NCBI RefSeq assembly: GCF_002163585.1
Contig: NZ_CP015579.1
Coordinates: 2,294,001 to 2,358,000 of the forward strand
DNA length: 64,000 bases
From: Tatumella citrea
Lineage (GTDB): Bacteria > Pseudomonadota > Gammaproteobacteria > Enterobacterales > Enterobacteriaceae
Direction: 5' to 3'
Position 1 is the first letter of the stretch, and each line of letters opens with the position of its first letter. A program made the position numbers and the translations under genes. Under the pieces are notes generated by a model. That model saw only the letters and a list, made by a program, of their open reading frames with translations, searched no databases and was not told the DNA's origin. This document shows, in pieces, positions 1 to 64,000 of this stretch.

Positions 1-1662
1 TGCTTTCAGGAAGTCACGTTCCGGCTGCAACGACTCCATAACCGCGTTGAGAGGCAGGATAAAAACTTCATTACCCACTCTCACCGACATACCATCGAGA
101 ATAGCCAGCGTCAGAGGCAACAGAATGCGAATGGTCGTCCCCTGTCGTGGCTTTGAACTGATTTCGACATGGCCACCCATTTGCTGGATATTTCGTTTTA
201 CTACATCCATACCTACGCCACGACCTGACACATCAGTGACCTGTTCGGCGGTAGAAAAGCCCGGTGCAAATATGAGTAAGCCGATATCGTCATCACTCAT
301 GTTATCGTGCAGTGGAATGCCCGATGAACGAGCTTTTGCCAGTATTTTTTCGTGGTTTAGTCCCGCACCATCATCTGTGACTTCGATACAAATATTGCCG
401 CCACGGTGCTCGGCCGACAGTATCAGGTGGCCGGTTTCTGATTTACCACTTTCCAGACGCTGCCGGGGGGACTCTACACCATGATCCAGGCTGTTTCGCA
501 CCAGATGGGTCAGTGGGTCAATAATGCGCTCTATCAGGCTTTTATCCAGCTCCGTTGAGCTGCCCTGCAGTGTCAGTTCGACTTTTTTCTCCAGTTTTGC
601 AGCCAGATCTCTGACCAACCGTGGAAAACGGCTAAACACGTATTCCATCGGCATCATCCTGATCGACATGACAGATTCCTGAAGATCGCGGGCATTACGT
701 TCCAGCTGACTCATGCTGTTAAGTAAGTCACCATGAATTCCTGGTTCCAGGGTATTCGCATGCTGTTGTAGCATCGACTGGGTAATGACCAGTTCCCCTA
801 CCAGGTTAATCAGCTGGTCAACCTTCTCTACTGCCACCCTGATACTGCCGGATTCGCTGGTTTTCATCGCCGGGGCGGATTGCCTGGCGGATTTTACCGG
901 CGGTTCGCCAGCGGCTTTAGCAGGATTATCGCCCGTCACTTTTTCGTCGCGCGGTAACTGAAGAAAACGAACCTGTTGCTCATCGATAACAAAGCAGAGT
1001 ACTGCGAACAAATCGCCTTCACTCACCCCGCTGATAGTCGCCTCCAGAGTGTCCGGTTGCTGCACAATCTCTGAGACCTTACCAAGATTTTGCAATTCGC
1101 TGAGCAGGAGTTCAGCTTCATTATTTTTCAGTGACTCCAGCCTTAACCGCACCGGTTTATCACTGCCACTCTTGTTATCGGAGCCTGCATCAGCACCGGT
1201 ATCGGAAGGTTCTGCAGAGAATTGCCGGTCCGCTTTTTCGGGCGCGGTTTCTGCGTTGCTGTGACCGGAATCATTACCAAGAGCTATCTGGCGTAGCATT
1301 TCGCAAACATAGCGAAAACTCTCTTCATCTGGTTTTTGCGACGATTTATAAGCATTTAGCTGCTCTTGCATAATATCTTTGGTTTCCAGAAACATATTAA
1401 TGATAGCGCTGCTCAGTGACAGCTCACTGCGCCTGGCACTGTCGAGTATATTTTCCAGGATATGCGTCGTTTCCTGTAATACAGTGAAACCAAACGTCGC
1501 CGCCCCCCCTTTAATCGAATGAGCTGCCCTGAAAATAGCATTTAGCTGTTCAGAGTCGGGGCTCTCAGGGTCCAAAGCCAACAGGTGCTGTTCCATATCA
1601 GCCAGTAACTCGTCGGCTTCATCAAAAAATGTCTGATAAAAATCACTGATATCCATTGTCAC
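1..1662 (-). CDS. cheA: CheA chemotaxis histidine kinase (3' end outside window)
   Basis: Cytoplasmic kinase that takes receptor signals through CheW and phosphorylates CheY and CheB. About 553 residues are visible; the last ~100 (CheW-like domain) lie beyond the left edge (E. coli CheA is 654 aa). The N-terminal HPt domain carries RAAHSIKG, with the phosphorylated His at 48 if translation starts at GTG 1662, matching E. coli H48. A GTG start is preferred over the ATG two codons later because AAAGG sits 8 nt upstream and E. coli CheA also has two residues before MDISDFYQTF. The kinase N box (HLVRNSLDHG) and G boxes (DDGAGL, SGRGVGMDVVKRN) are intact. It lies 11 bp after motB, so it is in the mot operon. 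Confidence 0.97.
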   Translation of the reverse strand, partial: MTMDISDFYQTFFDEADELLADMEQHLLALDPESPDSEQLNAIFRAAHSIKGGAATFGFTVLQETTHILENILDSARRSELSLSSAIINMFLETKDIMQEQLNAYKSSQKPDEESFRYVCEMLRQIALGNDSGHSNAETAPEKADRQFSAEPSDTGADAGSDNKSGSDKPVRLRLESLKNNEAELLLSELQNLGKVSEIVQQPDTLEATISGVSEGDLFAVLCFVIDEQQVRFLQLPRDEKVTGDNPAKAAGEPPVKSARQSAPAMKTSESGSIRVAVEKVDQLINLVGELVITQSMLQQHANTLEPGIHGDLLNSMSQLERNARDLQESVMSIRMMPMEYVFSRFPRLVRDLAAKLEKKVELTLQGSSTELDKSLIERIIDPLTHLVRNSLDHGVESPRQRLESGKSETGHLILSAEHRGGNICIEVTDDGAGLNHEKILAKARSSGIPLHDNMSDDDIGLLIFAPGFSTAEQVTDVSGRGVGMDVVKRNIQQMGGHVEISSKPRQGTTIRILLPLTLAILDGMSVRVGNEVFILPLNAVMESLQPERDFLKA

Positions 1663-1673
1663 GTAAGCTGCCT

Positions 1674-2774
1674 TTATTGGTCTGTTGAGGGCGTTACTGC
1701 CGCGGGTGTGGGTTCAGCTTCTGCCGACGCTGGCGCTGGTTGCTGAATCGTGGTCTCAGGCGCAGACGGCAAGGTATTTACTGCGGACCCCGGGGTAGCC
1801 TGATGAGGTTCTTCCGGTGCAATGGTGCCATCTGTACCACTTTCGGACGGCGCCGGTGTCGGCGCTGGTGTAGTATTATCGGGCACAGGTTCTGACAGTT
1901 GCAGCTGATCCGGTTCTGACACAGTGATGGCCTGCTCTTCACTGTTTTCTTTTTCAATTGCCTCCTGCGCATCCTCAGTCAACACCAACAGACTGATCCG
2001 CCGGTTTTCCGCGTTGTCACCGTGCACATTTTTTAATTTCATCGTATTAGCCATACCAAGCACGCGCAGCACTTTCCCCTCATTCAGTCCACCACGCACC
2101 AGTTCCCTGCGGGACGCATTGGCGCGGTTAGCAGAGAGTTCCCAGTTACTGAAACCTTTTTCACCGGCCTGATACTGATAATCATCGGTATGCCCGGCAA
2201 TGCTGATATCATTGGGAACATCATTAAGTATCGGTGCTATCGCCTGCATGATAGTGCGCATATACGGTTCGACTTCTGAGCTGCCACTTAAAAACATCGG
2301 TCGTTGTTTACTGTCGATGATCTGAATCCGCAGACCACTACTGACCATAGTGATTAACAGATGTGGGCGCAGAGCTTTCAGTCGCGGATCTTTCAACAGC
2401 ATGTTTTCCAGTTTCTGTTGCAGATGTTTCAAACGACGATTGTCCTGCTGATGTTTGCTATCTGCTTTTGGGGCAACATGATTGACCTCTCCTTCCTGGC
2501 GCGTCACATCCTCTCCGCCACCTGGCACCACACTGACACTGTCGCTACTACGGCGACCGCCGGATAACGCAACCTTCAGCGGCGTCTTAAAATACTCGGC
2601 AATCTGCTGAAGCTCTTTCGGGGTAGATACCGACACCAGCCACATCACCATAAAGAAAGCCATCATTGCGGTCATAAAATCGGCATAGGCTATTTTCCAG
2701 GAGCCGTGACTCCCGTGATGTTCTGAGGATTTGCCCTTTTTGACTACGATTATCTGGCGTTCATTCGTTTTCAT
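1674..2774 (-). CDS. motB: MotB flagellar stator protein
   Basis: Peptidoglycan-anchored subunit of the proton-driven stator. One N-terminal membrane helix follows [13 protein letters not shown]; the proton-carrying Asp falls at residue 32, as in E. coli. The OmpA-like peptidoglycan-binding domain spans roughly residues 150-265 ([19 protein letters not shown]). After it comes a tail of about 90 residues rich in Pro, Ala, Thr, Ser and Glu, making the protein 366 aa against 308 in E. coli. The ATG overlaps the motA stop by 4 bp (ATGA), so the two are translationally coupled. Confidence 0.97.
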
Positions 2775-3658
2775 GCGTCGGCTTCCGCTGAGGATTTATT
2801 CACTGACTTGTTATCACGCACATGATCTTCCAGCTCTGTAAATGAAGGCCGTTCACTTGAATAGAGGACTTTACGGCCAAACTCGACCGCTATCTGTGGC
2901 GGATAACCATGCATATTCGATAACAGGGTGATTTTTATACACTGCATCATTTTGGTATTTTCGGCATATTTCTGTCGCAGTACTGAGGCCAGCGGTGTGA
3001 TAAAGTCATATGACAAAAGGATCCCCAGGAATGTCCCGACCATCGCATGGGCAATTAATTCGCCCAACTCAGCCGCCGGACGATCTGCGGAAGCCAGCGC
3101 ATGAACAACCCCCATCACCGCAGCGACAATCCCAAAAGCCGGTAATCCGTCACCGGCAGCAGCAATACTCTGCGCCGGAGCGTCGCTTTCATGTTCGTAG
3201 GTTTCTATTTCTTCATCCATTAATGATTCGATTTCAAATGCACTCATATTGCCACTGATGATCAACCGCAAATAATCAGTCATAAAATCAATAATCATTT
3301 TGTCAGACAGAAGTCTCGGGTAGAGCGTAAATAATTCGCTTTCAGCAGGAACTTCAATATCTTTCTCCAGAGCCAGCACCCCTTGCTGACGTGCCTTAGA
3401 CAACAACTGAAATAACAATGTCATCAAATCAAGATAATGTGCTTTGGTATACTTTGAGCCACGTAATAATAACGGTAACGCTTTGAGCGTTTTTTTGATC
3501 GACTTACCGTTATTCCCGACAAAAAAAGCCCCAACGCCAGCACCGCCGATTATTAACAACTCTGTCGGCTGATACAAGGCACCCATTTCCCCGCCGACCA
3601 GTGCATATCCTCCCAGCACTGAACCGATAACCACAATATATCCCAGAACAATTAACAC
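2771..3658 (-). CDS. motA: MotA flagellar stator proton channel
   Basis: Four-helix inner-membrane stator subunit that with MotB conducts protons and pushes on FliG. The 295-aa length matches E. coli MotA. The charged residues that contact FliG (R90 and E98) and the two functional prolines (P173 in GLPAFG and P222 in FITPLAS) are at exactly the E. coli positions. It is the first gene of motA-motB-cheA. It is probably transcribed from the sigma-28 promoter found inside flhC, with a hairpin lying between that promoter and this gene. Confidence 0.97.
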
Positions 3659-3723
3659 GGAGAACCCCTTACGTTACCGATAACTCTGCGAATTTAATTG
3701 TGCCGGAAATATTAAAAACTAAT

Positions 3724-3750
3724 AAAAAAGCAGCGAAATACAACGCTGCC
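3724..3750 (-). terminator. Hairpin with T-tract after flhC
   Basis: On the minus strand GCAGCG, an 8-nt loop and CGCTGC are followed by TTTTTTATT. This is a short factor-independent terminator just past the flhC stop. It lies upstream of motA and downstream of the predicted motA sigma-28 start, so it may attenuate mot transcription as well as end flhDC mRNA. Confidence 0.6.
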
Positions 3751-3775
3751 GGATATTGAATAAAGTTAATACAGA

Positions 3776-4348
3776 TTAGTTTTTAATTTTCTCATCCAGC
3801 ACATATAAGCTGTTATCGGCACTCTCTTCCGGAAGTTTACGTTTTTTAACTGCCCTTGAAGGAGGCTGGCATAAACTACAAATAAAACTGCCCCTGGGCT
3901 GATGGGCATGATTTACAAACTCTCCATGGCAGCAGCGACAGGGAGAGAGTTCCAGCATTCCACTTTCCACAAAACGAATTAATGTCCAGGCACGGGTCAG
4001 TGCCAGTAAAGGCCCTTCATCAGCGGGTGGACATTGTTCAAGATACAAGCGGTAAGCGGCTATCAGCGCGTCAACACCTTCTGTTAAATGAGTTTTTTGC
4101 ATAAACAACCAGGCGTGAAAAAAAACCGTGGCATGAATATTATGCTCCCACGTCATAAACCAGTCTGTGGAAAATGGCAGCATTCCTTTCGGTGGCGGGC
4201 AGCCTTTAATTTCTTTGTATAACCGGATTAAACGACCACGACTCAGCACGGTTTCACTTTCCAGCAATTGCAGCCGTGCGCCAAGCCTGATCAGTTCAGT
4301 GGCCAGCTGAATATCATGCCCTTCCTGTATAACGCTGTGTGCTTTCAT
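3776..4348 (-). CDS. flhC: FlhC flagellar master regulator subunit
   Basis: Partner of FlhD in the FlhD4C2 activator of class II flagellar operons. It is 190 aa (E. coli 192). The C-terminal zinc site is visible as CRCC...CSLC, with four Cys in two CxxC pairs around residues 137-160. A strong AGGAGG lies 5 nt before the ATG. flhD ends 31 bp upstream, giving the usual flhDC operon. The 3' end of the gene doubles as the site of the motA sigma-28 promoter. Confidence 0.97.
3813..3839 (-). promoter_or_regulatory. Sigma-28 (FliA) promoter for motA inside flhC
   Basis: On the minus strand TAAACTTC, an 11-nt spacer, then GCCGATAA. The -10 is a perfect match to the FliA consensus (TAAAGTTT-N11-GCCGATAA) and the -35 matches 6 of 8. 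It sits in the last codons of flhC, about 155 bp before the motA start, oriented toward motA. From family knowledge, E. coli motA is also served by a FliA promoter located within flhC. Confidence 0.75.
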
Positions 4349-4379
4349 CTCTTCCTCCTGAATTTTGCCGGTAAGTTAT

Positions 4380-4697
4380 CTAAGAAACTGATTGCAGGAG
4401 TTCACTGGCCAGCATAATTCCGGTATGAATTTGCTGCATATCATCTACTCTCGACTCACGGGTCAGACGTTGAATAATAGTGTAATCCATAAACCGTAGT
4501 TTGCATATTAACTGGTTAGTTTCTGCAAGTTTGACTAAACCTGGTAGCGTCAGTTCAGCCAGTTTATTCGCCATTGGTTCGTCGATTCCCAGACGAAACA
4601 TCGCTGAAGTTTTATCCTGGCTAATTAACTGCTGGGCCAAAAGTAAATATGAAAGATTAATGTCGTAAATATGTTTCACCAGACTAACTGTATTCAT
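4380..4697 (-). CDS. flhD: FlhD flagellar master regulator subunit
   Basis: DNA-binding partner of FlhC that helps recruit RNA polymerase sigma-70 to class II flagellar promoters. The 105-aa product is close to the family length, and Cys65, which links FlhD dimers in E. coli, is present (NQLICKLRF). The ribosome site is AGAGGA before ATG. The GGA in it is also the core of CsrA-binding sites, and CsrA acts on this leader in E. coli; whether it does so here is inference. It is the first gene of flhDC-motAB-cheA. Confidence 0.96.
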
Positions 4698-5526
4698 TTT
4701 ATTTTCCTCTCGATTAAATTATGAACTGACGCACAAAGACTGGCCGGATTGGGCATTTTATCGGCAACACCCTTCCAGAAAACTTATCTCTTCGAAACTA
4801 ACTCACAAGATTAGATAATAAGATATAACCCAAAAACAACAGTTAACGGATAAGTGACGCTTCTGCAAAAAACACACAACTTCCTTTTTTCCTGTTTTAT
4901 GGGATTTATCTTATTTGAATTTAACTGTTCGCTGACGCGCGCACAATGACTTTTTCTATTTATTTACCAGTGAAATTGACTTGGATCATTTTATAAACAC
5001 CACTGTATTCTTTTGAGAGTAATCCACCTGGTTATAATTTTTTATCAAAAACTGCTGTGAATAGCCAAATACATATAATAACAAACCAGATATAATCATG
5101 TTTACTGACAAAATGGTAAATAAAATTTCTGTTTTTATTAAATAAACAACAAATATACCTACTTTATTCAACTGCATAAGTATTCAGTGGTTTATTTTCG
5201 TTAGTGATTACAGTGTTGTGCCACCCGGAATTAAAGATAGCAGTACAAAATAAATACCCACCACGACACTGCATGACTATTTAAATCCAACAACAGACGA
5301 AATAAATTCCCCTTCCTCGTTAAAGTTTTTATTAAACGAAATCGATCAATCTAATAAGTCAGAAATATGCATCGCAGAAAGATATTTACCACTGGTATAA
5401 AAATAAAAGCTATTATGCCGATATAGTCATGCTCAACTGGCAGTAAACTGCATGCCGGCAGAACGCACTCTGACCGGCATAGATATTGATGTCTGGTGAA
5501 TGGCGGGGCTAATCAGACCGAAGATT
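4698..5526. other. flhD upstream region (829 bp, no gene)
   Basis: AT-rich stretch between flhD and otsA, both on the minus strand. Long flhD control regions that collect many regulators are typical of enterobacteria. I could not assign individual CRP, RcsAB, OmpR or LrhA sites. E. coli has uspC in this interval; no trace is visible. A 63-codon minus-strand frame (4986-5177) lacks a ribosome site and looks like chance. The otsA-proximal end holds a strong inverted repeat, listed separately. Confidence 0.6.
5452..5480. repeat. Hairpin-forming inverted repeat after otsA
   Basis: ATGCCGGCAGA pairs with TCTG(A)CCGGCAT: 11 paired bases with one bulged base and a 6-nt loop. It lies 47 bp past the otsA stop. 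No T-tract follows on either strand, so it may stabilise the mRNA 3' end rather than terminate by itself. Confidence 0.55.
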
Positions 5527-6915
5527 TCACTTTGTCTCATCTGCTAACTGCTTAAGATCATGCAGAAAGCGGTCCCGCCAGCGATCAATCGTTTGCAAGG
5601 TTAACACTGACATCATCTGCTGATATCTTTCCCTGCGTTCATCCAGCGGCATAGTTGTCGCCTGATTTATGGCTGCGGCGACTTCGCCCCGATCATAAGG
5701 GTTCACAATCAATGCACCACTTAGTTCATCAGCAGCACCCGCAAAACGGGAAAGTATCAGCACTCCCGGGTCATCAGCATCCTGTGCCGCGACGTATTCT
5801 TTTGCCACCAGATTCATGCCATCACGTAACGGTGTTACCAGAGCAATATCTGTCAGCCGGAAGATTTTCATCAGCAACCGTCGGTCAAAATGCTGATTAA
5901 GGTAATAAAGAGGTGTCCAGCTTAAGGTGCCATATTTACCGTTGATCCTCCCTGCTTCTGATTCCAGTTGTTGGCGGATTTTTTGATAGGCCTGTACTTC
6001 CCCCCGGGAGGTGGGCGCTATCTGAGTAAAGCGGATCCTGCCACGGTGTTGCGGATAGTTCTCCAGAAACTCTTCATATGCCTGAAACCGCTCCGGCAGC
6101 CCTTTTGAATAATCCAGTCGTTCACAGGCAATAATATTTTTTGCTTCTCCCAGAGAATTACGAATCGCAGCGATCTTTGGTGGTAAAGGACCGCTGGCCA
6201 ACTGTCGGATAGCTTCGGGTTCAATACCAATCGGATAATGCCCGACACTGAACGTCTTGCCATAAGCCTGCCATCGCCCGTCAGGGGTAGGTGTCAGCGG
6301 CGTCAGCTGAGCAAGAGAACTTAGAAAAGACTGTTTATCTCCTTCCGTCTGAAACCCAAGCAAATCATAGGCACACAGCATCTGCATAATTTGTTGATGA
6401 TCAGGTAATGCGGTAAAAACTTCCGGAGCAGGGAACGGAATATGCAAAAAGAACCCGACAGGTTGCTGGTTACCCAGTTTTCGTAATTCGTCGGCCAGTG
6501 GCATCAGATGGTAATCATGCGCCCAGATAATATCCTGTGACTCAAGTAAAGGTTGCAACCTCTGCGCCAGCAGTTTGTTCACGCGACAATACCCTTCCCA
6601 GGCAGTGCGTTGATAATCCACTAAATCAAGCCGGTAGTGAAAAGCTGGCCAGATAACAGCATTGGAATACTGAGTGTAATAGAGGTCATAATCATTTTGA
6701 TCCAGACTGAAGGACGCATAAGTAATCCCGTCACTGACCATCACCTCCAGCGGCTCTTCCTCTCCGGAAATTTCGGCAATCTCTCCGTTCCAGCCGAACC
6801 ATACCCCGCCACTATGTTTAAGGGCATCCAGTATTCCGACTGCCAGACCACCAGCACTGGCTTTTCCTCCCACTGGCAGGACAATACGGTTTGATACCAC
6901 AACTAATCTGCCCAT
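5527..6915 (-). CDS. otsA: Trehalose-6-phosphate synthase OtsA
   Basis: GT20 enzyme joining UDP-glucose and glucose-6-phosphate into trehalose-6-phosphate, a cytoplasmic osmoprotectant route. The 462-aa product aligns along its length with E. coli OtsA (474 aa). It has the N-terminal LVVVSNRI, the [11 protein letters not shown] loop, [36 protein letters not shown] and [14 protein letters not shown]. The ATG shares one base with the otsB stop (TGATG), so the genes are translationally coupled. The C-terminus is slightly shorter than in E. coli. Confidence 0.97.
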
Positions 6916-7703
6916 CAGGTTGACTCCTTATATTGATCAATTGCCGGAGCTGCCTGAACACCGGCATTTAGCATGCTGGCTATCCACTGATGAACCTCAG
7001 TTGTGCTCTCCAGCCGATATTTTGCCAGTGTTTTACCCTGGCCAATTTTGACAGAAATCCCTCCGAGGCTGTTGACAATACTGAACCCCCGTTCGTCCGT
7101 CAGGTCATCTCCCAGAAACACCGGAATCCGGCCGTGGAATGGCGAGGTTTGCATAAATTCTTCAATCGCTTTTCCTTTATCAATGTTGGAAGGTTTCAGT
7201 TCGACCACACATTTACCCGCGATCAGAGTCAGCGCGGGTATCTGGCTGACAACCTGACGGGCCAGTGCTTCTGTTTGTTCAGCAAAATTCCGGGCCTGGC
7301 GGTAATGCAAAGCAAACGCGATACCCTTTTTTTCCAGCCGGACACCGGGTAAGTCTGCAATTCCTTGTTTTAGTTGCCGCTCAGCTTCTGTCAGCAACTC
7401 AGCTTCGGGCATCATCCGGTTAACTATGCCGTGATTATCTCTGCGCTCCGCGCCGTGAACCCCTGCGGCTGGCAGTAGCGCCGGGGCCAGTAGTTGATCA
7501 ATCTGAATTAACGGCCGGCCGGAAATAATGGCAACCGCCCCGCAGGATTTCTGAAACAATAACTGCAGGTTGTTGCAGACGTCAGCCGGTACCGTCACCA
7601 GCTCGGGTGTTGGCTGTAGCGATGCCAGGGTTCCGTCTACATCAAAGAAAAAAGCATTTTCTCCGGGATTCATCACCGGAAGTGATCGTTGGTGTTGTTG
7701 CAC
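6915..7703 (-). CDS. otsB: Trehalose-6-phosphate phosphatase OtsB
   Basis: HAD-family phosphatase converting trehalose-6-phosphate to trehalose. The catalytic motif FFFDVDGTLA places the nucleophile Asp at residue 21 and the acid Asp at 23. AIISGRP and LGDDLTDERGF are the later HAD motifs. At 262 aa it is close to E. coli OtsB (266). It is the upstream gene of otsBA, the E. coli order. A sigma-S-like -10 sequence lies about 250 bp upstream, fitting osmotic and stationary-phase control. Confidence 0.96.
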   Translation of the reverse strand: MQQHQRSLPVMNPGENAFFFDVDGTLASLQPTPELVTVPADVCNNLQLLFQKSCGAVAIISGRPLIQIDQLLAPALLPAAGVHGAERRDNHGIVNRMMPEAELLTEAERQLKQGIADLPGVRLEKKGIAFALHYRQARNFAEQTEALARQVVSQIPALTLIAGKCVVELKPSNIDKGKAIEEFMQTSPFHGRIPVFLGDDLTDERGFSIVNSLGGISVKIGQGKTLAKYRLESTTEVHQWIASMLNAGVQAAPAIDQYKEST

Positions 7704-7949
7704 ATTTAGCTCCTGTCTGTAGTGCTAACCGGAAGCGAGCAGTGCTAAGCCACTGAGTAACGGCAAACACGCCGTAACAGTAAAACTGCTCGTCGTGCCG
7801 GGAGATACCAGAATGAACGCGTAAACAGGTATCAGGCAGGCCTGGCAATGATGCCAGTGAATCTCAGCCATTATTTGATGACTGCATCCTCAGGGAAATT
7901 CTGATGATATACAGTCAAAATAATTTGCTGAATAATTATCAAAACCGAT

Positions 7950-7961
7950 TTAAGTATAGAC
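7950..7961 (-). promoter_or_regulatory. Sigma-S-type -10 for otsBA
   Basis: The minus strand reads GTCTATACTTAA, a full match to the sigma-S-preferred extended -10 (KCTATACTTAA). otsBA is a classic RpoS regulon member in E. coli. The leader to the otsB ATG would be about 240 nt, which is long, so a nearer promoter cannot be excluded. Confidence 0.5.
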
Positions 7962-8223
7962 GTTTTTCCCATCTTTACCTTCCGGGACGATGCCCGCAAC
8001 TATATTCAGGAAAATAACGCGCAACCTGTGCCATCTGAGCCGTAGCCTGTCAGCAGAGATAATTGTGTTTCATGTGGATGCTTTAAAACATTAGTAAAAG
8101 TTATGATGAAATTGCATTTTCGTACTGACGGCACTTTCTGTTACCACAATAACGACCACAAGTTATGCAGAGTGAGAATAAGCATCAGAATAGCCCCTTG
8201 AAAAATGGTATGGCGCACACATC

Positions 8224-8232
8224 TGATATACT
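8224..8232 (+). promoter_or_regulatory. Extended -10 promoter for msrA
   Basis: TGATATACT (TGN-TATACT) lies 38 bp before the chosen msrA ATG. No good -35 is seen at 17 bp, as expected for an extended -10 promoter. It supports the shorter reading frame of msrA. Confidence 0.4.
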
Positions 8233-8269
8233 AATAACTATTATTCAGCGCGAAACAGAGGAATTGAGT

Positions 8270-8803
8270 ATGACGATTGAATACGCAGTGATTGCAGGAG
8301 GATGTTTCTGGTGTACCGAGGCGGTGTTTAAAAGCATCAATGGCGTTGAATCGGTAGAAAGTGGCTACACCGGCGGTAGCGTCGAAAATCCGACTTATCC
8401 TCAGGTTTGTGAAGGTACCACCGGACATGCTGAGGCAATCCGTATTGGCTTTGACCCTGCCGTGGTAGGTTATGGTGATCTGCTGGATATCAGTTTCGCT
8501 ACCCATGATCCAACCCAGCTCAACCGTCAGGGCAATGATATTGGTACTCAATACCGTTCTGCCATTTTTCCAGCCACAGCGGAACAAGAACAGGAAGCGA
8601 AGGCAGCTATTCAGCGTGCCTCAGAAGATCATACAGCGCCGATTGTGACCACCATTGAACCTCTGCAGACCTGGTATCCGGCAGAAGATTACCACCAGAA
8701 CTACTGGGATGGTGAAGGACAGCGTAACGGATATTGCATGGCTGTGATCCCTCCGAAGTTACAAAAGCTGCGTAAGCGTTTCGCAGCCCAGGTAAAAGAG
8801 TAG
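8270..8803 (+). CDS. msrA: Peptide methionine-(S)-sulfoxide reductase MsrA
   Basis: Repairs oxidised methionine in proteins, in the cytoplasm, using thioredoxin. The catalytic motif GGCFWCTEAVF puts the nucleophilic Cys at residue 12. YTGG, GHAEAIRI and the C-terminal PAEDYHQNYW are family hallmarks. The start at 8270 is chosen because AGAGGAATTGAGT precedes it and the protein then begins five residues before the core fold; a frame extending 35 codons further upstream has no ribosome site. The resulting 177 aa is the compact MsrA type rather than the E. coli type with an N-terminal extension. It is monocistronic. Confidence 0.93.
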   Translation: MTIEYAVIAGGCFWCTEAVFKSINGVESVESGYTGGSVENPTYPQVCEGTTGHAEAIRIGFDPAVVGYGDLLDISFATHDPTQLNRQGNDIGTQYRSAIFPATAEQEQEAKAAIQRASEDHTAPIVTTIEPLQTWYPAEDYHQNYWDGEGQRNGYCMAVIPPKLQKLRKRFAAQVKE

Positions 8804-8810
8804 TCCAAAA

Positions 8811-8848
8811 GACCGCAATCCCGGCTAAAATGGCTGCAGATTGCGGTC
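8811..8848. terminator. Hairpin after msrA
   Basis: GACCGCAAT and ATTGCGGTC form a perfect 9-bp stem 8 bp past the msrA stop. There is no T-run on the plus side, so termination efficiency is uncertain. Confidence 0.5.
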
Positions 8849-8904
8849 AAATAAACCAATTAGCTCATGAGTTAAGCGGGCAAAACAAAAGAAGAAAATA
8901 ATTC

Positions 8905-8933
8905 TTGACCGTTAGCAGCTGACTCCCTATAGT
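8905..8933 (+). promoter_or_regulatory. Strong tRNA-Ser promoter
   Basis: TTGACC, exactly 17 bp, TATAGT, with an A-rich UP-like tract just upstream (8881-8900) and a GC-rich discriminator (ACCGCCCC) just after. That combination is typical of growth-rate and stringently controlled stable-RNA promoters. Confidence 0.8.
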
Positions 8934-8974
8934 ACCGCCCCGTTAGCCGCTACAGCGGTTGACAGGAAAAATGT

Positions 8975-9062
8975 GGTGAGGTGTCCGAGTGGCTGAAGGA
9001 GCACGCCTGGAAAGTGTGTATACGGCAACGTATCGAGGGTTCGAATCCCTCCCTCACCGCCA
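8975..9062 (+). tRNA. tRNA-Ser (GGA)
   Basis: 88-nt class II tRNA with encoded CCA. The acceptor stem GGTGAGG pairs with CCTCACC. The anticodon loop CTGGAAA gives anticodon GGA, reading UCC/UCU. A long variable arm (TGTATACGGCAACGTA) and the T loop GGTTCGAATCC are present. The last 19 nt of this gene recur twice more downstream. Confidence 0.97.
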
Positions 9063-9076
9063 TCATTTAAAGAAGA

Positions 9077-9106
9077 GCTCGCATATCACTGCGGGCTTTT
9101 TTTTTT
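9077..9106 (+). terminator. First tRNA-Ser terminator
   Basis: GCTCGCA, a 6-nt loop and TGCGGGC (one G-T pair), followed by ten T residues. This is a canonical factor-independent terminator 14 nt after the tRNA CCA. Confidence 0.85.
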
Positions 9107-9243
9107 GCATAGTGTCCGGGAGGGAGGGTGAGAACCCTCGCAGGGTTCGACAAAACGGAGTTTTGGATGGCCGCAGGCCACCCGCAGGGCGTGCTGCAAC
9201 GCAGCGCGTCAATCCCTCCCTCACCGCCATCATTTAAAGAAGA

Positions 9244-9271
9244 GCTCGCATATCAATGCGGGCTTTTTTTT
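9244..9271 (+). terminator. Second copy of the tRNA-Ser terminator
   Basis: Same stem as the first copy, with one loop base changed and eight T residues instead of ten. It lies within the second repeat unit. Confidence 0.8.
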
Positions 9272-9408
9272 GCATAGTGTCCGGGAGGGAGGGTGAGAAC
9301 CCTCGCAGGGTTCGACAAAACGAAGTTTTGGATGGCCAGAGGCCACCCGCAGGGCGTGCTGCAACGCAGCGCGTCAATCCCTCCCTCACCGCCATCATTT
9401 ATTAAGAG

Positions 9409-9436
9409 AGCCTGAATGCAAGTTCAGGCTTTTTTA
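9409..9436 (+). terminator. Final terminator of the repeat array
   Basis: AGCCTGAA, a short loop and TTCAGGCT, then TTTTT. Unrelated in stem sequence to the two repeated terminators, it closes the array after the third partial copy. Confidence 0.8.
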
Positions 9437-9632
9437 TTGCCTGCAGACTGGATTACTTTGCCGCACGAAAAAGCTTAGCGAGATATCAAAGGTAACTTCC
9501 GGTAGGATGGTCAGTAAAGGTAACCGGTACTCAGCCGGAGTGCGCCTGGCCCGGTATCATGCAGCTTACAAACGAGCTGCAATACAGTAATACTTTCATT
9601 TTTCAGTTAAAAACAGCGAAGGGAGAAAGTTA

Positions 9633-10874
9633 ATGACACTCCAGAAATCCCGCACGTTACCTCACCTGCTGGTGATTGGAGGAGGAACGGCCGGAATCGG
9701 TGTGATAGCAAGCCTGAAAAAGCGCCTCAGGAATCTGCAGATTACCGTCGTTGATCCTTCAGAAAATCACTACTATCAGCCAGGCTGGACCCTGGTGGGT
9801 GGCGGACTTTATGATTATCTGAAAACAGTCCGGCCACTGCGCGAAGTTCTGCCTTCGGATGTCAGTTGGGTTCAGGAAAGTGTCACTGCCATTGATCCTG
9901 TGAATAAACTGGTCACTACCGGGTCGGGTAAACAGATGCACTATGACTTTCTGGTGGTCGCCTGCGGGGTTGTATTACGCTGGGACAAAATCGAAGGGCT
10001 GGAAGAAACTCTGGGTCGCAATGGTGTGACTTCAAATTACCGGCCAGGTCTGGCGCCCTATACCTGGCAGCTGGCGAGCAATCTTTCCACCGGTAACGCC
10101 ATCTTTTGTCAGCCCATGACGCCCTTCAAATGTGCGGGTGCACCGCAGAAAGCGCTGTATCTCTCCTGCGAACACTGGCAAAAAAAAGGGGTGCTCAGCA
10201 ATATCAATGTCAGCTTTAATGTGGCCGGAAAAGCCATTTTCAGCGTCCCTTATTTTATCCCGATTCTTAAATCGTACCTGGATCGTTATACTGCCACCGT
10301 CAGTTACTCGTCTGAACTGATCAAAGTTGACGGTGATAAACAACTGGCCACCTTCCGTATCAGCGATGAAGGCCAGCCAGACCGCGAAGAAACCTATCCG
10401 TTTGATATGTTGCACGCCGTTCCCCCACAGACGCCACCGGTTTTTATTGCCGACAGTGGCCTTGCCAACTCAGATGGCTGGTGCGATGTCGACCAGAACA
10501 CACTGCAACACCAAAAATATCCGGAGATTTTTGCTCTGGGCGACTGTTGCTCGGCCCCGGCATCAAAAACAGCTGCCGCAGCACGTAAGCAAATAGTGGT
10601 AGTCGCCGAAAATTTACGTAATGTCATTCAGGGGGATTCCTCCCGTACCCATTACGATGGATATGGTTCCTGCCCTTTGACTGTTGCAAGAGGTCGGGTG
10701 GTACTGGCTGAGTATGGTTATCAAAACAAACTGCTGCCCACATTTGCGGGTGAACCTGCGCGCGCCAGTCGCTTCGCCTGGTTCCTGACCGCGCGGTTTC
10801 TGCCATTTTTCTACTGGCGCGGCATGCTAAAAGGCGTTGAATGGTTTGCCCGAAGCAAACCTGAAAAGCAGTAA
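9633..10874 (+). CDS. Sulfide:quinone oxidoreductase-like flavoprotein
   Basis: FAD enzyme predicted to oxidise sulfide and pass electrons to the quinone pool at the inner membrane. The N-terminal dinucleotide fold is VIGGGTAGIG (residues 14-23). KCAGAPQK (Cys167) and GSCPL (Cys347) correspond to the two redox-active cysteines of the SQR/SQOR type. ALGDCC (301-306) is the FAD-binding motif near the C-terminus. The C-terminal aromatic-rich segment (RFLPFFYWRGML) could anchor to the membrane. At 413 aa it is family-sized. GGGAGAAAG precedes the ATG. It stands alone: no persulfide dioxygenase or rhodanese is next to it, so the physiological substrate is inferred. Confidence 0.8.
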   Translation: MTLQKSRTLPHLLVIGGGTAGIGVIASLKKRLRNLQITVVDPSENHYYQPGWTLVGGGLYDYLKTVRPLREVLPSDVSWVQESVTAIDPVNKLVTTGSGKQMHYDFLVVACGVVLRWDKIEGLEETLGRNGVTSNYRPGLAPYTWQLASNLSTGNAIFCQPMTPFKCAGAPQKALYLSCEHWQKKGVLSNINVSFNVAGKAIFSVPYFIPILKSYLDRYTATVSYSSELIKVDGDKQLATFRISDEGQPDREETYPFDMLHAVPPQTPPVFIADSGLANSDGWCDVDQNTLQHQKYPEIFALGDCCSAPASKTAAAARKQIVVVAENLRNVIQGDSSRTHYDGYGSCPLTVARGRVVLAEYGYQNKLLPTFAGEPARASRFAWFLTARFLPFFYWRGMLKGVEWFARSKPEKQ

Positions 10875-10891
10875 TATCGCCTGGTATGCCG

Positions 10892-10922
10892 AAAAAAATA
10901 ACGGCCCCTGAGGGGCCGTTAT
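10892..10922. terminator. Shared terminator between convergent genes
   Basis: ATAACGGCCCC-TG-A-GGGGCCGTTAT is a near-perfect stem of about 11 bp. A run of seven A residues on its left gives the T-tract for the minus-strand dehydrogenase gene. The plus direction lacks a T-run. Confidence 0.75.
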
Positions 10923-10947
10923 TGCATGATTAGCACTATTGCAGGAC

Positions 10948-12180
<1,233 letters not shown>

Positions 12181-13557
12181 TCAGTACAGCAGGTAATTCA
12201 CCAGCAGCATTGCCAGTGCCCCGCCAATCGCCGGAATCAACGTCCGGCGAACAATCTCGAACGGTGAACACTCACCGGCTTTACTGACCGCAATAATCAC
12301 ACCTGCAACCGGAGATACTGCCCTGCCCATACCGGCCATCATTTGCATGGGCAACAGAATTTTTACTGCACTTTCGCCAAATTTAGCCGCAATGGCCGGC
12401 GCCATTCCTGAGAATGAGAAAAAGGCAGCAACACCAGAACCGGTCAGGACAGCAATCAACCCCACCAGCAAGGTCATCACCAGTGTCATACTGTTAAAAC
12501 CAAAACCGGCGCCCTGTACGGTGCTTAACAGATAATCTACGGCCCCAATCTTTTGCATTCCCTGCGCATAGATATCAGCACACACCAGTAACGAGACAAT
12601 ACTGGTGAACATACTGCCCATACCTTTGAAGAAGGCCTGTACGCCCTTACAGCAACGGGTCAGATCACGGGTGACTATCAGTTCGCAGGCAAAGGCAAAT
12701 AAAGTCCCGGCAATCATCGCTGTGACCACGTCAATTTTCACCGATTTAATCAGTAACGGGCTGAAAACCAGCACCAGAATCACCGGAAACACCGGTAAAA
12801 AAGCATAAAAGGCTGGCGCACGACCTGCTGTGGCATCACCACTTCTCTCTGCGGATACCTCTACTGTATTCACCTGATGTCCGGCCTTTTTATCATAATA
12901 GCGGGCAGAGAAATAAATCAGCACAGCCACCGCCAGCATAACCGCGATGGCTACCGGCATCTGATAACGGGCGAAATAGACCGCGGCTTCCATCCCCGCA
13001 TGGCTGGCTGCCAGATTAGCGGTACCCACTGCTGGACCCAGATCCATAAAGGCCGACATACCAATCATGGCTGCGGCAGCCGTTTTACTCACCCCAAGGC
13101 GAACCAGCACCGGAAAAAACGTCACCAACAGTAGCATCGCCAGACCGGCAGCACTGGAAATTGCCACATGCAGTAACTGCGCACAAATATATCCCAGCGC
13201 CAAAATGACATAAGGTGCTTTGATCAGTTTCAACGGCCGGATACAGGCATTTACCATGGCATCAGAAGCATGTATTTCATCCATATAACTGGCAAAACCA
13301 CCAGCCGCCATGATAATCAGTCCAATACCGGCCACCTGAGTCGACAGCGATTCACGGGCGAAGGCAAAAATATCCAGCCATACGGATCCCGTAGTGGCAG
13401 ACTTGCCATAAAGAATGGAACGGTCCGGATAAAGAACAACCGTCAGTGTCAGTAAAATCAGCCCTGCCAGCAGCAACACGGTCTGGGGCTGAACATTTTT
13501 AATAATTAACCATGCAGCAATAATGGTAATAACAATCGCGATGATAAATGCAGTCAT
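12181..13557 (-). CDS. DcuC-family C4-dicarboxylate transporter
   Basis: Inner-membrane carrier of the DcuC family, which exchanges or exports fumarate, succinate and related C4-dicarboxylates. About a dozen hydrophobic segments are visible. Family landmarks include AGGFASYMDEIHASDAMV, VSKTAAAAMIG, GSGVAAFFSF and GRAVSPVAGVIIAVSKAGECSPFEIVRRT, all paralleling E. coli DcuC. The start at 13557 is chosen for AAGGA just upstream; an upstream frame of 22 codons has a soluble Cys/Gln-rich leader and is unlikely. The 458 aa match DcuC (461). It faces away from the RpiR regulator across a shared promoter region. The substrate may be set by the neighbouring lyase; inference. Confidence 0.82.
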   Translation of the reverse strand: MTAFIIAIVITIIAAWLIIKNVQPQTVLLLAGLILLTLTVVLYPDRSILYGKSATTGSVWLDIFAFARESLSTQVAGIGLIIMAAGGFASYMDEIHASDAMVNACIRPLKLIKAPYVILALGYICAQLLHVAISSAAGLAMLLLVTFFPVLVRLGVSKTAAAAMIGMSAFMDLGPAVGTANLAASHAGMEAAVYFARYQMPVAIAVMLAVAVLIYFSARYYDKKAGHQVNTVEVSAERSGDATAGRAPAFYAFLPVFPVILVLVFSPLLIKSVKIDVVTAMIAGTLFAFACELIVTRDLTRCCKGVQAFFKGMGSMFTSIVSLLVCADIYAQGMQKIGAVDYLLSTVQGAGFGFNSMTLVMTLLVGLIAVLTGSGVAAFFSFSGMAPAIAAKFGESAVKILLPMQMMAGMGRAVSPVAGVIIAVSKAGECSPFEIVRRTLIPAIGGALAMLLVNYLLY

Positions 13558-13780
13558 GGGTTGTTCCTTATTGTTCAGCAAAGTGCAGGCACTGTGCTGC
13601 GGCTGTTCACATTGAATTAACAATTCCTGGCAGAATAATTAGCCGCAACCTGTAATAATATGAGAAAGCGGGTTTCCCGCATAAAACTGTGCAGATGATC
13701 TCATTGCCAGACAGGTCATCCCCGCAGTCGCGTTTAACCGTCTGCCGTTTGCTACGTTTTTATCCTTGCGGAGAGTTTTT

Positions 13781-14665
13781 ATGAAGGAACACCCCTTACT
13801 GACGCTAAGCCATTATCAGAACGGGATTGCGCAGCTTCCGGTATTAACCGAATCTGAAGTTCGTCTGAATGAATATCTGCAGCACCATTTCAATGAAATT
13901 CCGTTTCACGGCATTGTTGATATTGCGCAGAACGCCGGGGTTAGCAAGGCAACCATCGGCCGCTTTCTGGCACGGCTGGGATATACCGGCTATGCGGAGT
14001 TTCGTCGTAATGTCGAAGCGGCGTTGCAGTCTCAGAAGATGGACTCCCCTTTTGATGTCGCCACCCGAACCCCGCCAGTATCTGAGGCCACCGCCCCACA
14101 GATTGTGGCTAATTTTAGTGATGCTGTTGGCAGACTGTTTACAGAATTTCAGCAGTCGCTGAATATCAACAGCCTGGAAGAATTTACTGCTCTGCTGCTG
14201 GACGAAGAACGACATCTGTATGTAGTCGGTCCCTCTTCATCGCTGGCAATGGCTACCCATTTTGTCACCCTGATAAAATACTTTCGCACTCAGGTAACGC
14301 TACTGAGTCTCGACAGCGGTGAATTACCGAAATCACTGTTGTCAGTAGCCCCCGGGGATGTGCTGATCGTATTTTCATACTACCGGTTTAACAACATGGC
14401 GCTAAGGGTTGCCGGCTGGTTTCGTAACCGCCAGGCCAGCGTGGTCCTGATTACCAACTCAGAATCGAACCCTTACGGTAAGTACTGCAATCAGCAATTT
14501 ATTCTGCCAAGCGAAACCGGCTCGGTATTTAAGAGCCGGTTGATAGGGTTCGCTTTTATTGAGCTGGTGTTACATATGGCCTTTGCCAGCGGTGCAGGCC
14601 AGGGAAATTTTGCTGAGCTGGAAGAATTATTCAGTTACTTTGAAACCTTCTCCCCCGGAGTGTGA
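13781..14665 (+). CDS. MurR/RpiR-family transcriptional regulator
   Basis: N-terminal helix-turn-helix (residues ~38-75, DIAQNAGVSKATIGRFLARLGYTG is its core) followed by a SIS domain (~115-280) that in this family binds a phosphosugar or related effector. GGAGAG precedes the ATG; a TTG five codons upstream is possible but less likely. The 294 aa is family-sized. It is divergent from the DcuC-type carrier and ends only 3 bp from the converging lyase gene, so it most plausibly controls one or both. Its ligand is unknown. Confidence 0.85.
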   Translation: MKEHPLLTLSHYQNGIAQLPVLTESEVRLNEYLQHHFNEIPFHGIVDIAQNAGVSKATIGRFLARLGYTGYAEFRRNVEAALQSQKMDSPFDVATRTPPVSEATAPQIVANFSDAVGRLFTEFQQSLNINSLEEFTALLLDEERHLYVVGPSSSLAMATHFVTLIKYFRTQVTLLSLDSGELPKSLLSVAPGDVLIVFSYYRFNNMALRVAGWFRNRQASVVLITNSESNPYGKYCNQQFILPSETGSVFKSRLIGFAFIELVLHMAFASGAGQGNFAELEELFSYFETFSPGV

Positions 14666-14668
14666 CGT

Positions 14669-16039
14669 TTAAGTTCCGGCCTTCTGTTTTTGATGATCAA
14701 AAGCGACAATTGCTTCATCTATTAACAGATCATTACTCCCCAGCCATGATTCCGGCTGGCAGGCCTCGCGGATTTCAGATTCGCTGAGTATTTCGCGAAT
14801 TTCATGACAAGCCAGCACTGCACTCAGTAAGTCTCTTGAGCCATCTTCATGTTTGAGCAGATTTTTTACTAAATCATAGGCGGCCTGGCGACCTGTTTTT
14901 TCCGCCAGCTTCATCGATACTGATTCAGACAAAACAAAATTATGTGATGCCGAAAAATTATGCCGCATCTGTTGCTTATCCACCACCAGATGACTGATTA
15001 GTCCGACAGCCCGTTGCAAACTGGTAGACAGGCATAATGAAGCCTCAGGGGCCAGACTCCAGTTAAGCACCCGCATCGATGCTGAGCGAACATCCTGTTG
15101 ATCGAGCAAATTCGGCGCGCCTGCGGCATACATCCAGCCCATTCTGGATAAGGTCTGAATCATGTTACTGGCGCGGGGATTTGTCTTATGGGGCATAGCA
15201 CTGGATCCCCCACCTTCTTCACCTTCACGGAGCTCGCCAATCGAAGCTCTTCCCTGAGTTTCAACATCGTTGGCTATCCGACACAGTGTGCCGTGGACTA
15301 AACCATAAAACTGAATAACTTCCGTCACATGGTCCTGACTGGCATTCAGCATTCCGGAAGGACATGTCAGCCCCAGCCTCTCCATTAACCGGTTACGTAC
15401 TTCAATACCTCCGGCACCACAGGAAGAAAGATTACCAACTGCACCGCCGTACATCCCGGTAATTGCCACCGGATAAAGATTATCCAGCCGGTAAATGTGT
15501 CGTGTCAGTTCAGCCAGATAACTGCTGACCTGTAATCCCCAGCTGGTCGCCGAGGCATCAACAGCATTGGTCCGGGCAACCATCACTGTATTACGGTGCT
15601 GGCTGGCCATCTGTTTAAGTAACTCTCCAAGCTGTACCAGTTGGCGACGCAGCAACTGAAGTGACTGTTTCAGGCGCATTGCCAACCCGCTATCCAACAG
15701 ATCCTGGGTGGTTGACCCCCAGTGCAGATATTTTTTTACCAGTTCACTTCCGGCATCGGCAATCTGATCAATCAGTGGTTTAACCGGCATGCCCACCAGT
15801 CGGGTCTCAGTCGACAGGCGATCCCAGTCGGGAACCAGAGTCTGACAGGCCGTGGCAATATCCAGAGCTGCCTGTTCAGGAATAATCTCCAGCTCAGCCT
15901 GTACCGCCGCCAGAGTTGTCTCAAATGTCAGCCAGCACTCAATCAGATGGCTGTCCGACCAGATAGTTTTCATCTCCGGTTGCGTGAACAGAGATGAATA
16001 GAGTTCTGAATCAAACACTGAACTTTGGTTACCACGCAT
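14669..16039 (-). CDS. Fumarase/aspartase-superfamily lyase (adenylosuccinate lyase / PcaB-like)
   Basis: The signature loop GSSAMPHKTNPRASN marks the superfamily that releases fumarate, or isomerises carboxymuconate, by C-N or C-C elimination. LHWGSTTQDLLDSG carries the conserved His and Thr/Ser region. The start at 16039 is set by CAGGAG 6 nt upstream; the open frame continues 61 codons further but without a ribosome site and with unrelated composition. At 456 aa it is closest in layout to adenylosuccinate lyase and 3-carboxymuconate cycloisomerase. It is not purB by context, since no hflD/mnmA neighbours are present. With the DcuC-type carrier and RpiR gene next door, a catabolic lyase producing fumarate is a reasonable but unproven reading. 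Confidence 0.75.
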   Translation of the reverse strand: MRGNQSSVFDSELYSSLFTQPEMKTIWSDSHLIECWLTFETTLAAVQAELEIIPEQAALDIATACQTLVPDWDRLSTETRLVGMPVKPLIDQIADAGSELVKKYLHWGSTTQDLLDSGLAMRLKQSLQLLRRQLVQLGELLKQMASQHRNTVMVARTNAVDASATSWGLQVSSYLAELTRHIYRLDNLYPVAITGMYGGAVGNLSSCGAGGIEVRNRLMERLGLTCPSGMLNASQDHVTEVIQFYGLVHGTLCRIANDVETQGRASIGELREGEEGGGSSAMPHKTNPRASNMIQTLSRMGWMYAAGAPNLLDQQDVRSASMRVLNWSLAPEASLCLSTSLQRAVGLISHLVVDKQQMRHNFSASHNFVLSESVSMKLAEKTGRQAAYDLVKNLLKHEDGSRDLLSAVLACHEIREILSESEIREACQPESWLGSNDLLIDEAIVAFDHQKQKAGT

Positions 16040-16138
16040 AATCAGCTCCTGCATTATCAAGCCCGTCGGTGTTCCGTTTGCTGACGAGTGTGCAGCAAGC
16101 GAGTCGGGTAAACTGCAAAAAGTGTGCGAAAATGACGG

Positions 16139-16169
16139 GCAAAAAAAAACGGGAATCTGATATTCCCGT
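16139..16169 (-). terminator. Terminator of the esterase gene
   Basis: AACGGGAAT-N5-ATTCCCGTT is a perfect 9-bp stem with a run of T residues on the minus strand. It separates the esterase gene from the lyase gene downstream of it on the same strand, so they are not one operon. Confidence 0.8.
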
Positions 16170-16249
16170 TTATTGATGGCAAAACCAGCACTGATTTTGT
16201 GAGCAGGGTTACAAAAGACCACGTAATCGCCCCGTGGTTATGTGGGATA

Positions 16250-17179
16250 TCAGAGGGTTTGCCAGTTATGCAGCCAGTACTGATAATGCGATGGCCATTC
16301 CATCGTCGGTGTCCCTGGTTTCCCCATACCAAAACCGTGCCCTCCTGTCGTATAACGGTACAATTCTACCGGCACATGGTGTTTCTCACAGGCAGCTTTC
16401 AAAATCAGTGTATTTTCAGGGTTTGAAATCGGATCGTCTTTCGCCTGAACCAGAAAAAAAGGCGGTGAATCTGGCTTCACAAAATTCTGAACCGACCACG
16501 CTTCATCCTGTTGTGCCGTCGCATGATTACCCACCAGAATTTTATGAGTCGAGGTATGAGTATACGGAGCCTCCAGAGTGATGACCGGATAGATTAATGC
16601 CACTCTGTCGGCCGTGGCTGGCAGGCTGTCGAGGCTATCAACGGCAGTATAGCTGGCGAAATCAGGCCGGGTCGCCGCCATACCCAGCAGGTGTCCTCCA
16701 GCGGAAAACCCCAGCACACTGACATTTTTTTCCCGCTGACGAATGAGTCGTAACGCCCGTTGTGCATCCTGCAATGCCACCATGTTCCCGTCTTTCCAGC
16801 CTTCAGCGGGTAAACGATAGCTCAACACATAGGCTGTAAAACCCCGCTGGTTCAGCCAACGGGCTGCAGGCAACGCTTCACTGTCCATTTCGATACGCTT
16901 ATATCCCCCACCAGCTGCAATCAGCACCGCATAGCCATTGGGTTTTGCCGGCGAATACACCGACAACGATGGTTCAGCAATATGACTTTCTGCTCCTTTT
17001 GCAGACCATTTCACTTCGCCCTGTGGTCCGCCACCACCTGGTGGCATACCTGGCCATAAACGTATTGTCTGAGGCGTACCGGCAGAGGTTGAGGTTGCTG
17101 TTTCAGCAGCAAAACTGCTGCCACTCCGGCTAATGAGCAATCCTGCCGCAACGGTCCCCAGAAACTGACGACGATCCAT
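16250..17179 (-). CDS. Exported alpha/beta hydrolase (acetylesterase-like)
   Basis: Begins with a Tat-type signal (MDRRQFLGTVAAGLL) cleaved near SSFAA, so the enzyme should be periplasmic. The catalytic triad is recognisable: nucleophile Ser159 in GFSAGG, Asp248 or Asp249 in QAKDDPIS, and His281 in GGHGFGMG. An oxyanion-loop-like AAGGGYKRIE precedes them. The 309-aa layout resembles BD-FAE/xylan or pectin acetylesterase-like proteins. The Tat signal is unusual for a cofactor-free hydrolase but occurs in this group. Substrate unknown. Single gene with its own terminator. Confidence 0.78.
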   Translation of the reverse strand: MDRRQFLGTVAAGLLISRSGSSFAAETATSTSAGTPQTIRLWPGMPPGGGGPQGEVKWSAKGAESHIAEPSLSVYSPAKPNGYAVLIAAGGGYKRIEMDSEALPAARWLNQRGFTAYVLSYRLPAEGWKDGNMVALQDAQRALRLIRQREKNVSVLGFSAGGHLLGMAATRPDFASYTAVDSLDSLPATADRVALIYPVITLEAPYTHTSTHKILVGNHATAQQDEAWSVQNFVKPDSPPFFLVQAKDDPISNPENTLILKAACEKHHVPVELYRYTTGGHGFGMGKPGTPTMEWPSHYQYWLHNWQTL

Positions 17180-17609
17180 AGTGACTCCTGGTATGCAAAT
17201 GAGGCTTTAATAACAGCATAACAATGAGCAGATATTATGAAAAAAATACCACCTGATGTTTCATTACTGACAAAGATCCTCTGGTTAAATCAGAAAATCT
17301 TAATGTTCATCAGATATGTTACCCCGCCGGAAACCGTGCTCCGTTGTTATTCTGTCTTCTGATAGTGACAAATGGCTGGCTCTGCCTGCCGGTGAGTGTT
17401 AGCGGGTAGTAATACTGTCGGGGCCGTTAAACGGTGAGTTAACCAACTGTAGAAATGGTCTGAAAAATGACGGAAGTGGTTAATTTAAGATTATAACCCG
17501 GATACAAATACAGGATAAAAAAGCTACCTTAGCCCCGGCTACATTACTCCAGGTCTTTGATTTAACGAGCTGAGATCCTGTTTTTTACATTTATTAAGGG
17601 TTGATCAGT
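17180..17609. other. Intergenic region, 430 bp
   Basis: Lies between the divergent esterase gene and the first small membrane protein. No reading frame with a ribosome site was seen on either strand, and no clear promoter or repeat could be assigned. Confidence 0.5.
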
Positions 17610-17732
17610 ATGATGAATTTCCTGTTACTGGCTATTGCCATAATTTTGTTAATCATTGCCGGGTTTTCACTGTTTTCTTATCTGAGGGACAAGAGGAAAC
17701 ACACGATTTCAGGGAGAAATAAGCGCCGTTAA
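17610..17732 (+). CDS. 40-aa single-pass membrane protein (copy 1)
   Basis: MMNFLLLAIAIILLIIAGFS forms one membrane helix. It is followed by SLFSYLRDKRK and a basic tail ending NKRR, predicting the N-terminus outside and the tail in the cytoplasm. AAGGG lies 10 nt before the ATG, and a strong hairpin follows 30 bp after the stop. A protein with the same length and plan (SLYSYLKERR, tail YRR) is encoded at 26988-27110, which supports both as real genes. Function unknown. Confidence 0.75.
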   Translation: MMNFLLLAIAIILLIIAGFSLFSYLRDKRKHTISGRNKRR

Positions 17733-17762
17733 CCCGCGATTTACCATCGGCCTCTGAGGGGG

Positions 17763-17803
17763 AAATCACCGGGGCTGCTCTGTCGCGACAGCCCCGGTGA
17801 TTT
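17763..17803. terminator. Strong hairpin after the small membrane gene
   Basis: AAATCACCGGGGCTG and its exact complement form a 15-bp stem around an 11-nt loop. Only TTTAAT follows, so it is a strong hairpin with a weak T-tract. Confidence 0.65.
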
Positions 17804-17924
17804 AATCCGCTAATGGAAAAATGATTAACATTAGTAAACAACCTCAACGCAAGAGTCGGCGAAATATTGTCTGGTATCATTAGCTGCCACTGGTTTCGCC
17901 GATACTTAGCCAACGGTTTGTTTA

Positions 17925-18392
17925 TCAAAATCCAAAACTGTCGAGTTCCGGATGATCGTCAGGGCGCACGTTTCCGGTCCAGAAGAAACGACGCTCATCC
18001 TCTGTAACCGGTTTATCATTAATACAGGCGTAACGGTTGATCATAAGACCCTGAGCATCAAACTCCCAGTTTTCGTTACCATAACTGCGATACCACTGCC
18101 CCGCATCATCGCGCCATTCGTAAGCAAACCGCACTGCTATCTTATTCCCGCCAAATGCCCAGAGCTGTTTAATCAGCCGGTATTCGAGTTCTTTATTCCA
18201 TTTACGTTGTAAAAACTGAACGACCTGCTCCCTGCCCCTGACTTCCTCGCTACGATTACGCCAGAAAGTATCCGGGCTATAGACCAGGCTGACGCGCTGT
18301 GGGTCCTTACTGTTCCAGGCATTTTCTGCCAGTCTGACTTTTTCGGCCGCAGTTTCGGCAGTAAACGGAGGTACGGGCTGTCTGATTTCCAT
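17925..18392 (-). CDS. NTF2-like / DUF1348 family protein
   Basis: Small (155 aa) single-domain protein of the nuclear-transport-factor-2-like fold, DUF1348 group. Recognisable segments are [36 protein letters not shown] and [20 protein letters not shown]. The biochemical role of the family is not established. GGAGTC precedes the ATG. It is transcribed divergently from the TetR gene, with two operator-like inverted repeats in the 109-bp gap, so it is the likely TetR target. Confidence 0.8.
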
Positions 18393-18415
18393 GATGACTC
18401 CTGATTAAATAATAA

Positions 18416-18435
18416 TGTAGACAACTTTGTCTACA
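18416..18435. promoter_or_regulatory. TetR operator 1
   Basis: TGTAGACAA-CT-TTGTCTACA is a perfect 9-bp inverted repeat in the gap between the DUF1348 gene and the TetR gene. A second copy lies 34 bp away. Confidence 0.75.
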
Positions 18436-18444
18436 TGCAGACTA

Positions 18445-18474
18445 ACTTATGCAGACAACTCTGTCTACATAAGT
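18445..18474. promoter_or_regulatory. TetR operator 2
   Basis: ACTTATGCAGACA, a 4-nt centre and TGTCTACATAAGT: 13-bp arms with one mismatch, sharing the AGACA/TGTCT core of operator 1. It ends 27 bp before the TetR ATG, so it is placed for autorepression. Confidence 0.75.
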
Positions 18475-18501
18475 TATAATTTATCTCAAAGGAGACTACT
18501 G

Positions 18502-19059
18502 ATGACTAAACCCTCTGCTGCCCGCGAGCGTATACTCGAAACTGCACATCAACTGTTTTACCGCGCCGGAATCCGTGCCACTGGCATTGACCTGATTATT
18601 CGCGAGGCGGCTGTCACCAAAGTGACGTTTTACCGCCATTTCCCGTCGAAAAATCAACTTATTCTGGAGTTTCTTGATTATCGCCATCAGCGTTGGATGC
18701 GATGGTTCACAGAGACATTGCTGGATTTTCACGCCCGGGGAATGCCTCTGTCACAAGCTATCGGTCAGACGATGGCTCAGTGGTTTAACAGCGATGATTT
18801 CCGTGGCTGCGCATTTACTAATACAGCCGCAGAACTAGGTGATAGTTTGCCGGAGGCGCTTGAGCGGGTTCGTCAGCATAAACAGGATATGACAGCAGCT
18901 ATTGCCAGCCTGCTGACAGCTCATGCCGGGGCAGAAGCACAGGCAGCAATGATAGCCATGGCGGTTGACGGAGCAATAGTCACCGCCCAGCGAGGCGATG
19001 CTGTCGGCCCGTGTGTTGCTCTGCTCAGTGAACTCACTCACAGAGTCGTTAGTCAGTAA
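18502..19059 (+). CDS. TetR-family repressor
   Basis: N-terminal helix-turn-helix (RERILETAHQLFYRAGIRAT, then VTKVTFYRHFPSKNQLILEF) with a helical ligand domain behind it. The 185-aa length is typical. The start at 18502 follows AAAGGAG; an upstream in-frame extension would cross operator 2. Ligand unknown; the C-terminal domain has two Cys (FRGCAFTN, GPCVALL). It is probably autoregulated and controls the divergent DUF1348 gene. Confidence 0.88.
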   Translation: MTKPSAARERILETAHQLFYRAGIRATGIDLIIREAAVTKVTFYRHFPSKNQLILEFLDYRHQRWMRWFTETLLDFHARGMPLSQAIGQTMAQWFNSDDFRGCAFTNTAAELGDSLPEALERVRQHKQDMTAAIASLLTAHAGAEAQAAMIAMAVDGAIVTAQRGDAVGPCVALLSELTHRVVSQ

Positions 19060-19103
19060 AGCCGACTGTCTGCTGATAATTTTTGCCGGTTTCTGAAAAA
19101 ATA

Positions 19104-19135
19104 AACGGGCCGCAACCTGTTAGCTGCGGCCCGTT
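19104..19135. terminator. Bidirectional terminator TetR/phoH
   Basis: AACGGGCCGCA, a 10-nt loop and TGCGGCCCGTT make an 11-bp perfect stem between converging genes. The minus side continues TATTTTTTC, so it should end phoH transcripts well. Confidence 0.75.
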
Positions 19136-19192
19136 GACTAAAATATTCAGTTAAACCGGCAGGCTGGCTGCCGGAAGGTTTCTGTAGTTAAA

Positions 19193-19981
19193 TTAACTGT
19201 AGGCCAGTAATGTCCGTTGGCACAATTCTGAACGGACACAGTCCTCTTTATCAAAGCGTACCAGCCCAACCAGGTCGTCATCAGCAAAACGTGCTAATGC
19301 ATCCCCCAGCCCCGAAGTGACTCCTGACGGCAGATCACACTGGGTAATGTCTCCGTTAACGATAACAGTTACATTCTCCCCTAAACGGGTCAGGAACATT
19401 TTCATTTGTGCTGCAGTGACATTCTGCGCTTCATCCAGAATGACGAAAGCATTTTCGAAGGTCCGGCCGCGCATATAAGCAAACGGAGCAATCTCAACCT
19501 TACCAATTTCCGGACGCAGACAATATTGCATAAACGAAGCACCGAGACGTTTCACCAGAACGTCATACACCGGACGGAAATAAGGGGCGAATTTCTCAGA
19601 AATATCACCAGGCAGAAAACCAAGATCCTCATCAGCCTGCAATACCGGACGAGTCACAATGATGCGTTCAACGTCTTTGTTAGACAACGCTTCTGCAGCT
19701 TTCGCGGCACTGATCCAGGTTTTACCACAACCAGCTTCCCCGGTGGCAAATATCAGTTGTTTGGTTTCAATCGCAGCCAGGTAACGGGCCTGAGCCTCGT
19801 TGCGGGCAGCAATCACAGAACGATCCCGGGTATCGCGAGCCATGCCAATAGAGTCCATTCCCCCCATCTGCACCAGCGATGTTACCGACTCTTCCTCACG
19901 CTGACGATGACTGCGTGAGTCATTACGGATTACCCGGCGCGCTTCACGACGCGCTTTAATCACTGCTTTCTGTCTTCCCAT
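19193..19981 (-). CDS. phoH: PhoH family ATPase
   Basis: Cytoplasmic P-loop ATPase related to helicase superfamily 1; its exact role is unsettled. Walker A is GEAGCGKT (residues ~81-88) and Walker B VILDEAQN. The 262 aa correspond to the E. coli PhoH core, including the start MGRQKAVIKARREARR and the end CQRTLLAYS. The ribosome site is AAGGTG. In E. coli phoH is a PhoB target; I could not find a clear pho box, but a 12-bp palindrome lies about 50 bp upstream. It neighbours putP as in E. coli, but without the efeUOB genes between. Confidence 0.95.
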   Translation of the reverse strand: MGRQKAVIKARREARRVIRNDSRSHRQREEESVTSLVQMGGMDSIGMARDTRDRSVIAARNEAQARYLAAIETKQLIFATGEAGCGKTWISAAKAAEALSNKDVERIIVTRPVLQADEDLGFLPGDISEKFAPYFRPVYDVLVKRLGASFMQYCLRPEIGKVEIAPFAYMRGRTFENAFVILDEAQNVTAAQMKMFLTRLGENVTVIVNGDITQCDLPSGVTSGLGDALARFADDDLVGLVRFDKEDCVRSELCQRTLLAYS

Positions 19982-20027
19982 GTTGGCACCTTACAGTTGG
20001 TTTCATTTTCCGGGTCTGAACATCAGA

Positions 20028-20039
20028 CACGTATACGTG
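20028..20039. promoter_or_regulatory. 12-bp palindrome upstream of phoH
   Basis: CACGTATACGTG is a perfect palindrome 47 bp before the phoH ATG. It is a plausible regulator site, but I cannot name the protein. Confidence 0.3.
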
Positions 20040-20780
20040 AACGCTTTAGAGGTTTACCGGCTTCCTTTTAAGCCATGAACAGCCATAGAGAGCAGTACAT
20101 CGTTCTGATAAACGTGTACCGGTTAAAGAGAGATGCAGTAATGAAAATAAGTGATAAAAAGACGAAGATTTTTGAGTGTAGCCTGTACCTATGCCTGGCG
20201 ACATAAGCGAAATGTTTCTGATGTGATGCATACAACCACAATTCATGCACACTCTCCGAAAGAACTAACGGGGTAGAACTCATACTCTCAGTGAATAACT
20301 TGCACCTGACAGGCAGTGAAATGCAACAATATTTTTACTCTTCCACGAAAAAATAGTTACCCGGCTGCAAGAGATAATTAAATAAACCTTTTAAATCATA
20401 ATATTATTATATTCCGGTCACAATAAATCTCATAAAAAAATAGTTGCCGCCTGTCACGACAATCTGTCTGGCGCCCTCTTTTTGCGCTGAAAATTTATTC
20501 GCCCTGGAAAAAAACAGATTAATTTTTGAACAATAAATCACTCACCTGCTACTGCCGTAGTTGCCGACGGGAAAAAGGCCAGCCAGTTGCTTAAATATAT
20601 TTTCTCATCAGCGAAACGAAGAATGGTTTCATTCAGTGCTGTGACGCTCAGCAGGACATCCGCCATCTGTCAGTAAGCAGCAGTAACAAATTCCACGTCA
20701 GTCTTCAGGCAGACGCAGGTCAGCTGACAATGGCTGAGTTTGCTGCATAACCAGCTTGCTTCCCGTAACCAGCAGAACAT

Positions 20781-20812
20781 AAAAAACCCGTGATATCGTC
20801 AATATCACGGGT
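20781..20812 (-). terminator. putP terminator
   Basis: ACCCGTGATAT-CGTCA-ATATCACGGGT, an 11-bp perfect stem, followed on the minus strand by TTTTTTATG. Confidence 0.85.
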
Positions 20813-20842
20813 GTCGGACTTCACCGCCAGACAATTTCAGGA

Positions 20843-22327
20843 TTAATCGTTCATAAATTCCTGACGGGCAGTTTCAAAGCGCTGTAAAGCCTTCTGAGAA
20901 GGACGGGCACCCGTCTTACTAAAGATAACAATCGCCAGCAGCCCGACAATAAAACCAGGAATGATTTCATACAGACCAAATAACGCAAACTGTTTCCAGA
21001 TAACCACGGTGGCAGCACCCGCAATCATCCCGGCCAGTGCGCCATTACGGGTCATATTTTTCCAGCAAACACTCAGGAGCACTACCGGACCAAATGCAGC
21101 ACCAAACCCTGCCCACGCATAACTTACCAGTCCAAGAACCTTATTTTCCGGGTTACGTGCCAGCAGAATAGCCACCACAGCCACCAGCAGAACCATCAGC
21201 CGCCCTACCCAGACCCGTTCCCGCTGGCCGGCATTTTTGCGCAGAAAGGCTTTATAAAAATCTTCGGTTAACGCACTGGAGCAGACCAGCAACTGGCAAC
21301 TTAACGTGGACATGACTGCCGCAAGAATCGCTGATAACAGTATTCCGGCAATCCAGGGATTAAACAGAATCTTCGCCAGTTCGATAAACACCCGTTCTGC
21401 GTTCTGATTAACGGCACCGGCCATTGCCGGGTGCGTATCAAAGTAGGCTATCCCAAAGAATCCAACAGCGACAGCACCAGCCAGACACAGGATCATCCAG
21501 CTCATACCAATCCGCCGTGCGGCACGCATAGAACGGTGCGAATCGGCGGCCATAAACCGCGCCAGAATGTGCGGCTGCCCAAAATATCCCAGTCCCCAGC
21601 CCAGTAATGAAATTATGCCAATAAAACTGGTGCGGTTAAATAAATCGGTGAAACCCGGACCGTGGGCTTCAATCACTTTCATAGCATCAGGAATACCGCC
21701 TACTGCAAAGATAACAATCACCGGAGTGAGGATCAGAGCAAAAATCATCAGGCTGGCCTGAACGGTATCAGTCCAGCTGACCGCCAGGAAACCTCCCAGG
21801 AAAGTATAAATAATGGTCGCAGCTGCCCCGGCCCACAGCGCTGTTTCGTAACTCATTCCGAAAGTGCTTTCAAATAACCGGGCTCCGGCCACAATGCCTG
21901 ACGCACAATAGATGGTGAAAAACACCAGAATGATTAGCGCCGAAATTACCCGCAATACTTTACTGCTGTCTTCAAATCTGCTGGAAAAATAGTCGGGCAG
22001 AGTCAGGGCATTATTGTGATGCTCGGTCTGAACCCGTAAACGCCCTGCGACAATTTTCCAGTTCAACCAGGCGCCCAGGATCAGACCGATAGCTATCCAG
22101 CTTTCGGAGATCCCGGACAGGAATATGGCTCCTGGTAAGCCCATCAACAGCCAGCCACTCATGTCAGAGGCTCCGGCAGAAAGCGCGGTAACCAGGCTGC
22201 CGAGTGACCGGCCGCCAAGAATATAATCATCGAAGTTTTTGGTTGATCGCCAGGCAAAAAAACCAATCAACAGCATGCCAAAGATATAAACGATAAAAGT
22301 GATAAGTAACGGGGTACTGGCTGTCAT
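20843..22327 (-). CDS. putP: Sodium/proline symporter PutP
   Basis: Inner-membrane Na+/proline symporter of the solute:sodium symporter family, feeding proline to PutA. The 494 aa (E. coli 502) contain the Na+/substrate-site segments LGGRSLGSLVTALSAGASDMSG and LSAILAAVMSTLSCQLLVCS. The start at 22327 is chosen for GGAG seven nt upstream; an upstream in-frame extension of 24 codons would cross into the control region. It is divergent from putA with a shared operator region. Confidence 0.96.
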   Translation of the reverse strand: MTASTPLLITFIVYIFGMLLIGFFAWRSTKNFDDYILGGRSLGSLVTALSAGASDMSGWLLMGLPGAIFLSGISESWIAIGLILGAWLNWKIVAGRLRVQTEHHNNALTLPDYFSSRFEDSSKVLRVISALIILVFFTIYCASGIVAGARLFESTFGMSYETALWAGAAATIIYTFLGGFLAVSWTDTVQASLMIFALILTPVIVIFAVGGIPDAMKVIEAHGPGFTDLFNRTSFIGIISLLGWGLGYFGQPHILARFMAADSHRSMRAARRIGMSWMILCLAGAVAVGFFGIAYFDTHPAMAGAVNQNAERVFIELAKILFNPWIAGILLSAILAAVMSTLSCQLLVCSSALTEDFYKAFLRKNAGQRERVWVGRLMVLLVAVVAILLARNPENKVLGLVSYAWAGFGAAFGPVVLLSVCWKNMTRNGALAGMIAGAATVVIWKQFALFGLYEIIPGFIVGLLAIVIFSKTGARPSQKALQRFETARQEFMND

Positions 22328-22534
22328 GTTTGTCTCCATTTTTCTATTATTATCAGGCACAATTCGAGCAAATAGCACGACAAAATCATCGCTATACATG
22401 CTTTACGCACAGATAATGCGCATGTTGTGCATTTCTCCCTCACCCTGCCAGATGTAACAATGAAGTAACATGTTGTTACGTCGAACGCACTTATTTTTTA
22501 TTCACAACCCGCGCCGGATCAAATTTTTCAACTT

Positions 22535-22714
22535 TGCAACTTTATGCAACCCTGTTTTACCGGCATAAATACCCTGTCAGCGTCTGCTGCAGAGGATTTA
22601 CTGCTGACATTAACTTTCTTATTTTTTCAGCAGGGGTATTACCTTTAATATCCATAAGTTTTTCATAGTTGCAACAGGTTGCAACTTAATGGATATTGAG
22701 GTGCAACCTATAAT
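22535..22714. promoter_or_regulatory. put control region: five PutA-type operators and putA -10
   Basis: Five copies of the PutA-binding core GTTGCA (either strand) occur at 22535-22540, 22545-22550, 22668-22675, 22678-22685 and 22702-22707; the middle two are palindromic GTTGCAAC. E. coli also has multiple GTTGCA operators between putA and putP. TATAAT at 22709-22714 is a good -10 for putA, immediately beside the last operator, so PutA binding there would block polymerase. Confidence 0.8.
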
Positions 22715-22738
22715 AATTTAGCGCAAACGGAGACAGAC

Positions 22739-25700
22739 ATGGCCACCACCACCACGATGGGTGTAAAGCTGGACGAAGAAACCAGGGAGCGGCTTAAAAA
22801 TGCCGCACAGAAAATAGACCGGACGCCCCACTGGCTGATTCGCCAGGCAGTGTTTAATTTACTGGAATCGATCGAGTCCGGTAACAGTCCCTTGTTTTCT
22901 GAGCAGCTTTCCGGCGGCCATGAATCAGACTCAACCCCGCTAAAAGATGAACCATTACCCCCTTTCCTGGATTTCGCTGAGCAGGTTCTGCCACAGTCTG
23001 TCATCCGTTCGGCTATCACTGCTGCATGGCGGCGCCCGGAAACCGATGCGGTCCCGATGATTCTTGAACAGGCCCGGTTCACTCCGGCAATGTCAGAAAA
23101 GACCCGTCATCTGGCCCTGCAACTGGCAGAAAAATTGCGTCTGCAAAAACTCAGCAGCGGACGAGCCGGAATGGTGCAAAGTCTGTTACAGGAATTTTCT
23201 CTTTCTTCTCAGGAAGGTGTGGCGCTGATGTGTCTGGCGGAAGCACTACTGCGTATCCCTGACAAGCCCACGAGAGATGCTCTAATCCGCGATAAAATCA
23301 GCCACGGTAACTGGCAGTCTCACCTCGGCAGGAGTTCTTCTCTGTTTGTAAACGCAGCGACCTGGGGATTACTGGTGACGGGCAAGCTAGTCGCTACCCA
23401 TAATGAGGCCAGCCTGTCACGCTCGCTTAACCGAATTATCGGTAAAAGTGGTGAGCCGGTAGTGCGCAAAGGCGTTGATATGGCCATGCGTCTGATGGGT
23501 GAGCAGTTTGTCACCGGCGAAACCATTGCTGAAGCACTGGCTAACGCGCGGAAACTGGAAGATAAAGGTTTCCGTTACTCTTACGACATGTTGGGTGAAG
23601 CCGCTCTGACCAAAAAAGATGCCGAAGCTTACCTGCTGTCCTACCAGCAGGCTATTCACGCTATTGGTAAAGCCTCCAATGGTCGCGGCATTTATGAAGG
23701 ACCGGGAATTTCCATCAAACTTTCGGCCCTACATCCCCGCTATCAGCGAGCGCAGTACGACCGCGTAATGTCAGAACTTTATCCGGTACTGAAATCCCTG
23801 ACATTGCTGGCCCGGGAATATGATATTGGTATCAATATCGATGCTGAAGAAGCTGACAGGCTGGAATTGTCACTCGATTTACTCGAAAAACTCTGCTTTG
23901 AACCTGAACTGGAAGGCTGGAACGGTATTGGCTTTGTTATCCAGGCCTACCAGAAACGCTGCCCGTTCGTTATAGACTCGCTGATTGATCTGGCAGAGCG
24001 CAGCCACCGCAGGCTGATGATACGTCTGGTAAAAGGTGCCTACTGGGACAGTGAAATTAAACGCGCCCAGACAGAAGGACTGGAGGGCTATCCGGTCTAT
24101 ACGCGGAAAATCTATACCGATGTCTCTTATCTGGCCTGTGCCCGCAAACTGCTGTCGGTGCCAAACCTGATTTATCCGCAATTTGCCACTCACAATGCAC
24201 AGAGTCTGGCGGCAATTTATCAGCTGGCTGGTAATAACTACTATCCCGGCCAGTACGAATTTCAGTGTCTGCATGGGATGGGGGAACCGCTGTATGAGCA
24301 GGTCGTAGGCCCGCTGTCGGAAGGTAAACTCAACCGCCCTTGCCGCATCTACGCTCCGGTCGGTACCCATGAAACACTGCTGGCTTATCTGGTCAGGCGT
24401 TTGCTGGAAAACGGTGCCAATACCTCGTTTGTTAACCGGATTGCCGATAAAACCCTGTCAATCGACGACCTGATTATCGACCCGGTGCTGGCTACCGAAC
24501 AACTGGCCCGTGAAGAAGGCATTACCGGATTACCTCATCCAAAAATCCCGTTGCCGCGTGAGTTATACCACGGTGACCGGCAGAACTCTTCGGGTATTGA
24601 TCTGGCCAATGAACATCGTCTGGCCTCGTTGTCGAGCGCCCTGTTAAACAGTGCCGCTAAACCCTGGCTGGCTGAGCCGCTTATTGATGCTGAGCCGCTG
24701 GCAGAACAGTTGCGTCCGGCGGCCCTGCCCGTGACCAATCCGTCATCAGCGCAGGACATCGTTGGTTATGTCAGGGAGTCCACCGAACAGGAAGTCAGTG
24801 CAGCTCTGAAAGCCAGTAACGCTGCCTGTACTATCTGGTTTGCTACACCTCCTCAGGAACGGGCAGCCATCCTCAATAATGCTGCCATGTTGATGGAAGA
24901 TCAGATACAAACGCTGATCGGAATTCTGGTGCGTGAAGCAGGGAAAACATTCCAGAATGCCATTGCTGAAGTGCGCGAAGCTGTCGATTTTCTGCGTTAT
25001 TACGCAGCAGCCGTGTCCGCTGATTTTGATAACGATACTCACCGTCCGCTGGGTCCGGTCGTCTGTATCAGTCCGTGGAATTTCCCGCTGGCCATTTTCA
25101 CGGGCCAGATAGCTGCCGCGCTGGCCGCCGGTAATGCTGTGCTGGCAAAACCTGCCGAGCAGACACCGCTGATTGCAATGAGAGCCGTACAAATACTGCA
25201 TGAAGCGGGAGTTCCGCATGGCGTGTTGCAGCTACTGCCTGGTCAGGGTGAAACCACCGGAGCGCAACTGGTGGCCGATCCTTCTGTCCGTGGGGTAATT
25301 TTCACCGGCTCGACGGCAGTGGCCTCGTTGTTGCAACGTAATATCTCCGGCCGGCTGGATCCTCAGGGACAACCGGTTCCGTTAATTGCGGAGACCGGCG
25401 GAGTTAACGCAATGATCGTCGATTCGTCCGCACTGACCGAGCAGGTAGTGGCTGATGTAATAGCTTCCGCTTTTGACAGTGCCGGACAACGTTGTTCTGC
25501 CCTGCGCTTGCTGTGTTTGCAGGAAGATATCGCCGACCATACTCTGGAGATGCTGCGGGGAGCGATGGCCGAATATCGCACCGGAAATCCGGAGCTTTTG
25601 ACAACCGATATTGGCCCGGTCATTGATGAGGAAGCTCAGCAAATGATCGAGCAACATATTGCTTCAATGGCAGACCAGGGCTTTAAAGTCAGCCGGATTA

Positions 25701-26692
25701 CCCATCCGGACAGCGGGAAACTGACAGCACTGAACAACGGACGCTTTGTTGTCCCGACACTGATTGAGGCTGAACGTCCGACTGATTTACAACGCGAGGT
25801 GTTCGGTCCGGTACTGCATGTCGTGCGTTATGCCCGCAACCAACTCTCATCGCTGATTGATGAGATTAATGCCACCGGATATGGCCTGACATTCGGCGTT
25901 CATACCCGCATTGATGAAACTATCAATCATGTTACCCGTGATATCTGTGCAGGTAACCTGTATGTGAACCGTAATATGGTCGGCGCGGTAGTAGGAGTTC
26001 AACCCTTTGGCGGTGAAGGACTCTCCGGGACAGGGCCAAAAGCTGGCGGGCCTCTTTATCTCTACCGGTTACTCTCTTCACGTCCCGACAACGGACCTAA
26101 AGTGACATTGTCACGACTGGCTGCACCACAGACTGAACAGGTTGTTCCTGCTCCGTTTACTGCCCTCAGCAACTTTGCGGCAACTCTGGACAATCAGTTA
26201 CTGACCGCACAATGCCGGCAGTTTGCTGATAATAATCAAAGCCATACTCTCAGACTGCTCAATGGCCCGACCGGCGAACGCAACAGCTATGCACTATTGC
26301 CACGCGAGCGTATCTGGTGCGTCGCGGACAATCAGCAGGATGCTTTTTGCCAGCTGGCTGCCGTCACCTGCACCGGTTGCCGGGTACTATGGAATGATAA
26401 TGAGCTGAGCCGCAGCTGGCTGGAACAACTGCCTGTGGAAGTCCGTCAGCAAATTGACCTGAGTGATAAAGCAGTCAGTGAGCAGTATGATGCGGTTATC
26501 TTTCATGGTGATGCGGATCAACTCAGTTTGTTGTGCCAGCAGGTTGCCGTACGCAACGGCCCTATTGTCTCAGTACAAGGGTTTTCGCGGGGTGAAACTT
26601 CAATCCTGACCGAAAGGTTGTTGCTGGAACGGGCGGTCAGTGTGAATACTGCCGCCGCCGGGGGTAATGCAAGCCTGATGACTATCGGCTAA
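22739..26692 (+). CDS. putA: PutA: repressor / proline dehydrogenase / P5C dehydrogenase
   Basis: Trifunctional flavoprotein that oxidises proline to glutamate at the membrane and represses put genes when proline is absent. Residues 1-47 form the ribbon-helix-helix DNA-binding domain (TTTTMGVKLDEETRERLKNA). The proline dehydrogenase barrel is around 260-570, with the substrate Arg pair R553/R554 in LVRRLLENG. The aldehyde dehydrogenase domain (~650-1130) includes ISPWNFPLAIFTGQ and catalytic Cys919 in GQRCSA. A C-terminal domain to 1317 completes the protein (E. coli 1320 aa). GGAG precedes the ATG. Confidence 0.98.
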   Translation: MATTTTMGVKLDEETRERLKNAAQKIDRTPHWLIRQAVFNLLESIESGNSPLFSEQLSGGHESDSTPLKDEPLPPFLDFAEQVLPQSVIRSAITAAWRRPETDAVPMILEQARFTPAMSEKTRHLALQLAEKLRLQKLSSGRAGMVQSLLQEFSLSSQEGVALMCLAEALLRIPDKPTRDALIRDKISHGNWQSHLGRSSSLFVNAATWGLLVTGKLVATHNEASLSRSLNRIIGKSGEPVVRKGVDMAMRLMGEQFVTGETIAEALANARKLEDKGFRYSYDMLGEAALTKKDAEAYLLSYQQAIHAIGKASNGRGIYEGPGISIKLSALHPRYQRAQYDRVMSELYPVLKSLTLLAREYDIGINIDAEEADRLELSLDLLEKLCFEPELEGWNGIGFVIQAYQKRCPFVIDSLIDLAERSHRRLMIRLVKGAYWDSEIKRAQTEGLEGYPVYTRKIYTDVSYLACARKLLSVPNLIYPQFATHNAQSLAAIYQLAGNNYYPGQYEFQCLHGMGEPLYEQVVGPLSEGKLNRPCRIYAPVGTHETLLAYLVRRLLENGANTSFVNRIADKTLSIDDLIIDPVLATEQLAREEGITGLPHPKIPLPRELYHGDRQNSSGIDLANEHRLASLSSALLNSAAKPWLAEPLIDAEPLAEQLRPAALPVTNPSSAQDIVGYVRESTEQEVSAALKASNAACTIWFATPPQERAAILNNAAMLMEDQIQTLIGILVREAGKTFQNAIAEVREAVDFLRYYAAAVSADFDNDTHRPLGPVVCISPWNFPLAIFTGQIAAALAAGNAVLAKPAEQTPLIAMRAVQILHEAGVPHGVLQLLPGQGETTGAQLVADPSVRGVIFTGSTAVASLLQRNISGRLDPQGQPVPLIAETGGVNAMIVDSSALTEQVVADVIASAFDSAGQRCSALRLLCLQEDIADHTLEMLRGAMAEYRTGNPELLTTDIGPVIDEEAQQMIEQHIASMADQGFKVSRITHPDSGKLTALNNGRFVVPTLIEAERPTDLQREVFGPVLHVVRYARNQLSSLIDEINATGYGLTFGVHTRIDETINHVTRDICAGNLYVNRNMVGAVVGVQPFGGEGLSGTGPKAGGPLYLYRLLSSRPDNGPKVTLSRLAAPQTEQVVPAPFTALSNFAATLDNQLLTAQCRQFADNNQSHTLRLLNGPTGERNSYALLPRERIWCVADNQQDAFCQLAAVTCTGCRVLWNDNELSRSWLEQLPVEVRQQIDLSDKAVSEQYDAVIFHGDADQLSLLCQQVAVRNGPIVSVQGFSRGETSILTERLLLERAVSVNTAAAGGNASLMTIG

Positions 26693-26701
26693 CCGGACTT
26701 T

Positions 26702-26727
26702 CCCATGGCGTTCTTCAGCGCCATGGG
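26702..26727 (+). terminator. Hairpin after putA
   Basis: CCCATGGCG, an 8-nt loop and CGCCATGGG form a 9-bp perfect stem 10 bp past putA. There is no strong T-run. Confidence 0.55.
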
Positions 26728-26987
26728 ATATCGCAGTTTTATTCCTGTTTGTTCATTCCCCGGCCACATTTCCCCCCGGGCGCCCTGTTTTCTCTGCTTC
26801 CTCTACTTTCTCTGCCAGCTGATGCCCGTTGACCAGTCTTGAGGCTAAACGCTGTTTACCGCGTTATTATTTGAAATCATAGTAGTCAGCACTTTCTCCG
26901 TGTGTGATTCCGTCTGTTCAGCCGGGAATAAATTACGCCGGAGCAAACCCTTTCTCTGTGTTATTTTATGCCAAGGATAAAGTACTG

Positions 26988-27110
26988 ATGAACTTAACTA
27001 CCGCAGCTTTATTAATCATTGCTGTTATTTTAGTCGCCACAGCCATCTACAGTTTATATTCATATCTGAAAGAAAGAAGATACAAAAAATTTCCGACATA
27101 TCGACGTTAA
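26988..27110 (+). CDS. 40-aa single-pass membrane protein (copy 2)
   Basis: MNLTTAALLIIAVILVATAI forms one membrane helix, followed by YSLYSYLKERRYKK and an RR ending. Its length (40 aa) and layout match the protein at 17610-17732 (SLFSYLRDKRK). AAGGA lies 10 nt upstream. An upstream in-frame extension of 28 codons has no ribosome site. The 295 bp before it, after putA, hold no other gene. Function unknown. Confidence 0.72.
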   Translation: MNLTTAALLIIAVILVATAIYSLYSYLKERRYKKFPTYRR

Positions 27111-27172
27111 CTCTGCAAAAGTTAAACTTACAGAATAACTGATAACATAATAACTACGGATGTAACAGAAAG

Positions 27173-28162
27173 TCACTCAGCATTTAACGAAGATATCCCG
27201 GAATGAGCACAATGGTAATCACGCCATAATTTTGGTGTCACCTGAAATCTTTCACGAAATAATTTACCAAACCGCGAGTGGCTGACAAATCCGCATTTCC
27301 AGGAAATAATTTCGATACGCATCTCAGGATGCGTTTCCAGTAATTCACGGGCGGCATTTAAACGACACTCACGTATTACAGCCATCACCGAAGTGTTTTG
27401 TTCCTGGAATGCCCGGTCAAGGCTGGCTCTGGAGCATTTCATCATCACAGACAATAAATCAGGATTTAAATCAGGCAGAGAATAGTTCTGTTGAATCAAT
27501 GAGCTGGCGCTGTTAAATAACCACGCACGTTTCCCTGTAGCCTGCAATCCCTTCTCCTTAGCAATATCAGATAACAGCAGCAACCCCATATTCATTAAAC
27601 CGTCCACTACTGTTTCGGTTTCCCGCTGTGACAGAAAATGTGAACTATTGTCCAGTAACTGCATATGGGATTTTATAAACCCGGCCAGCGGGTGTTTATC
27701 AGCCACCACTACAGGGGTATTTATTTTACCGCTGAATAATGGGGAGCTGAGTGCGGTCGAAGGAATAACATACAACTGCTTTACCCCTTTCGCATGATAA
27801 TGATAGAAATTCGCGCGCTGATGAATAAATAAACTTCCCGGGCGGACACGTGCCGATACCGAACGGTCACGACCACTGACAATTTGTTCCCCTTCCATTA
27901 GCATGGAAATAAATACTGAAGTTTCGGACACGGCATGCGGGTCAAATATTGTCTGATTTTCCGACCCCATAGCGCTGCAGTAATCTCCACCAGTCGCGGA
28001 AATAGTTTTATGTTTGGCAATAATATCTTCTGGTCGTCGGTTATTAACTACACGAATACCATAACAGCTCAGGTTTTCTTCAATATCATGAAATCGCTTT
28101 TCCGGATCAATAGCCGAGGCTTCCAGAATATGCTGGGTATATAATGATGATGGCCGGGTCAT
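27173..28162 (-). CDS. AraC-family transcriptional regulator
   Basis: A ~200-residue N-terminal sensor domain of the AraC-binding-like kind (AHKTISATGGDYCSAMG, RVRPGSLFIHQRANFYHYHA) is followed by a C-terminal AraC-type double helix-turn-helix (SRASLDRAFQEQ, RECRLNAARELL, IISWKCGFVSHSRFGKLFRERF, TPKLWRDY). The ATG at 28162 gives 329 aa; a TTG 23 codons upstream is also possible, and neither has a strong ribosome site. The order suggests similarity to activators that sense small organic acids or amines, but the ligand and target are unknown. Confidence 0.82.
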   Translation of the reverse strand: MTRPSSLYTQHILEASAIDPEKRFHDIEENLSCYGIRVVNNRRPEDIIAKHKTISATGGDYCSAMGSENQTIFDPHAVSETSVFISMLMEGEQIVSGRDRSVSARVRPGSLFIHQRANFYHYHAKGVKQLYVIPSTALSSPLFSGKINTPVVVADKHPLAGFIKSHMQLLDNSSHFLSQRETETVVDGLMNMGLLLLSDIAKEKGLQATGKRAWLFNSASSLIQQNYSLPDLNPDLLSVMMKCSRASLDRAFQEQNTSVMAVIRECRLNAARELLETHPEMRIEIISWKCGFVSHSRFGKLFRERFQVTPKLWRDYHCAHSGISSLNAE

Positions 28163-28330
28163 ATTAGCATTCTTATCTGCCAGCAAGTGGCAATGGGACT
28201 TTACGATTACCTTACAAAATTTCCCGGCCAAACACCATCAATGAATCATAAATTTTTCTTGTACAAGTAAGTCACAACAAGGTCAGACAAAAAATACAAT
28301 ATTGTGTCTGTTCAGCTTATCAGACTTTGA

Positions 28331-28744
28331 TTACATTCCTGTTTCACTTGCTACTGCCGCCGTATCCTCAGCGGGTAAAATATCACGAATATTTACCAAA
28401 GCATTGCGCACTGCTGCCCCTCCGGCATAAAACAACAACTGTAATATGCTTTCGATGATCTCCACCCTGCTGGCACCGGCATTGAGTGCTGCCAGCGTGT
28501 GCGCCCTTAACTGTGGAACCGGATGACCCAGGGTGACACAAGAGGCTATAACAACCAGTTCACGAATTTTAGGTTCCAGTCCGGGACGGCTCAGAATCCC
28601 TCCCATCGCCCATTCAATAGAAATGTCAGTAAAGTCAGGACAGAGACCGGCCATATCCTGTTTCAATGCCTCTCCGGCTCCATTACCGTACAAACTTTCA
28701 AACAGTTGCATGCCGCGCTGACGTAATTCCGGGTGACTTATCAT
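28331..28744 (-). CDS. Carboxymuconolactone decarboxylase-family protein
   Basis: 137-aa protein of the CMD/AhpD-like helical fold. KIRELVVIASCVTLGHPVPQ and HTLAALNAGASRVEIIE are its hallmarks. The AhpD-type CxxC redox pair is absent (only one Cys there), so peroxidase activity is unlikely; it resembles gamma-carboxymuconolactone decarboxylase more. GGAG precedes the ATG. It is divergent from a LysR gene across about 100 bp, the usual regulator-target layout. Confidence 0.82.
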   Translation of the reverse strand: MISHPELRQRGMQLFESLYGNGAGEALKQDMAGLCPDFTDISIEWAMGGILSRPGLEPKIRELVVIASCVTLGHPVPQLRAHTLAALNAGASRVEIIESILQLLFYAGGAAVRNALVNIRDILPAEDTAAVASETGM

Positions 28745-28846
28745 GTTCTGACTCCGTAATAGTGGTGATAGCGCTATTAAAATTGATTAACCTGACTTGA
28801 TAAACAGCGATATACTTTTGTCTTTCACAAGTTTTACCTGGTAATT

Positions 28847-29752
28847 ATGAACAAACTGGAAAGTATGGCGGTGTTTATCCGGGTCGCAGAGAAAGGCAGT
28901 TTTGCCGCAGTCGCTGAAGAGGCCGGGATCAGTGCCACCATGGTCGGCCTGCATATTAAAGCGCTGGAAAAATTGTTAGGAGTCAGGCTGTTGCATCGCA
29001 CTACCCGGCGGCAAAGCCTGACTGAGTTTGGTCTGAGCTACTATCAACGCTGCTGTGACATCCTGTCCCGGGTTGAGGAAGCTGAATTACTGGCCGGAGA
29101 ACTGCAAGCCACTCCCCGCGGACGGTTAAGGGTGGCTTCACCGGTGACTTTCGGCGCCCATGTTCTGTCTCCGCTATGCGCTGACTTTCTGACACAATAC
29201 CCGCAGGTTAATATTGAACTGGTACTGAGTGATGTGATTCCTGATATGGCTGAACAGGCAATTGATATCGCAATTCGTATTGGCGAGACCGACAATATCA
29301 ACGCCTTTTTTGCACGATCGCTGGCCCCTTATCGCTCTGTTATCTGTGCTTCTGCCAGTTACCTCAGACAATACGGGGTACCACAGCGCCCGGAAGATTT
29401 GAGCATTCATCGCTGTCTGGGATTTGCCCATCCACAAGCCAGTAAGTGCTGGACTTTGCAATCAGACGGTAAGCCACTGCGTATCCCTGTCAGTCTGTGT
29501 ATGGCGGTTAATAATGGTGAAGCCCTGCGTGCTGCAGCCCTCAAAGGATTAGGGATTATCATGCAACCGGAAATTTTACTGGCCGAAGACATTCAGCAGC
29601 AACGGCTGATTCCGTTGCTGGATGCATTCCTTCCGCCCGCCAAACCTGTTCAGGTTGTCAGCTTCGCCGACCGGCAACCATTGCCGGCACACCGACGTTT
29701 TATTGAAATGCTGACGACACAGTTAGGAGAACAGCTATCTGTAATCCGCTGA
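28847..29752 (+). CDS. LysR-family transcriptional regulator
   Basis: N-terminal winged helix-turn-helix (MAVFIRVAEKGSFAAVAEEAG, GISATMVGLHIKALEKLLG) and a periplasmic-binding-fold effector domain. At 301 aa it belongs to the CrgA/DsdC-like group of short LysR proteins. It is probably the regulator of the divergent CMD-family gene. Its last 18 bp overlap the converging fliZ 3' end. Confidence 0.87.
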   Translation: MNKLESMAVFIRVAEKGSFAAVAEEAGISATMVGLHIKALEKLLGVRLLHRTTRRQSLTEFGLSYYQRCCDILSRVEEAELLAGELQATPRGRLRVASPVTFGAHVLSPLCADFLTQYPQVNIELVLSDVIPDMAEQAIDIAIRIGETDNINAFFARSLAPYRSVICASASYLRQYGVPQRPEDLSIHRCLGFAHPQASKCWTLQSDGKPLRIPVSLCMAVNNGEALRAAALKGLGIIMQPEILLAEDIQQQRLIPLLDAFLPPAKPVQVVSFADRQPLPAHRRFIEMLTTQLGEQLSVIR

Positions 29753-30256
29753 TGCCGCTTCCGGCGTCTCTGCCGGAAAGTAACAGGCATACTTTGCCAG
29801 AGCTATCCGGTAATTAATCCGGCTTTTTTCCGGCAACAGCTCATCCCACAATTCCGGAGACTGGTAGTCTGGCAATTTATCCGGGGTATAGCCCTGTTCA
29901 GTTAATGCCTGGTCAAGGCGCCGTAAACGCATCACATATTCTCTGACGGTCGCCAGACATAAACAGCCGTCAGCCAGCAGAGCCTGCTTAAAAGCCTGAA
30001 TGTCGAACAGTGTTGGTTGGCGGCCATTGCTGACCGTGGAACAGAACCGGCAAACTGGTTCCAGCCGGGCCATAAATGCCTGCCACTGTGCCGCAGACAC
30101 CGGGTGATCCATATGCATAATATCCTTGTGACTAATCAGTTTTCCGGACAGTAACAACCGCACCCGACTGAGCTCACTGCCACAACTGTTACAGTGGTGT
30201 TGTGCATATTTATAATCCCGAATATAGCGACTTAAACGCTGATAGTTAGTTTTCAT
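29735..30256 (-). CDS. fliZ: FliZ motility regulator
   Basis: DNA-binding protein that in E. coli opposes sigma-S-dependent transcription and supports flagellar gene expression. The 173 aa keep the family landmarks: LSRYIRDYKYAQHHC, CRFC, TVREYVMRLRRLD and NYRIALAKY (integrase-like core). Two Cys pairs (CNSC and CRFC) could form a metal site. It lies 35 bp after fliA on the same strand, the fliAZ operon. The C-terminus overlaps the converging LysR gene by 18 bp. Confidence 0.93.
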   Translation of the reverse strand: MKTNYQRLSRYIRDYKYAQHHCNSCGSELSRVRLLLSGKLISHKDIMHMDHPVSAAQWQAFMARLEPVCRFCSTVSNGRQPTLFDIQAFKQALLADGCLCLATVREYVMRLRRLDQALTEQGYTPDKLPDYQSPELWDELLPEKSRINYRIALAKYACYFPAETPEAASADYR

Positions 30257-30291
30257 AATAGTTACGCGCTCCGGCGCTAAGTATTCTTCCG

Positions 30292-31011
30292 TTAATCGTC
30301 TTTAAGACGAGCCCGCAGCCGTTTAATTGCCTGGCTGTGTAACTGGCTGACCCTTGATTCGCCGACATTCAGGACCGCGCCGATTTCTTTCAGGTTGAGC
30401 TCATCATGGTAGTAGAGGTTGAGGACTTGTTTTTCCCGTTCAGGCAGGCCATCAATCGCCTGTAACACCTGTTTTCGCAGACTGTTGTCGAGTAACTGAC
30501 ACAATGGATTACTCTCTTCGCGGTGCTCCATCATCAGTTCAGCGCCATCGCCATTGTCTTCACATAACGTTTCCAGTGAAAACAACTGGCTGGTATTGGT
30601 CTCCATCAGAATTTGCCGGTAATCAGCCAGGCTCATTTTCAGGTGGGCAGCTATCTCCTGCTCACCTGCCTGTTTGCCGGTCATTTGCTCCAGCTGAGCA
30701 ATGGCTGCCGCCACCTCACGCGCTTCACGCCGGACCCGTCGTGGTACCCAGTCGCGACTACGTAACTCATCCAGCATCGCACCTCTGATCCTTTGGACCG
30801 CATAGGTGGTAAAGACCGTCCCTTGTGCCGCATCATAACGGTCTATTGCATTCAGCAGACCAATCCCTCCCGCCTGGATCAGGTCATCCAGGTCAACACT
30901 GGCGGGCAGTCTCACCTGCAGCCGCAAGGCCTCATGCCTTACCAGCTGTATATATTGCTGCCAGATATCCTGTTTATCAGTGACACCTTCGGCGGTGTAT
31001 AAACTCTCCAC
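30292..31011 (-). CDS. fliA: FliA, flagellar sigma factor (sigma-28)
   Basis: Directs RNA polymerase to late flagellar and chemotaxis promoters. At 239 aa it equals E. coli FliA. Region 2 (DDLIQAGGIGLLNAIDRYD, TVFTTYAVQRIRGAMLDELRS, DWVPRRVR) and region 4 (LPEREKQVLNLYYHDELNLKEIG, VGESRVSQLHSQAIKRLR) are complete. Anti-sigma FlgM is not in the window. At least four FliA-type promoters occur here (motA, fliA, fliC, fliD). Confidence 0.97.
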   Translation of the reverse strand: MESLYTAEGVTDKQDIWQQYIQLVRHEALRLQVRLPASVDLDDLIQAGGIGLLNAIDRYDAAQGTVFTTYAVQRIRGAMLDELRSRDWVPRRVRREAREVAAAIAQLEQMTGKQAGEQEIAAHLKMSLADYRQILMETNTSQLFSLETLCEDNGDGAELMMEHREESNPLCQLLDNSLRKQVLQAIDGLPEREKQVLNLYYHDELNLKEIGAVLNVGESRVSQLHSQAIKRLRARLKDD

Positions 31012-31045
31012 TGTTCCGTCCTGATTTGCTAAGGCTGTAGAGAAA

Positions 31046-31073
31046 TTATCGACCGGCAGGCATCGGAACTATC
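31046..31073 (-). promoter_or_regulatory. Probable sigma-28 promoter of fliA
   Basis: On the minus strand GATAGTTC, 12 nt, GTCGATAA. The -10 matches 7 of 8 to GCCGATAA; the -35 is weaker and the spacer is one base longer than ideal. It would make fliA autoregulated in addition to its FlhDC-dependent promoter. Confidence 0.45.
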
Positions 31074-31154
31074 GAAGGAAAAAAGAGTTAAAATTAAATG
31101 TGTTAACCGGCTGAATAACCTGCCGGTAACCTGAAATAATTACCGGCACAGAGA

Positions 31155-31961
31155 TTAATGGCGGGAAGAAAAACGCTGGCTGATGTTGCGTAGTGACTGA
31201 ATAGCTTCCTGAGAACCGGCTAGCGGTAATGTTGAGAGTGAAAAACCATATTTTTCTTTGAATTGCAGGGCGGCTGTCATGCAGACAGCCCGAAACGTCA
31301 GCTGGCTACAGATGGTGGACTGACGGGGACTCCAACCCTCATCTCCCAGATAATCCCCTGAGTTTTCGATATCGGCAAAATAGGAGAACGGCGGGTGCAT
31401 TCCCGCCTGTATGATGCGCCAGCTGTGTTCCACGTGCTCCAGCGCGTTATAAAAAATTTCATCCATCAGCCCTGCCTTTTGCAGACAACGGCGACTGTAA
31501 TAAGAAAAAGCACCTACGCAACTGGGATAAAGTGGCAGGCAGAATGAAGCATAATTCACCTGCAACCTTGGCCGGGGCAGCCCCTGCTCATCCACGTTAT
31601 AAGGCCCATGTAATCCAAAGTTGAAATGCTGTATGCCGGTTTCTTCAGAGGCGGCAATATAACGTTCAAAGACTTGTGGATCTTTAAGATAAATATCATC
31701 TTCTATCAGGAAAAAATGGTCGATATTCTGTGTCAGCAGATATCTGAGTGCAGTGTTTTTACTGCATCCTACCCCCTGGTTCTGCGGATTTTCTACCAGA
31801 GTCGCCTGCAGTGAGTGATATTCAGCTTCATGCTTCCCGTCATTCACGATAATCAGCGCATCAATCTGCTGTTTAGGTAAAGAGTTCCAGAGCCGGAGTA
31901 GCCCTGACTTACGATTGCAGGTCACAATTCCTACTCCGATACGTCCTCGTTGTCTGTTCAT
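31155..31961 (-). CDS. GT2-like glycosyltransferase, probable flagellin modification
   Basis: 268-aa GT-A fold enzyme. VGIVTCNR starts the nucleotide-sugar fold, IVNDG and NQGVGCSKNTALRYLL follow, and FLIEDDIY provides the acidic metal motif. The ATG at 31961 follows AGGAA. It lies 32 bp after the large glycosyltransferase and upstream of fliA on the same strand, inside the flagellin/sigma-28 block. From position, flagellin glycosylation is the best guess; the sugar is unknown. No transmembrane segment is seen, fitting cytoplasmic modification before export. Confidence 0.78.
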   Translation of the reverse strand: MNRQRGRIGVGIVTCNRKSGLLRLWNSLPKQQIDALIIVNDGKHEAEYHSLQATLVENPQNQGVGCSKNTALRYLLTQNIDHFFLIEDDIYLKDPQVFERYIAASEETGIQHFNFGLHGPYNVDEQGLPRPRLQVNYASFCLPLYPSCVGAFSYYSRRCLQKAGLMDEIFYNALEHVEHSWRIIQAGMHPPFSYFADIENSGDYLGDEGWSPRQSTICSQLTFRAVCMTAALQFKEKYGFSLSTLPLAGSQEAIQSLRNISQRFSSRH

Positions 31962-31993
31962 TACTGATTCCTGTAACTTATACAAATGCTGGA

Positions 31994-34900
31994 CTATCCC
32001 AGCCAGGCCTGTTGCCATTCCGTCAGCGACTGCGGAGTCAACAGCCAGTCACAACGGACTGCCTGTTGTAATGCATCGCCTCTGGCGGCCAGTAGCTGTG
32101 GGTCAGATAAATGCTCATGAATTGCTTTCATCCAGTGCCTGAAATGGTTTTTTACCCGTGTTACCGGGAGTGAGCCACGATAAGGTTCAATATCACTGCA
32201 GATCACCGGAATACCACAGGCACCCAGTTCCAACAGGCGCAGGTTACTTTTACATTCATTAAACAGATTAATTTCCAGCGGGACTAAAGCCAGATCGAGA
32301 CTGAGGCTGGCCAGCTTTTGAGGATACCAGTCAAACGGTACGCCACTGTGAAACTCACAACTGACCTGCGCCGGTTTCATCCCCATAAACACCCACTCCA
32401 CCTGATTACCTAATACCTCAATCAGTGGCCGGAGAATAGCCAGGTCCCCGTCATGACTGTTTCCTCCCGCCCAACCCACGCGGGGTTTGCGCCCCTGATT
32501 CCGGGCACTGGATAATGCCCCCCATTGCAACGGGTTAAGCCGGTTCTGCGCGACACGGATATCACTGTGCAACTCTGAATAAGAGTCAGCCAGTGCTGTT
32601 GTAGATACCACCAGATGATCGGCCAGCTCCATAGTTCGTCTCAAACGGCTGGCAATGTCTTTAGGGAGCTTCTGACGGTTATGATTCTGTCGAGGCAGAC
32701 AAAGGAAGTAGTCATCATATTCCATGATAATTTTTGCGCCGGATAACTGTCGGAACTGACGGACCGTTTCTTCAATCTGCGGATCGAACGGCATCTGTAG
32801 TAACAGAATGTCAGGCTGGAACGCGGCAACCTCCATAGCGGCAGGCAAACCATGGATCAAACCACCTTCGAGTTGCAACTGCTGTTCCAGTAACTGATAG
32901 GGTTCAATCACCCGATAGTGACCGCAGCCGGTATAATTAACATGTCCCGCTATCATCACCGGCAATGGCCGGCCCGGTAACGCGGGTTGCACTCTGGCGG
33001 TACGGTGTGACAGGCTGAAAGGTTGTCCGATCCGGCTAAAGTGTCGGTGGTAACGAATGTCCTGACATAACACGCCCTGCCAACGTTCACGCAATGCATC
33101 ATTACCCCGCAGTTCTGCTTCAGCTTCGGCCGCATAACAGGTGGCGGAGAGCCGGGTAGCACCGCCCATATGTTGCAGCACCGCCTGCGGCGTCCAGACC
33201 ACCAGATAGCCTTGCTGGCGAACTCTGAGGCAAAAATCGATATCGGCCGCTCCACCTGAAAAATGCTGTGCATCGAAACCGTTGACCTCATCAAACACAC
33301 TGCGGCGAACTAACATACAGGACGCACTAATGGCCGAAACCTGCTGAGCCGTTTGCAGGTAATGAGCATATCCGGCAGTTGATGCGGGTGCGTCACGAAA
33401 TATTTCAGTTACTCCGTTGCCAAAACCGGTGATAAATCCCGCATGCTGGATGCGACCGTCAGCATATCGCTGCTGAGCACCGGTCACTGCAACTTCCGGG
33501 CGGTGGGCAATTTCCAGCATGGCATTCAGCCAGCCGGAATCACTAAAACTGCAGTCATTGTTCAGAAACAGCAGATACTCACCAGACGCTTGCGTAGCGG
33601 CATAATTATTAATGGCTGCAAAATTAAAGGTTTCAGGCCAGCGTAGTATTTTCAGATTTCTGAGTTTCAGCGCCTGTAACTGATTCAGATAATCACAGGC
33701 GTCCGGCTGGCAGGAACCGTTATCCACAATCAGCAGTTCATAGTCAGGCCAACTGGTATTTTCCGTTAAACTGTCCAGACAACGCTGCAACAATGACTGG
33801 TTATCACGGGTAACAATAATGATGGATACACGGGCGGTGAGTGGTAAGGGATAACGCAACTGGTCCGGTCGGCCATCGGCCCCCGGTTCTATCCAGCCGT
33901 CACTGCAACAACGCTGCAGGTGCCGGTGGGTGATCTCCCTGCGCAGAGCCGTGTGAGTATCTTTCACCGGACGTTCCGGTATCAGTAGCAGCGCCTCCGG
34001 CAGGTGTCCGACTGCCGCCGGGCCTGAGTGTTCCAGTATCTGCCAGATAAGCTCACAGAAGATCAGTTCGTGTCTCACTGAGATTTGCGGCAGATAGCGT
34101 TTAATACACTCGCCAGTGACCAGCATCTCTTCCCCCGGATAATGCCGGCTGCGTAACAGGTCGATATTGCAGTCAGGTTTGAGCAACAACTGAGCATCCT
34201 CAACACTGTCTCCCTGTAAAGCATCGCTGTAGCAGACCTGAATTTCCGGATGCTGTAACCGATACCCGGCAAACAATAGCAGGCTGTCATTCAGACAACG
34301 GGTTCCGGCTTCAATGACCAGCCAACTGTTGGTCAGATAACCCGCGATTGCCTGCTGGAGCGCCTGTCCGTCAACCGGCAATGACAGTTGTCGTTCAGAG
34401 CCCTGCAACAACGACGGATAATCCTGTGTGCTAATCAGCAGACACTGGTCCGCTTTCAGTGACTGCTGGCGTACTGACAGCAGGCTGTTTTCACAGCATG
34501 TTCGATCATGTCCCCGGTCGAGAATAATCACCCCGATTCGCGCCGCCTCCCCCTGTCCTGCAATAATGGCTGACAGCACAGCCCTCCGGGTCTCGCTAAT
34601 CTCCCGCTGCTTTAACCACTGAAGCAATGGACGGCTGTTATCTGCCTGCTGTGCCAGAATATTTCTCACCATTGTCCATTCTTTAGCCTGCGGATCACTC
34701 AGTGTCAGCATGACGGGAGCCGGAAGAGAATCAAGCAGTGGCGGTAACAGCGCCGATAATGACCAGTTCTGCAATGCAGTGGATTGAAATTCTACCGCCC
34801 ATTGCTGTGCCCCGGCATAGCCGTTGATTAATGCGTCACAGTACTGTGGAATGTCAGGCAGGCCATCTCCCGTGGCAATGAAGAAATTGTCGCTATCCAC

Positions 34901-35692
34901 TGTCAGTGACTGCTCTGTCAGATAACCATGCCAGCCTCCCTGTCCGGCAATACACGCCGGAATCCCCAGACACAGAGCGCGGGCCACCAGCTGATGTTCT
35001 GCCACCACCAGCTGATACTGGCTGAGTTGTTGATTAGTCAGTTCTGCGGTTTGCTGAGTAATCAACATCACATCCAGACGAATGCCCCGTAAACGGAGCA
35101 GCGTCGTCAGCTCTCCCAGTGCCGGAGTCAGATTCTGAGTTGCCCAAAGGATTTGCTTAAGTTCACCCGTGGGTGAACTGACGGTGCCGCTGTCGTCGTC
35201 ATCGAATGCCAGAGGTAACAATCTCATGGCTGGACCCGATGATCCCCGTAAACGCTGAGCTGCATAGCAGAGCGGAGAATCAGTGACAATACGCCAGGCG
35301 AGTGGGTTTTCCAGCCCACAGATCTCTTCACTGATACCCGGCGTAGCTGCCGAAAAATGCTGAAACAGACATATTCCCTCCAGCTCCCCCTGATGCATAA
35401 GCTCAGTCAGCCTGGCAGACAGGTAGCCGTTACACACCCAGATAAGTTGATACTGATGGTAAAGATTGTCGGAGGATTTTGGTGACGAAGGTGAGTCGTT
35501 ATCAATAAACAGCCGCAGTGGCCCTGTGGCAGAAAGTTCAGCCAGTTGTTGCCGGTAATCTCCGTCAATCAACCGCGCAGTAATATCTACTGACCAGCCT
35601 TGTCGCAGAAACCATCTGGCCAGTCGAGGAAGCAACGATTCCGCCGCTGTAAACTGTCGGAGTTTATCCAGCGAAAAAAGTATTCTCTGCAT
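31994..35692 (-). CDS. Large multidomain glycosyltransferase, probable flagellin modification
   Basis: 1232-aa protein with several sugar-transferase modules. An N-terminal ~330 residues look like a GT-B half. Residues ~390-600 resemble a degenerate GT2 domain (CYSDALQGD). A complete GT2 domain spans ~620-870 (VSIIIVTRDN, LLIVDNGS, FNFAAINNYAA, LLFLNNDCSF, GGAADIDFCLRVRQQG). A GT4-like domain spans ~915-1230 (GHVNYTGCGHYRV, GWAGGNSHDGD, LRLLELGACGIPVICSD). AGGAG precedes the ATG at 35692. It starts just after the fliC terminator and is followed by a second glycosyltransferase, so a role in building a flagellin glycan is likely. Target and sugars are inferred. Confidence 0.8.
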   Translation of the reverse strand: MQRILFSLDKLRQFTAAESLLPRLARWFLRQGWSVDITARLIDGDYRQQLAELSATGPLRLFIDNDSPSSPKSSDNLYHQYQLIWVCNGYLSARLTELMHQGELEGICLFQHFSAATPGISEEICGLENPLAWRIVTDSPLCYAAQRLRGSSGPAMRLLPLAFDDDDSGTVSSPTGELKQILWATQNLTPALGELTTLLRLRGIRLDVMLITQQTAELTNQQLSQYQLVVAEHQLVARALCLGIPACIAGQGGWHGYLTEQSLTVDSDNFFIATGDGLPDIPQYCDALINGYAGAQQWAVEFQSTALQNWSLSALLPPLLDSLPAPVMLTLSDPQAKEWTMVRNILAQQADNSRPLLQWLKQREISETRRAVLSAIIAGQGEAARIGVIILDRGHDRTCCENSLLSVRQQSLKADQCLLISTQDYPSLLQGSERQLSLPVDGQALQQAIAGYLTNSWLVIEAGTRCLNDSLLLFAGYRLQHPEIQVCYSDALQGDSVEDAQLLLKPDCNIDLLRSRHYPGEEMLVTGECIKRYLPQISVRHELIFCELIWQILEHSGPAAVGHLPEALLLIPERPVKDTHTALRREITHRHLQRCCSDGWIEPGADGRPDQLRYPLPLTARVSIIIVTRDNQSLLQRCLDSLTENTSWPDYELLIVDNGSCQPDACDYLNQLQALKLRNLKILRWPETFNFAAINNYAATQASGEYLLFLNNDCSFSDSGWLNAMLEIAHRPEVAVTGAQQRYADGRIQHAGFITGFGNGVTEIFRDAPASTAGYAHYLQTAQQVSAISASCMLVRRSVFDEVNGFDAQHFSGGAADIDFCLRVRQQGYLVVWTPQAVLQHMGGATRLSATCYAAEAEAELRGNDALRERWQGVLCQDIRYHRHFSRIGQPFSLSHRTARVQPALPGRPLPVMIAGHVNYTGCGHYRVIEPYQLLEQQLQLEGGLIHGLPAAMEVAAFQPDILLLQMPFDPQIEETVRQFRQLSGAKIIMEYDDYFLCLPRQNHNRQKLPKDIASRLRRTMELADHLVVSTTALADSYSELHSDIRVAQNRLNPLQWGALSSARNQGRKPRVGWAGGNSHDGDLAILRPLIEVLGNQVEWVFMGMKPAQVSCEFHSGVPFDWYPQKLASLSLDLALVPLEINLFNECKSNLRLLELGACGIPVICSDIEPYRGSLPVTRVKNHFRHWMKAIHEHLSDPQLLAARGDALQQAVRCDWLLTPQSLTEWQQAWLG

Positions 35693-35715
35693 GCCTGTCT
35701 CCTGTCGGTGCAATA

Positions 35716-35742
35716 CACAACAAAACCCCGCAAAGCGGGGTT
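35716..35742 (-). terminator. fliC terminator
   Basis: AACCCCGC-TTT-GCGGGGTT followed by TTGTTGT on the minus strand, 22 bp past the fliC stop. The downstream glycosyltransferase begins only about 25 bp later. Confidence 0.8.
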
Positions 35743-35764
35743 AAGTCTTCACCACAATGTCTGA

Positions 35765-36583
35765 TTAGCCTTGCAGCAGTGACAGGACAGTCTGTGGAAC
35801 CTGGTTTGCTTTAGACAGCACAGAAGTACCGGCTTGTTGCAGGATTTGCGCGCGTGACATGCTGGAAACTTCGGTCGCATAATCCGCATCCTGGATACGA
35901 GACTGAGAAGCAGACAGGTTGTTTACAGTAGCATTCAGGTTATTGATGGTGGACTCGAAACGGTTCTGAATCGCACCCAGCCCGCTACGTGCAGTATCCA
36001 CATCAGAGATACGCGCATCGATATCGGCCAGAGCAGTTGCACCGGTAACACTATAATCGCTACCCAGAGTCTGTGATTTAAAGCCGTTATCTGACAGAGA
36101 GATAGAGATAACGTTAGCGTCTGCGCTGTCGTTAGAGCCTACCTGGATGTTGATACTGGTGCTGGTGCTGTCGAACAACTGAATGTTGTTGAATGTTGTT
36201 GCACTACCGATACGTTTAATTTCTGACAGACGGGCATCCACCTCAGCCTGAATAGAATCGATATCTGCAGAGCTGTTGGTACCGTTTTTCGCCTGCACGG
36301 TCAACTCACGGATACGCTGTAAGTTGGTGTTCATTTCATTCAGTGCACCTTCTGCGGTTTGTGACAGTGAAATACCGTCATTCGCGTTACGTGATGCCTG
36401 AGTCAGACCACGGATATTAGATGACATACGGTTGGCAATAGCTTCACCGGCAGCATCATCTTTTGCACTGTTAATACGCAGACCAGAAGAGAGGCGCTCG
36501 ATAGCAGTACCCAGAGCAGACTGCGCTTTGTTCAGGTTAGTCTGAGTAGTTAAAGACATGATGTTGGTATTAATAACAGCCAT
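35765..36583 (-). CDS. fliC: Flagellin FliC (short form)
   Basis: Structural protein of the flagellar filament, exported through the flagellar type III system. At 272 aa it retains only the conserved D0/D1 ends (MAVINTNIMSLTTQTNLNKA; ERLSSGLRINSAKDDAAG; C-terminal LSKANQVPQTVLSLLQG) with a short middle of about 60 residues, so the surface D2/D3 domains of E. coli FliC (498 aa) are missing. The Ser/Thr/Asn-rich middle (STSTSINIQVGSNDS) offers possible O-glycosylation sites. Transcribed from the sigma-28 promoter at 36655-36681. Confidence 0.97.
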   Translation of the reverse strand: MAVINTNIMSLTTQTNLNKAQSALGTAIERLSSGLRINSAKDDAAGEAIANRMSSNIRGLTQASRNANDGISLSQTAEGALNEMNTNLQRIRELTVQAKNGTNSSADIDSIQAEVDARLSEIKRIGSATTFNNIQLFDSTSTSINIQVGSNDSADANVISISLSDNGFKSQTLGSDYSVTGATALADIDARISDVDTARSGLGAIQNRFESTINNLNATVNNLSASQSRIQDADYATEVSSMSRAQILQQAGTSVLSKANQVPQTVLSLLQG

Positions 36584-36654
36584 GATTTTTATCCTTCAAT
36601 AAATGAATGTTCATTGAATAAGCAAAAAGGCTTCCCCCTTTGCGTTCATGACTG

Positions 36655-36681
36655 ATATCGGTGATCGGCCGGTTAACTTTA
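36655..36681 (-). promoter_or_regulatory. Sigma-28 promoter of fliC
   Basis: On the minus strand TAAAGTTA, exactly 11 nt, ACCGATAT: 7/8 and 6/8 matches to the FliA consensus. It is 72 bp before the fliC ATG. Confidence 0.85.
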
Positions 36682-36757
36682 GTCAGTCTCCTGAAAAAAA
36701 CTGTTTCAGGGGAGTTGGCATACAGACTAAAGCCATCCTGCCGCGCAGGTTGTGGCT

Positions 36758-36784
36758 TAAACCTTTGCATTTTCAGGCCGATAT
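36758..36784 (+). promoter_or_regulatory. Sigma-28 promoter of fliDST
   Basis: TAAACCTT, 11 nt, GCCGATAT: 5/8 and 7/8 matches. It lies 36 bp before the fliD ATG and is divergent from the fliC promoter. Confidence 0.8.
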
Positions 36785-36819
36785 TGGGGATACACCCTCT
36801 GTAAACACAGGATATAGTT

Positions 36820-38250
36820 ATGACCGCTATCAGTAATCTGGATATCAGCAGTAATCTCAACCTGACTGATCTGTACAATAATCTGCAATCAGCAGAACAG
36901 GCTAAGCTGACCCCCATTACCAATGAAGCTACTGCCTGTAAAAACAAAATTTCCGCCTTTGGTCAGTTACAAAGTAGCCTGCAGAATCTGCAATCCGCTA
37001 TTGATGCGCTGACCAAAACCACTACCTTTAATGCCACGGCCGTCACCAGCAACAATCTGTCATTTTCTGCATCAACCGACAGCAGTGCTATCCCGGGTAA
37101 TTACCAGATAAAAGTGACACAACTGGCCACTGCACAGTCATTACTGTCCGGAAAAATCAGTAGCAGTGATACTGCGCTGGGTAGTTCAGACAGTGGCAGT
37201 CGTACGCTGACTCTGCAGACCGGTCAGGGCAGCCCGGTGACACTGACCCTGACAGATAAACAGACCTCGCTGAGTGGTATTGTCGATGCCATCAACCAGA
37301 GTGGTGCCGGCATTAACGCCACCAGCATCCGCGCCGCTGACGGGGAATATTATCTCAGCCTGACGGCTAAAGATTCCGGCGAGGGTAATGATATCTCGGT
37401 GAGCGTTAGCGGAGATGACCAGTTACAAAGCGTGATTGGATACTCTGCTGCGGACAGCAGTTCAGCCCTGCATCAGACCCGTGCTGCGCAAAATACAAAA
37501 CTAACCGTAAATGGTATCGCTATCGACAGTAAGAGCAATACCGTCACCAACGCTCCGTCCGGGGTTACACTCAGTCTGAAATCGGTGTCGCAAACAGAAG
37601 AGACTCTGGAGATTGGGAATAACACCGATGATACAGTAAAAGCGGTTAAAAACTGGGTAACCGCTTATAACAAATTGCAATCCACTATCGCCAGCCTGAC
37701 CAGCTTCTCAGGAACCGACACAGCCAGCACGGACTCAACCTCAAATGGCCCGTTAATTGGCGATGGCACCGTGCGAAATATCCAGGTCCGGTTGCAGTCA
37801 ATGCTGACTCAGCCTCAACAGGGTGCTTATTCAATTCTGGCACAGCTTGGTATCAGCATGGACCCAAACGTGCAGGCCGATGGCTCGACTGGCATCCTGA
37901 CGGTCGATGACAGCAAGCTGAATGATGCCCTGCAAAGTAATCCGCAGGCAGTCATCAGTTTCTTTACCGGTGATGGTAAAACCAGCGGCTTTGCCACCGC
38001 GATGAACAATACTCTCAGTGATATGTTAAATGACAGCGTCGGAAATAAAGGGATGCTGGCAAATGCTATCGATTCTCTGAACAGTAATTATGAAGATCTC
38101 AGCAAACGTTACGACAGTATGCAGTCGGGAATAGACAGCACAATGGCCCGTTACAAGACTCAGTTTACGCAGCTGAATAAACTGATGTCGCAGATGGATC
38201 AGACCAAGCAATATCTGACATCGCAGTTTGATAATTCATCGGATAAATAA
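36820..38250 (+). CDS. fliD: FliD filament cap (HAP2)
   Basis: Caps the growing filament and folds flagellin subunits into place. At 476 aa it is family-sized (E. coli 468). The coiled-coil ends are conserved (NLQSAEQAKLTPITNEATACKN at the start; YKTQFTQLNKLMSQMDQTKQYLTSQFD at the end). The variable middle domains lie between. CAGGA precedes the ATG. First gene of fliDST; fliS starts 11 bp later. Confidence 0.97.
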   Translation: MTAISNLDISSNLNLTDLYNNLQSAEQAKLTPITNEATACKNKISAFGQLQSSLQNLQSAIDALTKTTTFNATAVTSNNLSFSASTDSSAIPGNYQIKVTQLATAQSLLSGKISSSDTALGSSDSGSRTLTLQTGQGSPVTLTLTDKQTSLSGIVDAINQSGAGINATSIRAADGEYYLSLTAKDSGEGNDISVSVSGDDQLQSVIGYSAADSSSALHQTRAAQNTKLTVNGIAIDSKSNTVTNAPSGVTLSLKSVSQTEETLEIGNNTDDTVKAVKNWVTAYNKLQSTIASLTSFSGTDTASTDSTSNGPLIGDGTVRNIQVRLQSMLTQPQQGAYSILAQLGISMDPNVQADGSTGILTVDDSKLNDALQSNPQAVISFFTGDGKTSGFATAMNNTLSDMLNDSVGNKGMLANAIDSLNSNYEDLSKRYDSMQSGIDSTMARYKTQFTQLNKLMSQMDQTKQYLTSQFDNSSDK

Positions 38251-38261
38251 GGAGCAGGCGG

Positions 38262-38654
38262 GTGAATACAATGACCGGTGCCAATGCGTATGCCAGGGTC
38301 AGTGTTGAGAGTGCCGTTCTCAGTGCCGATCAGACACAGCTTACCACCTTATTGTTTGACGGTGCGCTGGGTGCCCTCGCCCGCGCAAAATTATGTATCG
38401 GCAGTGGTGACATTGCTGCCCGGGGCCATAACCTGTCAAAAGCGATGGATATTATCGACAACGGCCTGAAAAGGCCGTTGCAGGAGTGGCCGGAGGATCC
38501 GCTGGCACAGCAACTCACGTCGCTTTATGACTACATCATCTACCGACTACTGCAGGCTAATCTGCATCAGGATATTGCCGCTGTCAGTGAAGCAGAAACC
38601 CTGTTGGGGGATATTGCCAGTGGCTGGAAACAAAGTCTGCAAACCGTCAGCTAG
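38262..38654 (+). CDS. fliS: FliS flagellin chaperone
   Basis: Binds the C-terminal end of FliC in the cytoplasm and stops premature polymerisation. The 130-aa helical protein shows NAYARVSVESAVLSADQTQL and LFDGALGALARAK as in E. coli FliS. A GTG start at 38262 is preferred because AAGGAG lies 8 nt before it; an in-frame ATG three codons later is spaced too far. Confidence 0.95.
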   Translation: MNTMTGANAYARVSVESAVLSADQTQLTTLLFDGALGALARAKLCIGSGDIAARGHNLSKAMDIIDNGLKRPLQEWPEDPLAQQLTSLYDYIIYRLLQANLHQDIAAVSEAETLLGDIASGWKQSLQTVS

Positions 38655-38665
38655 GATAATCAACG

Positions 38666-38968
38666 ATGAATGGTTACTCAGAGTGGCTGGCAGAACTGGT
38701 CATGCTTAATCAGCAATTACAAAAGCTGGCGCAGCAGCAAGAATGGCAGGTGCTGGAGAGTTCGGTGACGGATTATCTGCTGCTGGCAGCAAATCCCCCC
38801 GTCAGCACAGCCACCGAACGGCAGCAAGGTCAGACAGGCTATCAACAGTTAATTGAAGCGCACCAGTGTCTGACCTCACTGATTAACGGTGCTCTGCAAA
38901 AGGCAGGCGAAAATCTCAGTCAGGGCCGGCAGCAGCAACAGCTACTGCAGGCCTATTTCTCTGTCTGA
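38666..38968 (+). CDS. fliT: FliT chaperone / FlhDC antagonist
   Basis: Chaperone for FliD that, once free, binds FlhC and lowers class II transcription. The 100-aa helical, Gln-rich protein is shorter than E. coli FliT (121 aa) but sits in the canonical place 11 bp after fliS. The sequence itself is poorly conserved, so the call rests on position, size and helical pattern. It ends 15 bp from converging yedD. Confidence 0.85.
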   Translation: MNGYSEWLAELVMLNQQLQKLAQQQEWQVLESSVTDYLLLAANPPVSTATERQQGQTGYQQLIEAHQCLTSLINGALQKAGENLSQGRQQQQLLQAYFSV

Positions 38969-38983
38969 CCGCAGTAACAAGGA

Positions 38984-39463
38984 TCAGCTTGCCGGGGTTG
39001 CTTCACCGTTGGCAAAGTGATTAAGCAGTAATGTCGGCTGAATATCCTGGATAACCGGCTGATCCGGGTGGCTCTCAGACTCTGCCAGTGCTTTCTGGCA
39101 TTCAATGGTTGGCTGGCTGACTTTTTTGAGTGTCAGTCCGTCATAGTGCAGAGTATCGCCGACCAGTTTCAGATGCATTGCCCGTAACTGCCGGTTGATG
39201 TTGACCATTTTGTCATCCACCATGGCCAGTTTCCCGGGTTTAGCAATCACCCGTTGCCACTGACGACAATCCAGGGTATCGCCCTGCGGGCTAATCAGTA
39301 AAGAGGCCATCGCCTGCGGGCTGATTAAACCTTTTTGCGGCCCGTCGGTTTGCCAGACACCGGCAATCCCTGCAGGTGCAGGCAGCTTCACTGCCTGCTG
39401 GTAATTGGTGATTTGCACGCAACCGGCCAGGGCCAGTACAGATAACAGCATCCATTTCTTCAT
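38984..39463 (-). CDS. yedD: YedD lipoprotein
   Basis: Predicted outer-membrane lipoprotein; the lipobox LALAGC puts the modified Cys at residue 14 (mature protein begins CVQITNY). It follows E. coli YedD closely (PAPAGIAGVWQTDGPQ, GDTLDCRQWQRVIAKPGKL) and, as in E. coli, converges on fliT. At 159 aa it has about 20 extra C-terminal residues compared with E. coli (137). The ATG at 39463 is the one with a signal peptide directly after it. Function unknown. Confidence 0.9.
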   Translation of the reverse strand: MKKWMLLSVLALAGCVQITNYQQAVKLPAPAGIAGVWQTDGPQKGLISPQAMASLLISPQGDTLDCRQWQRVIAKPGKLAMVDDKMVNINRQLRAMHLKLVGDTLHYDGLTLKKVSQPTIECQKALAESESHPDQPVIQDIQPTLLLNHFANGEATPAS

Positions 39464-39659
39464 ATTTATTCTCGGCAAGCCAGGGGGCTGAATTCGGTAA
39501 TTTGCGGCATAGTATATCGTGTCAGGGGGGGATTGCAGCCCCCTGCACATTTAAACAGGCAGTTTTTGCCGCTGAATTATCACAATCACAGACAGCTCCT
39601 GACATCCGGCAGCAGAAAAGTTACAATCCGGCGATGATTTTATTGAAACCTGAACCACG

Positions 39660-39983
39660 ATGAAAACTCCTGAACAATATTATGCCATTGCCCGTGACAT
39701 GTTTTTTTCTGCCCATCCCTCTTTTAGCGCGGCGCTGGACGAGATCAGTGAAACTGATGCACAACTGGCAGGAATGACTTTGCAACAATGCAGAGAAATG
39801 CAGGCTGAGCGTATCTACGCTGCGTTTTTGCGTCAGAAAAAACTGGATGGGATTATTTTCTCTATCCAGCTGGCAGAATCCGACAGACAGGTGGCAGCGG
39901 AAGCGATTGAAAACTATTTAAAATCTCATGCCAGTGCCCTCGGCATGACATGGGAAGAATTTTGTATTAAAAACGAACTCTGA
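39660..39983 (+). CDS. Conserved hypothetical protein (DUF6388-like)
   Basis: 107-aa acidic, mostly helical soluble protein starting MKTPEQYYAIARDMFFSAHPSF. The pattern resembles small proteins classed as DUF6388, but I hold that only loosely. No catalytic motif is visible. It is divergent from yedD and lies 116 bp upstream of the small membrane gene yniD. Confidence 0.6.
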   Translation: MKTPEQYYAIARDMFFSAHPSFSAALDEISETDAQLAGMTLQQCREMQAERIYAAFLRQKKLDGIIFSIQLAESDRQVAAEAIENYLKSHASALGMTWEEFCIKNEL

Positions 39984-40099
39984 TCCGATAATCCTCACTC
40001 TCCGCAAGTCATTCAGACCGCAACCGGTGGCAGATTGCCAGCTGCCAGCGGGTCTGATAATGTGGCCTCTGCGGGGAATGACAATCCAGGAAAAGCTAA

Positions 40100-40204
40100 A
40101 TGGCTAAGGTTATTGGTAAAAAATACGGAAAGATGATCCTTGTTCTGGTACTTATCTGTCTGGGCTTATTACTGCTGCGCTGGGCAGCGATGATCTGGGG
40201 CTAG
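40100..40204 (+). CDS. yniD: YniD-like 34-aa membrane protein
   Basis: Small single-pass membrane protein: a basic start (MAKVIGKKYGK), a helix of Ile/Leu/Val, and the end LLLLRWAAMIWG. That C-terminal LLRWAAMIWG is the same as in E. coli YniD (35 aa). AGGAAAAG precedes the ATG. In E. coli yniD sits elsewhere. The last 4 bp overlap the converging MarA-like gene. Function unknown. Confidence 0.85.
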   Translation: MAKVIGKKYGKMILVLVLICLGLLLLRWAAMIWG

Positions 40205-40581
40205 CCTGTAGCGCCTTCATTGTTGCTGGTATAGCCGTCGGGCATTGACTCACAGGAAGCGATCCTTCTGAAGGCTGCCGGAGGCAGATGATATTTTCCT
40301 GAGAACGAACGGGTAAACGATTGTTGAGATTCAAAACCATATCTCAGTGAAATTTCCATCACGGTCTCGTTGCTGTTTCGCAAATCTTCTGCCGCCCTCA
40401 TCAGTTTTTTTTCACGAATATATTTGCCCAGGCTCTGTTTCATCACCTGGTAAAACATACGCTGCAGATGCCAGCGCGAATAGCCTGAACGCTCGGCAAC
40501 CTGCTCTATTTTAAGTGGCAGATGGATGTTGTCATCGATCCAGTGAGTTAATGTCAGAATCAGTTGTTGTTTTCTGTCCAT
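40201..40581 (-). CDS. MarA/SoxS/RamA-family transcriptional activator
   Basis: 126-aa protein made almost only of the AraC-type DNA-binding domain with two helix-turn-helix units: IEQVAERSGYSRWHLQRMF and VMEISLRYGFESQQSFTRSF. It lacks a ligand domain, as in MarA, SoxS and RamA. Its WIDDNIHLPL start and LGKYIREKKL place it between MarA and RamA in appearance. The C-terminal ~17 residues (CESMPDGYTSNNEGATG) are extra. No marR or soxR partner is adjacent, so it may be controlled at transcription by an unlinked repressor. Likely role: multidrug and stress tolerance; inference. Confidence 0.85.
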   Translation of the reverse strand: MDRKQQLILTLTHWIDDNIHLPLKIEQVAERSGYSRWHLQRMFYQVMKQSLGKYIREKKLMRAAEDLRNSNETVMEISLRYGFESQQSFTRSFSGKYHLPPAAFRRIASCESMPDGYTSNNEGATG

Positions 40582-41166
40582 ATTTTCCTCATCAGCAGAT
40601 GTGATTATTATGAAGAGATTTCCTTGCAGAATTTTGTGCCAAAGGACTATTCCTTACCGGGGCATTATTCGGGCTTAAATAACAGCGACAGTAAGCGATA
40701 ATCATAATCTGAAACCGCATGAAAAATAATGCACTAAAAAATCATTAGCGCTATGAATGACATTCATAAACAACGTTTCTGAACACGGGGATTTTATGCT
40801 CACTATAGTGTACTGATAATCTCAGCCAGCTATCTGCTGAGAGGCTGGTATACACGGAGCTGCGGGGAATTTTGGCTATCTGCTGAACACGAATTATTCT
40901 AAACACAAATCAGATAAAATGGGACTATTGCAGAGAAATATTTTCACCGGTGTCAGGCAAGCATATTCGCCGCTCAATCTAAAGAATTCAGAGCAAATAA
41001 CAGCCCGTCACCCACCCTGCTTTCAGCTGAATATTTCAGAATCAAAAAAACACGATACTTCGAATGAATTCAGAAGATTATTCTGATAATTCATCAGCGA
41101 GAATTAAATTTGATTTATGATCCCGCTGTTGTTAGTTTTAAAATAACTGAACAACAGGAGCCACAT
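40582..41166. other. MarA-like / proX divergent intergenic region (585 bp)
   Basis: No gene is visible. It contains two palindromes: TATGAATG-A-CATTCATA (40752-40768) and CACTATAGTG (40801-40810). These are candidates for regulator sites of either neighbour. No sure promoter could be fixed. Confidence 0.5.
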
Positions 41167-42162
41167 GTGAATAAAAAAATAATTCTCCCTGCATTACTAT
41201 TTTCGTTTTGCGGTAGTGTCGCTGCACAGGACCAGCCAGGCAAAGGAATATCTGTTCAGGCAGTGAAAAGCCCGCTGGCTGAGGAATCTTTCCAGACTGA
41301 ATTAGTGAACCGTGCACTGGCAAAACTGGGATACGACGTGAAACCCACTCAGGAAGTGGATTACAGTGTTGCTTATGCGTCTATTGCCAGAGGCGACGCC
41401 ACTTTCTCGGCTGTTGACTGGGAACCACTTCAGTCCGCGATGTATCAGGCTGCAGGCGGCGACAAAAGCTTTTTCCGTGCCGGACCCTATATCACCGGAG
41501 CTGCACAGGGTTATTTAATTGATAAAAAAACGGCTGATAAATACCATATTACTGATATCTCCCAACTGAAAGACCCGAAAATTGCCAGACTGTTTGATAA
41601 TACCGGTGACGGCAAAGCCGGGCTTACCGGTTGTGAGCCTGGCTGGGCATGCGGTAAAGTAATTGATGCCCAGATCAAAGCTTACGGGCTGACAAATACT
41701 GTCGAACAAAACCAGGGGAGTTATTCGGCAATGATAGCGGATGTTATTTCACGCTATAAAGCCGGAAAACCAGTATTATATTATACCTGGACACCTTACT
41801 GGGTCAGTTTTGTATTAAAACCTGGCAAAGATGTTGTCTGGCTGACCGTTCCTTTTTCTGCCTCCCCGGCTGGCCAGCCCAAAGAGGACACCCGATTACC
41901 AAATGGTAAAAATTATGGCTTCAGTGTTAACACTGAAAACATTATTGCTAACAAAGCCTGGGCAGAAAAAAATCCTGCAGCGCGTAAACTATTTACTCTG
42001 ATGAAAATTCCACTTCAGGATATCAGCCGTCAGAATCTCAGCATGCATAATGGTGAAAATAGCGCTGCTGATGTTTCGGCGCAGGTTGATGGCTGGATTA
42101 AAGCGCACCAGGCAGAATTTGATGGCTGGATTAATGCAGCTAAACAGGCAGCCGCGAAGTAA
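41167..42162 (+). CDS. proX: Glycine betaine-binding protein ProX
   Basis: Periplasmic binding protein for glycine betaine and proline betaine, normally serving ProVW. A signal peptide ends at SVAAQ. Trp85, Trp160 and Trp208 have the spacing of the Trp box of E. coli ProX (W65, W140, W188 of the mature protein), and Cys156/Cys162 match its disulfide. At 331 aa it is full length. A GTG start is chosen because CAGGAG lies 6 nt upstream. No proV or proW is adjacent, so this is either an orphan or a second ProX. It has its own terminator. Confidence 0.93.
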
Positions 42163-42196
42163 TTTTCCTGAGCAGACCTGCTATTCTGTCACAGCT

Positions 42197-42221
42197 AACC
42201 GCCCTTCCGGGCGGTTTTTTT
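42197..42221 (+). terminator. proX terminator
   Basis: AACCGCCC-TTCC-GGGCGGTT followed by T residues: a strong factor-independent terminator 35 bp past proX. Confidence 0.9.
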
Positions 42222-42364
42222 ACAGCCATTGATTCTTAAATTTACCAATTATCAGAACTAAACTGCCTTCGCCATCAGAGTGATTATTCTGCAGGCAGTA
42301 CCGGGGCATTTATCCGTCCCGGCACAAAGTTTTATCAGCGATTTGGCTACAGACTTCGGCTAAA

Positions 42365-42877
42365 TCAGGATGACAGGCAGTGATTGATCTGGTCTGAAAT
42401 CTGCGTGAACGCCGCCACTGTCTGTTGAGGGTTTGACCCGACCCATGAACTTAACGGACCGGTATCGGTTAACGAGCCGTTGTTGCTCTGAGCCTGTCTG
42501 ATATCACTGAACACATAGTGTACTCCACTGCTGCTGGTACTCAGATTCAGTGAATAACCGACCACAAAGGTCACCGGGTTGCCTAACGAGGTAATGTGGT
42601 ACGAAGTTGTTCCGCGGGTTGTATACAGGCTGCCAGTGATGGTTCCGTTGCTCCCACCCTCAGCACCGGATACGACTGCGACCGAACACTGCTGTAACTT
42701 TAACGCACCAGGAACGCCCTGGCCGGAGACCGGATAGTTTTTCACATACTGATAATGCCCGCTGTTATCGAGTTGTAGTCCGTTGACCGCTGCAGTTGAG
42801 TTTTTGTTGTTGCCAATGGCGGAACATCCGGATAATAACACTGCAGATAGTCCGGTGAACAAAAGTAACTTTTTCAT
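42365..42877 (-). CDS. Putative lipoprotein of unknown function
   Basis: Signal peptide with lipobox VLLSGC (Cys18), then a 150-residue Ser/Gly/Thr/Asn-rich domain (TITGSLYTTRGTTSYHITSLG, VVGYSLNLSTSSSGVHYVFSD). GAGGAGAAAGAG precedes the ATG, so expression is well supported. I do not recognise the family. The last residues include a Cys (INHCLSS) that could pair with C63. The next 750 bp upstream hold only gene debris. Confidence 0.75.
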   Translation of the reverse strand: MKKLLLFTGLSAVLLSGCSAIGNNKNSTAAVNGLQLDNSGHYQYVKNYPVSGQGVPGALKLQQCSVAVVSGAEGGSNGTITGSLYTTRGTTSYHITSLGNPVTFVVGYSLNLSTSSSGVHYVFSDIRQAQSNNGSLTDTGPLSSWVGSNPQQTVAAFTQISDQINHCLSS

Positions 42878-42961
42878 CTCTTTCTCCTCAGATAACGTTA
42901 ACTACATCCTGGAACCAAAAACTGTCAGGGGGAAGCCACACCCAACCACTTAACTGTGTAA

Positions 42962-43500
42962 TCCTGTTACCCGGCAGCGAAACCAAAAGCCGGTGCCTTG
43001 CCGGGTTATGTCGTTGAAACCGGTCGTGGGCGCTATTTAATTCACCGCATCAGCACTGAGACAGCAAATCTGTAAAAAAATCACGTCATTATCTGAAACA
43101 GAAAAGTCTCTGCAGCCAGTGACTGCTTAACATGGTCGAAAACAACCGCCCTGATCTGACCTGTCAGGTATTACCGGTAAGCACTGGCAAAACGTACTAC
43201 ATTTCACCGGGTCTTCGGATTGGCGTTACCGTGGTTATGAAGCTTTACAGGCTACAGGCAGGCCCGGCACACAGATCACTAAATCTGGCGGAGCCCGGGT
43301 CAGCGGCCGGGGAGACAGAAAGCAGGGTAGACTGCGTCAGTATCTAAAAATGAGTGGGCTCACAGGGTTTTGTGACAGTGGGATACTAATGTTTTCTGTG
43401 AATTCCCCCGCGGGGATATGTCTACCCTGGCGGAAAAGGGTTATGGCGAACCAAACCGGTTGACTACAACACGGTGATCAACGATGCCACTGAGCGCTGA
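42962..43500 (+). pseudogene. Degraded gene remnants
   Basis: Three plus-strand stretches read like protein but have no start and sit in different frames. 42962-43075 ends with ALPGYVVETGRGRYLIHRIS. 43155-43463 begins SDLSGITGKHWQNVLHFTG and runs into low-complexity text. 43402-43500 ends GKGLWRTKPVDYNTVINDAT and a stop. They may be pieces of one or two inactivated genes. I do not recognise the parent family. Within the 750-bp gap 42878-43627 nothing else is supported. Confidence 0.4.
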
Positions 43501-43627
43501 CCTGCCCGGTTATCAGGCGAATCGTATCAATAAAATACGGTTCGCTGATAATGGCAATTTCCGGCGCAGATTATTTTTATTAAAATCAGTTTTATTATTA
43601 CAGTCAGTCTCTGATAATTTTAAAATA

Positions 43628-43936
43628 TTACACTGACATATTCATGATGTCGGTATAAGCATTCACCAGTTTATTTCTGACCTGCGTCCCCAGTTGTAAT
43701 GAGAGACTTGCCTTTTGCATATTTAGCATCACATCATTGAGTGAAATATCACTGTCTCCTGCCTCAAATTTTTCCGATGTCGATACGGATTGTTGCACAT
43801 GCTGGTTAAGCTGATTAAGTGCAGAATGAAATACACTCCCAAAGGCATCCTGCTGGCTGGCCGGGGCTTTACGCCCCTCCGCCATATCGGCAACCGCCGC
43901 CATTTGTTCTGTGACCGGTGTAATTAATGAAAACAT
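43628..43936 (-). CDS. fliE: FliE MS-ring/rod junction protein
   Basis: Joins the MS ring to the rod and is an early export substrate. The 102 aa (E. coli 104) carry the typical helical end DVMLNMQKASLSLQLGTQVRNKLVNAYTDIMNMSV. It is transcribed away from fliF with a 219-bp shared control region, as in E. coli. Confidence 0.95.
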   Translation of the reverse strand: MFSLITPVTEQMAAVADMAEGRKAPASQQDAFGSVFHSALNQLNQHVQQSVSTSEKFEAGDSDISLNDVMLNMQKASLSLQLGTQVRNKLVNAYTDIMNMSV

Positions 43937-44155
43937 AATGGGTTCTCTGTAACTGAAAGTCAGGTCATTAAAGCTACCTTATTCAGAAAATAATAAAGCG
44001 GAAATATACCCCTGAAAAAACCGGCTATTTCTCCCATCATTCTACCGCGGTGGGTAAATAATGCCTTTTATTCTACCGCAACCTTACCCCGTTATTCAGG
44101 AGAAGCATGTGTTGTTAATTAAAATTAGCTCGCTTCGGGCAACCAGGGTATCGCT
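43937..44155. promoter_or_regulatory. fliE//fliF control region
   Basis: Divergent class II control region. Candidate FlhD4C2 half-sites with the AAATA core are at 43995-44008 (AAAGCGGAAATATA, plus) and 44023-44041 (minus, ending GAAATAGCC). Spacing to the consensus AAYGSN2-3AAATARCG is imperfect, so site assignment is tentative; the regulatory role follows from position. Confidence 0.35.
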
Positions 44156-45865
44156 ATGACAGTCAGCCCTACCGATATTTCAGCCACGTTTTCCGGCAAA
44201 GCACAGCAATTGCTGAACAAGTTACGGACTTCCGCAGGGATTCCGCTGATTTTTGCCGCCGCTGTTTCGGCAGCCATTATTGTCGGCCTGGTCCTGTGGG
44301 CCAGAACTCCGGACTACACCATTCTCTACAGCAATATCTCTGCACAGGATGGTGGCAGTATCATCAGCCGCCTCAGCCAGATGAATGTTCCCTACCGGCT
44401 CGAAGAGGCCAGCGGTAATATTCTGGTCCCTGTCGGTCAGGCAGGTGAAGTTCGCCTGAAACTGGTGGAACAAGGATTGCCACGAGGCGGTTCAGCCGGA
44501 TTTGAACTGCTGGATCACGAAAAGTTTGGCATCAGTCAGTTCAGTGAACAAATTAACTATCAGCGGGCACTGGAAGGCGAGTTATCCAGAACCATCGAAA
44601 GCCTTGGCGCAGTCAAAACTGCGCGGGTTCATCTGGCCATCCCGAAACCTTCGGTATTTATCCGCGATAATCAACTGCCGACGGCATCTGTCACTTTGCA
44701 GTTACAAGCGGGGCGTGCTCTGGATGAAGGCCAGGTCAATGCCATCGTGCATGTGGTTTCAAGTAGTGTCAGCCGCCTGCCCCCGGGTAATGTCACCGTG
44801 GTTGACCAGGACGGTTCGTTGCTGACCAGCGCTGCCGCCGGAGGTCAGGGAATGGACAGCACTCAGCTTAAATACACTGCGCAGATAGAACGCAATATGC
44901 GGCAGCGAATTGAGGATATTCTCGGCCCCGTGGTCGGTCGCGGTAATGTGCACGCTCAGGTAACGGCAGAAATCAATTTTGATAAGCAGGAACAAACGGA
45001 TGAGCATTACAGCCCGAACAATGACCCGGCCAGCAAAGCTATCCGTTCACAACAGTCCAGTGACAGCCGTCAGTATGGCGGAATAGGCTCAGGAGGCGTA
45101 CCCGGAGCACTGAGTAATCAGCCTACCCCGGTAGCAACCGCTCCGGTCAATCCACCGGCAACACAGACGACGACACAAAGCACAGCCGCCCCCCGCTCTG
45201 CCAGCCGCCCGGTGACAACCACACAACCTGCCGGCCAGCCACCTCAGAATCAGCAGTTGCACCAGGATTCTACCACTAACTATGAACTGGACCGGACCAT
45301 CCGTCATACAAAGTTGAATACCGGCGATATTAAACGGCTCTCGGTCGCTGTGGTGGTGAATTACAGCAGCGGAGATGACGGTAAACCTCAGGCACTGACA
45401 GAACAACAGATGCAGCAGATTACCGCACTGACCAAAGAAGCCATGGGTTTTTCAGAAAAACGCGGCGATTCTGTCAATCTGGTGAATACCCCGTTCAGTG
45501 CTGCCGATAATGATAACAGCCCGGCTTACTGGAAAACGCCGCAATTCTTCACCTTGCTACTCTCCGCAGGCCGCTGGCTGGTAGTCATCATCGTGGCATT
45601 TATCCTCTACCGCAAAACATTACGGCCGATGCTTGAACAACGCCGTGTAAACGCAGAACGCGCCAGAGAAGCAGCCGCGTTGCAGCCAGTACCTCAACCG
45701 GTGGCGGAACAAACCAGCCATGACAGTGCGTTACAGGAAACGGCCCGCAAGGCACAGCAACGAATTAACAGTGAAATTTTGAGCCAGCGTATCCGCGAAA
45801 TGTCGGATAACGATCCGCAGGTGGTTGCGCTGGTAGTCCGCGACTGGATGGGCAGTGAACTATGA
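44156..45865 (+). CDS. fliF: FliF MS-ring protein
   Basis: Forms the MS ring in the inner membrane, base for rotor and export gate. At 569 aa it is family-sized. Membrane helices lie near residues 25-48 ([20 protein letters not shown]) and 464-485 ([20 protein letters not shown]). The ring-building domains are between, with a Pro/Thr/Gln-rich insertion near 315-375. The C-terminal end ([21 protein letters not shown]) is the FliG-binding part. First gene of the operon; it overlaps fliG by 4 bp. Confidence 0.97.
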
Positions 45866-46854
45866 CTCTTAACGGAATAGACAAAAGCGCCATTCTGATG
45901 ATGACGCTGGGAGAAGAACGGGCTGCCGAAGTTTTCCGGCACCTTAATCAACGGGAAGTACAGCATCTGAGTGCTGCGATGGCCACCATGAAGCAGGTTT
46001 CCCACCAGCAACTGACCAGCGTGTTACAGCAATTCGAAAAAGACGCCGGACAGTATTCTGCGCTCAGTATGAATAATAACGACTATTTGCGCAGCGTGCT
46101 GGTAAAAGCCCTGGGTGAAGAACGCGCCAGCAGCCTGCTGGAAGATATCCTGGATACCCGGGATACGACTTCCGGCATGGATGCTTTGAACCTGATGGAT
46201 CCCCCTTCTGCGGCCGACCTTATCCGTGAGGAGCATCCGCAGATTATCGCCACCATTCTGGTGCACCTGAAACGTTCACAGGCCGCCGACATCCTGGCTC
46301 TGTTTGATGACAGGTTACGCCACGATGTGATGTTAAGGATTGCCACCTTTGGCGGTGTTCAGCCGGCAGCACTGGCTGAACTGACCGAAGTACTGAACAA
46401 CCTGCTGGATGGCCAGAATCTTAAACGGGCCAAAATGGGGGGTGTCCGGACCGCCGCCGAGATACTTAACCTGATGAAATCACAACAGGAAGAGTCGGTT
46501 ATCGAAGCCGTACGTGAATTTGATAATGAACTGGCACAGAAAATTATTGATGAAATGTTCCTGTTCGAAAATCTGGTGGATGTGGATGACCGCAGCATTC
46601 AGCGCCTGTTACAGGAAGTCGATTCCGAACAATTACTGGTGGCTCTGAAAGGTTCCGAACAGCCGCTGCGCGATAAATTCCTGAAAAATATGTCCTCACG
46701 GGCAGCCGATATTTTACGTGATGATTTAAGCAGCCGTGGCCCGGTACGTATGTCCGCCGTGGAAACCGAACAGAAAGTGATTCTGTTGATTGTAAGAAGA
46801 CTGGCCGAAGCAGGCGATATTGTCATAGGAGGAGCCGATGAGACCTACGTCTGA
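45862..46854 (+). CDS. fliG: FliG rotor/switch protein
   Basis: Switch-complex subunit on which MotA generates torque. The 330 aa equal the usual length. The MFXF-like middle is visible ([22 protein letters not shown]), and the C-terminal torque helix has the charged residues ([20 protein letters not shown]). The ATGA overlap with fliF couples translation. The last 17 bp overlap fliH. Confidence 0.97.
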
Positions 46855-47572
46855 GTTGCAGGAAACCGAACACTGGCAGAAATGGCAACCACAACAGTTC
46901 AGCGCCCTGCCCGGTCAGGAACCCGACGACGCTGTGCCGACAGACTTTAAACCGACTGAGGTTCCTGTGGTACAGCCAGTTGCGGAAGCCGCGCTGTTGA
47001 GTGACAGCATCAACCACCAGGCCCTGAACCAGCAGGAGCGCCAACAAAGCTGGCAGGAAGGTTATCAGCAGGGGCTTAATCAGGGCGAGCAGCATGGCCG
47101 GACCCTTGGCTTTCAGGAAGGCCAGCAGGCTGCCATTCGCCAGTCAGAACAACAGCAGCAGGCGCAGCAGCAACATATCACCCAGCTGGCTGACAGTTTT
47201 GACCGTTCACTACAGGTTCTGGACGGCGTTATTACTGGCCGCATTTTACAGCTTGCCCTGCAAATCGCCCTACAGATTAGCGGCGAGGCGATAAAGTGTG
47301 ACAGCCACCAACTGACTGAACAGATTCGCAGCCTGCTGTCAGCAGATCCGTTATTCACTGGCACCCCACGATTGCGGGTTCATCCTCAGGATCTGCCGCT
47401 GGCTGAGCAATTATTTTCCGGACAGATAAGTTCCAGAGGCTGGAAGGCTGAGGCCGATCCGCATCTGCAACCTGGTGACTGCCTGCTGCAGGGTGAAGAA
47501 GGTGAGCTGGATTGCAGCATGTCTACCCGCTGGCTGGAGTTATGCCAGCGTGCACAGACGGGAGTTTACTGA
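46838..47572 (+). CDS. fliH: FliH export ATPase regulator
   Basis: Binds and regulates FliI and links it to the C ring. The 244-aa protein has an N-terminal acidic/Trp stretch ([10 protein letters not shown]), a Gln/Glu-rich heptad-like middle with GxxxG repeats ([23 protein letters not shown]) and a globular C-terminus. AGGAGGAG inside fliG provides the ribosome site. It is slightly longer than E. coli FliH (228). Confidence 0.94.
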
Positions 47573-48942
47573 TGGATATGCCGTTTGGCCGCTGGATGCA
47601 TCAACTTGACCAGTTCGAATCGTCGTTAACCTCTCTTCCTGCACTCCGCCGTTACGGGCGTCTGACACGAGCCACAGGGCTGGTTCTGGAAGCTACCGGG
47701 CTGGCTGTGCCTCTGGGGGCAGTCTGTCTGGTTGAACGTCAGGGGGAGCCACCCGCAGAAACTGAAGTGGTCGGTTTTAGCGGTAAAAAGTTGTTCCTGA
47801 TGCCGCTGGAAAATACTGATGGACTGTTACCCGGAGCCAGGGTGTTTGCTGCCGCTGCTGATCCTGTGGCCCAGGGTGGAAAGCTGTTACCACTCGGACC
47901 GTCATTACTGGGACGAGTGCTGGACAGCAGTGGCAGACCTCTGGATAACCTGCCCGCGCCGCACAACTGTGATTATGGTTCCCTGAACAGCCGGCCAGTC
48001 AATCCTTTGCAACGCACCCCGATTAAGCAGGTTCTGGACACCGGGATTCGCGCTATCAACGGATTACTGACTGTCGGACGAGGTCAGCGGATGGGGCTGT
48101 TTGCCGGTTCAGGTGTCGGTAAGAGTGTTCTGCTCGGCATGATGGCTCGCTATACCCATGCAGATGTGATTGTGGTTGGACTGATTGGTGAACGAGGGCG
48201 TGAGGTTAAAGATTTTATCGAAAACATTCTCGGCAGCGAGGGGCTGGCACGTTCGGTGGTCATTGCTGCACCGGCCGATCTTTCTCCCCTGCTACGGTTA
48301 CAGGGCGCCGCCTACGCCACCCGGATTGCCGAAGATTTTCGTGACCGGGGTCAGCATGTATTACTGATTATGGACTCTCTGACACGCTATGCCATGGCTC
48401 AACGGGAAATTGCGCTGGCTATCGGCGAGCCACCTGCCACCCGGGGCTATCCACCTTCGGTATTTGCCCGTTTGCCTGCACTGGTTGAACGGGCGGGTAA
48501 CGGAGACAGCGGAGAGGGTTCAGTCACTGCTTTTTATACCGTGCTGGCCGAAGGTGATGATCAACAGGATCCGATTGCCGATGCCGCACGGGCCATACTC
48601 GACGGGCATATTGTGCTTTCCCGCCAACTGGCCGAGGCCGGGCATTATCCGGCAATTGATATTGAAGCTTCAATTAGCCGCGTCATGTTCGAGTTAGTCG
48701 GTGAATCGCAACTTCAGCAGTCACGCTACTGTAAACAGCTGCTCTCCGCCTGGCAACGTAACCATGATCTGATCAGTGTCGGGGCTTATGTCGCAGGCAG
48801 TGATCCTCTGCTCGATCAGGCGATAAAGCTGTATCCGGCTATCACGGCCTATTTGCAGCAGGGTATTCATCAGCGGTGCAACTATGAAACTGCCTGTGAG
48901 CAGTTACAACATTTGTTTAGCCATCCGGAGGAACTGTTATGA
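47572..48942 (+). CDS. fliI: FliI flagellar export ATPase
   Basis: F1-like ATPase that delivers substrates to the export gate. Walker A GSGVGKS is near residue 180 and Walker [10 protein letters not shown] near 265. At 456 aa it matches E. coli FliI (457). The ATG shares a base with the fliH stop (TGATG); GGGAG lies 7 nt upstream. An in-frame extension 20 codons upstream lies inside fliH and is not needed. Confidence 0.97.
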
Positions 48943-49391
48943 ACCAGCCATCTGTCCTTGCCACTCTGTGCGAACTTGCCCGCGAAGAGTCTGGCCGGGC
49001 AGCAAAACAACTCGGACAATTGCAACATGCCCGACAACAGGCCCTGCAGCAACAACAACTACTGACTGGTTATCGTCAGGATTATCAATGCTCTTTGCTA
49101 CACAAGGTAACGCCAGGCATGCCACTGAACCGCTGGGATGACTTTCAGCAATTTATTCCTGCGCTGCAACGTGCAATCCAGCAGCAGCAACAGATTTTAC
49201 AACAGGGAGAACAGCAACTGTCACAGGCGAAAGTCCACTGGCAGAAAAAAAAGCAGCGGCAAAATGCATTACAGACCCTGCTTGACCGTCAGCAACTTCG
49301 GCTCAGAGTAGAAGCGGCCCGGCGCGAGCAAAAGCAAATGGATGAATTTTCCGCTCGTCATTTCAGGGGAGATATTTTATGTCAGGGTTAA
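48939..49391 (+). CDS. fliJ: FliJ export chaperone
   Basis: Coiled-coil stalk protein that connects FliI with FlhA and helps escort substrates. The 150-aa sequence is almost wholly helical and Gln/Arg-rich, as in the family (E. coli 147). It overlaps fliI by 4 bp (ATGA) and fliK by 13 bp. The call rests on position and helical composition more than on motifs. Confidence 0.93.
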
Positions 49392-50557
49392 TTCTGCCGC
49401 CAGAATTGTCCGGAAAAGGCGCAGGGTATAATGCGGGGAAAAATAGCCCCAAAACGACCGCACAACAGCTGTTTACAGCCCTGTTTAACGGACAGTCTCA
49501 TTTGCAGGAAGCTCTCTCCGGCCACAAAAAATCCCGTGTACCTGGCACCAGGCCAAAGGAAACCGGCACCGGTAAAAATGACAACGTCACTCAGGTATTC
49601 ACCCTGCTCTCTCCCGTACAGACATCACAGCTCAGGCTACCGGTAGAAAGCCGGGGGCTCGCCGGAACTCAGGAGGGCCTGATGAGGAAACCGGGGATGA
49701 GTGCTGACAATATCCCGGTTCTGTCTCAGATGAATAATCACCTGGCATCAGGCGAGGATCTACTGCTTCAACAGCACAGCGATGCCCGGTTGCAACCAGC
49801 GTTGTCACAGCAACAGCCGCAGGGTTTAAACACAAATGCTCCGGCGGCGACGCGAACTCTGCACAACCCGGCACCAGCAATGACGGAAAAACAATCACGG
49901 AGCACGTCGCAGGCTAGCCCTGAACAACAAAACCCGCTGGTGCGCCATCCCGCCGGGGCACCGGTAACAATTGCTGTGGCGCAAAGCAGCCATCAAAGGC
50001 CAGCCACCACAGATGCAAAACCGGCACATCCTCAAACCACACTGCTGCTGACAGCGGGTTCAGAGACATTACCACGGGATGCAGTAAAACTTACGCCAGC
50101 CGCAGCGACTATCACTCCTGATAGCCCGCAATGGCAACAGCAACTCAGTCAGCAGATATTGATCATGCATCATAAAGGCATCCAGAGCGCCGAACTACGC
50201 CTGCATCCACAGGAACTTGGCAGCCTGAAAATCTCCCTGGTGATCAAAAGCGACCAGGCTGAGATGAGTTTTATCTCCGGTCACAGTCAGGTTCGTACTG
50301 CCATTGAAGCTGCCATGCCACATCTGAAAACGGCGCTGGCCGAAAACGGTATCAGTCTCGGGGAAAGCCATGTCGGCAGCGATGACTCTTCTTCCTCAAT
50401 GTTTAACCCTTCCGGGAATTTTGGCGGGAAACAGCAAGATACCACAGGAGCCGGGCAACATTTTTCAGGGCAATCACCGACCTCCGCTATGTTGCTCACG
50501 GTTGAACGAACGCCCTCTGTGACAGTGCCTGTCGGTCGGGTCAATCTGTTTGCCTGA
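49379..50557 (+). CDS. fliK: FliK hook-length control protein
   Basis: Secreted ruler that measures the hook and switches export specificity. The N-terminal ~260 residues are a disordered Pro/Gln/Ser/Thr-rich ruler region. The C-terminal specificity-switch domain (~274-330) is conserved: LRLHPQELGSLKISLVIKSD and VRTAIEAAMPHLKTALAENG. At 392 aa it is close to E. coli FliK (375). AGGGGAG precedes the ATG inside fliJ. A 184-bp gap follows before fliL, typical of the operon break. Confidence 0.94.
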   Translation: MSGLILPPELSGKGAGYNAGKNSPKTTAQQLFTALFNGQSHLQEALSGHKKSRVPGTRPKETGTGKNDNVTQVFTLLSPVQTSQLRLPVESRGLAGTQEGLMRKPGMSADNIPVLSQMNNHLASGEDLLLQQHSDARLQPALSQQQPQGLNTNAPAATRTLHNPAPAMTEKQSRSTSQASPEQQNPLVRHPAGAPVTIAVAQSSHQRPATTDAKPAHPQTTLLLTAGSETLPRDAVKLTPAAATITPDSPQWQQQLSQQILIMHHKGIQSAELRLHPQELGSLKISLVIKSDQAEMSFISGHSQVRTAIEAAMPHLKTALAENGISLGESHVGSDDSSSSMFNPSGNFGGKQQDTTGAGQHFSGQSPTSAMLLTVERTPSVTVPVGRVNLFA

Positions 50558-50741
50558 CGGGCCTGCTTTCCATAGCTGCACAATGGCGAGCGGGCAGCAG
50601 CAACGGCATGCGATCCGCTCGTGCTTAACGGCGATTTCCTCCCGTAAACACGCTCTTTTCCGCCCATTGTTCAGTCATTAACACAGGATAATTTCAGGCA
50701 GCAGGACATGCTGTTTTTCATCACAGGAACTGATTTAACCA

Positions 50742-51233
50742 ATGACTACTTTGCCAAAAAAGAAAACAGGGAAAAAGCTGTTACTTCCGGTCACTCTTTG
50801 CGTGATCACCCTGGCGGCCTGCGGGGCCGCTGCTTACAGCTATCTGCAACTAAGCAGTCTGAAAGATAAGCCTGCAACGGAAGCAGCTGCACCGGTAGTG
50901 AGCCCGCCCGCCAACCCGGTATTTCTTCCTCTGGAAGCCTTCACCGTTAATCTGCCTGCCAACGGCGATAATGATGAACGGGTACTTTATGCTGCCTTCA
51001 CTCTGCGTTTGTCTGATGAAGCTACCCGCGAAAGGTTAAACCAGTATTTACCGGAAGTACGCAGCCGTTTGATTTTGCTACTAACCACCCAGAATCAACG
51101 GGAGCTGGCGACTCAGCAAGGTAAACAACAACTGGCAGATAAAATTAAAACCGTACTGACGCCGCCATTCGTCGCTAACCAGCCGCCTCAGCAGATTGAC
51201 GATGTGTTGTTTACCACCTTTATTCTGAGATAA
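50742..51233 (+). CDS. fliL: FliL stator-associated protein
   Basis: Single-pass inner-membrane protein that surrounds the stator and supports torque. A membrane helix spans residues ~14-33 after the basic MTTLPKKKTGKK; the periplasmic domain ends in the characteristic DDVLFTTFILR. 163 aa (E. coli 154). First gene of fliLMNOPQR; the promoter must lie in the 184-bp gap, but I could not define it. Confidence 0.94.
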   Translation: MTTLPKKKTGKKLLLPVTLCVITLAACGAAAYSYLQLSSLKDKPATEAAAPVVSPPANPVFLPLEAFTVNLPANGDNDERVLYAAFTLRLSDEATRERLNQYLPEVRSRLILLLTTQNQRELATQQGKQQLADKIKTVLTPPFVANQPPQQIDDVLFTTFILR

Positions 51234-51237
51234 CCCC

Positions 51238-52245
51238 ATGGCTGACAACATTCTTTCTCAGGCGGAGATCGACAAATTGCTGAATGGCGACAACGCTAAC
51301 AGTGATAACCCTGACCGGCCGGTACCCGGTGACGAGTCCGTGAAAGCATATGATCCTGCCACTCAGCGCCGCATCGTCCGTGAACGTTTGCAGGCGCTGG
51401 AGATTATTAATGAACGTTTCGCCAGACAGTTCCGGATGGGCTTATTTAACCTGTTGCGTCGCAGTCCCGATATCAGCGCCGGGCAGATCAATATTCAGCC
51501 CTATCAGGAGTTTGCCAGAAATCTTCCGGTGCCGACTAACCTGAACCTGATTCACCTTAAACCGCTGCGCGGCACAGCCTTACTGGTATTTTCTCCCAGC
51601 CTGGTATTTATCGCTGTGGATAATCTGTTTGGCGGTGATGGCCGTTTCCCGACCAAAGTGGAAGGCCGTGAATTTACCAATACCGAACAGCGGGTGATCC
51701 ACCGGATGATGAAACTGGCACTGGAGAGCTACCGCGAAGCCTGGCAGGCGATTTATCCGTTATCTATCGAATTTGTTCGTTCCGAGATGCAGGTAAAATT
51801 TACCAATATCACCACCTCACCTAATGACATCGTGGTAAATACCGCATTTCAGGTGGAAATTGGCAATCTGGTGGGTGAATTCAGCATCTGTATTCCTTTC
51901 GCCATGATTGAGCCATTGCGTGAACTGCTGGTCAATCCGCCGCTGGAAAACTCTCAGCAGGAAGACAATCAGTGGCGCGAAACGCTGGTGAAAGAGGTGC
52001 AGCTTTCCGCGCTGGAACTTACCGCCCATTTTGCAGATATCCCGCTGACCTTGTCGCGCATTCTTGCGCTCAAAAGCGGCGATGTTCTGACACTGGATAA
52101 ACCCGAACTGGTGACGGTACATGTAGATAACGTGCCGGTTTTCACCGGTGAACACGGCATTTTAAATGATCAGTATGCGCTGCGTGTAGCAAGCCTGATC
52201 AACCCGATCTTACACTCTTTGCACGAGGAGCAGCCTGATGAGTGA
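51238..52245 (+). CDS. fliM: FliM switch protein
   Basis: C-ring subunit that binds phospho-CheY and, through FliG, sets rotation direction. The N-terminal CheY-binding motif LSQAEIDKLLNG is intact, as are VRERLQALEIINERFARQFR and DNLFGGDGRF. At 335 aa it is family-sized. The last 8 bp overlap fliN. Confidence 0.97.
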   Translation: MADNILSQAEIDKLLNGDNANSDNPDRPVPGDESVKAYDPATQRRIVRERLQALEIINERFARQFRMGLFNLLRRSPDISAGQINIQPYQEFARNLPVPTNLNLIHLKPLRGTALLVFSPSLVFIAVDNLFGGDGRFPTKVEGREFTNTEQRVIHRMMKLALESYREAWQAIYPLSIEFVRSEMQVKFTNITTSPNDIVVNTAFQVEIGNLVGEFSICIPFAMIEPLRELLVNPPLENSQQEDNQWRETLVKEVQLSALELTAHFADIPLTLSRILALKSGDVLTLDKPELVTVHVDNVPVFTGEHGILNDQYALRVASLINPILHSLHEEQPDE

Positions 52246-52648
52246 TATACCACAACCTTCAGACAACACGGATTCCGATGCCAATACCGATATATGGGCT
52301 GAGGCACTTGAACAGCAGGCCAGAGCAGTGGAGGCCGAACCATCACTGAATTCTGAAATGCCGGAAAGCGCTGTACAGTCCGAAGAGCAGGATGTCAGCC
52401 TGATTATGGATATTCCGGTACGTCTGACCGTGGAGCTGGGCCGGACAAGGATGACCATAAAAGAGTTGCTACGACTGACCCGTGGATCGATTGTGCCGCT
52501 GGAAGGGCTGGCCGGTGAGCCACTGGATATCCTGATCAATAACTACCTGATTGCGCAGGGTGAAGTGGTAGTGGTCAACGATAAATACGGCGTAAGGATC
52601 ACCGATATTATCACTCCGTCTGAACGTATGCGTCGTCTGAGTCGCTGA
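52238..52648 (+). CDS. fliN: FliN switch protein
   Basis: Lower C-ring subunit that docks FliH-FliI and shares a fold with the FliM C-terminus. The conserved domain is the last ~80 residues (MDIPVRLTVELGRTRMTIKE, LLRLTRGSIVPLEGLAGEPLD, VVVNDKYGVRITDI). 136 aa (E. coli 137). It overlaps fliM, and GAGGAG in fliM supplies the ribosome site. Confidence 0.97.
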   Translation: MSDIPQPSDNTDSDANTDIWAEALEQQARAVEAEPSLNSEMPESAVQSEEQDVSLIMDIPVRLTVELGRTRMTIKELLRLTRGSIVPLEGLAGEPLDILINNYLIAQGEVVVVNDKYGVRITDIITPSERMRRLSR

Positions 52649-52650
52649 CC

Positions 52651-53034
52651 ATGTCGATTCTGTTAGCTGATGCAGTGCTGCCTCCCGACAGCACCCTCCC
52701 TTTCAACAGTTTGTGGCAGGCAGGCAGTGCAGTTGTGCTGGTCGTGGTACTGCTACTGGTGCTGCGCTGGCTTTGCAAAAGAGTGAATATGCCAGGCCGT
52801 GGCACTGAACCGCAGTTACAGATAACTGCCAGTCTGGCGATAGGACAGCACCAGCGGATCGTCATTTTGGATCTCTCTGACTGCCGGCTGGTATTGGGCG
52901 TCACTGCTCAGCAAATTAACCACCTTTATACCCTGCCTGCTGGCGGAGCGACTGACACCAAACCATCCCGTCCTCCGGTCAGCCAGGCATTTCTCAGCCA
53001 GCTGCAATCCCTGCTGGCCGGGAGAGGAAAATAA
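52651..53034 (+). CDS. fliO: FliO export-gate assembly factor
   Basis: Small membrane protein that helps FliP rings assemble. One helix at ~25-43 (AVVLVVVLLLVLRWL) is followed by a cytoplasmic domain (GQHQRIVILDLSDCRLVLGVT). 127 aa. It starts 2 bp after fliN and ends 3 bp before fliP. Confidence 0.92.
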   Translation: MSILLADAVLPPDSTLPFNSLWQAGSAVVLVVVLLLVLRWLCKRVNMPGRGTEPQLQITASLAIGQHQRIVILDLSDCRLVLGVTAQQINHLYTLPAGGATDTKPSRPPVSQAFLSQLQSLLAGRGK

Positions 53035-53037
53035 AAC

Positions 53038-53763
53038 ATGAAATTGTTGCTACGGTGCCTGTTACTGCTCTGTTTTCTGCCGTCAGCCGGGCATGCGGCT
53101 ATTCCTTTGCAGTCACTGACCGCAAACAGCCCGGACTGGCCTTTGCCGGTTCAGACGTTGATCTTTATCGGTGCCCTGACCCTGCTTCCGGCCGCTTTTC
53201 TAATGATGACCAGTTTCACCCGCATTATCATTGTTTTTGGGCTGCTGCGCAGTGCCTTAGGGACCCCTTCCGCCCCGCCAAACCAGGTCATGCTCGGACT
53301 GGCACTGTTTCTGACACTGTTTGTTATGTCACCGACTCTCGATCAGGTTTATCAGCAGGCATGGTTGCCGTTTAGCGAAAATCAGATGCCGGCAGGAGAA
53401 GCGCTGGCAGTGGGAAGCCAGCCGTTGGCAAAATTTATGCTCAGGCAAACCCGCCAGTCTGATCTGGCCCTGTTTGTCAGGCTGGCACATCATCCGGCCC
53501 TGCAACGTCCGGAAGATGTACCAATGAGAATACTGATCCCTGCTTATATCACCAGCGAACTGAAAACTGCGTTCCGTATAGGGTTTACGATATTTATTCC
53601 TTTTATGATTATCGATTTGGTCGTCGCCAGCGTACTGATGGCGCTCGGTATGATGATGGTTCCCCCTGCCACCATTTCGTTGCCCTTTAAGCTGATGTTG
53701 TTTGTGCTGGCTAACGGCTGGCAGGTATTGATTGGCTCACTGGCGCAGAGTTTTGTTCAGTAA
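53038..53763 (+). CDS. fliP: FliP export-gate protein
   Basis: Core of the export pore with FliQ and FliR. A cleavable signal peptide (ends near GHAAIP) precedes membrane helices, including [20 protein letters not shown] and [20 protein letters not shown], the classic FliP signatures. 241 aa (E. coli 245). Confidence 0.97.
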
Positions 53764-53799
53764 CTGACATCCTCCGCTTAATGCAATAAGGAATTCACC

Positions 53800-54069
53800 A
53801 TGTCTCCCGAATCTGTCATGACGCTTGGCCAGGGTGCCATGAAAATTGCGCTTTCTCTGGCCTCTCCCCCGTTGCTGGCAGCACTGCTAAGCGGACTATT
53901 GATCAGTCTGCTACAGGCAGCAACCCAGATAAACGAACAGACGCTGTCATTTATTCCTAAAATTCTGGCGGTTATTATGGCGCTGATGATTGCCGGCCCG
54001 TGGATGTTAAACAGCCTGCTGGAATATATGCGCACACTCTTTGCCTCTGTCGCCTTTGCCGCAGGGTAA
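53800..54069 (+). CDS. fliQ: FliQ export-gate protein
   Basis: 89-aa protein of two membrane helices (MKIALSLASPPLLAALLSGL; ILAVIMALMIAGPWMLNSLL) joined by TQINEQTLSFIPK, the family loop. It lies between fliP and fliR in standard order. Confidence 0.96.
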   Translation: MSPESVMTLGQGAMKIALSLASPPLLAALLSGLLISLLQAATQINEQTLSFIPKILAVIMALMIAGPWMLNSLLEYMRTLFASVAFAAG

Positions 54070-54075
54070 CCATTA

Positions 54076-54849
54076 ATGATTTCTGGCAGCCTGAATCAGT
54101 TACCGGTACTGTTTAGTGATTATTTCTGGCCCTTTTGTCGGATTCTGGCGCTCATCAGCACAGCGCCGTTGCTCGGAGATAAACAGGTCAACAGCCGGGT
54201 GAAAACGGGTCTGGCACTGGCATTGTCAGTGCTACTTACCCCGTTGTTACCTGCCAGTGGTATTTCACTGTTTAGTCCGCAAGGATTACTGACTCTGTGC
54301 CAGCAACTGCTTATCGGCACCGGCCTTGGCTGGGGTATGACGCTGGCTTTTGCAGCCGTTCGTCTGGCAGGAGAAATCGCCGGTATGCAGATGGGGTTAT
54401 CTTTTGCATCCTTTTATGACCCGTCATCACACAGTTCGCTGTCAATACTGGCCCGAATTTTTTATACCCTTGCCCTGCTGCTGTTTTTGAGCACTGACGG
54501 CCATTTGTGGTTACTGAGTATTCTCGCCGATACCTTTACAGCACTGCCGGTGGGTCATGAAGGATGGCAGCCGGATTTCTTTAATCGTTTGTGTCAGCTG
54601 GCTGTAATGATTTTCAGCAGCGCATTACGGCTGGCATTACCACTGATTATGCTGTTGCTGTCGCTAAACCTAACTCTCGGGCTACTTAACCGCATGTCAC
54701 CTCAGCTATCGGTTTTTGTTGTCGGTTTCCCGATGACGCTGTTAGTGGGCATACTGAGTTGTCGTTTACTGCTCCCCTGGTTTATCCCCTACTCCAGCCA
54801 GCTGTTTCGCGGTCTGCTTGAACAACTGGCCACACTGTTACTCAGTTAA
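54076..54849 (+). CDS. fliR: FliR export-gate protein
   Basis: Last core export-gate subunit, with about six membrane helices in 257 aa (E. coli 261). RLAGEIAGMQMGLSFASFYD is the recognisable family segment. It closes the fli operon; the next gene, rcsA, lies 285 bp on. Confidence 0.96.
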   Translation: MISGSLNQLPVLFSDYFWPFCRILALISTAPLLGDKQVNSRVKTGLALALSVLLTPLLPASGISLFSPQGLLTLCQQLLIGTGLGWGMTLAFAAVRLAGEIAGMQMGLSFASFYDPSSHSSLSILARIFYTLALLLFLSTDGHLWLLSILADTFTALPVGHEGWQPDFFNRLCQLAVMIFSSALRLALPLIMLLLSLNLTLGLLNRMSPQLSVFVVGFPMTLLVGILSCRLLLPWFIPYSSQLFRGLLEQLATLLLS

Positions 54850-55134
54850 TCCGGGTGATAGTCCGGCCTGACAATTATTAAATAAAATTAATAATGAGAT
54901 TTTTCTCATGATACCGGTTCCTTTATCCGGGTATATTCGATCCGGAAAAAGATATCTCATTAATAATTTTCGTTTTTTAAAAAATAATTAACAACTATAT
55001 TGCTACAACGCTTAAGTAAACACTGGATGCTTTTTGTTCAATTATATACTGATACTCCATCTGACTATTAAGGCAGATTTGTATTTTGTATTTCGTAATT
55101 CTGTAAGGTTTTTATTTGGTCAGGAACAGCCAGC
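54850..55134. promoter_or_regulatory. rcsA upstream region
   Basis: AT-rich, curved-looking 285-bp leader, as expected for a gene silenced by H-NS. An inverted repeat ATGAGA-TTTT-TCTCAT is at 54894-54909. I could not identify a confident RcsAB box. No gene is seen. Confidence 0.4.
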
Positions 55135-55767
55135 ATGACAAGTGTTATTATGGATCCATGTTTTTTTACCCAAACTGCTCTGAACGATTATCTGGGATCT
55201 AAAGGTGTTACCTGCCACAATTTTGACCAGCCGATACCCCCTGAACAACTGAATGCGGTTTTAGCGCGGGTGAACCCTGCCCTGGTCTTTATTTCAGAAC
55301 ACTGCCTCGGCAACAGCTGTGATGAAAATGATGCATTTAAGCAAATACTTTCCCGTTACCCTGACAGCACTTTCATTATATTTATGGCACTGTCTAACGG
55401 GCATTTTAGCGAGTATCTCCGCCTGCGTGAGAATATCATTGTCACCACTAAACAACTGGATAAGGCAACGCTGGAAGGACTGATCTACAGCTATCTGATA
55501 AAGAGAGGGAAAGCTCAGCCACGACGTAGTGCTACACCACTGTCGGGCCCGGTAGCACTAAGCCGTACCGAACATGAAATGCTGAGAATGTGGATGTCTG
55601 GTTATGATACCGTGCGGATTGCCGATCTGATGCAGATTAAAACCAAAACTATCTCGGCACATAAAGGGAACATTAAGAAGAAAATTAAGACTCAGAATAA
55701 ACAGGTCATCCATCATCTGCTCAGGCTGACCCACACTCTGACTAACGGACTGAACTGCAGCCAGTGA
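55135..55767 (+). CDS. rcsA: RcsA colanic-acid/capsule activator
   Basis: LuxR-type DNA-binding protein that partners RcsB to activate exopolysaccharide genes and repress flhDC. The helix-turn-helix (ALSRTEHEMLRMWMSGYDTV, KTKTISAHKGNIKKKIKTQNK) and the N-terminal SVIMDPCFFTQTAL are RcsA features. 210 aa (E. coli 207). As in E. coli it follows fliR and neighbours dsrB. It is usually limited by Lon proteolysis. Confidence 0.93.
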   Translation: MTSVIMDPCFFTQTALNDYLGSKGVTCHNFDQPIPPEQLNAVLARVNPALVFISEHCLGNSCDENDAFKQILSRYPDSTFIIFMALSNGHFSEYLRLRENIIVTTKQLDKATLEGLIYSYLIKRGKAQPRRSATPLSGPVALSRTEHEMLRMWMSGYDTVRIADLMQIKTKTISAHKGNIKKKIKTQNKQVIHHLLRLTHTLTNGLNCSQ

Positions 55768-55794
55768 ATCTGAGTAAACAGTGACTACAGTTTA

Positions 55795-55992
55795 TTAGCC
55801 GTGTAAGGCCACCGGTTCAACAAAGATGCCGTCCGGAGAGTTATTTTCGTTAAAAAACCAGACTCCCCGTGGATAATCGTCTAAAGCGACCAGGAACATC
55901 ACGCCTTCACTGAATGATTCCACCGCCAGGACTTTACCTGTCCTGCGAGGACCACCGTCGGTTTTTACACTGACCCACTCATTGACCTGCAT
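55795..55992 (-). CDS. dsrB: DsrB small protein
   Basis: 65-aa conserved enterobacterial protein of unknown function. [17 protein letters not shown] and [12 protein letters not shown] match E. coli DsrB (62 aa). The ATG at 55992 follows AGGAG, so a long in-frame extension upstream (46 codons, running through a hairpin) is rejected. It converges on rcsA, as in E. coli. Confidence 0.93.
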
Positions 55993-56032
55993 TTTCTGCT
56001 CCTGTTGATTATTCAGCATACGGTTACCCAAA

Positions 56033-56060
56033 GTAAAACAGGACAACCCTTCGGTTGTCC
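56033..56060 (-). terminator. Terminator upstream of dsrB
   Basis: GGACAACC-CTTC-GGTTGTCC, an 8-bp stem, with TGTTTTAC on the minus strand. It ends transcripts of the 43-aa gene before dsrB. Confidence 0.75.
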
Positions 56061-56095
56061 TGCTTAGATTATACGTGTCTGACATCGACCACAAA

Positions 56096-56227
56096 TCAGA
56101 TTTTACAGCCTTCGCAATCAGCTTCATCATTCAGGTCAGCCGGGATTTCACTGGCCTTTTCCTGAGCTTTAGCTTCTGCGTCTGCCAGCTGTGCATCAAT
56201 ATCAAATTCGAAAATATCGTCGCTCAT
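56096..56227 (-). CDS. Conserved-looking 43-aa acidic protein with CxxC
   Basis: [20 protein letters not shown] begins this acidic, helical 43-aa product; it ends [10 protein letters not shown], with a CxxC at the C-terminus. GGAG lies 6 nt before the ATG, and a terminator follows 36 bp past the stop. The compact ribosome-site/gene/terminator layout argues for a real gene. I do not recognise a family with a known role. Confidence 0.7.
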
Positions 56228-56259
56228 CATCTACTCCGCTGCTTGATTCCTGACGGCAG

Positions 56260-57174
56260 TTATACCTGTTTACCGGTTATTTTTCCAAACAGTTTTACCA
56301 GGCACAGCACAATCGACCCAATCACTGCACCAATAACCAACGGTGCTGCAATACTGCCAGTGAGTGAGGCTAACAGGCCGCTGCTGTGACCGCTGAGCTG
56401 CTCAACGGTATGATGCAACCAGGGAATGCCATGAATCACAATCCCGCCGCCGACCAGAAACATCGCCAGAGTTCCCACCACAGAGAGCACTTTCATCAGT
56501 AACGGTGCCAGCACCAACAAACCATCGCCTGTTTTACGGGCCAGGAAAGACTGTTTTTTTTGCAGCCAGAATCCCAGGTCATCAATTTTGACAATCAGGG
56601 CAACAATGCCATAAACCCCGACGGTCACCAGCACGGCAATCCCCGCCAGGATTAGAATCTGATTAAGTAAAGGTGCTGATGAGACGATCCCCAACGTCAG
56701 CGCCACGATCTCCGCCGATAAAATAAAATCGGTACGTACTGCACCTTTGATTTTATCTTTTTCATAGCGGACTGCTTCCTGTTCGCTGAGTTTTTGTAAC
56801 CGTTGCTGCCGGGCCTCGGGAGATTTACGGTGTTTATCTGCCGTCAGCCAGTGAACGATTTTCTCGACACCTTCATAGCTCAGGTAGGCCCCGCCCAGCA
56901 TCAGTAACGGCGTAATCAGCCAGGGCGCAAAAGCTGAAATCAGTAACGCCAGAGGCACCAGAATGACTTTATTCAGCAGCGAACCTTTAGCGACGCCCCA
57001 CACAACAGGCAGCTCACGATTGGCTTTGACTCCCGTCACCTGCTGGGCATTCAGCGACAAATCGTCGCCTAATACGCCGGCGGTTTTCTTAGCGGCAACT
57101 TTACCCATGACTGAAATATCATCCAGCAGGGTGGCTATATCATCGAGCAAAGCGAGTAAACTGGAACCTGCCAA
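56260..57174 (-). CDS. yedI: YedI inner-membrane protein (DUF808)
   Basis: DUF808 family membrane protein, nearly identical in plan to E. coli YedI (305 aa): [64 protein letters not shown]-type segment. It has about six hydrophobic helices. Translation seems to start at TTG (57174), since E. coli YedI begins MAGSSLL at the same point and AAGGGA lies upstream. Function unknown. Confidence 0.93.
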
Positions 57175-57236
57175 AGAAATTTCCCTTCCTGTTTATTGAA
57201 ATAACCACTCATCATAATGATGAGCACGACTGCAAT

Positions 57237-57515
57237 TTAGTCCTCCGGCTCGCTGTGCCGGCAACACGGACAAACTTCCATTTCACTCACGGTCATATCG
57301 GCAATGCCCTGAGTTTGCCATTCGACCCGCACCGGCTGGCCGGGGGGCAGATCATGATGAATATACTTACTCACCGGCGTTTCGGTCAGGCCGCTGATCT
57401 CTTCTGTCGCGATCTGCTGCTCTCCAACAAAGATAGTTGCGGTTGCGCGGGTATTCACCATGCGTTCATTCTGCAGGGCATACAGCCGCTTAACCGTCAG
57501 TTTGATACTGGCCAT
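57237..57515 (-). CDS. Hypothetical 92-aa protein with CPCC motif
   Basis: Mostly beta-strand-like soluble protein (SIKLTVKRLYALQNERMVNT, GQPVRVEWQTQGIADM) with a C-terminal CPCCRHSE that could bind metal. GGAA precedes the ATG. I do not recognise the family. It lies 62 bp upstream of yedI on the same strand and could be co-transcribed. Confidence 0.6.
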   Translation of the reverse strand: MASIKLTVKRLYALQNERMVNTRATATIFVGEQQIATEEISGLTETPVSKYIHHDLPPGQPVRVEWQTQGIADMTVSEMEVCPCCRHSEPED

Positions 57516-57862
57516 ATTCAGTTCCGGATAAAAGTTTCAGGACGATGGCCATCAGGTACAGCGCTCCGCCCTCTACAGACTTCACAGTTAGCAGTTAATC
57601 TGCTTATTGTTCAGACACAATTTGTAACAGCCCTGTGATTCAGAGTAAACCGTTTAAGCCTTACCTCGTCGAAAAAAAGCACCAGCGTCATGCTTTCGCC
57701 TCAGGCTGATACCCGCGCCCGGAGATCCATTTATGCCCTGCGGAATGTCTGAAACTGAGTGATAGCACCGAAAGTATAGTCAGACTGTTAAGGACTGGCG
57801 GTAAAAGATTCGGCCCCGCGCGGGGGCCGAAGAGAAAAGCCGGGCATCAGAGCCGACTGTAG
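57516..57862. other. Intergenic region, 347 bp
   Basis: Between the CPCC gene and yedJ. Apart from the yedJ terminator at its right end, no gene or clear signal was found. Confidence 0.5.
57804..57831 (-). terminator. yedJ terminator
   Basis: TTCGGCCCC and GGGGCCGAA form a 9-bp GC-rich stem with a 5-nt loop; the minus strand continues TCTTTTACC. Confidence 0.75.
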
Positions 57863-58570
57863 TTAGCGTTTTTTAACCCGCGACATAAATTCTTCACGGA
57901 TTGCTTCATCCGGATGCTGAACTCCTCCGGCTAATTCACTGCTTAGCCGGGCCATATACTCAACCAGAAAAGCTGCATGGTATTCGGCAATCGCCCTGCC
58001 GGTTTCAGTGTGCATTGTTGCGGGTAAGCCCAGCAGTTTGGTCTGAAAGTGATCGAGAGCCCAGCGGATATCATCCAGTGGGCGATGGCGGGCAAACGGG
58101 TCTTCACTGTCGAACAGTGCCCTGCCCAGTGCTCCGGAGGTGTAAAACACCCTGGCCAGTCCGATAGCTCCCAGCGACTCCAGACGGTCAGAGTCCTGCA
58201 CAATTTTGGCTTCAATTGTTTCTGCGGGTATTCCGGCACTAAAGCTGTGTGCTTCAACCGCATGGCTTACTGCCGGGTAAAGTTCTGTCGGAAAATCGGT
58301 AAAGTCGGCCTGTAACACTCTTAGCGTTTCCCGCGCTGCATATCGGGAGGCGAGATGTCGCTCCGGATGGTTCTTAGGCAGATTCACGATGTCATGAAAA
58401 TAGCAGGCAGTCAGCACAATCAGTGGATTAGCATCAGTGCCCTGCATAATCTTTTGCGCACTGGCCCAGACACGTTGCAGATGCGCCAAATCATGGGCTT
58501 TATCTTCATGGTCCCAGTTCTCCCTGAACCATTGGTCAAATCGGGACTGCCATTCAGTTAATAATGTCAT
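57863..58570 (-). CDS. yedJ: HD-domain phosphohydrolase YedJ
   Basis: Predicted metal-dependent phosphohydrolase. HDLAHLQRVWASA (first His-Asp region), CYFHDIVNL (HD pair) and VQDSDRLESLGAIG (distal Asp) are the HD metal ligands. 235 aa, aligning end-to-end with E. coli YedJ (231 aa), including HRPLDDIRWALDHFQTKLL. Substrate unknown, though nucleotides are typical for the family. Confidence 0.93.
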   Translation of the reverse strand: MTLLTEWQSRFDQWFRENWDHEDKAHDLAHLQRVWASAQKIMQGTDANPLIVLTACYFHDIVNLPKNHPERHLASRYAARETLRVLQADFTDFPTELYPAVSHAVEAHSFSAGIPAETIEAKIVQDSDRLESLGAIGLARVFYTSGALGRALFDSEDPFARHRPLDDIRWALDHFQTKLLGLPATMHTETGRAIAEYHAAFLVEYMARLSSELAGGVQHPDEAIREEFMSRVKKR

Positions 58571-58960
58571 TATTACGCTCCCCCTGTCCGACCTGTAGGA
58601 CTTGCTGTCCTGAGTTAATCATAAGCCAGCATTCTTACACTGGTAAGAATACGGAAAAATTAAATGTAACAAACATGGCATTGTCACTGATGTTAAACGA
58701 CATTGTTGTCGGTGACAATGTCACTGATAGTCATTATCCGGCTGCCCGGGATCCTCCCCTGCTAACTGGCGAAGTGCATGATTTCCCTGCGTGATAACAT
58801 TTTTTATCTTTTATCTCTAAAACTGCAGTAAAACAGTTTTCAGCAGCCCTTTGTCGGGGTAGTCTCTTACCCCTGCATAAACTCCTGAGCTTTCCGCAAC
58901 AACGACAGACAGCCACTTATGCATAAGAGATAAAAAAAACTAATGACTGGCAGGGCAACT
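58571..58960. other. yedJ/shiA divergent intergenic region (390 bp)
   Basis: No gene is supported. It contains an inverted repeat ATTCTTAC...GTAAGAAT (58631-58650) and a set of TTGTCACTGAT-type repeats (58679-58728) in direct and inverted orientation. These could be operators for shiA or yedJ. Confidence 0.5.
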
Positions 58961-60271
58961 ATGGACTCAACACTTACATCAGACAGCCGTGAAACACATG
59001 GCCATTCTCTCTCACGGGCGAGACGTGCCGCCTGGGGAAGTTTTGCCGGTGCAGTGGTCGACTGGTATGACTTCCTATTATACGGCATCACTGCGGCGCT
59101 GGTGTTCAACCATGAATTTTTCCCACAAATCAGCCCTGCAATGGGCACACTTGCGGCATTCGCAACCTTTGGGGTTGGCTTTTTATTCCGTCCGCTAGGC
59201 GGCATTGTTTTTGGTCACTTTGGTGACCGGCTTGGCCGCAAACGTATGCTGATGCTCACCGTCTGGATAATGGGTTGTGCTACGGCCGCGATTGGACTGC
59301 TACCTTCCTTTGATCAAATCGGCTGGCTGGCACCGGTACTGCTGGTAACCCTGCGGGCGATTCAGGGCTTTGCAGTAGGCGGAGAATGGGGTGGCGCAGC
59401 GTTACTGTCTGTTGAAAGTGCCCCTGAAAATAAAAAAGCTTTTTACAGCAGCGGTGTCCAGGTGGGCTACGGGGTGGGTTTACTACTTTCCACCGGGCTT
59501 GTATCTCTGATAAGCCATTTCACCACCGACCAGCAGTTCCTCAGTTGGGGATGGCGGATACCTTTTATTTTCAGTGTACTACTGGTGGCAGGCGCATTGT
59601 GGATCCGCAACGGTATGCAGGAATCGGCCGAGTTTGAACAACAGGCAGCTCCGGAGCAACGCAGTGGTTTGCCGGTTTTTCAGGCGTTGATTAAGCACCC
59701 GGGCGCATTCTTACAGATTATCGCATTGCGGCTGTGTGAGCTGCTGACGATGTACATTGTCACTACCTTTGCCCTTAATTATTCGACTCAGAACCTGGGT
59801 CTGTCTCGCGACCTGTTTTTAAATATCGGTCTGCTGGTAGGTGCAATTAGCTGTGTAACAATCCCCTGCTTCGCCTGGCTGGCGGATAACTACGGCAGAC
59901 GCCGGATTTATATCACCGGAGCACTGATCGGTACCCTGAGCGCTGTGCCCTTTTTTATGGCGCTGGAATCACAGTCGGTGGTGTGGATTATTTTCTTTTC
60001 GCTGATGCTGGCAAACATTGCCCATGACATGGTGGTGTGTGTACAACAACCTATGTTTACTGAAATGTTCGGTGCCGGCTTCCGTTACAGTGGTGCCGGG
60101 GTCGGCTATCAGGTCGCCAGTGTGGTCGGTGGCGGATTTACTCCCTTTATTGCTGCGGCATTAGTCACCTGGTCCGGCGGAAGCTGGCACAGTGTGGCCA
60201 TTTATCTGAGTGTGGGTTGTCTGATATCGGTGCTGGTTGCTGCCCTGATGAAGACCCGTAACCACGGATAA
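58961..60271 (+). CDS. shiA: Shikimate transporter ShiA (MFS)
   Basis: Inner-membrane H+ symporter of the metabolite:H+ branch of the major facilitator superfamily. Aligns along its length with E. coli ShiA (438 aa): MDSTL start, SLSRARRAAWGSFAGAVVDW, FGDRLGRKRMLMLTVW (loop 2-3 motif), GGEWGGAALLSVESAP, DMVVCVQQPMFTEMFGAG. The start at 58961 is set by that match; an ATG six codons earlier is possible. 436 aa. Its own terminator follows. Confidence 0.94.
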   Translation: MDSTLTSDSRETHGHSLSRARRAAWGSFAGAVVDWYDFLLYGITAALVFNHEFFPQISPAMGTLAAFATFGVGFLFRPLGGIVFGHFGDRLGRKRMLMLTVWIMGCATAAIGLLPSFDQIGWLAPVLLVTLRAIQGFAVGGEWGGAALLSVESAPENKKAFYSSGVQVGYGVGLLLSTGLVSLISHFTTDQQFLSWGWRIPFIFSVLLVAGALWIRNGMQESAEFEQQAAPEQRSGLPVFQALIKHPGAFLQIIALRLCELLTMYIVTTFALNYSTQNLGLSRDLFLNIGLLVGAISCVTIPCFAWLADNYGRRRIYITGALIGTLSAVPFFMALESQSVVWIIFFSLMLANIAHDMVVCVQQPMFTEMFGAGFRYSGAGVGYQVASVVGGGFTPFIAAALVTWSGGSWHSVAIYLSVGCLISVLVAALMKTRNHG

Positions 60272-60277
60272 TTTCAC

Positions 60278-60308
60278 AGCTTCCCGGCATTAGCCCGGGA
60301 AGCTTTTT
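60278..60308 (+). terminator. shiA terminator
   Basis: AGCTTCCCGG and CCGGGAAGCT make a 10-bp stem followed by TTTTT, 7 bp past the stop. From here to 60563 no gene is seen. Confidence 0.88.
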
Positions 60309-60563
60309 CCTGCGGTACTACTGCTTTCAAATTCTGATAATTGCTGTATCACCTGAACTGCCCCTCTCACCCGCAATTTCTCTGTCAGATATTGATTCCG
60401 TCGCCAGGCTGTTCTGCTGCCAGACTTATCCTTTGATATCACTGATCTGTTTTAAAAATAACCGATATCCCGGGCGCGACTTCTGACCTGCCGCTATTTT
60501 ATCCGTATAGCTGGCAATCGCTATTGACAGAACTGTCAGAAAGTATAGGATTAGCGCCGATAT

Positions 60564-60586
60564 GAATTGTTATATTATAACATTAC
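60564..60586. promoter_or_regulatory. Zur-like zinc box
   Basis: A 23-bp near-palindrome with arms TGTTATA and TATAACA around a central T, flanked by GAA/TTAC. It closely follows the enterobacterial Zur operator (GAAATGTTATANTATAACAT as its core). It is 34 bp before the binding-protein ATG, so zinc-dependent repression of the whole ABC operon is expected. Confidence 0.75.
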
Positions 60587-60620
60587 AAGAGCCAGTTCAG
60601 ACTAACTCACGGGGATGTAA

Positions 60621-61607
60621 ATGCACAACATGACACCATCAACAATGACTCACACTCACAATAAAAAACGCAAAGCTTCTGCCAGCAAACTGACCGGCTC
60701 ACTGCTTCCGTTAGCAGCCATCATGGCTTCACTGTTGGGTTACAGCCAGATAAGCCATGCTGCAGATGCGCCGATCCACGCGATTGGTATCGAAAATCAA
60801 TATGCCGATGTTATCAGCCAGATTGGTGGAAAGTATGTGGAGGTGACTTCTATTGTCTCCGATCCCAATACTGATCCGCACACCTTCGAAGCCAGCCCTG
60901 GCATTGCCCGCAAGATTGCCAGCGCTACACTGATTGTTGAAAATGGCGCCGGTTATGATGACTGGGCTGACAAACTTATTGCCGCGTCACCTAACGCAGA
61001 ACGTAAAGTGATCAATGTTCATACCCTGCTGAAGTTGCCGAAAAATACCGAAAACCCACACCTGTGGTATGACCCGAAAACGATGCCTGCAGTCGCTGAT
61101 GCTATTGCTGCTCAGCTGGCGGAAGCCCTTCCTGCCCACGCGGCAGAGTTCAACCAAAATGCCGCCTCTTTCCGTCAGTCAATGGAGCCGGTTGATGCCG
61201 CGATTCAGGCATTCAAAAAAGATTTCCCTGACACTCCGGTCGCAGTGACCGAACCCGTGGGTGACTACCTGTTGCAGGCAGCAGGCGCCAAAATCCTTAC
61301 GCCTAAAACGCTGGAATACGGCATTATGAATGATGTTGACCCGGCACCACAGCTGGTGAGTGAGCAGAATGCGTTACTGACCGGTAAAAAAGTCCGCACA
61401 TTTATCTACAATCAGCAGGTCACCGACCCAATTACTGAACATTTCCTCAGTCTGGCGAGAAAAAACAATATACCGGTAGTCGGTGTCTATGAAACAATGC
61501 CGGAACCAGGATATAACTATCAGTCCTGGATGCTGGCGGAAGTCAAAGCGTTACGTAAAGCACTGACAGATAAAGCCTCCACCGAATCATTGATTGCCGG
61601 TAAATAA
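60621..61607 (+). CDS. Metal (zinc/manganese) ABC transporter binding protein
   Basis: Cluster A-I periplasmic binding protein, 328 aa, with a long basic signal region (to about SHAAD). Likely metal ligands are H87 (DPHTFE), H147 (NPHLWYD), E211 (TEPVGDY) and D269 (VTDPITE), a His-His-Glu-Asp set. It lacks the His-rich loop of classic ZnuA. The metal is ambiguous from the ligands alone, but the Zur-like box favours zinc. First gene of a four-gene operon. Confidence 0.85.
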   Translation: MHNMTPSTMTHTHNKKRKASASKLTGSLLPLAAIMASLLGYSQISHAADAPIHAIGIENQYADVISQIGGKYVEVTSIVSDPNTDPHTFEASPGIARKIASATLIVENGAGYDDWADKLIAASPNAERKVINVHTLLKLPKNTENPHLWYDPKTMPAVADAIAAQLAEALPAHAAEFNQNAASFRQSMEPVDAAIQAFKKDFPDTPVAVTEPVGDYLLQAAGAKILTPKTLEYGIMNDVDPAPQLVSEQNALLTGKKVRTFIYNQQVTDPITEHFLSLARKNNIPVVGVYETMPEPGYNYQSWMLAEVKALRKALTDKASTESLIAGK

Positions 61608-61611
61608 TTAT

Positions 61612-62442
61612 ATGTCTCACCAGTCTCAGGTACTGAGTGTCAGCCAGCTCGGGGTAAGTTACCCCGGGCGGCAGGTACTTCATGACGTCAGTTTTGATAT
61701 CAACCACGGCGAATTCTGTGGTTTGATCGGTGCTAACGGTTCAGGGAAAACCACCCTGTTTCGTTCACTACTTGGCCTGCAACCGTTATCCAGCGGCCGG
61801 ATACTACTGAACGGTCAACCGGTACAACAGGGGCTTTCTGCTGCGGGCTATGTCCCACAGAAAAATTTTCTGGACCCTGATATCCCTCTGACCGCCAGAG
61901 ATGTGGTCGCCCTGGGCCTTGATGGCCATCGTCCTGGTTTCCGGCTATGGCCGAACCGTAATCGCCAGTTAATTGATGACACACTGGCTTCCGTAGATGC
62001 CCTCTCCTTCGCCAGCCAGCGAATCGGACGGCTGTCGGGCGGGCAGCAACAGCGGGTATTAATTGCCCATGCACTGGTCCGTCGTCCAAAAATTTTATTA
62101 TTAGATGAACCGCTGGCTAATCTGGATATGGCGGCTGCCGCCGATATCATTGGGGTTCTGAAACGCCTGGTCCGTGAACAGCAGGTTTCGGTACTGTTGT
62201 CCGCTCATGATATTAATCCACTGCTACCAGTCATGGACAGAGTGGTCTATCTGGCTAATGGTCAGGCGGCCAGTGGTCCGACAGAGCAGGTTATCCGCAC
62301 CAGCGTACTGAGTCAGTTATATGGCTATCATATTGACGTGATTCGGGTCCACGGCCGCATACTTGTGGTCGCGACCGATCGTGACAGTACCCTTCCCGAC
62401 CCGGTTGACTGCCAGGCACCTCATGTAACCACCGTTCCTTAG
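61612..62442 (+). CDS. Metal ABC transporter ATPase
   Basis: 276-aa nucleotide-binding subunit. Walker A GANGSGKTT, Q-loop YVPQ, signature LSGGQQQR and Walker B ILLLDEPLANLD are all intact. The ATG at 61612 is 4 bp after the binding-protein stop; a TTG 6 codons upstream is possible. The sequence belongs to the Zn/Mn ABC group. Confidence 0.93.
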   Translation: MSHQSQVLSVSQLGVSYPGRQVLHDVSFDINHGEFCGLIGANGSGKTTLFRSLLGLQPLSSGRILLNGQPVQQGLSAAGYVPQKNFLDPDIPLTARDVVALGLDGHRPGFRLWPNRNRQLIDDTLASVDALSFASQRIGRLSGGQQQRVLIAHALVRRPKILLLDEPLANLDMAAAADIIGVLKRLVREQQVSVLLSAHDINPLLPVMDRVVYLANGQAASGPTEQVIRTSVLSQLYGYHIDVIRVHGRILVVATDRDSTLPDPVDCQAPHVTTVP

Positions 62443-62452
62443 GTATTCATTT

Positions 62453-63352
62453 ATGTTTTCCGCGTTATTCAGCCACGGCTTCTTTAGCAGTGATACGGTG
62501 CATACCGCTCTTATCGTTGGCGGTGGTGCTGCAATAGTCTGTGGCATTACCGGTGTTTTCGCGTTAATCCGTGGTCATGCTTTTGCCGGGCATGCGTTGT
62601 CCGATATCAGCAGTGCGGGAGGTGCCGCGTCCTTCCTGCTGGGTATTAATGCGCTGGCAGGTTTTATTATTATGGCGCTGGCGGGTGCCGCAGGCATTGA
62701 ACTGAGTGCGACCCGACGCAGCCGGGAGCGCAGCCTGGCGACGGGGATAGTGCTGAGTGCCGGGCTGGGATTTTCCGCCCTTTTCCTCTATTTTGCCGTA
62801 AAACAACATAACTCGTCCGGCGCCACATTATCTGTCATGTTCGGTTCCATCTGGACATTACCGGCATCAATTATTCCCTGGATTCTGGCCACCGGCGCGG
62901 CGGTACTGATACTGCTGGCGTTAATCTGGCGTCCGGTATTGTTATGTGCCATTGACCCTGAACTGGCGACAATCCGCGGCGTGGCTGTGCGTCGGGTGGG
63001 CATTATGCAACTGGCCGCCCTGGCTCTGGCTGTTGCCTTATCCTCGATGACTGTGGGCGCCATTTTGTCTACCGCATTGCTGACAGGACCGGCAGCGATT
63101 GCCCTGAAGTTTGCCCGTTCAGCGGTGTCGGCTCTGATTATCGCAGCCGTTACCGGTTTACTCTCTGTATGGTTTGGTGTCTGGCTGGCATGGGAAAGCT
63201 TTTACTGGACCGACGGCAGAGGCTGGCCGGTGAGTTTCTTTATTGTTGGTATTATTTTTGTGGTCTGGGCTGTCAGCGGAATACTGACCAGCCTTATCAG
63301 TCGTGAAAATCAGCTGTCAGGGCGTTTGTTCAGGAAGAAACAGCATGTTTAG
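62453..63352 (+). CDS. Metal ABC transporter permease 1
   Basis: 299-aa ABC-3 family permease with about eight hydrophobic helices. FALIRGHAFAGHALSDISSAG is the family start and LLTGPAAIALKFARS the late motif. It begins 10 bp after the ATPase and overlaps the next permease gene by 8 bp. Confidence 0.92.
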   Translation: MFSALFSHGFFSSDTVHTALIVGGGAAIVCGITGVFALIRGHAFAGHALSDISSAGGAASFLLGINALAGFIIMALAGAAGIELSATRRSRERSLATGIVLSAGLGFSALFLYFAVKQHNSSGATLSVMFGSIWTLPASIIPWILATGAAVLILLALIWRPVLLCAIDPELATIRGVAVRRVGIMQLAALALAVALSSMTVGAILSTALLTGPAAIALKFARSAVSALIIAAVTGLLSVWFGVWLAWESFYWTDGRGWPVSFFIVGIIFVVWAVSGILTSLISRENQLSGRLFRKKQHV

Positions 63353-64000
63353 CGGGTTTATGTTAACCGGATGGATTGCCGCCACTCTGGTGGCTGTCCT
63401 GTGCGGTATTGTCGGGTTTTTCGTTATTTTACGCGGTGAATCCTTTACCGCCCATGCTTTACCGATGGGGGCATTTCCAGGTGCTGCGGCGGCAGTGTTA
63501 CTGGGGGTAAATCCGTTTTATGGGGTATTGCTGTTTGCTGCGTTAGGTGCCACCGGGATTAGCCTGTTCAGCCGTCATCACCGGCATGAAACTGCCACGG
63601 CACTCTGCCTGGTCACCCTGCTGGCCACCGGGACATTGTTGCTGAGCCTGAGCGGGCGGTATGCCCAGTCAGTGTATTCATTACTGTTTGGTGATCTGCT
63701 CGGGATTAGCCGTTCACAGTTACTACCTCTGGCAGTTGCCGTAGTTATCAGTATCTCGCTCACCATTGTTCTGTTTCGCCGACTGTTGCTCAGTTCACTC
63801 TCTGCTGAACTGGCCGTGGTACGCGGGATTTCGTTACGCGGAACGCAGGCAGGATTTCTGACCATTCTGGCGCTGACTACCAGCCTGGCCGTTCCTGTGG
63901 TCGGTTCATTGCTGGTATTCAGCCTGATGATTGCCCCTGCGGCTATTGCCCGTACCCTGTGCCGCAGACCCGGCAGTGCATTATTGCTCTCTGTAGTGAT
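63345..64000 (+). CDS. Metal ABC transporter permease 2 (cut by window end)
   Basis: About 218 residues of a second ABC-3 family permease are visible: MFSGFMLTGWIAATLVAVLC, VILRGESFTAHALPMGAFPG, VVRGISLRGTQAGF and FSLMIAPAAIARTL. The ATG lies inside the end of permease 1. Two distinct permeases indicate a heterodimeric channel, as in four-gene metal transporters. The 3' end lies outside. Confidence 0.9.
   Translation, partial: MFSGFMLTGWIAATLVAVLCGIVGFFVILRGESFTAHALPMGAFPGAAAAVLLGVNPFYGVLLFAALGATGISLFSRHHRHETATALCLVTLLATGTLLLSLSGRYAQSVYSLLFGDLLGISRSQLLPLAVAVVISISLTIVLFRRLLLSSLSAELAVVRGISLRGTQAGFLTILALTTSLAVPVVGSLLVFSLMIAPAAIARTLCRRPGSALLLSVV

Follow-up and report, generated by a model that had tools for sequence, protein, structure and literature searches.

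A two-unit RtT/tRNA-linked-repeat array behind tRNA-Ser(GGA) of Tatumella citrea, with an arm antisense to its host tRNA

Why should a tRNA gene be followed by tandem copies of its own 3' end, and do such copies matter as RNA or only as DNA repeats? This question was raised by tRNA-Ser(GGA) of Tatumella citrea, which lies in the window analysed in the present study (64,000 nucleotides of contig NZ_CP015579.1, positions 2,294,001 to 2,358,000 of the forward strand). A preliminary description, made from the letters of the window, had reported two full units and a partial third behind this gene, each restarting with the last 19 nt of the tRNA. The tandem arrangement was confirmed: both downstream copies were identical to the tRNA end at 19/19 positions (Table 1), with unit 1 spanning 9063-9229 (167 bp) and unit 2 spanning 9230-9394 (165 bp). 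Behind unit 2, a spacer led to a different terminator-like hairpin, and the array ended at about 9436. The described order of terminator, folded unit and tRNA end was borne out by the hairpin folds, the body fold and the 19-nt copies. Compared with shuffled sequences, the three terminator-like hairpins had z-scores of -5.05 to -6.59, and equally good shuffles were obtained in 0, 0 and 1 of 200 cases; a simple consensus terminator scan of the plus strand listed none of the three. The body of unit 1 folded into a closed, multi-branch structure (-60.4 kcal/mol, z -3.86), in which 9117-9128 was predicted to pair with 9214-9226 (P1) and 9132-9138 with 9142-9148 (P2). The two full units differed, as described, by four substitutions and by the length of the T-tract (10 versus 8). 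The placing of these substitutions in loops held for three of them, which lay inside hairpin loops, both bodies having the same predicted fold, but the fourth was found at the loop edge of the first hairpin, where it extends the stem of copy 2 by one pair. The array was flanked by two open reading frames, 8165-8803 and 9633-10874, which by eye we take to encode a methionine sulfoxide reductase A and a sulfide:quinone-type oxidoreductase, respectively. A match to RF04351 (plastid psbl-rps4 3'UTR) at 9019-9059 on the minus strand scored 32.6 against a cut-off of 68 and was dismissed as antisense tRNA; judging from this sub-threshold match, RF04351 may include antisense tRNA sequence.

Table 1. 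Positions of the features of the tRNA-Ser(GGA) locus in the window and the evidence for each.
Feature	Position	Strand	Evidence
Putative sigma-70-like promoter of the tRNA gene, TTGACC-17-TATAGT	8905..8933	+	Consensus scan, 10/12 matches
tRNA-Ser(GGA), CCA encoded	8975..9062	+	ARAGORN; Rfam RF00005, 54.1 bits over 8975-9059
Last 19 nt of the tRNA, repeated end, copy 0	9044..9062	+	Direct repeat
Terminator-like hairpin 1 with T10	9072..9106	+	Fold -16.2 kcal/mol, z -5.87
RtT/TLR unit body 1	9108..9229	+	Rfam RF00391, 49.8 bits (gathering score 45)
Arm of unit 1, imperfectly antisense to the T-arm and acceptor 3' strand of the tRNA	9117..9140	+	Sequence, fold, host-tRNA alignment, permutation tests
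tRNA 3' end, exact copy 1	9211..9229	+	Direct repeat, unit comparison
Terminator-like hairpin 2 with T8	9239..9271	+	Fold -17.3 kcal/mol, z -6.59
RtT/TLR unit body 2	9273..9394	+	Rfam RF00391, 50.2 bits
tRNA 3' end, exact copy 2	9376..9394	+	Direct repeat, unit comparison
Terminator-like hairpin 3, sequence unlike hairpins 1 and 2	9406..9434	+	Fold -16.4 kcal/mol; comparison with Tatumella morbirosei

Both unit bodies exceeded the gathering score of the curated RtT RNA family RF00391 (Table 1), and such units recurred in relatives; the array is therefore beyond chance. We regard it as nearly certain that the locus is, in identity and anatomy, a two-unit array of RtT RNA, or tRNA-linked repeats (TLRs), behind tRNA-Ser(GGA). 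The preliminary description had seen a parallel to the rtT RNA of E. coli on a different tRNA. The likeness was right but understated, the units being RF00391 members above the cut-off, and the tRNA is not new to the family: serX of E. coli K-12, the same tRNA, already carries three family units of 181 bp, likewise ordered as hairpin, body and tRNA end, while serW carries none. The window array differed from the serX units only in copy number, spacer and terminator sequence. It is an ordinary member of the known family, and its host tRNA is one that bears such units in K-12 as well. The T. citrea genome contained 16 RtT matches, 14 of them over the cut-off, at six tRNA loci, namely Tyr, Lys (two), Pro (two) and Ser(GGA).

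As told in the accessible text of PMC8144298, TLRs were first described in 1978 (Egan and Landy 1978; Rudd 1999), K-12 contains 22 of them at ten loci, with one to five units per locus, each sharing 18-19 identical bp with the end of the tRNA or rRNA upstream, and in 2021 they were still called without known function, an early stringent-response role of rtT having been retracted. The window units agree with this account in their 19-nt end, which is that of the upstream tRNA, and in their number, two full units being inside the one-to-five range. They resemble the RtT RNA of RF00391 (E. coli rttR behind tyrV) in score, in a P1 that closes on the tRNA-end copy, in standing as tandem units directly behind the tRNA and, by the fold and the serine alignment, in a GAGAA...GGTTCGA motif with tandem GA in P2. 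The tandem GA in RtT was named from covariation analysis, according to the portions consulted of PMC7657543 and PMC8250186, and the pairing of P1 with the tRNA-end copy is already part of the RF00391 consensus structure. The units differ from RtT at tyrV in their host, tRNA-Ser(GGA), and in their middle hairpins. A BIME-like attenuator cluster is also described in part of PMC2965389 as resembling the rtT transcript, but it lies 5' of protein genes.

RF00391 matches, the own genome included, were found in 6/6 genomes of the genus, 20/38 of the family (19 over the cut-off) and 12/60 of the order (9 over the cut-off); 15 of the 18 family genomes that had no match were genomes of 2 Mb or less. The host was typed for 187 of 193 matches, the 16 of the own genome among them. 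The search for the unit behind tRNA-Ser(GGA) in relatives, which had been proposed with the preliminary description, yielded 35 Ser(GGA)-hosted matches among these 187. For the rest, the closest tRNA upstream was Lys in 52, Tyr in 41, Pro(TGG) in 24, Pro(CGG) in 9, Arg(ACG) in 8, Pro(GGG) in 4, Val in 4, Glu in 3 and Ser(GCT) in 1, and none lay in the surrounding stretch for 6. A same-strand upstream tRNA thus preceded 181/187 matches, at distances of up to 907 bases. The four "Val" units were matches that start inside tRNA-Lys; they were kept in the best-host, GAGAA and terminator counts reported below and left out of the arm and P2 permutations and of the P1 peak, substitution, nearest-relative, G-U/A-C, triloop and precursor-fold analyses.

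Inside arrays, tandem copies were near-identical, and their number varied between relatives. When the middle parts of 138 units were compared, the nearest relative outside the own locus had a host of the same amino acid in 126/138 and was a unit behind the tRNA of another amino acid in the same genome in 1/138. Units look as if each locus had passed on its own, without hops between tRNAs, as far as sequence comparison can tell. These counts, and the finding of no sign of present mobility, argue against the units being the remnant of a very small integrating element that used the tRNA 3' end as its attachment site. Such an origin would fit the repeated 19 nt, which run from the T-loop to CCA as many tRNA attachment cores do, and the occurrence of similar bodies behind many tRNAs and in distant lineages. 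Overall, we consider it very unlikely.

How far the family extends was examined with two further searches. An exact serine-type pattern, which by design favours serine, was found in 38 stretches of named genomes, mostly behind tRNA-Ser, and the genomes included Aeromonas, Marinobacterium, Pseudoalteromonas, Gilvimarinus, Methylothermaceae and four Chlorobiota assemblies. When RF00391 was run on 16 of these stretches, the cut-off was passed in three (L136, L123 and L145); in six serine-pattern genomes no match exceeded it, the best reaching 44.7 against 45, and 0/31 Chlorobium-family genomes reached it. A covariance model, R1, was built from 27 chosen serine units, including one Chlorobium-family training sequence, and samples of more than 40 genomes were scored with stricter filters. 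R1 matched 38/140 genomes of the class, the own included, and in the Chlorobium family 9/31 genomes, including one that had supplied a training sequence. In the sample of the phylum of that family, 7/99 genomes matched, all seven from the family list, and 0/77 genomes outside the list; in the sample of the window's phylum, 22/150 matched, among which 13 genomes belonged to a single family in another class, and one further candidate match (G402) also fell outside the class.

These matches were checked against their surroundings. The checked set of 53 held at least one match from each of the 37 non-own class genomes and 9 Chlorobium-family genomes, not every match. A same-strand tRNA stood upstream within 700 bases in 49/53, and 42/53 ended in at least 13/15 bases of the upstream tRNA end, among them Gln, Arg and Tyr ends that are absent from the model; for the Chlorobium-family subset the counts were 11/11 and 10/11, respectively. 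A second checked set comprised 14 loci, of which 12 belonged to the 13 matched genomes in the other-class family. Here an upstream tRNA was found in 13/14 and a tRNA-end match in 9/14 (11/12 and 7/12 for the other-class family). The family looks wider than its reference model. Individual units of the other-class family (L224-L232, L234, L235 and L237) were TLR-like, one of them standing behind tRNA-Asp. TLR-like units were also observed behind serine tRNAs of the Chlorobium family and other Chlorobiota (L130, L144, L146, L149, L165-L173, L177 and L178), some in tandem and below the Rfam cut-off. The literature search returned no report of TLRs in Chlorobium, a weak negative since the older key literature was incompletely covered.

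Conservation of the RNA structure between genera, which the preliminary description had led us to expect, was found in an alignment of 31 units (one K-12 body and 30 of the 32 distinct serine bodies, the remaining two, whose 3' ends are broken or divergent, being excluded). In this alignment, 96.8% of the paired cells could pair, 11/22 pairs had changed on both sides, and there were 89 cells with two-sided change versus 28 in shuffles. One of five measures, the number of further pair types, was not above shuffles for these 31 units (142/500). When partners were slid by one column, pairing fell to 54-62%. For 27 serine units of wider range, aligned to a hand-written structure, 89.9% of cells were paired, with 65 two-sided cells versus 19 in shuffles and 11 two-sided pairs, a number reached in 15/500 shuffles. 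The paired percentage is partly circular because the structures were derived from the same sequences, and two-sided change is the stronger measure. Another alignment, in which serine by eye seemed shifted by one base against other hosts, was not used for a model. In consensus folding, the Lys group lacked P1 and the Tyr group lacked P2.

The earlier argument for selection, drawn from substitutions in loops, did not hold for the serine units, for which neither test was significant against matched nulls: paired substitutions numbered 2/16 versus 3.2 in the first test and 11/16 versus 12.9 and 13.1 in the second. For tandem neighbours of all hosts (43 pairs), paired substitutions were 30/126 against a matched null with a mean of 35.5 and a minimum of 24. 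With the other structure call the count was 90/126 versus about 102, and 0 and 1 of 100 null sets were as low. The depletion of stem substitutions over all hosts was modest under this second call. A raw count of 35/3106 paired versus 148/2261 unpaired sites was rejected as proof of selection; it is biased because a structure derived from two sequences drops broken pairs.

The departures from Watson-Crick pairing bear on a rival explanation at the DNA level. According to this explanation, the units are palindromic DNA repeats homogenised by gene conversion and unequal crossing-over, with arms made by template-switch correction of quasi-palindromes and with no RNA function. G-U outnumbered A-C departures by 72 to 27 at the genome level in four host groups, which speaks for RNA, but within the serine units the two were equal (8 and 9), as a DNA repeat would have it, and the structure call itself favours G-U. 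The near-identity of tandem copies within arrays and their varying number between relatives also suit a DNA repeat. The same holds for the predicted triloops, of which 173/302 were C-GNA-G (Tyr, Lys, Pro, Ser and other host groups); this loop is very stable in DNA as well as in RNA.

The 5' arm of the unit proved to be an imperfect antisense copy of the T-arm and the inner acceptor 3' strand of the host tRNA, and it can pair with the unit's own tRNA-end copy to form P1. P2 is built from antisense and sense copies of the 5' strand of the T-stem and here contains the GAGAA...GGTTCGA tandem-GA motif. Whether the arm follows its host was assessed first by the best antisense match, for 167 distinct units of 100 nt or more that have a host, each compared with one representative tail per other isoacceptor. 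The own host was the best match for 36/39 Tyr, 42/47 Lys, 29/32 Ser(GGA) and 3/3 Glu units. Weaker results were obtained for Pro (5/33), Arg (5/8), Val (0/4) and Ser(GCT) (0/1); the low score of Pro arises because its isoacceptors share the arm.

Permutation of hosts gave a consistent result. Over 79 representatives (one per genome, host and end variant), the arm matched its own host at a mean of 6.46/8 bases versus 5.27 when permuted, with 0/10,000 permutations as high, and the serine units alone (17 representatives) gave 7.35 versus 6.66, again with 0/10,000; these permutations leave shared ancestry in. The sense and antisense strands of P2 likewise tracked the host T-stem, with 4.10 and 4.28 of 5 bases versus 3.19 and 3.34 (0/5,000 each, 71 representatives). 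At the level of single units in the 8-base test, the own end was strictly best in 66/163, tied in 42 and beaten by another in 55, the rival being the best of 15 other ends. Pro(TGG) failed this test (own 5.04, best other 6.39); Pro and Arg were the weak groups, and Arg(ACG) units tracked weakly or not at all. Over 148 units, P1 pairing had its peak at positions 9-16, counted from the 3' end, which comprise three acceptor bases and the 3' strand of the T-stem. Shuffled arms paired equally well in 1373/7400 cases; because the arms are G-rich, this control was set aside and the host-specific permutations were relied on. In the wider set, tracking was again seen on average (6.44 versus 5.65 permuted, 0/10,000; 41 units), and of the 41 single units 10 matched their own end strictly best, 11 had a tie and 20 matched another end better; among the 10 non-serine units, these numbers were 5, 3 and 2. 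As judged from these comparisons, the arm follows the host sequence on average, not in every unit. The K-12 rrfB-linked repeat (L119 558-725), unlike the tRNA-linked units, had no antisense arm that we could find.

Host tracking by itself suits the DNA-level explanation as well, since strand-templated correction would also yield perfect hairpins and host tracking. Against it stands the replacement of plain antisense: GAGAA occupied the place of the expected TCGAA in 125/167 units of the RF00391 set and in 32/32 Ser(GGA) units. In the wider set, by comparison, GAGAA was present in only 24/53 units and 25/53 kept TTYGAA, the plain antisense, as a DNA repeat would. The recurrence of fold and layout in distant lineages further argues against an origin at the DNA level. 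Taken together, we consider a DNA repeat with no RNA function rather unlikely, and we lean slightly towards selection acting on the unit RNA. For identity, anatomy and selection on RNA, taken together loosely, our joint reading is probable rather than firm, and it was lowered because the GAGAA motif is not universal outside Enterobacteriaceae.

What would such an RNA do? In the mechanism that we propose, only transcripts that read through the terminator would contain the unit. The unit would fold on itself in this read-through RNA, its middle filled by variable, covarying hairpins and its extra CCA-bearing tRNA end locked in P1, and the locked unit would be a structured trailer that is cut off by tRNA processing. 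In serine loci, the repeated terminators may provide back-up termination. A terminator-like hairpin, called by a home-made rule, stood 5' of the unit in 34/35 Ser(GGA), 24/24 Pro(TGG) and 32/51 Lys matches and in 0/41 Tyr matches; because no Tyr unit was preceded by one, back-up termination cannot be a general role of the family. The hairpin differed as a whole between relatives: in L022, assigned to T. morbirosei, the tRNA and the unit are both followed by the type that closes the window array. In a Lys-Val tRNA cluster (L077), units lay between tRNA genes and, provided that the cluster is an operon, would be transcribed. In the same cluster, several tRNA-Lys genes were followed by a shortened unit that lacks P2, between tRNA genes (L077 1500-2900, minus strand). 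The best supported reading is that of a self-folding trailer RNA, which in serine loci would be made by read-through. A locking function of the unit is more tentative and, on balance, doubtful. In the sequence comparisons, folding and literature covered here, nothing was found in support of the sponge or decoy role that the preliminary description had offered.

Equilibrium folding of the tRNA together with its own unit did not show the lock; instead, the arm attacked the true tRNA end, and the 5' strand of the tRNA paired with the far copy. This swapped fold argues against a simple protective lock and raises the hypothesis of a strand-swap switch, in which the arm would displace the T/acceptor 3' strand of the tRNA, the tRNA 5' strand would take the copy in the unit, and read-through RNA would be diverted from tRNA. 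The tRNA alone folded natively, with a mean acceptor probability of 0.97-0.99 by host (76 precursors), and with its own trailer the native acceptor dropped to 0-0.13 by host (64 precursors). The unconstrained fold was favoured over the native-constrained fold by 6.5 kcal/mol on average in serine (0.8 to 11.4) and by 6.9 at the window locus. Trailers of other hosts disturbed the tRNA less than its own in Tyr, Lys, Pro, Ser and Glu, but in five of six groups they still brought the native fold down to 0.15-0.67, and in Arg the effect was about as large as that of the own trailer. A control with reverse-complemented trailers was unsuitable, as it contains perfect antisense. Capping, in which the arm would shield the tRNA from the decoy copy, was also rejected, for the tRNA was not restored when the arm was blocked in folding. 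The tRNA, moreover, is complete before the arm is made, and equilibrium folding takes no account of co-transcriptional folding, modification or processing and is unreliable for long precursors. We consider a strand swap distinctly improbable.

Another explanation for a trailer made by read-through is a small regulatory RNA freed from the tRNA transcript, by analogy with RrB, which binds Hfq and CsrA, or with 3'ETS-leuZ, an sRNA sponge. In the accessible text of PMC8144298, the RrA, RrB and RrF TLRs, situated between the terminators T1 and T2 of rrn operons, are produced by read-through and bind both Hfq and CsrA, and part of PMC4986893 reports Northern signals for two RtTs of Actinobacillus pleuropneumoniae. 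The serine layout of terminator, unit and terminator, here by folding, matches that of rrnB. The host of those TLRs, however, is 5S rRNA, and CsrA binding is predicted to be special to them: only the rRNA-linked TLRs of E. coli score as CsrA binders, and the other 19 score below 0.01 (PMC8144298, as far as its text was accessible). 3'ETS-leuZ is likewise the trailer of a tRNA transcript, but it is a known sponge for RyhB and RybB according to the same source. Further points against a regulatory RNA are the retraction of the stringent-response role noted above and the nature of what is conserved, namely structure and host-derived strands, with no free seed identified in these comparisons. We judge this explanation unlikely.

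The antisense arm that tracks its host is a concrete and testable handle on TLRs, and the matches outside Enterobacterales, including those of the Chlorobium family, suggest that TLRs have a role linked to tRNA precursors and are more than a local repeat. No earlier account of the antisense arm was found, a weak negative since older and subscription literature was thinly covered. In its widest and most speculative form, which we think quite unlikely as a whole, RtT/TLR would be an old and widespread class of tRNA trailers, present in many families of the class, in one family of another class and in the Chlorobium family. It would have arisen by inverted duplication of the 3' domain of the tRNA and would bear an antisense of its own T-arm together with a substitute 3' half, and a strand swap or lock in cis on the precursor would give tRNA-specific control of read-through transcripts.

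Two minor observations were made in and around the window. When 8200-9700 was compared with a plasmid collection, 50 records matched, none across 80% of the stretch; the best match, covering the tRNA and unit region, was a 67-kb record of Serratia marcescens, and many of the matching records were chromosome-sized. Elsewhere in the window, 19198-19391 matched RF02855 (Ysr251, a Yersinia sRNA) with 119 bits, and the same family was found directly behind a truncated serine unit of Mixta mediterraneensis (L150 771-964, 154 bits).
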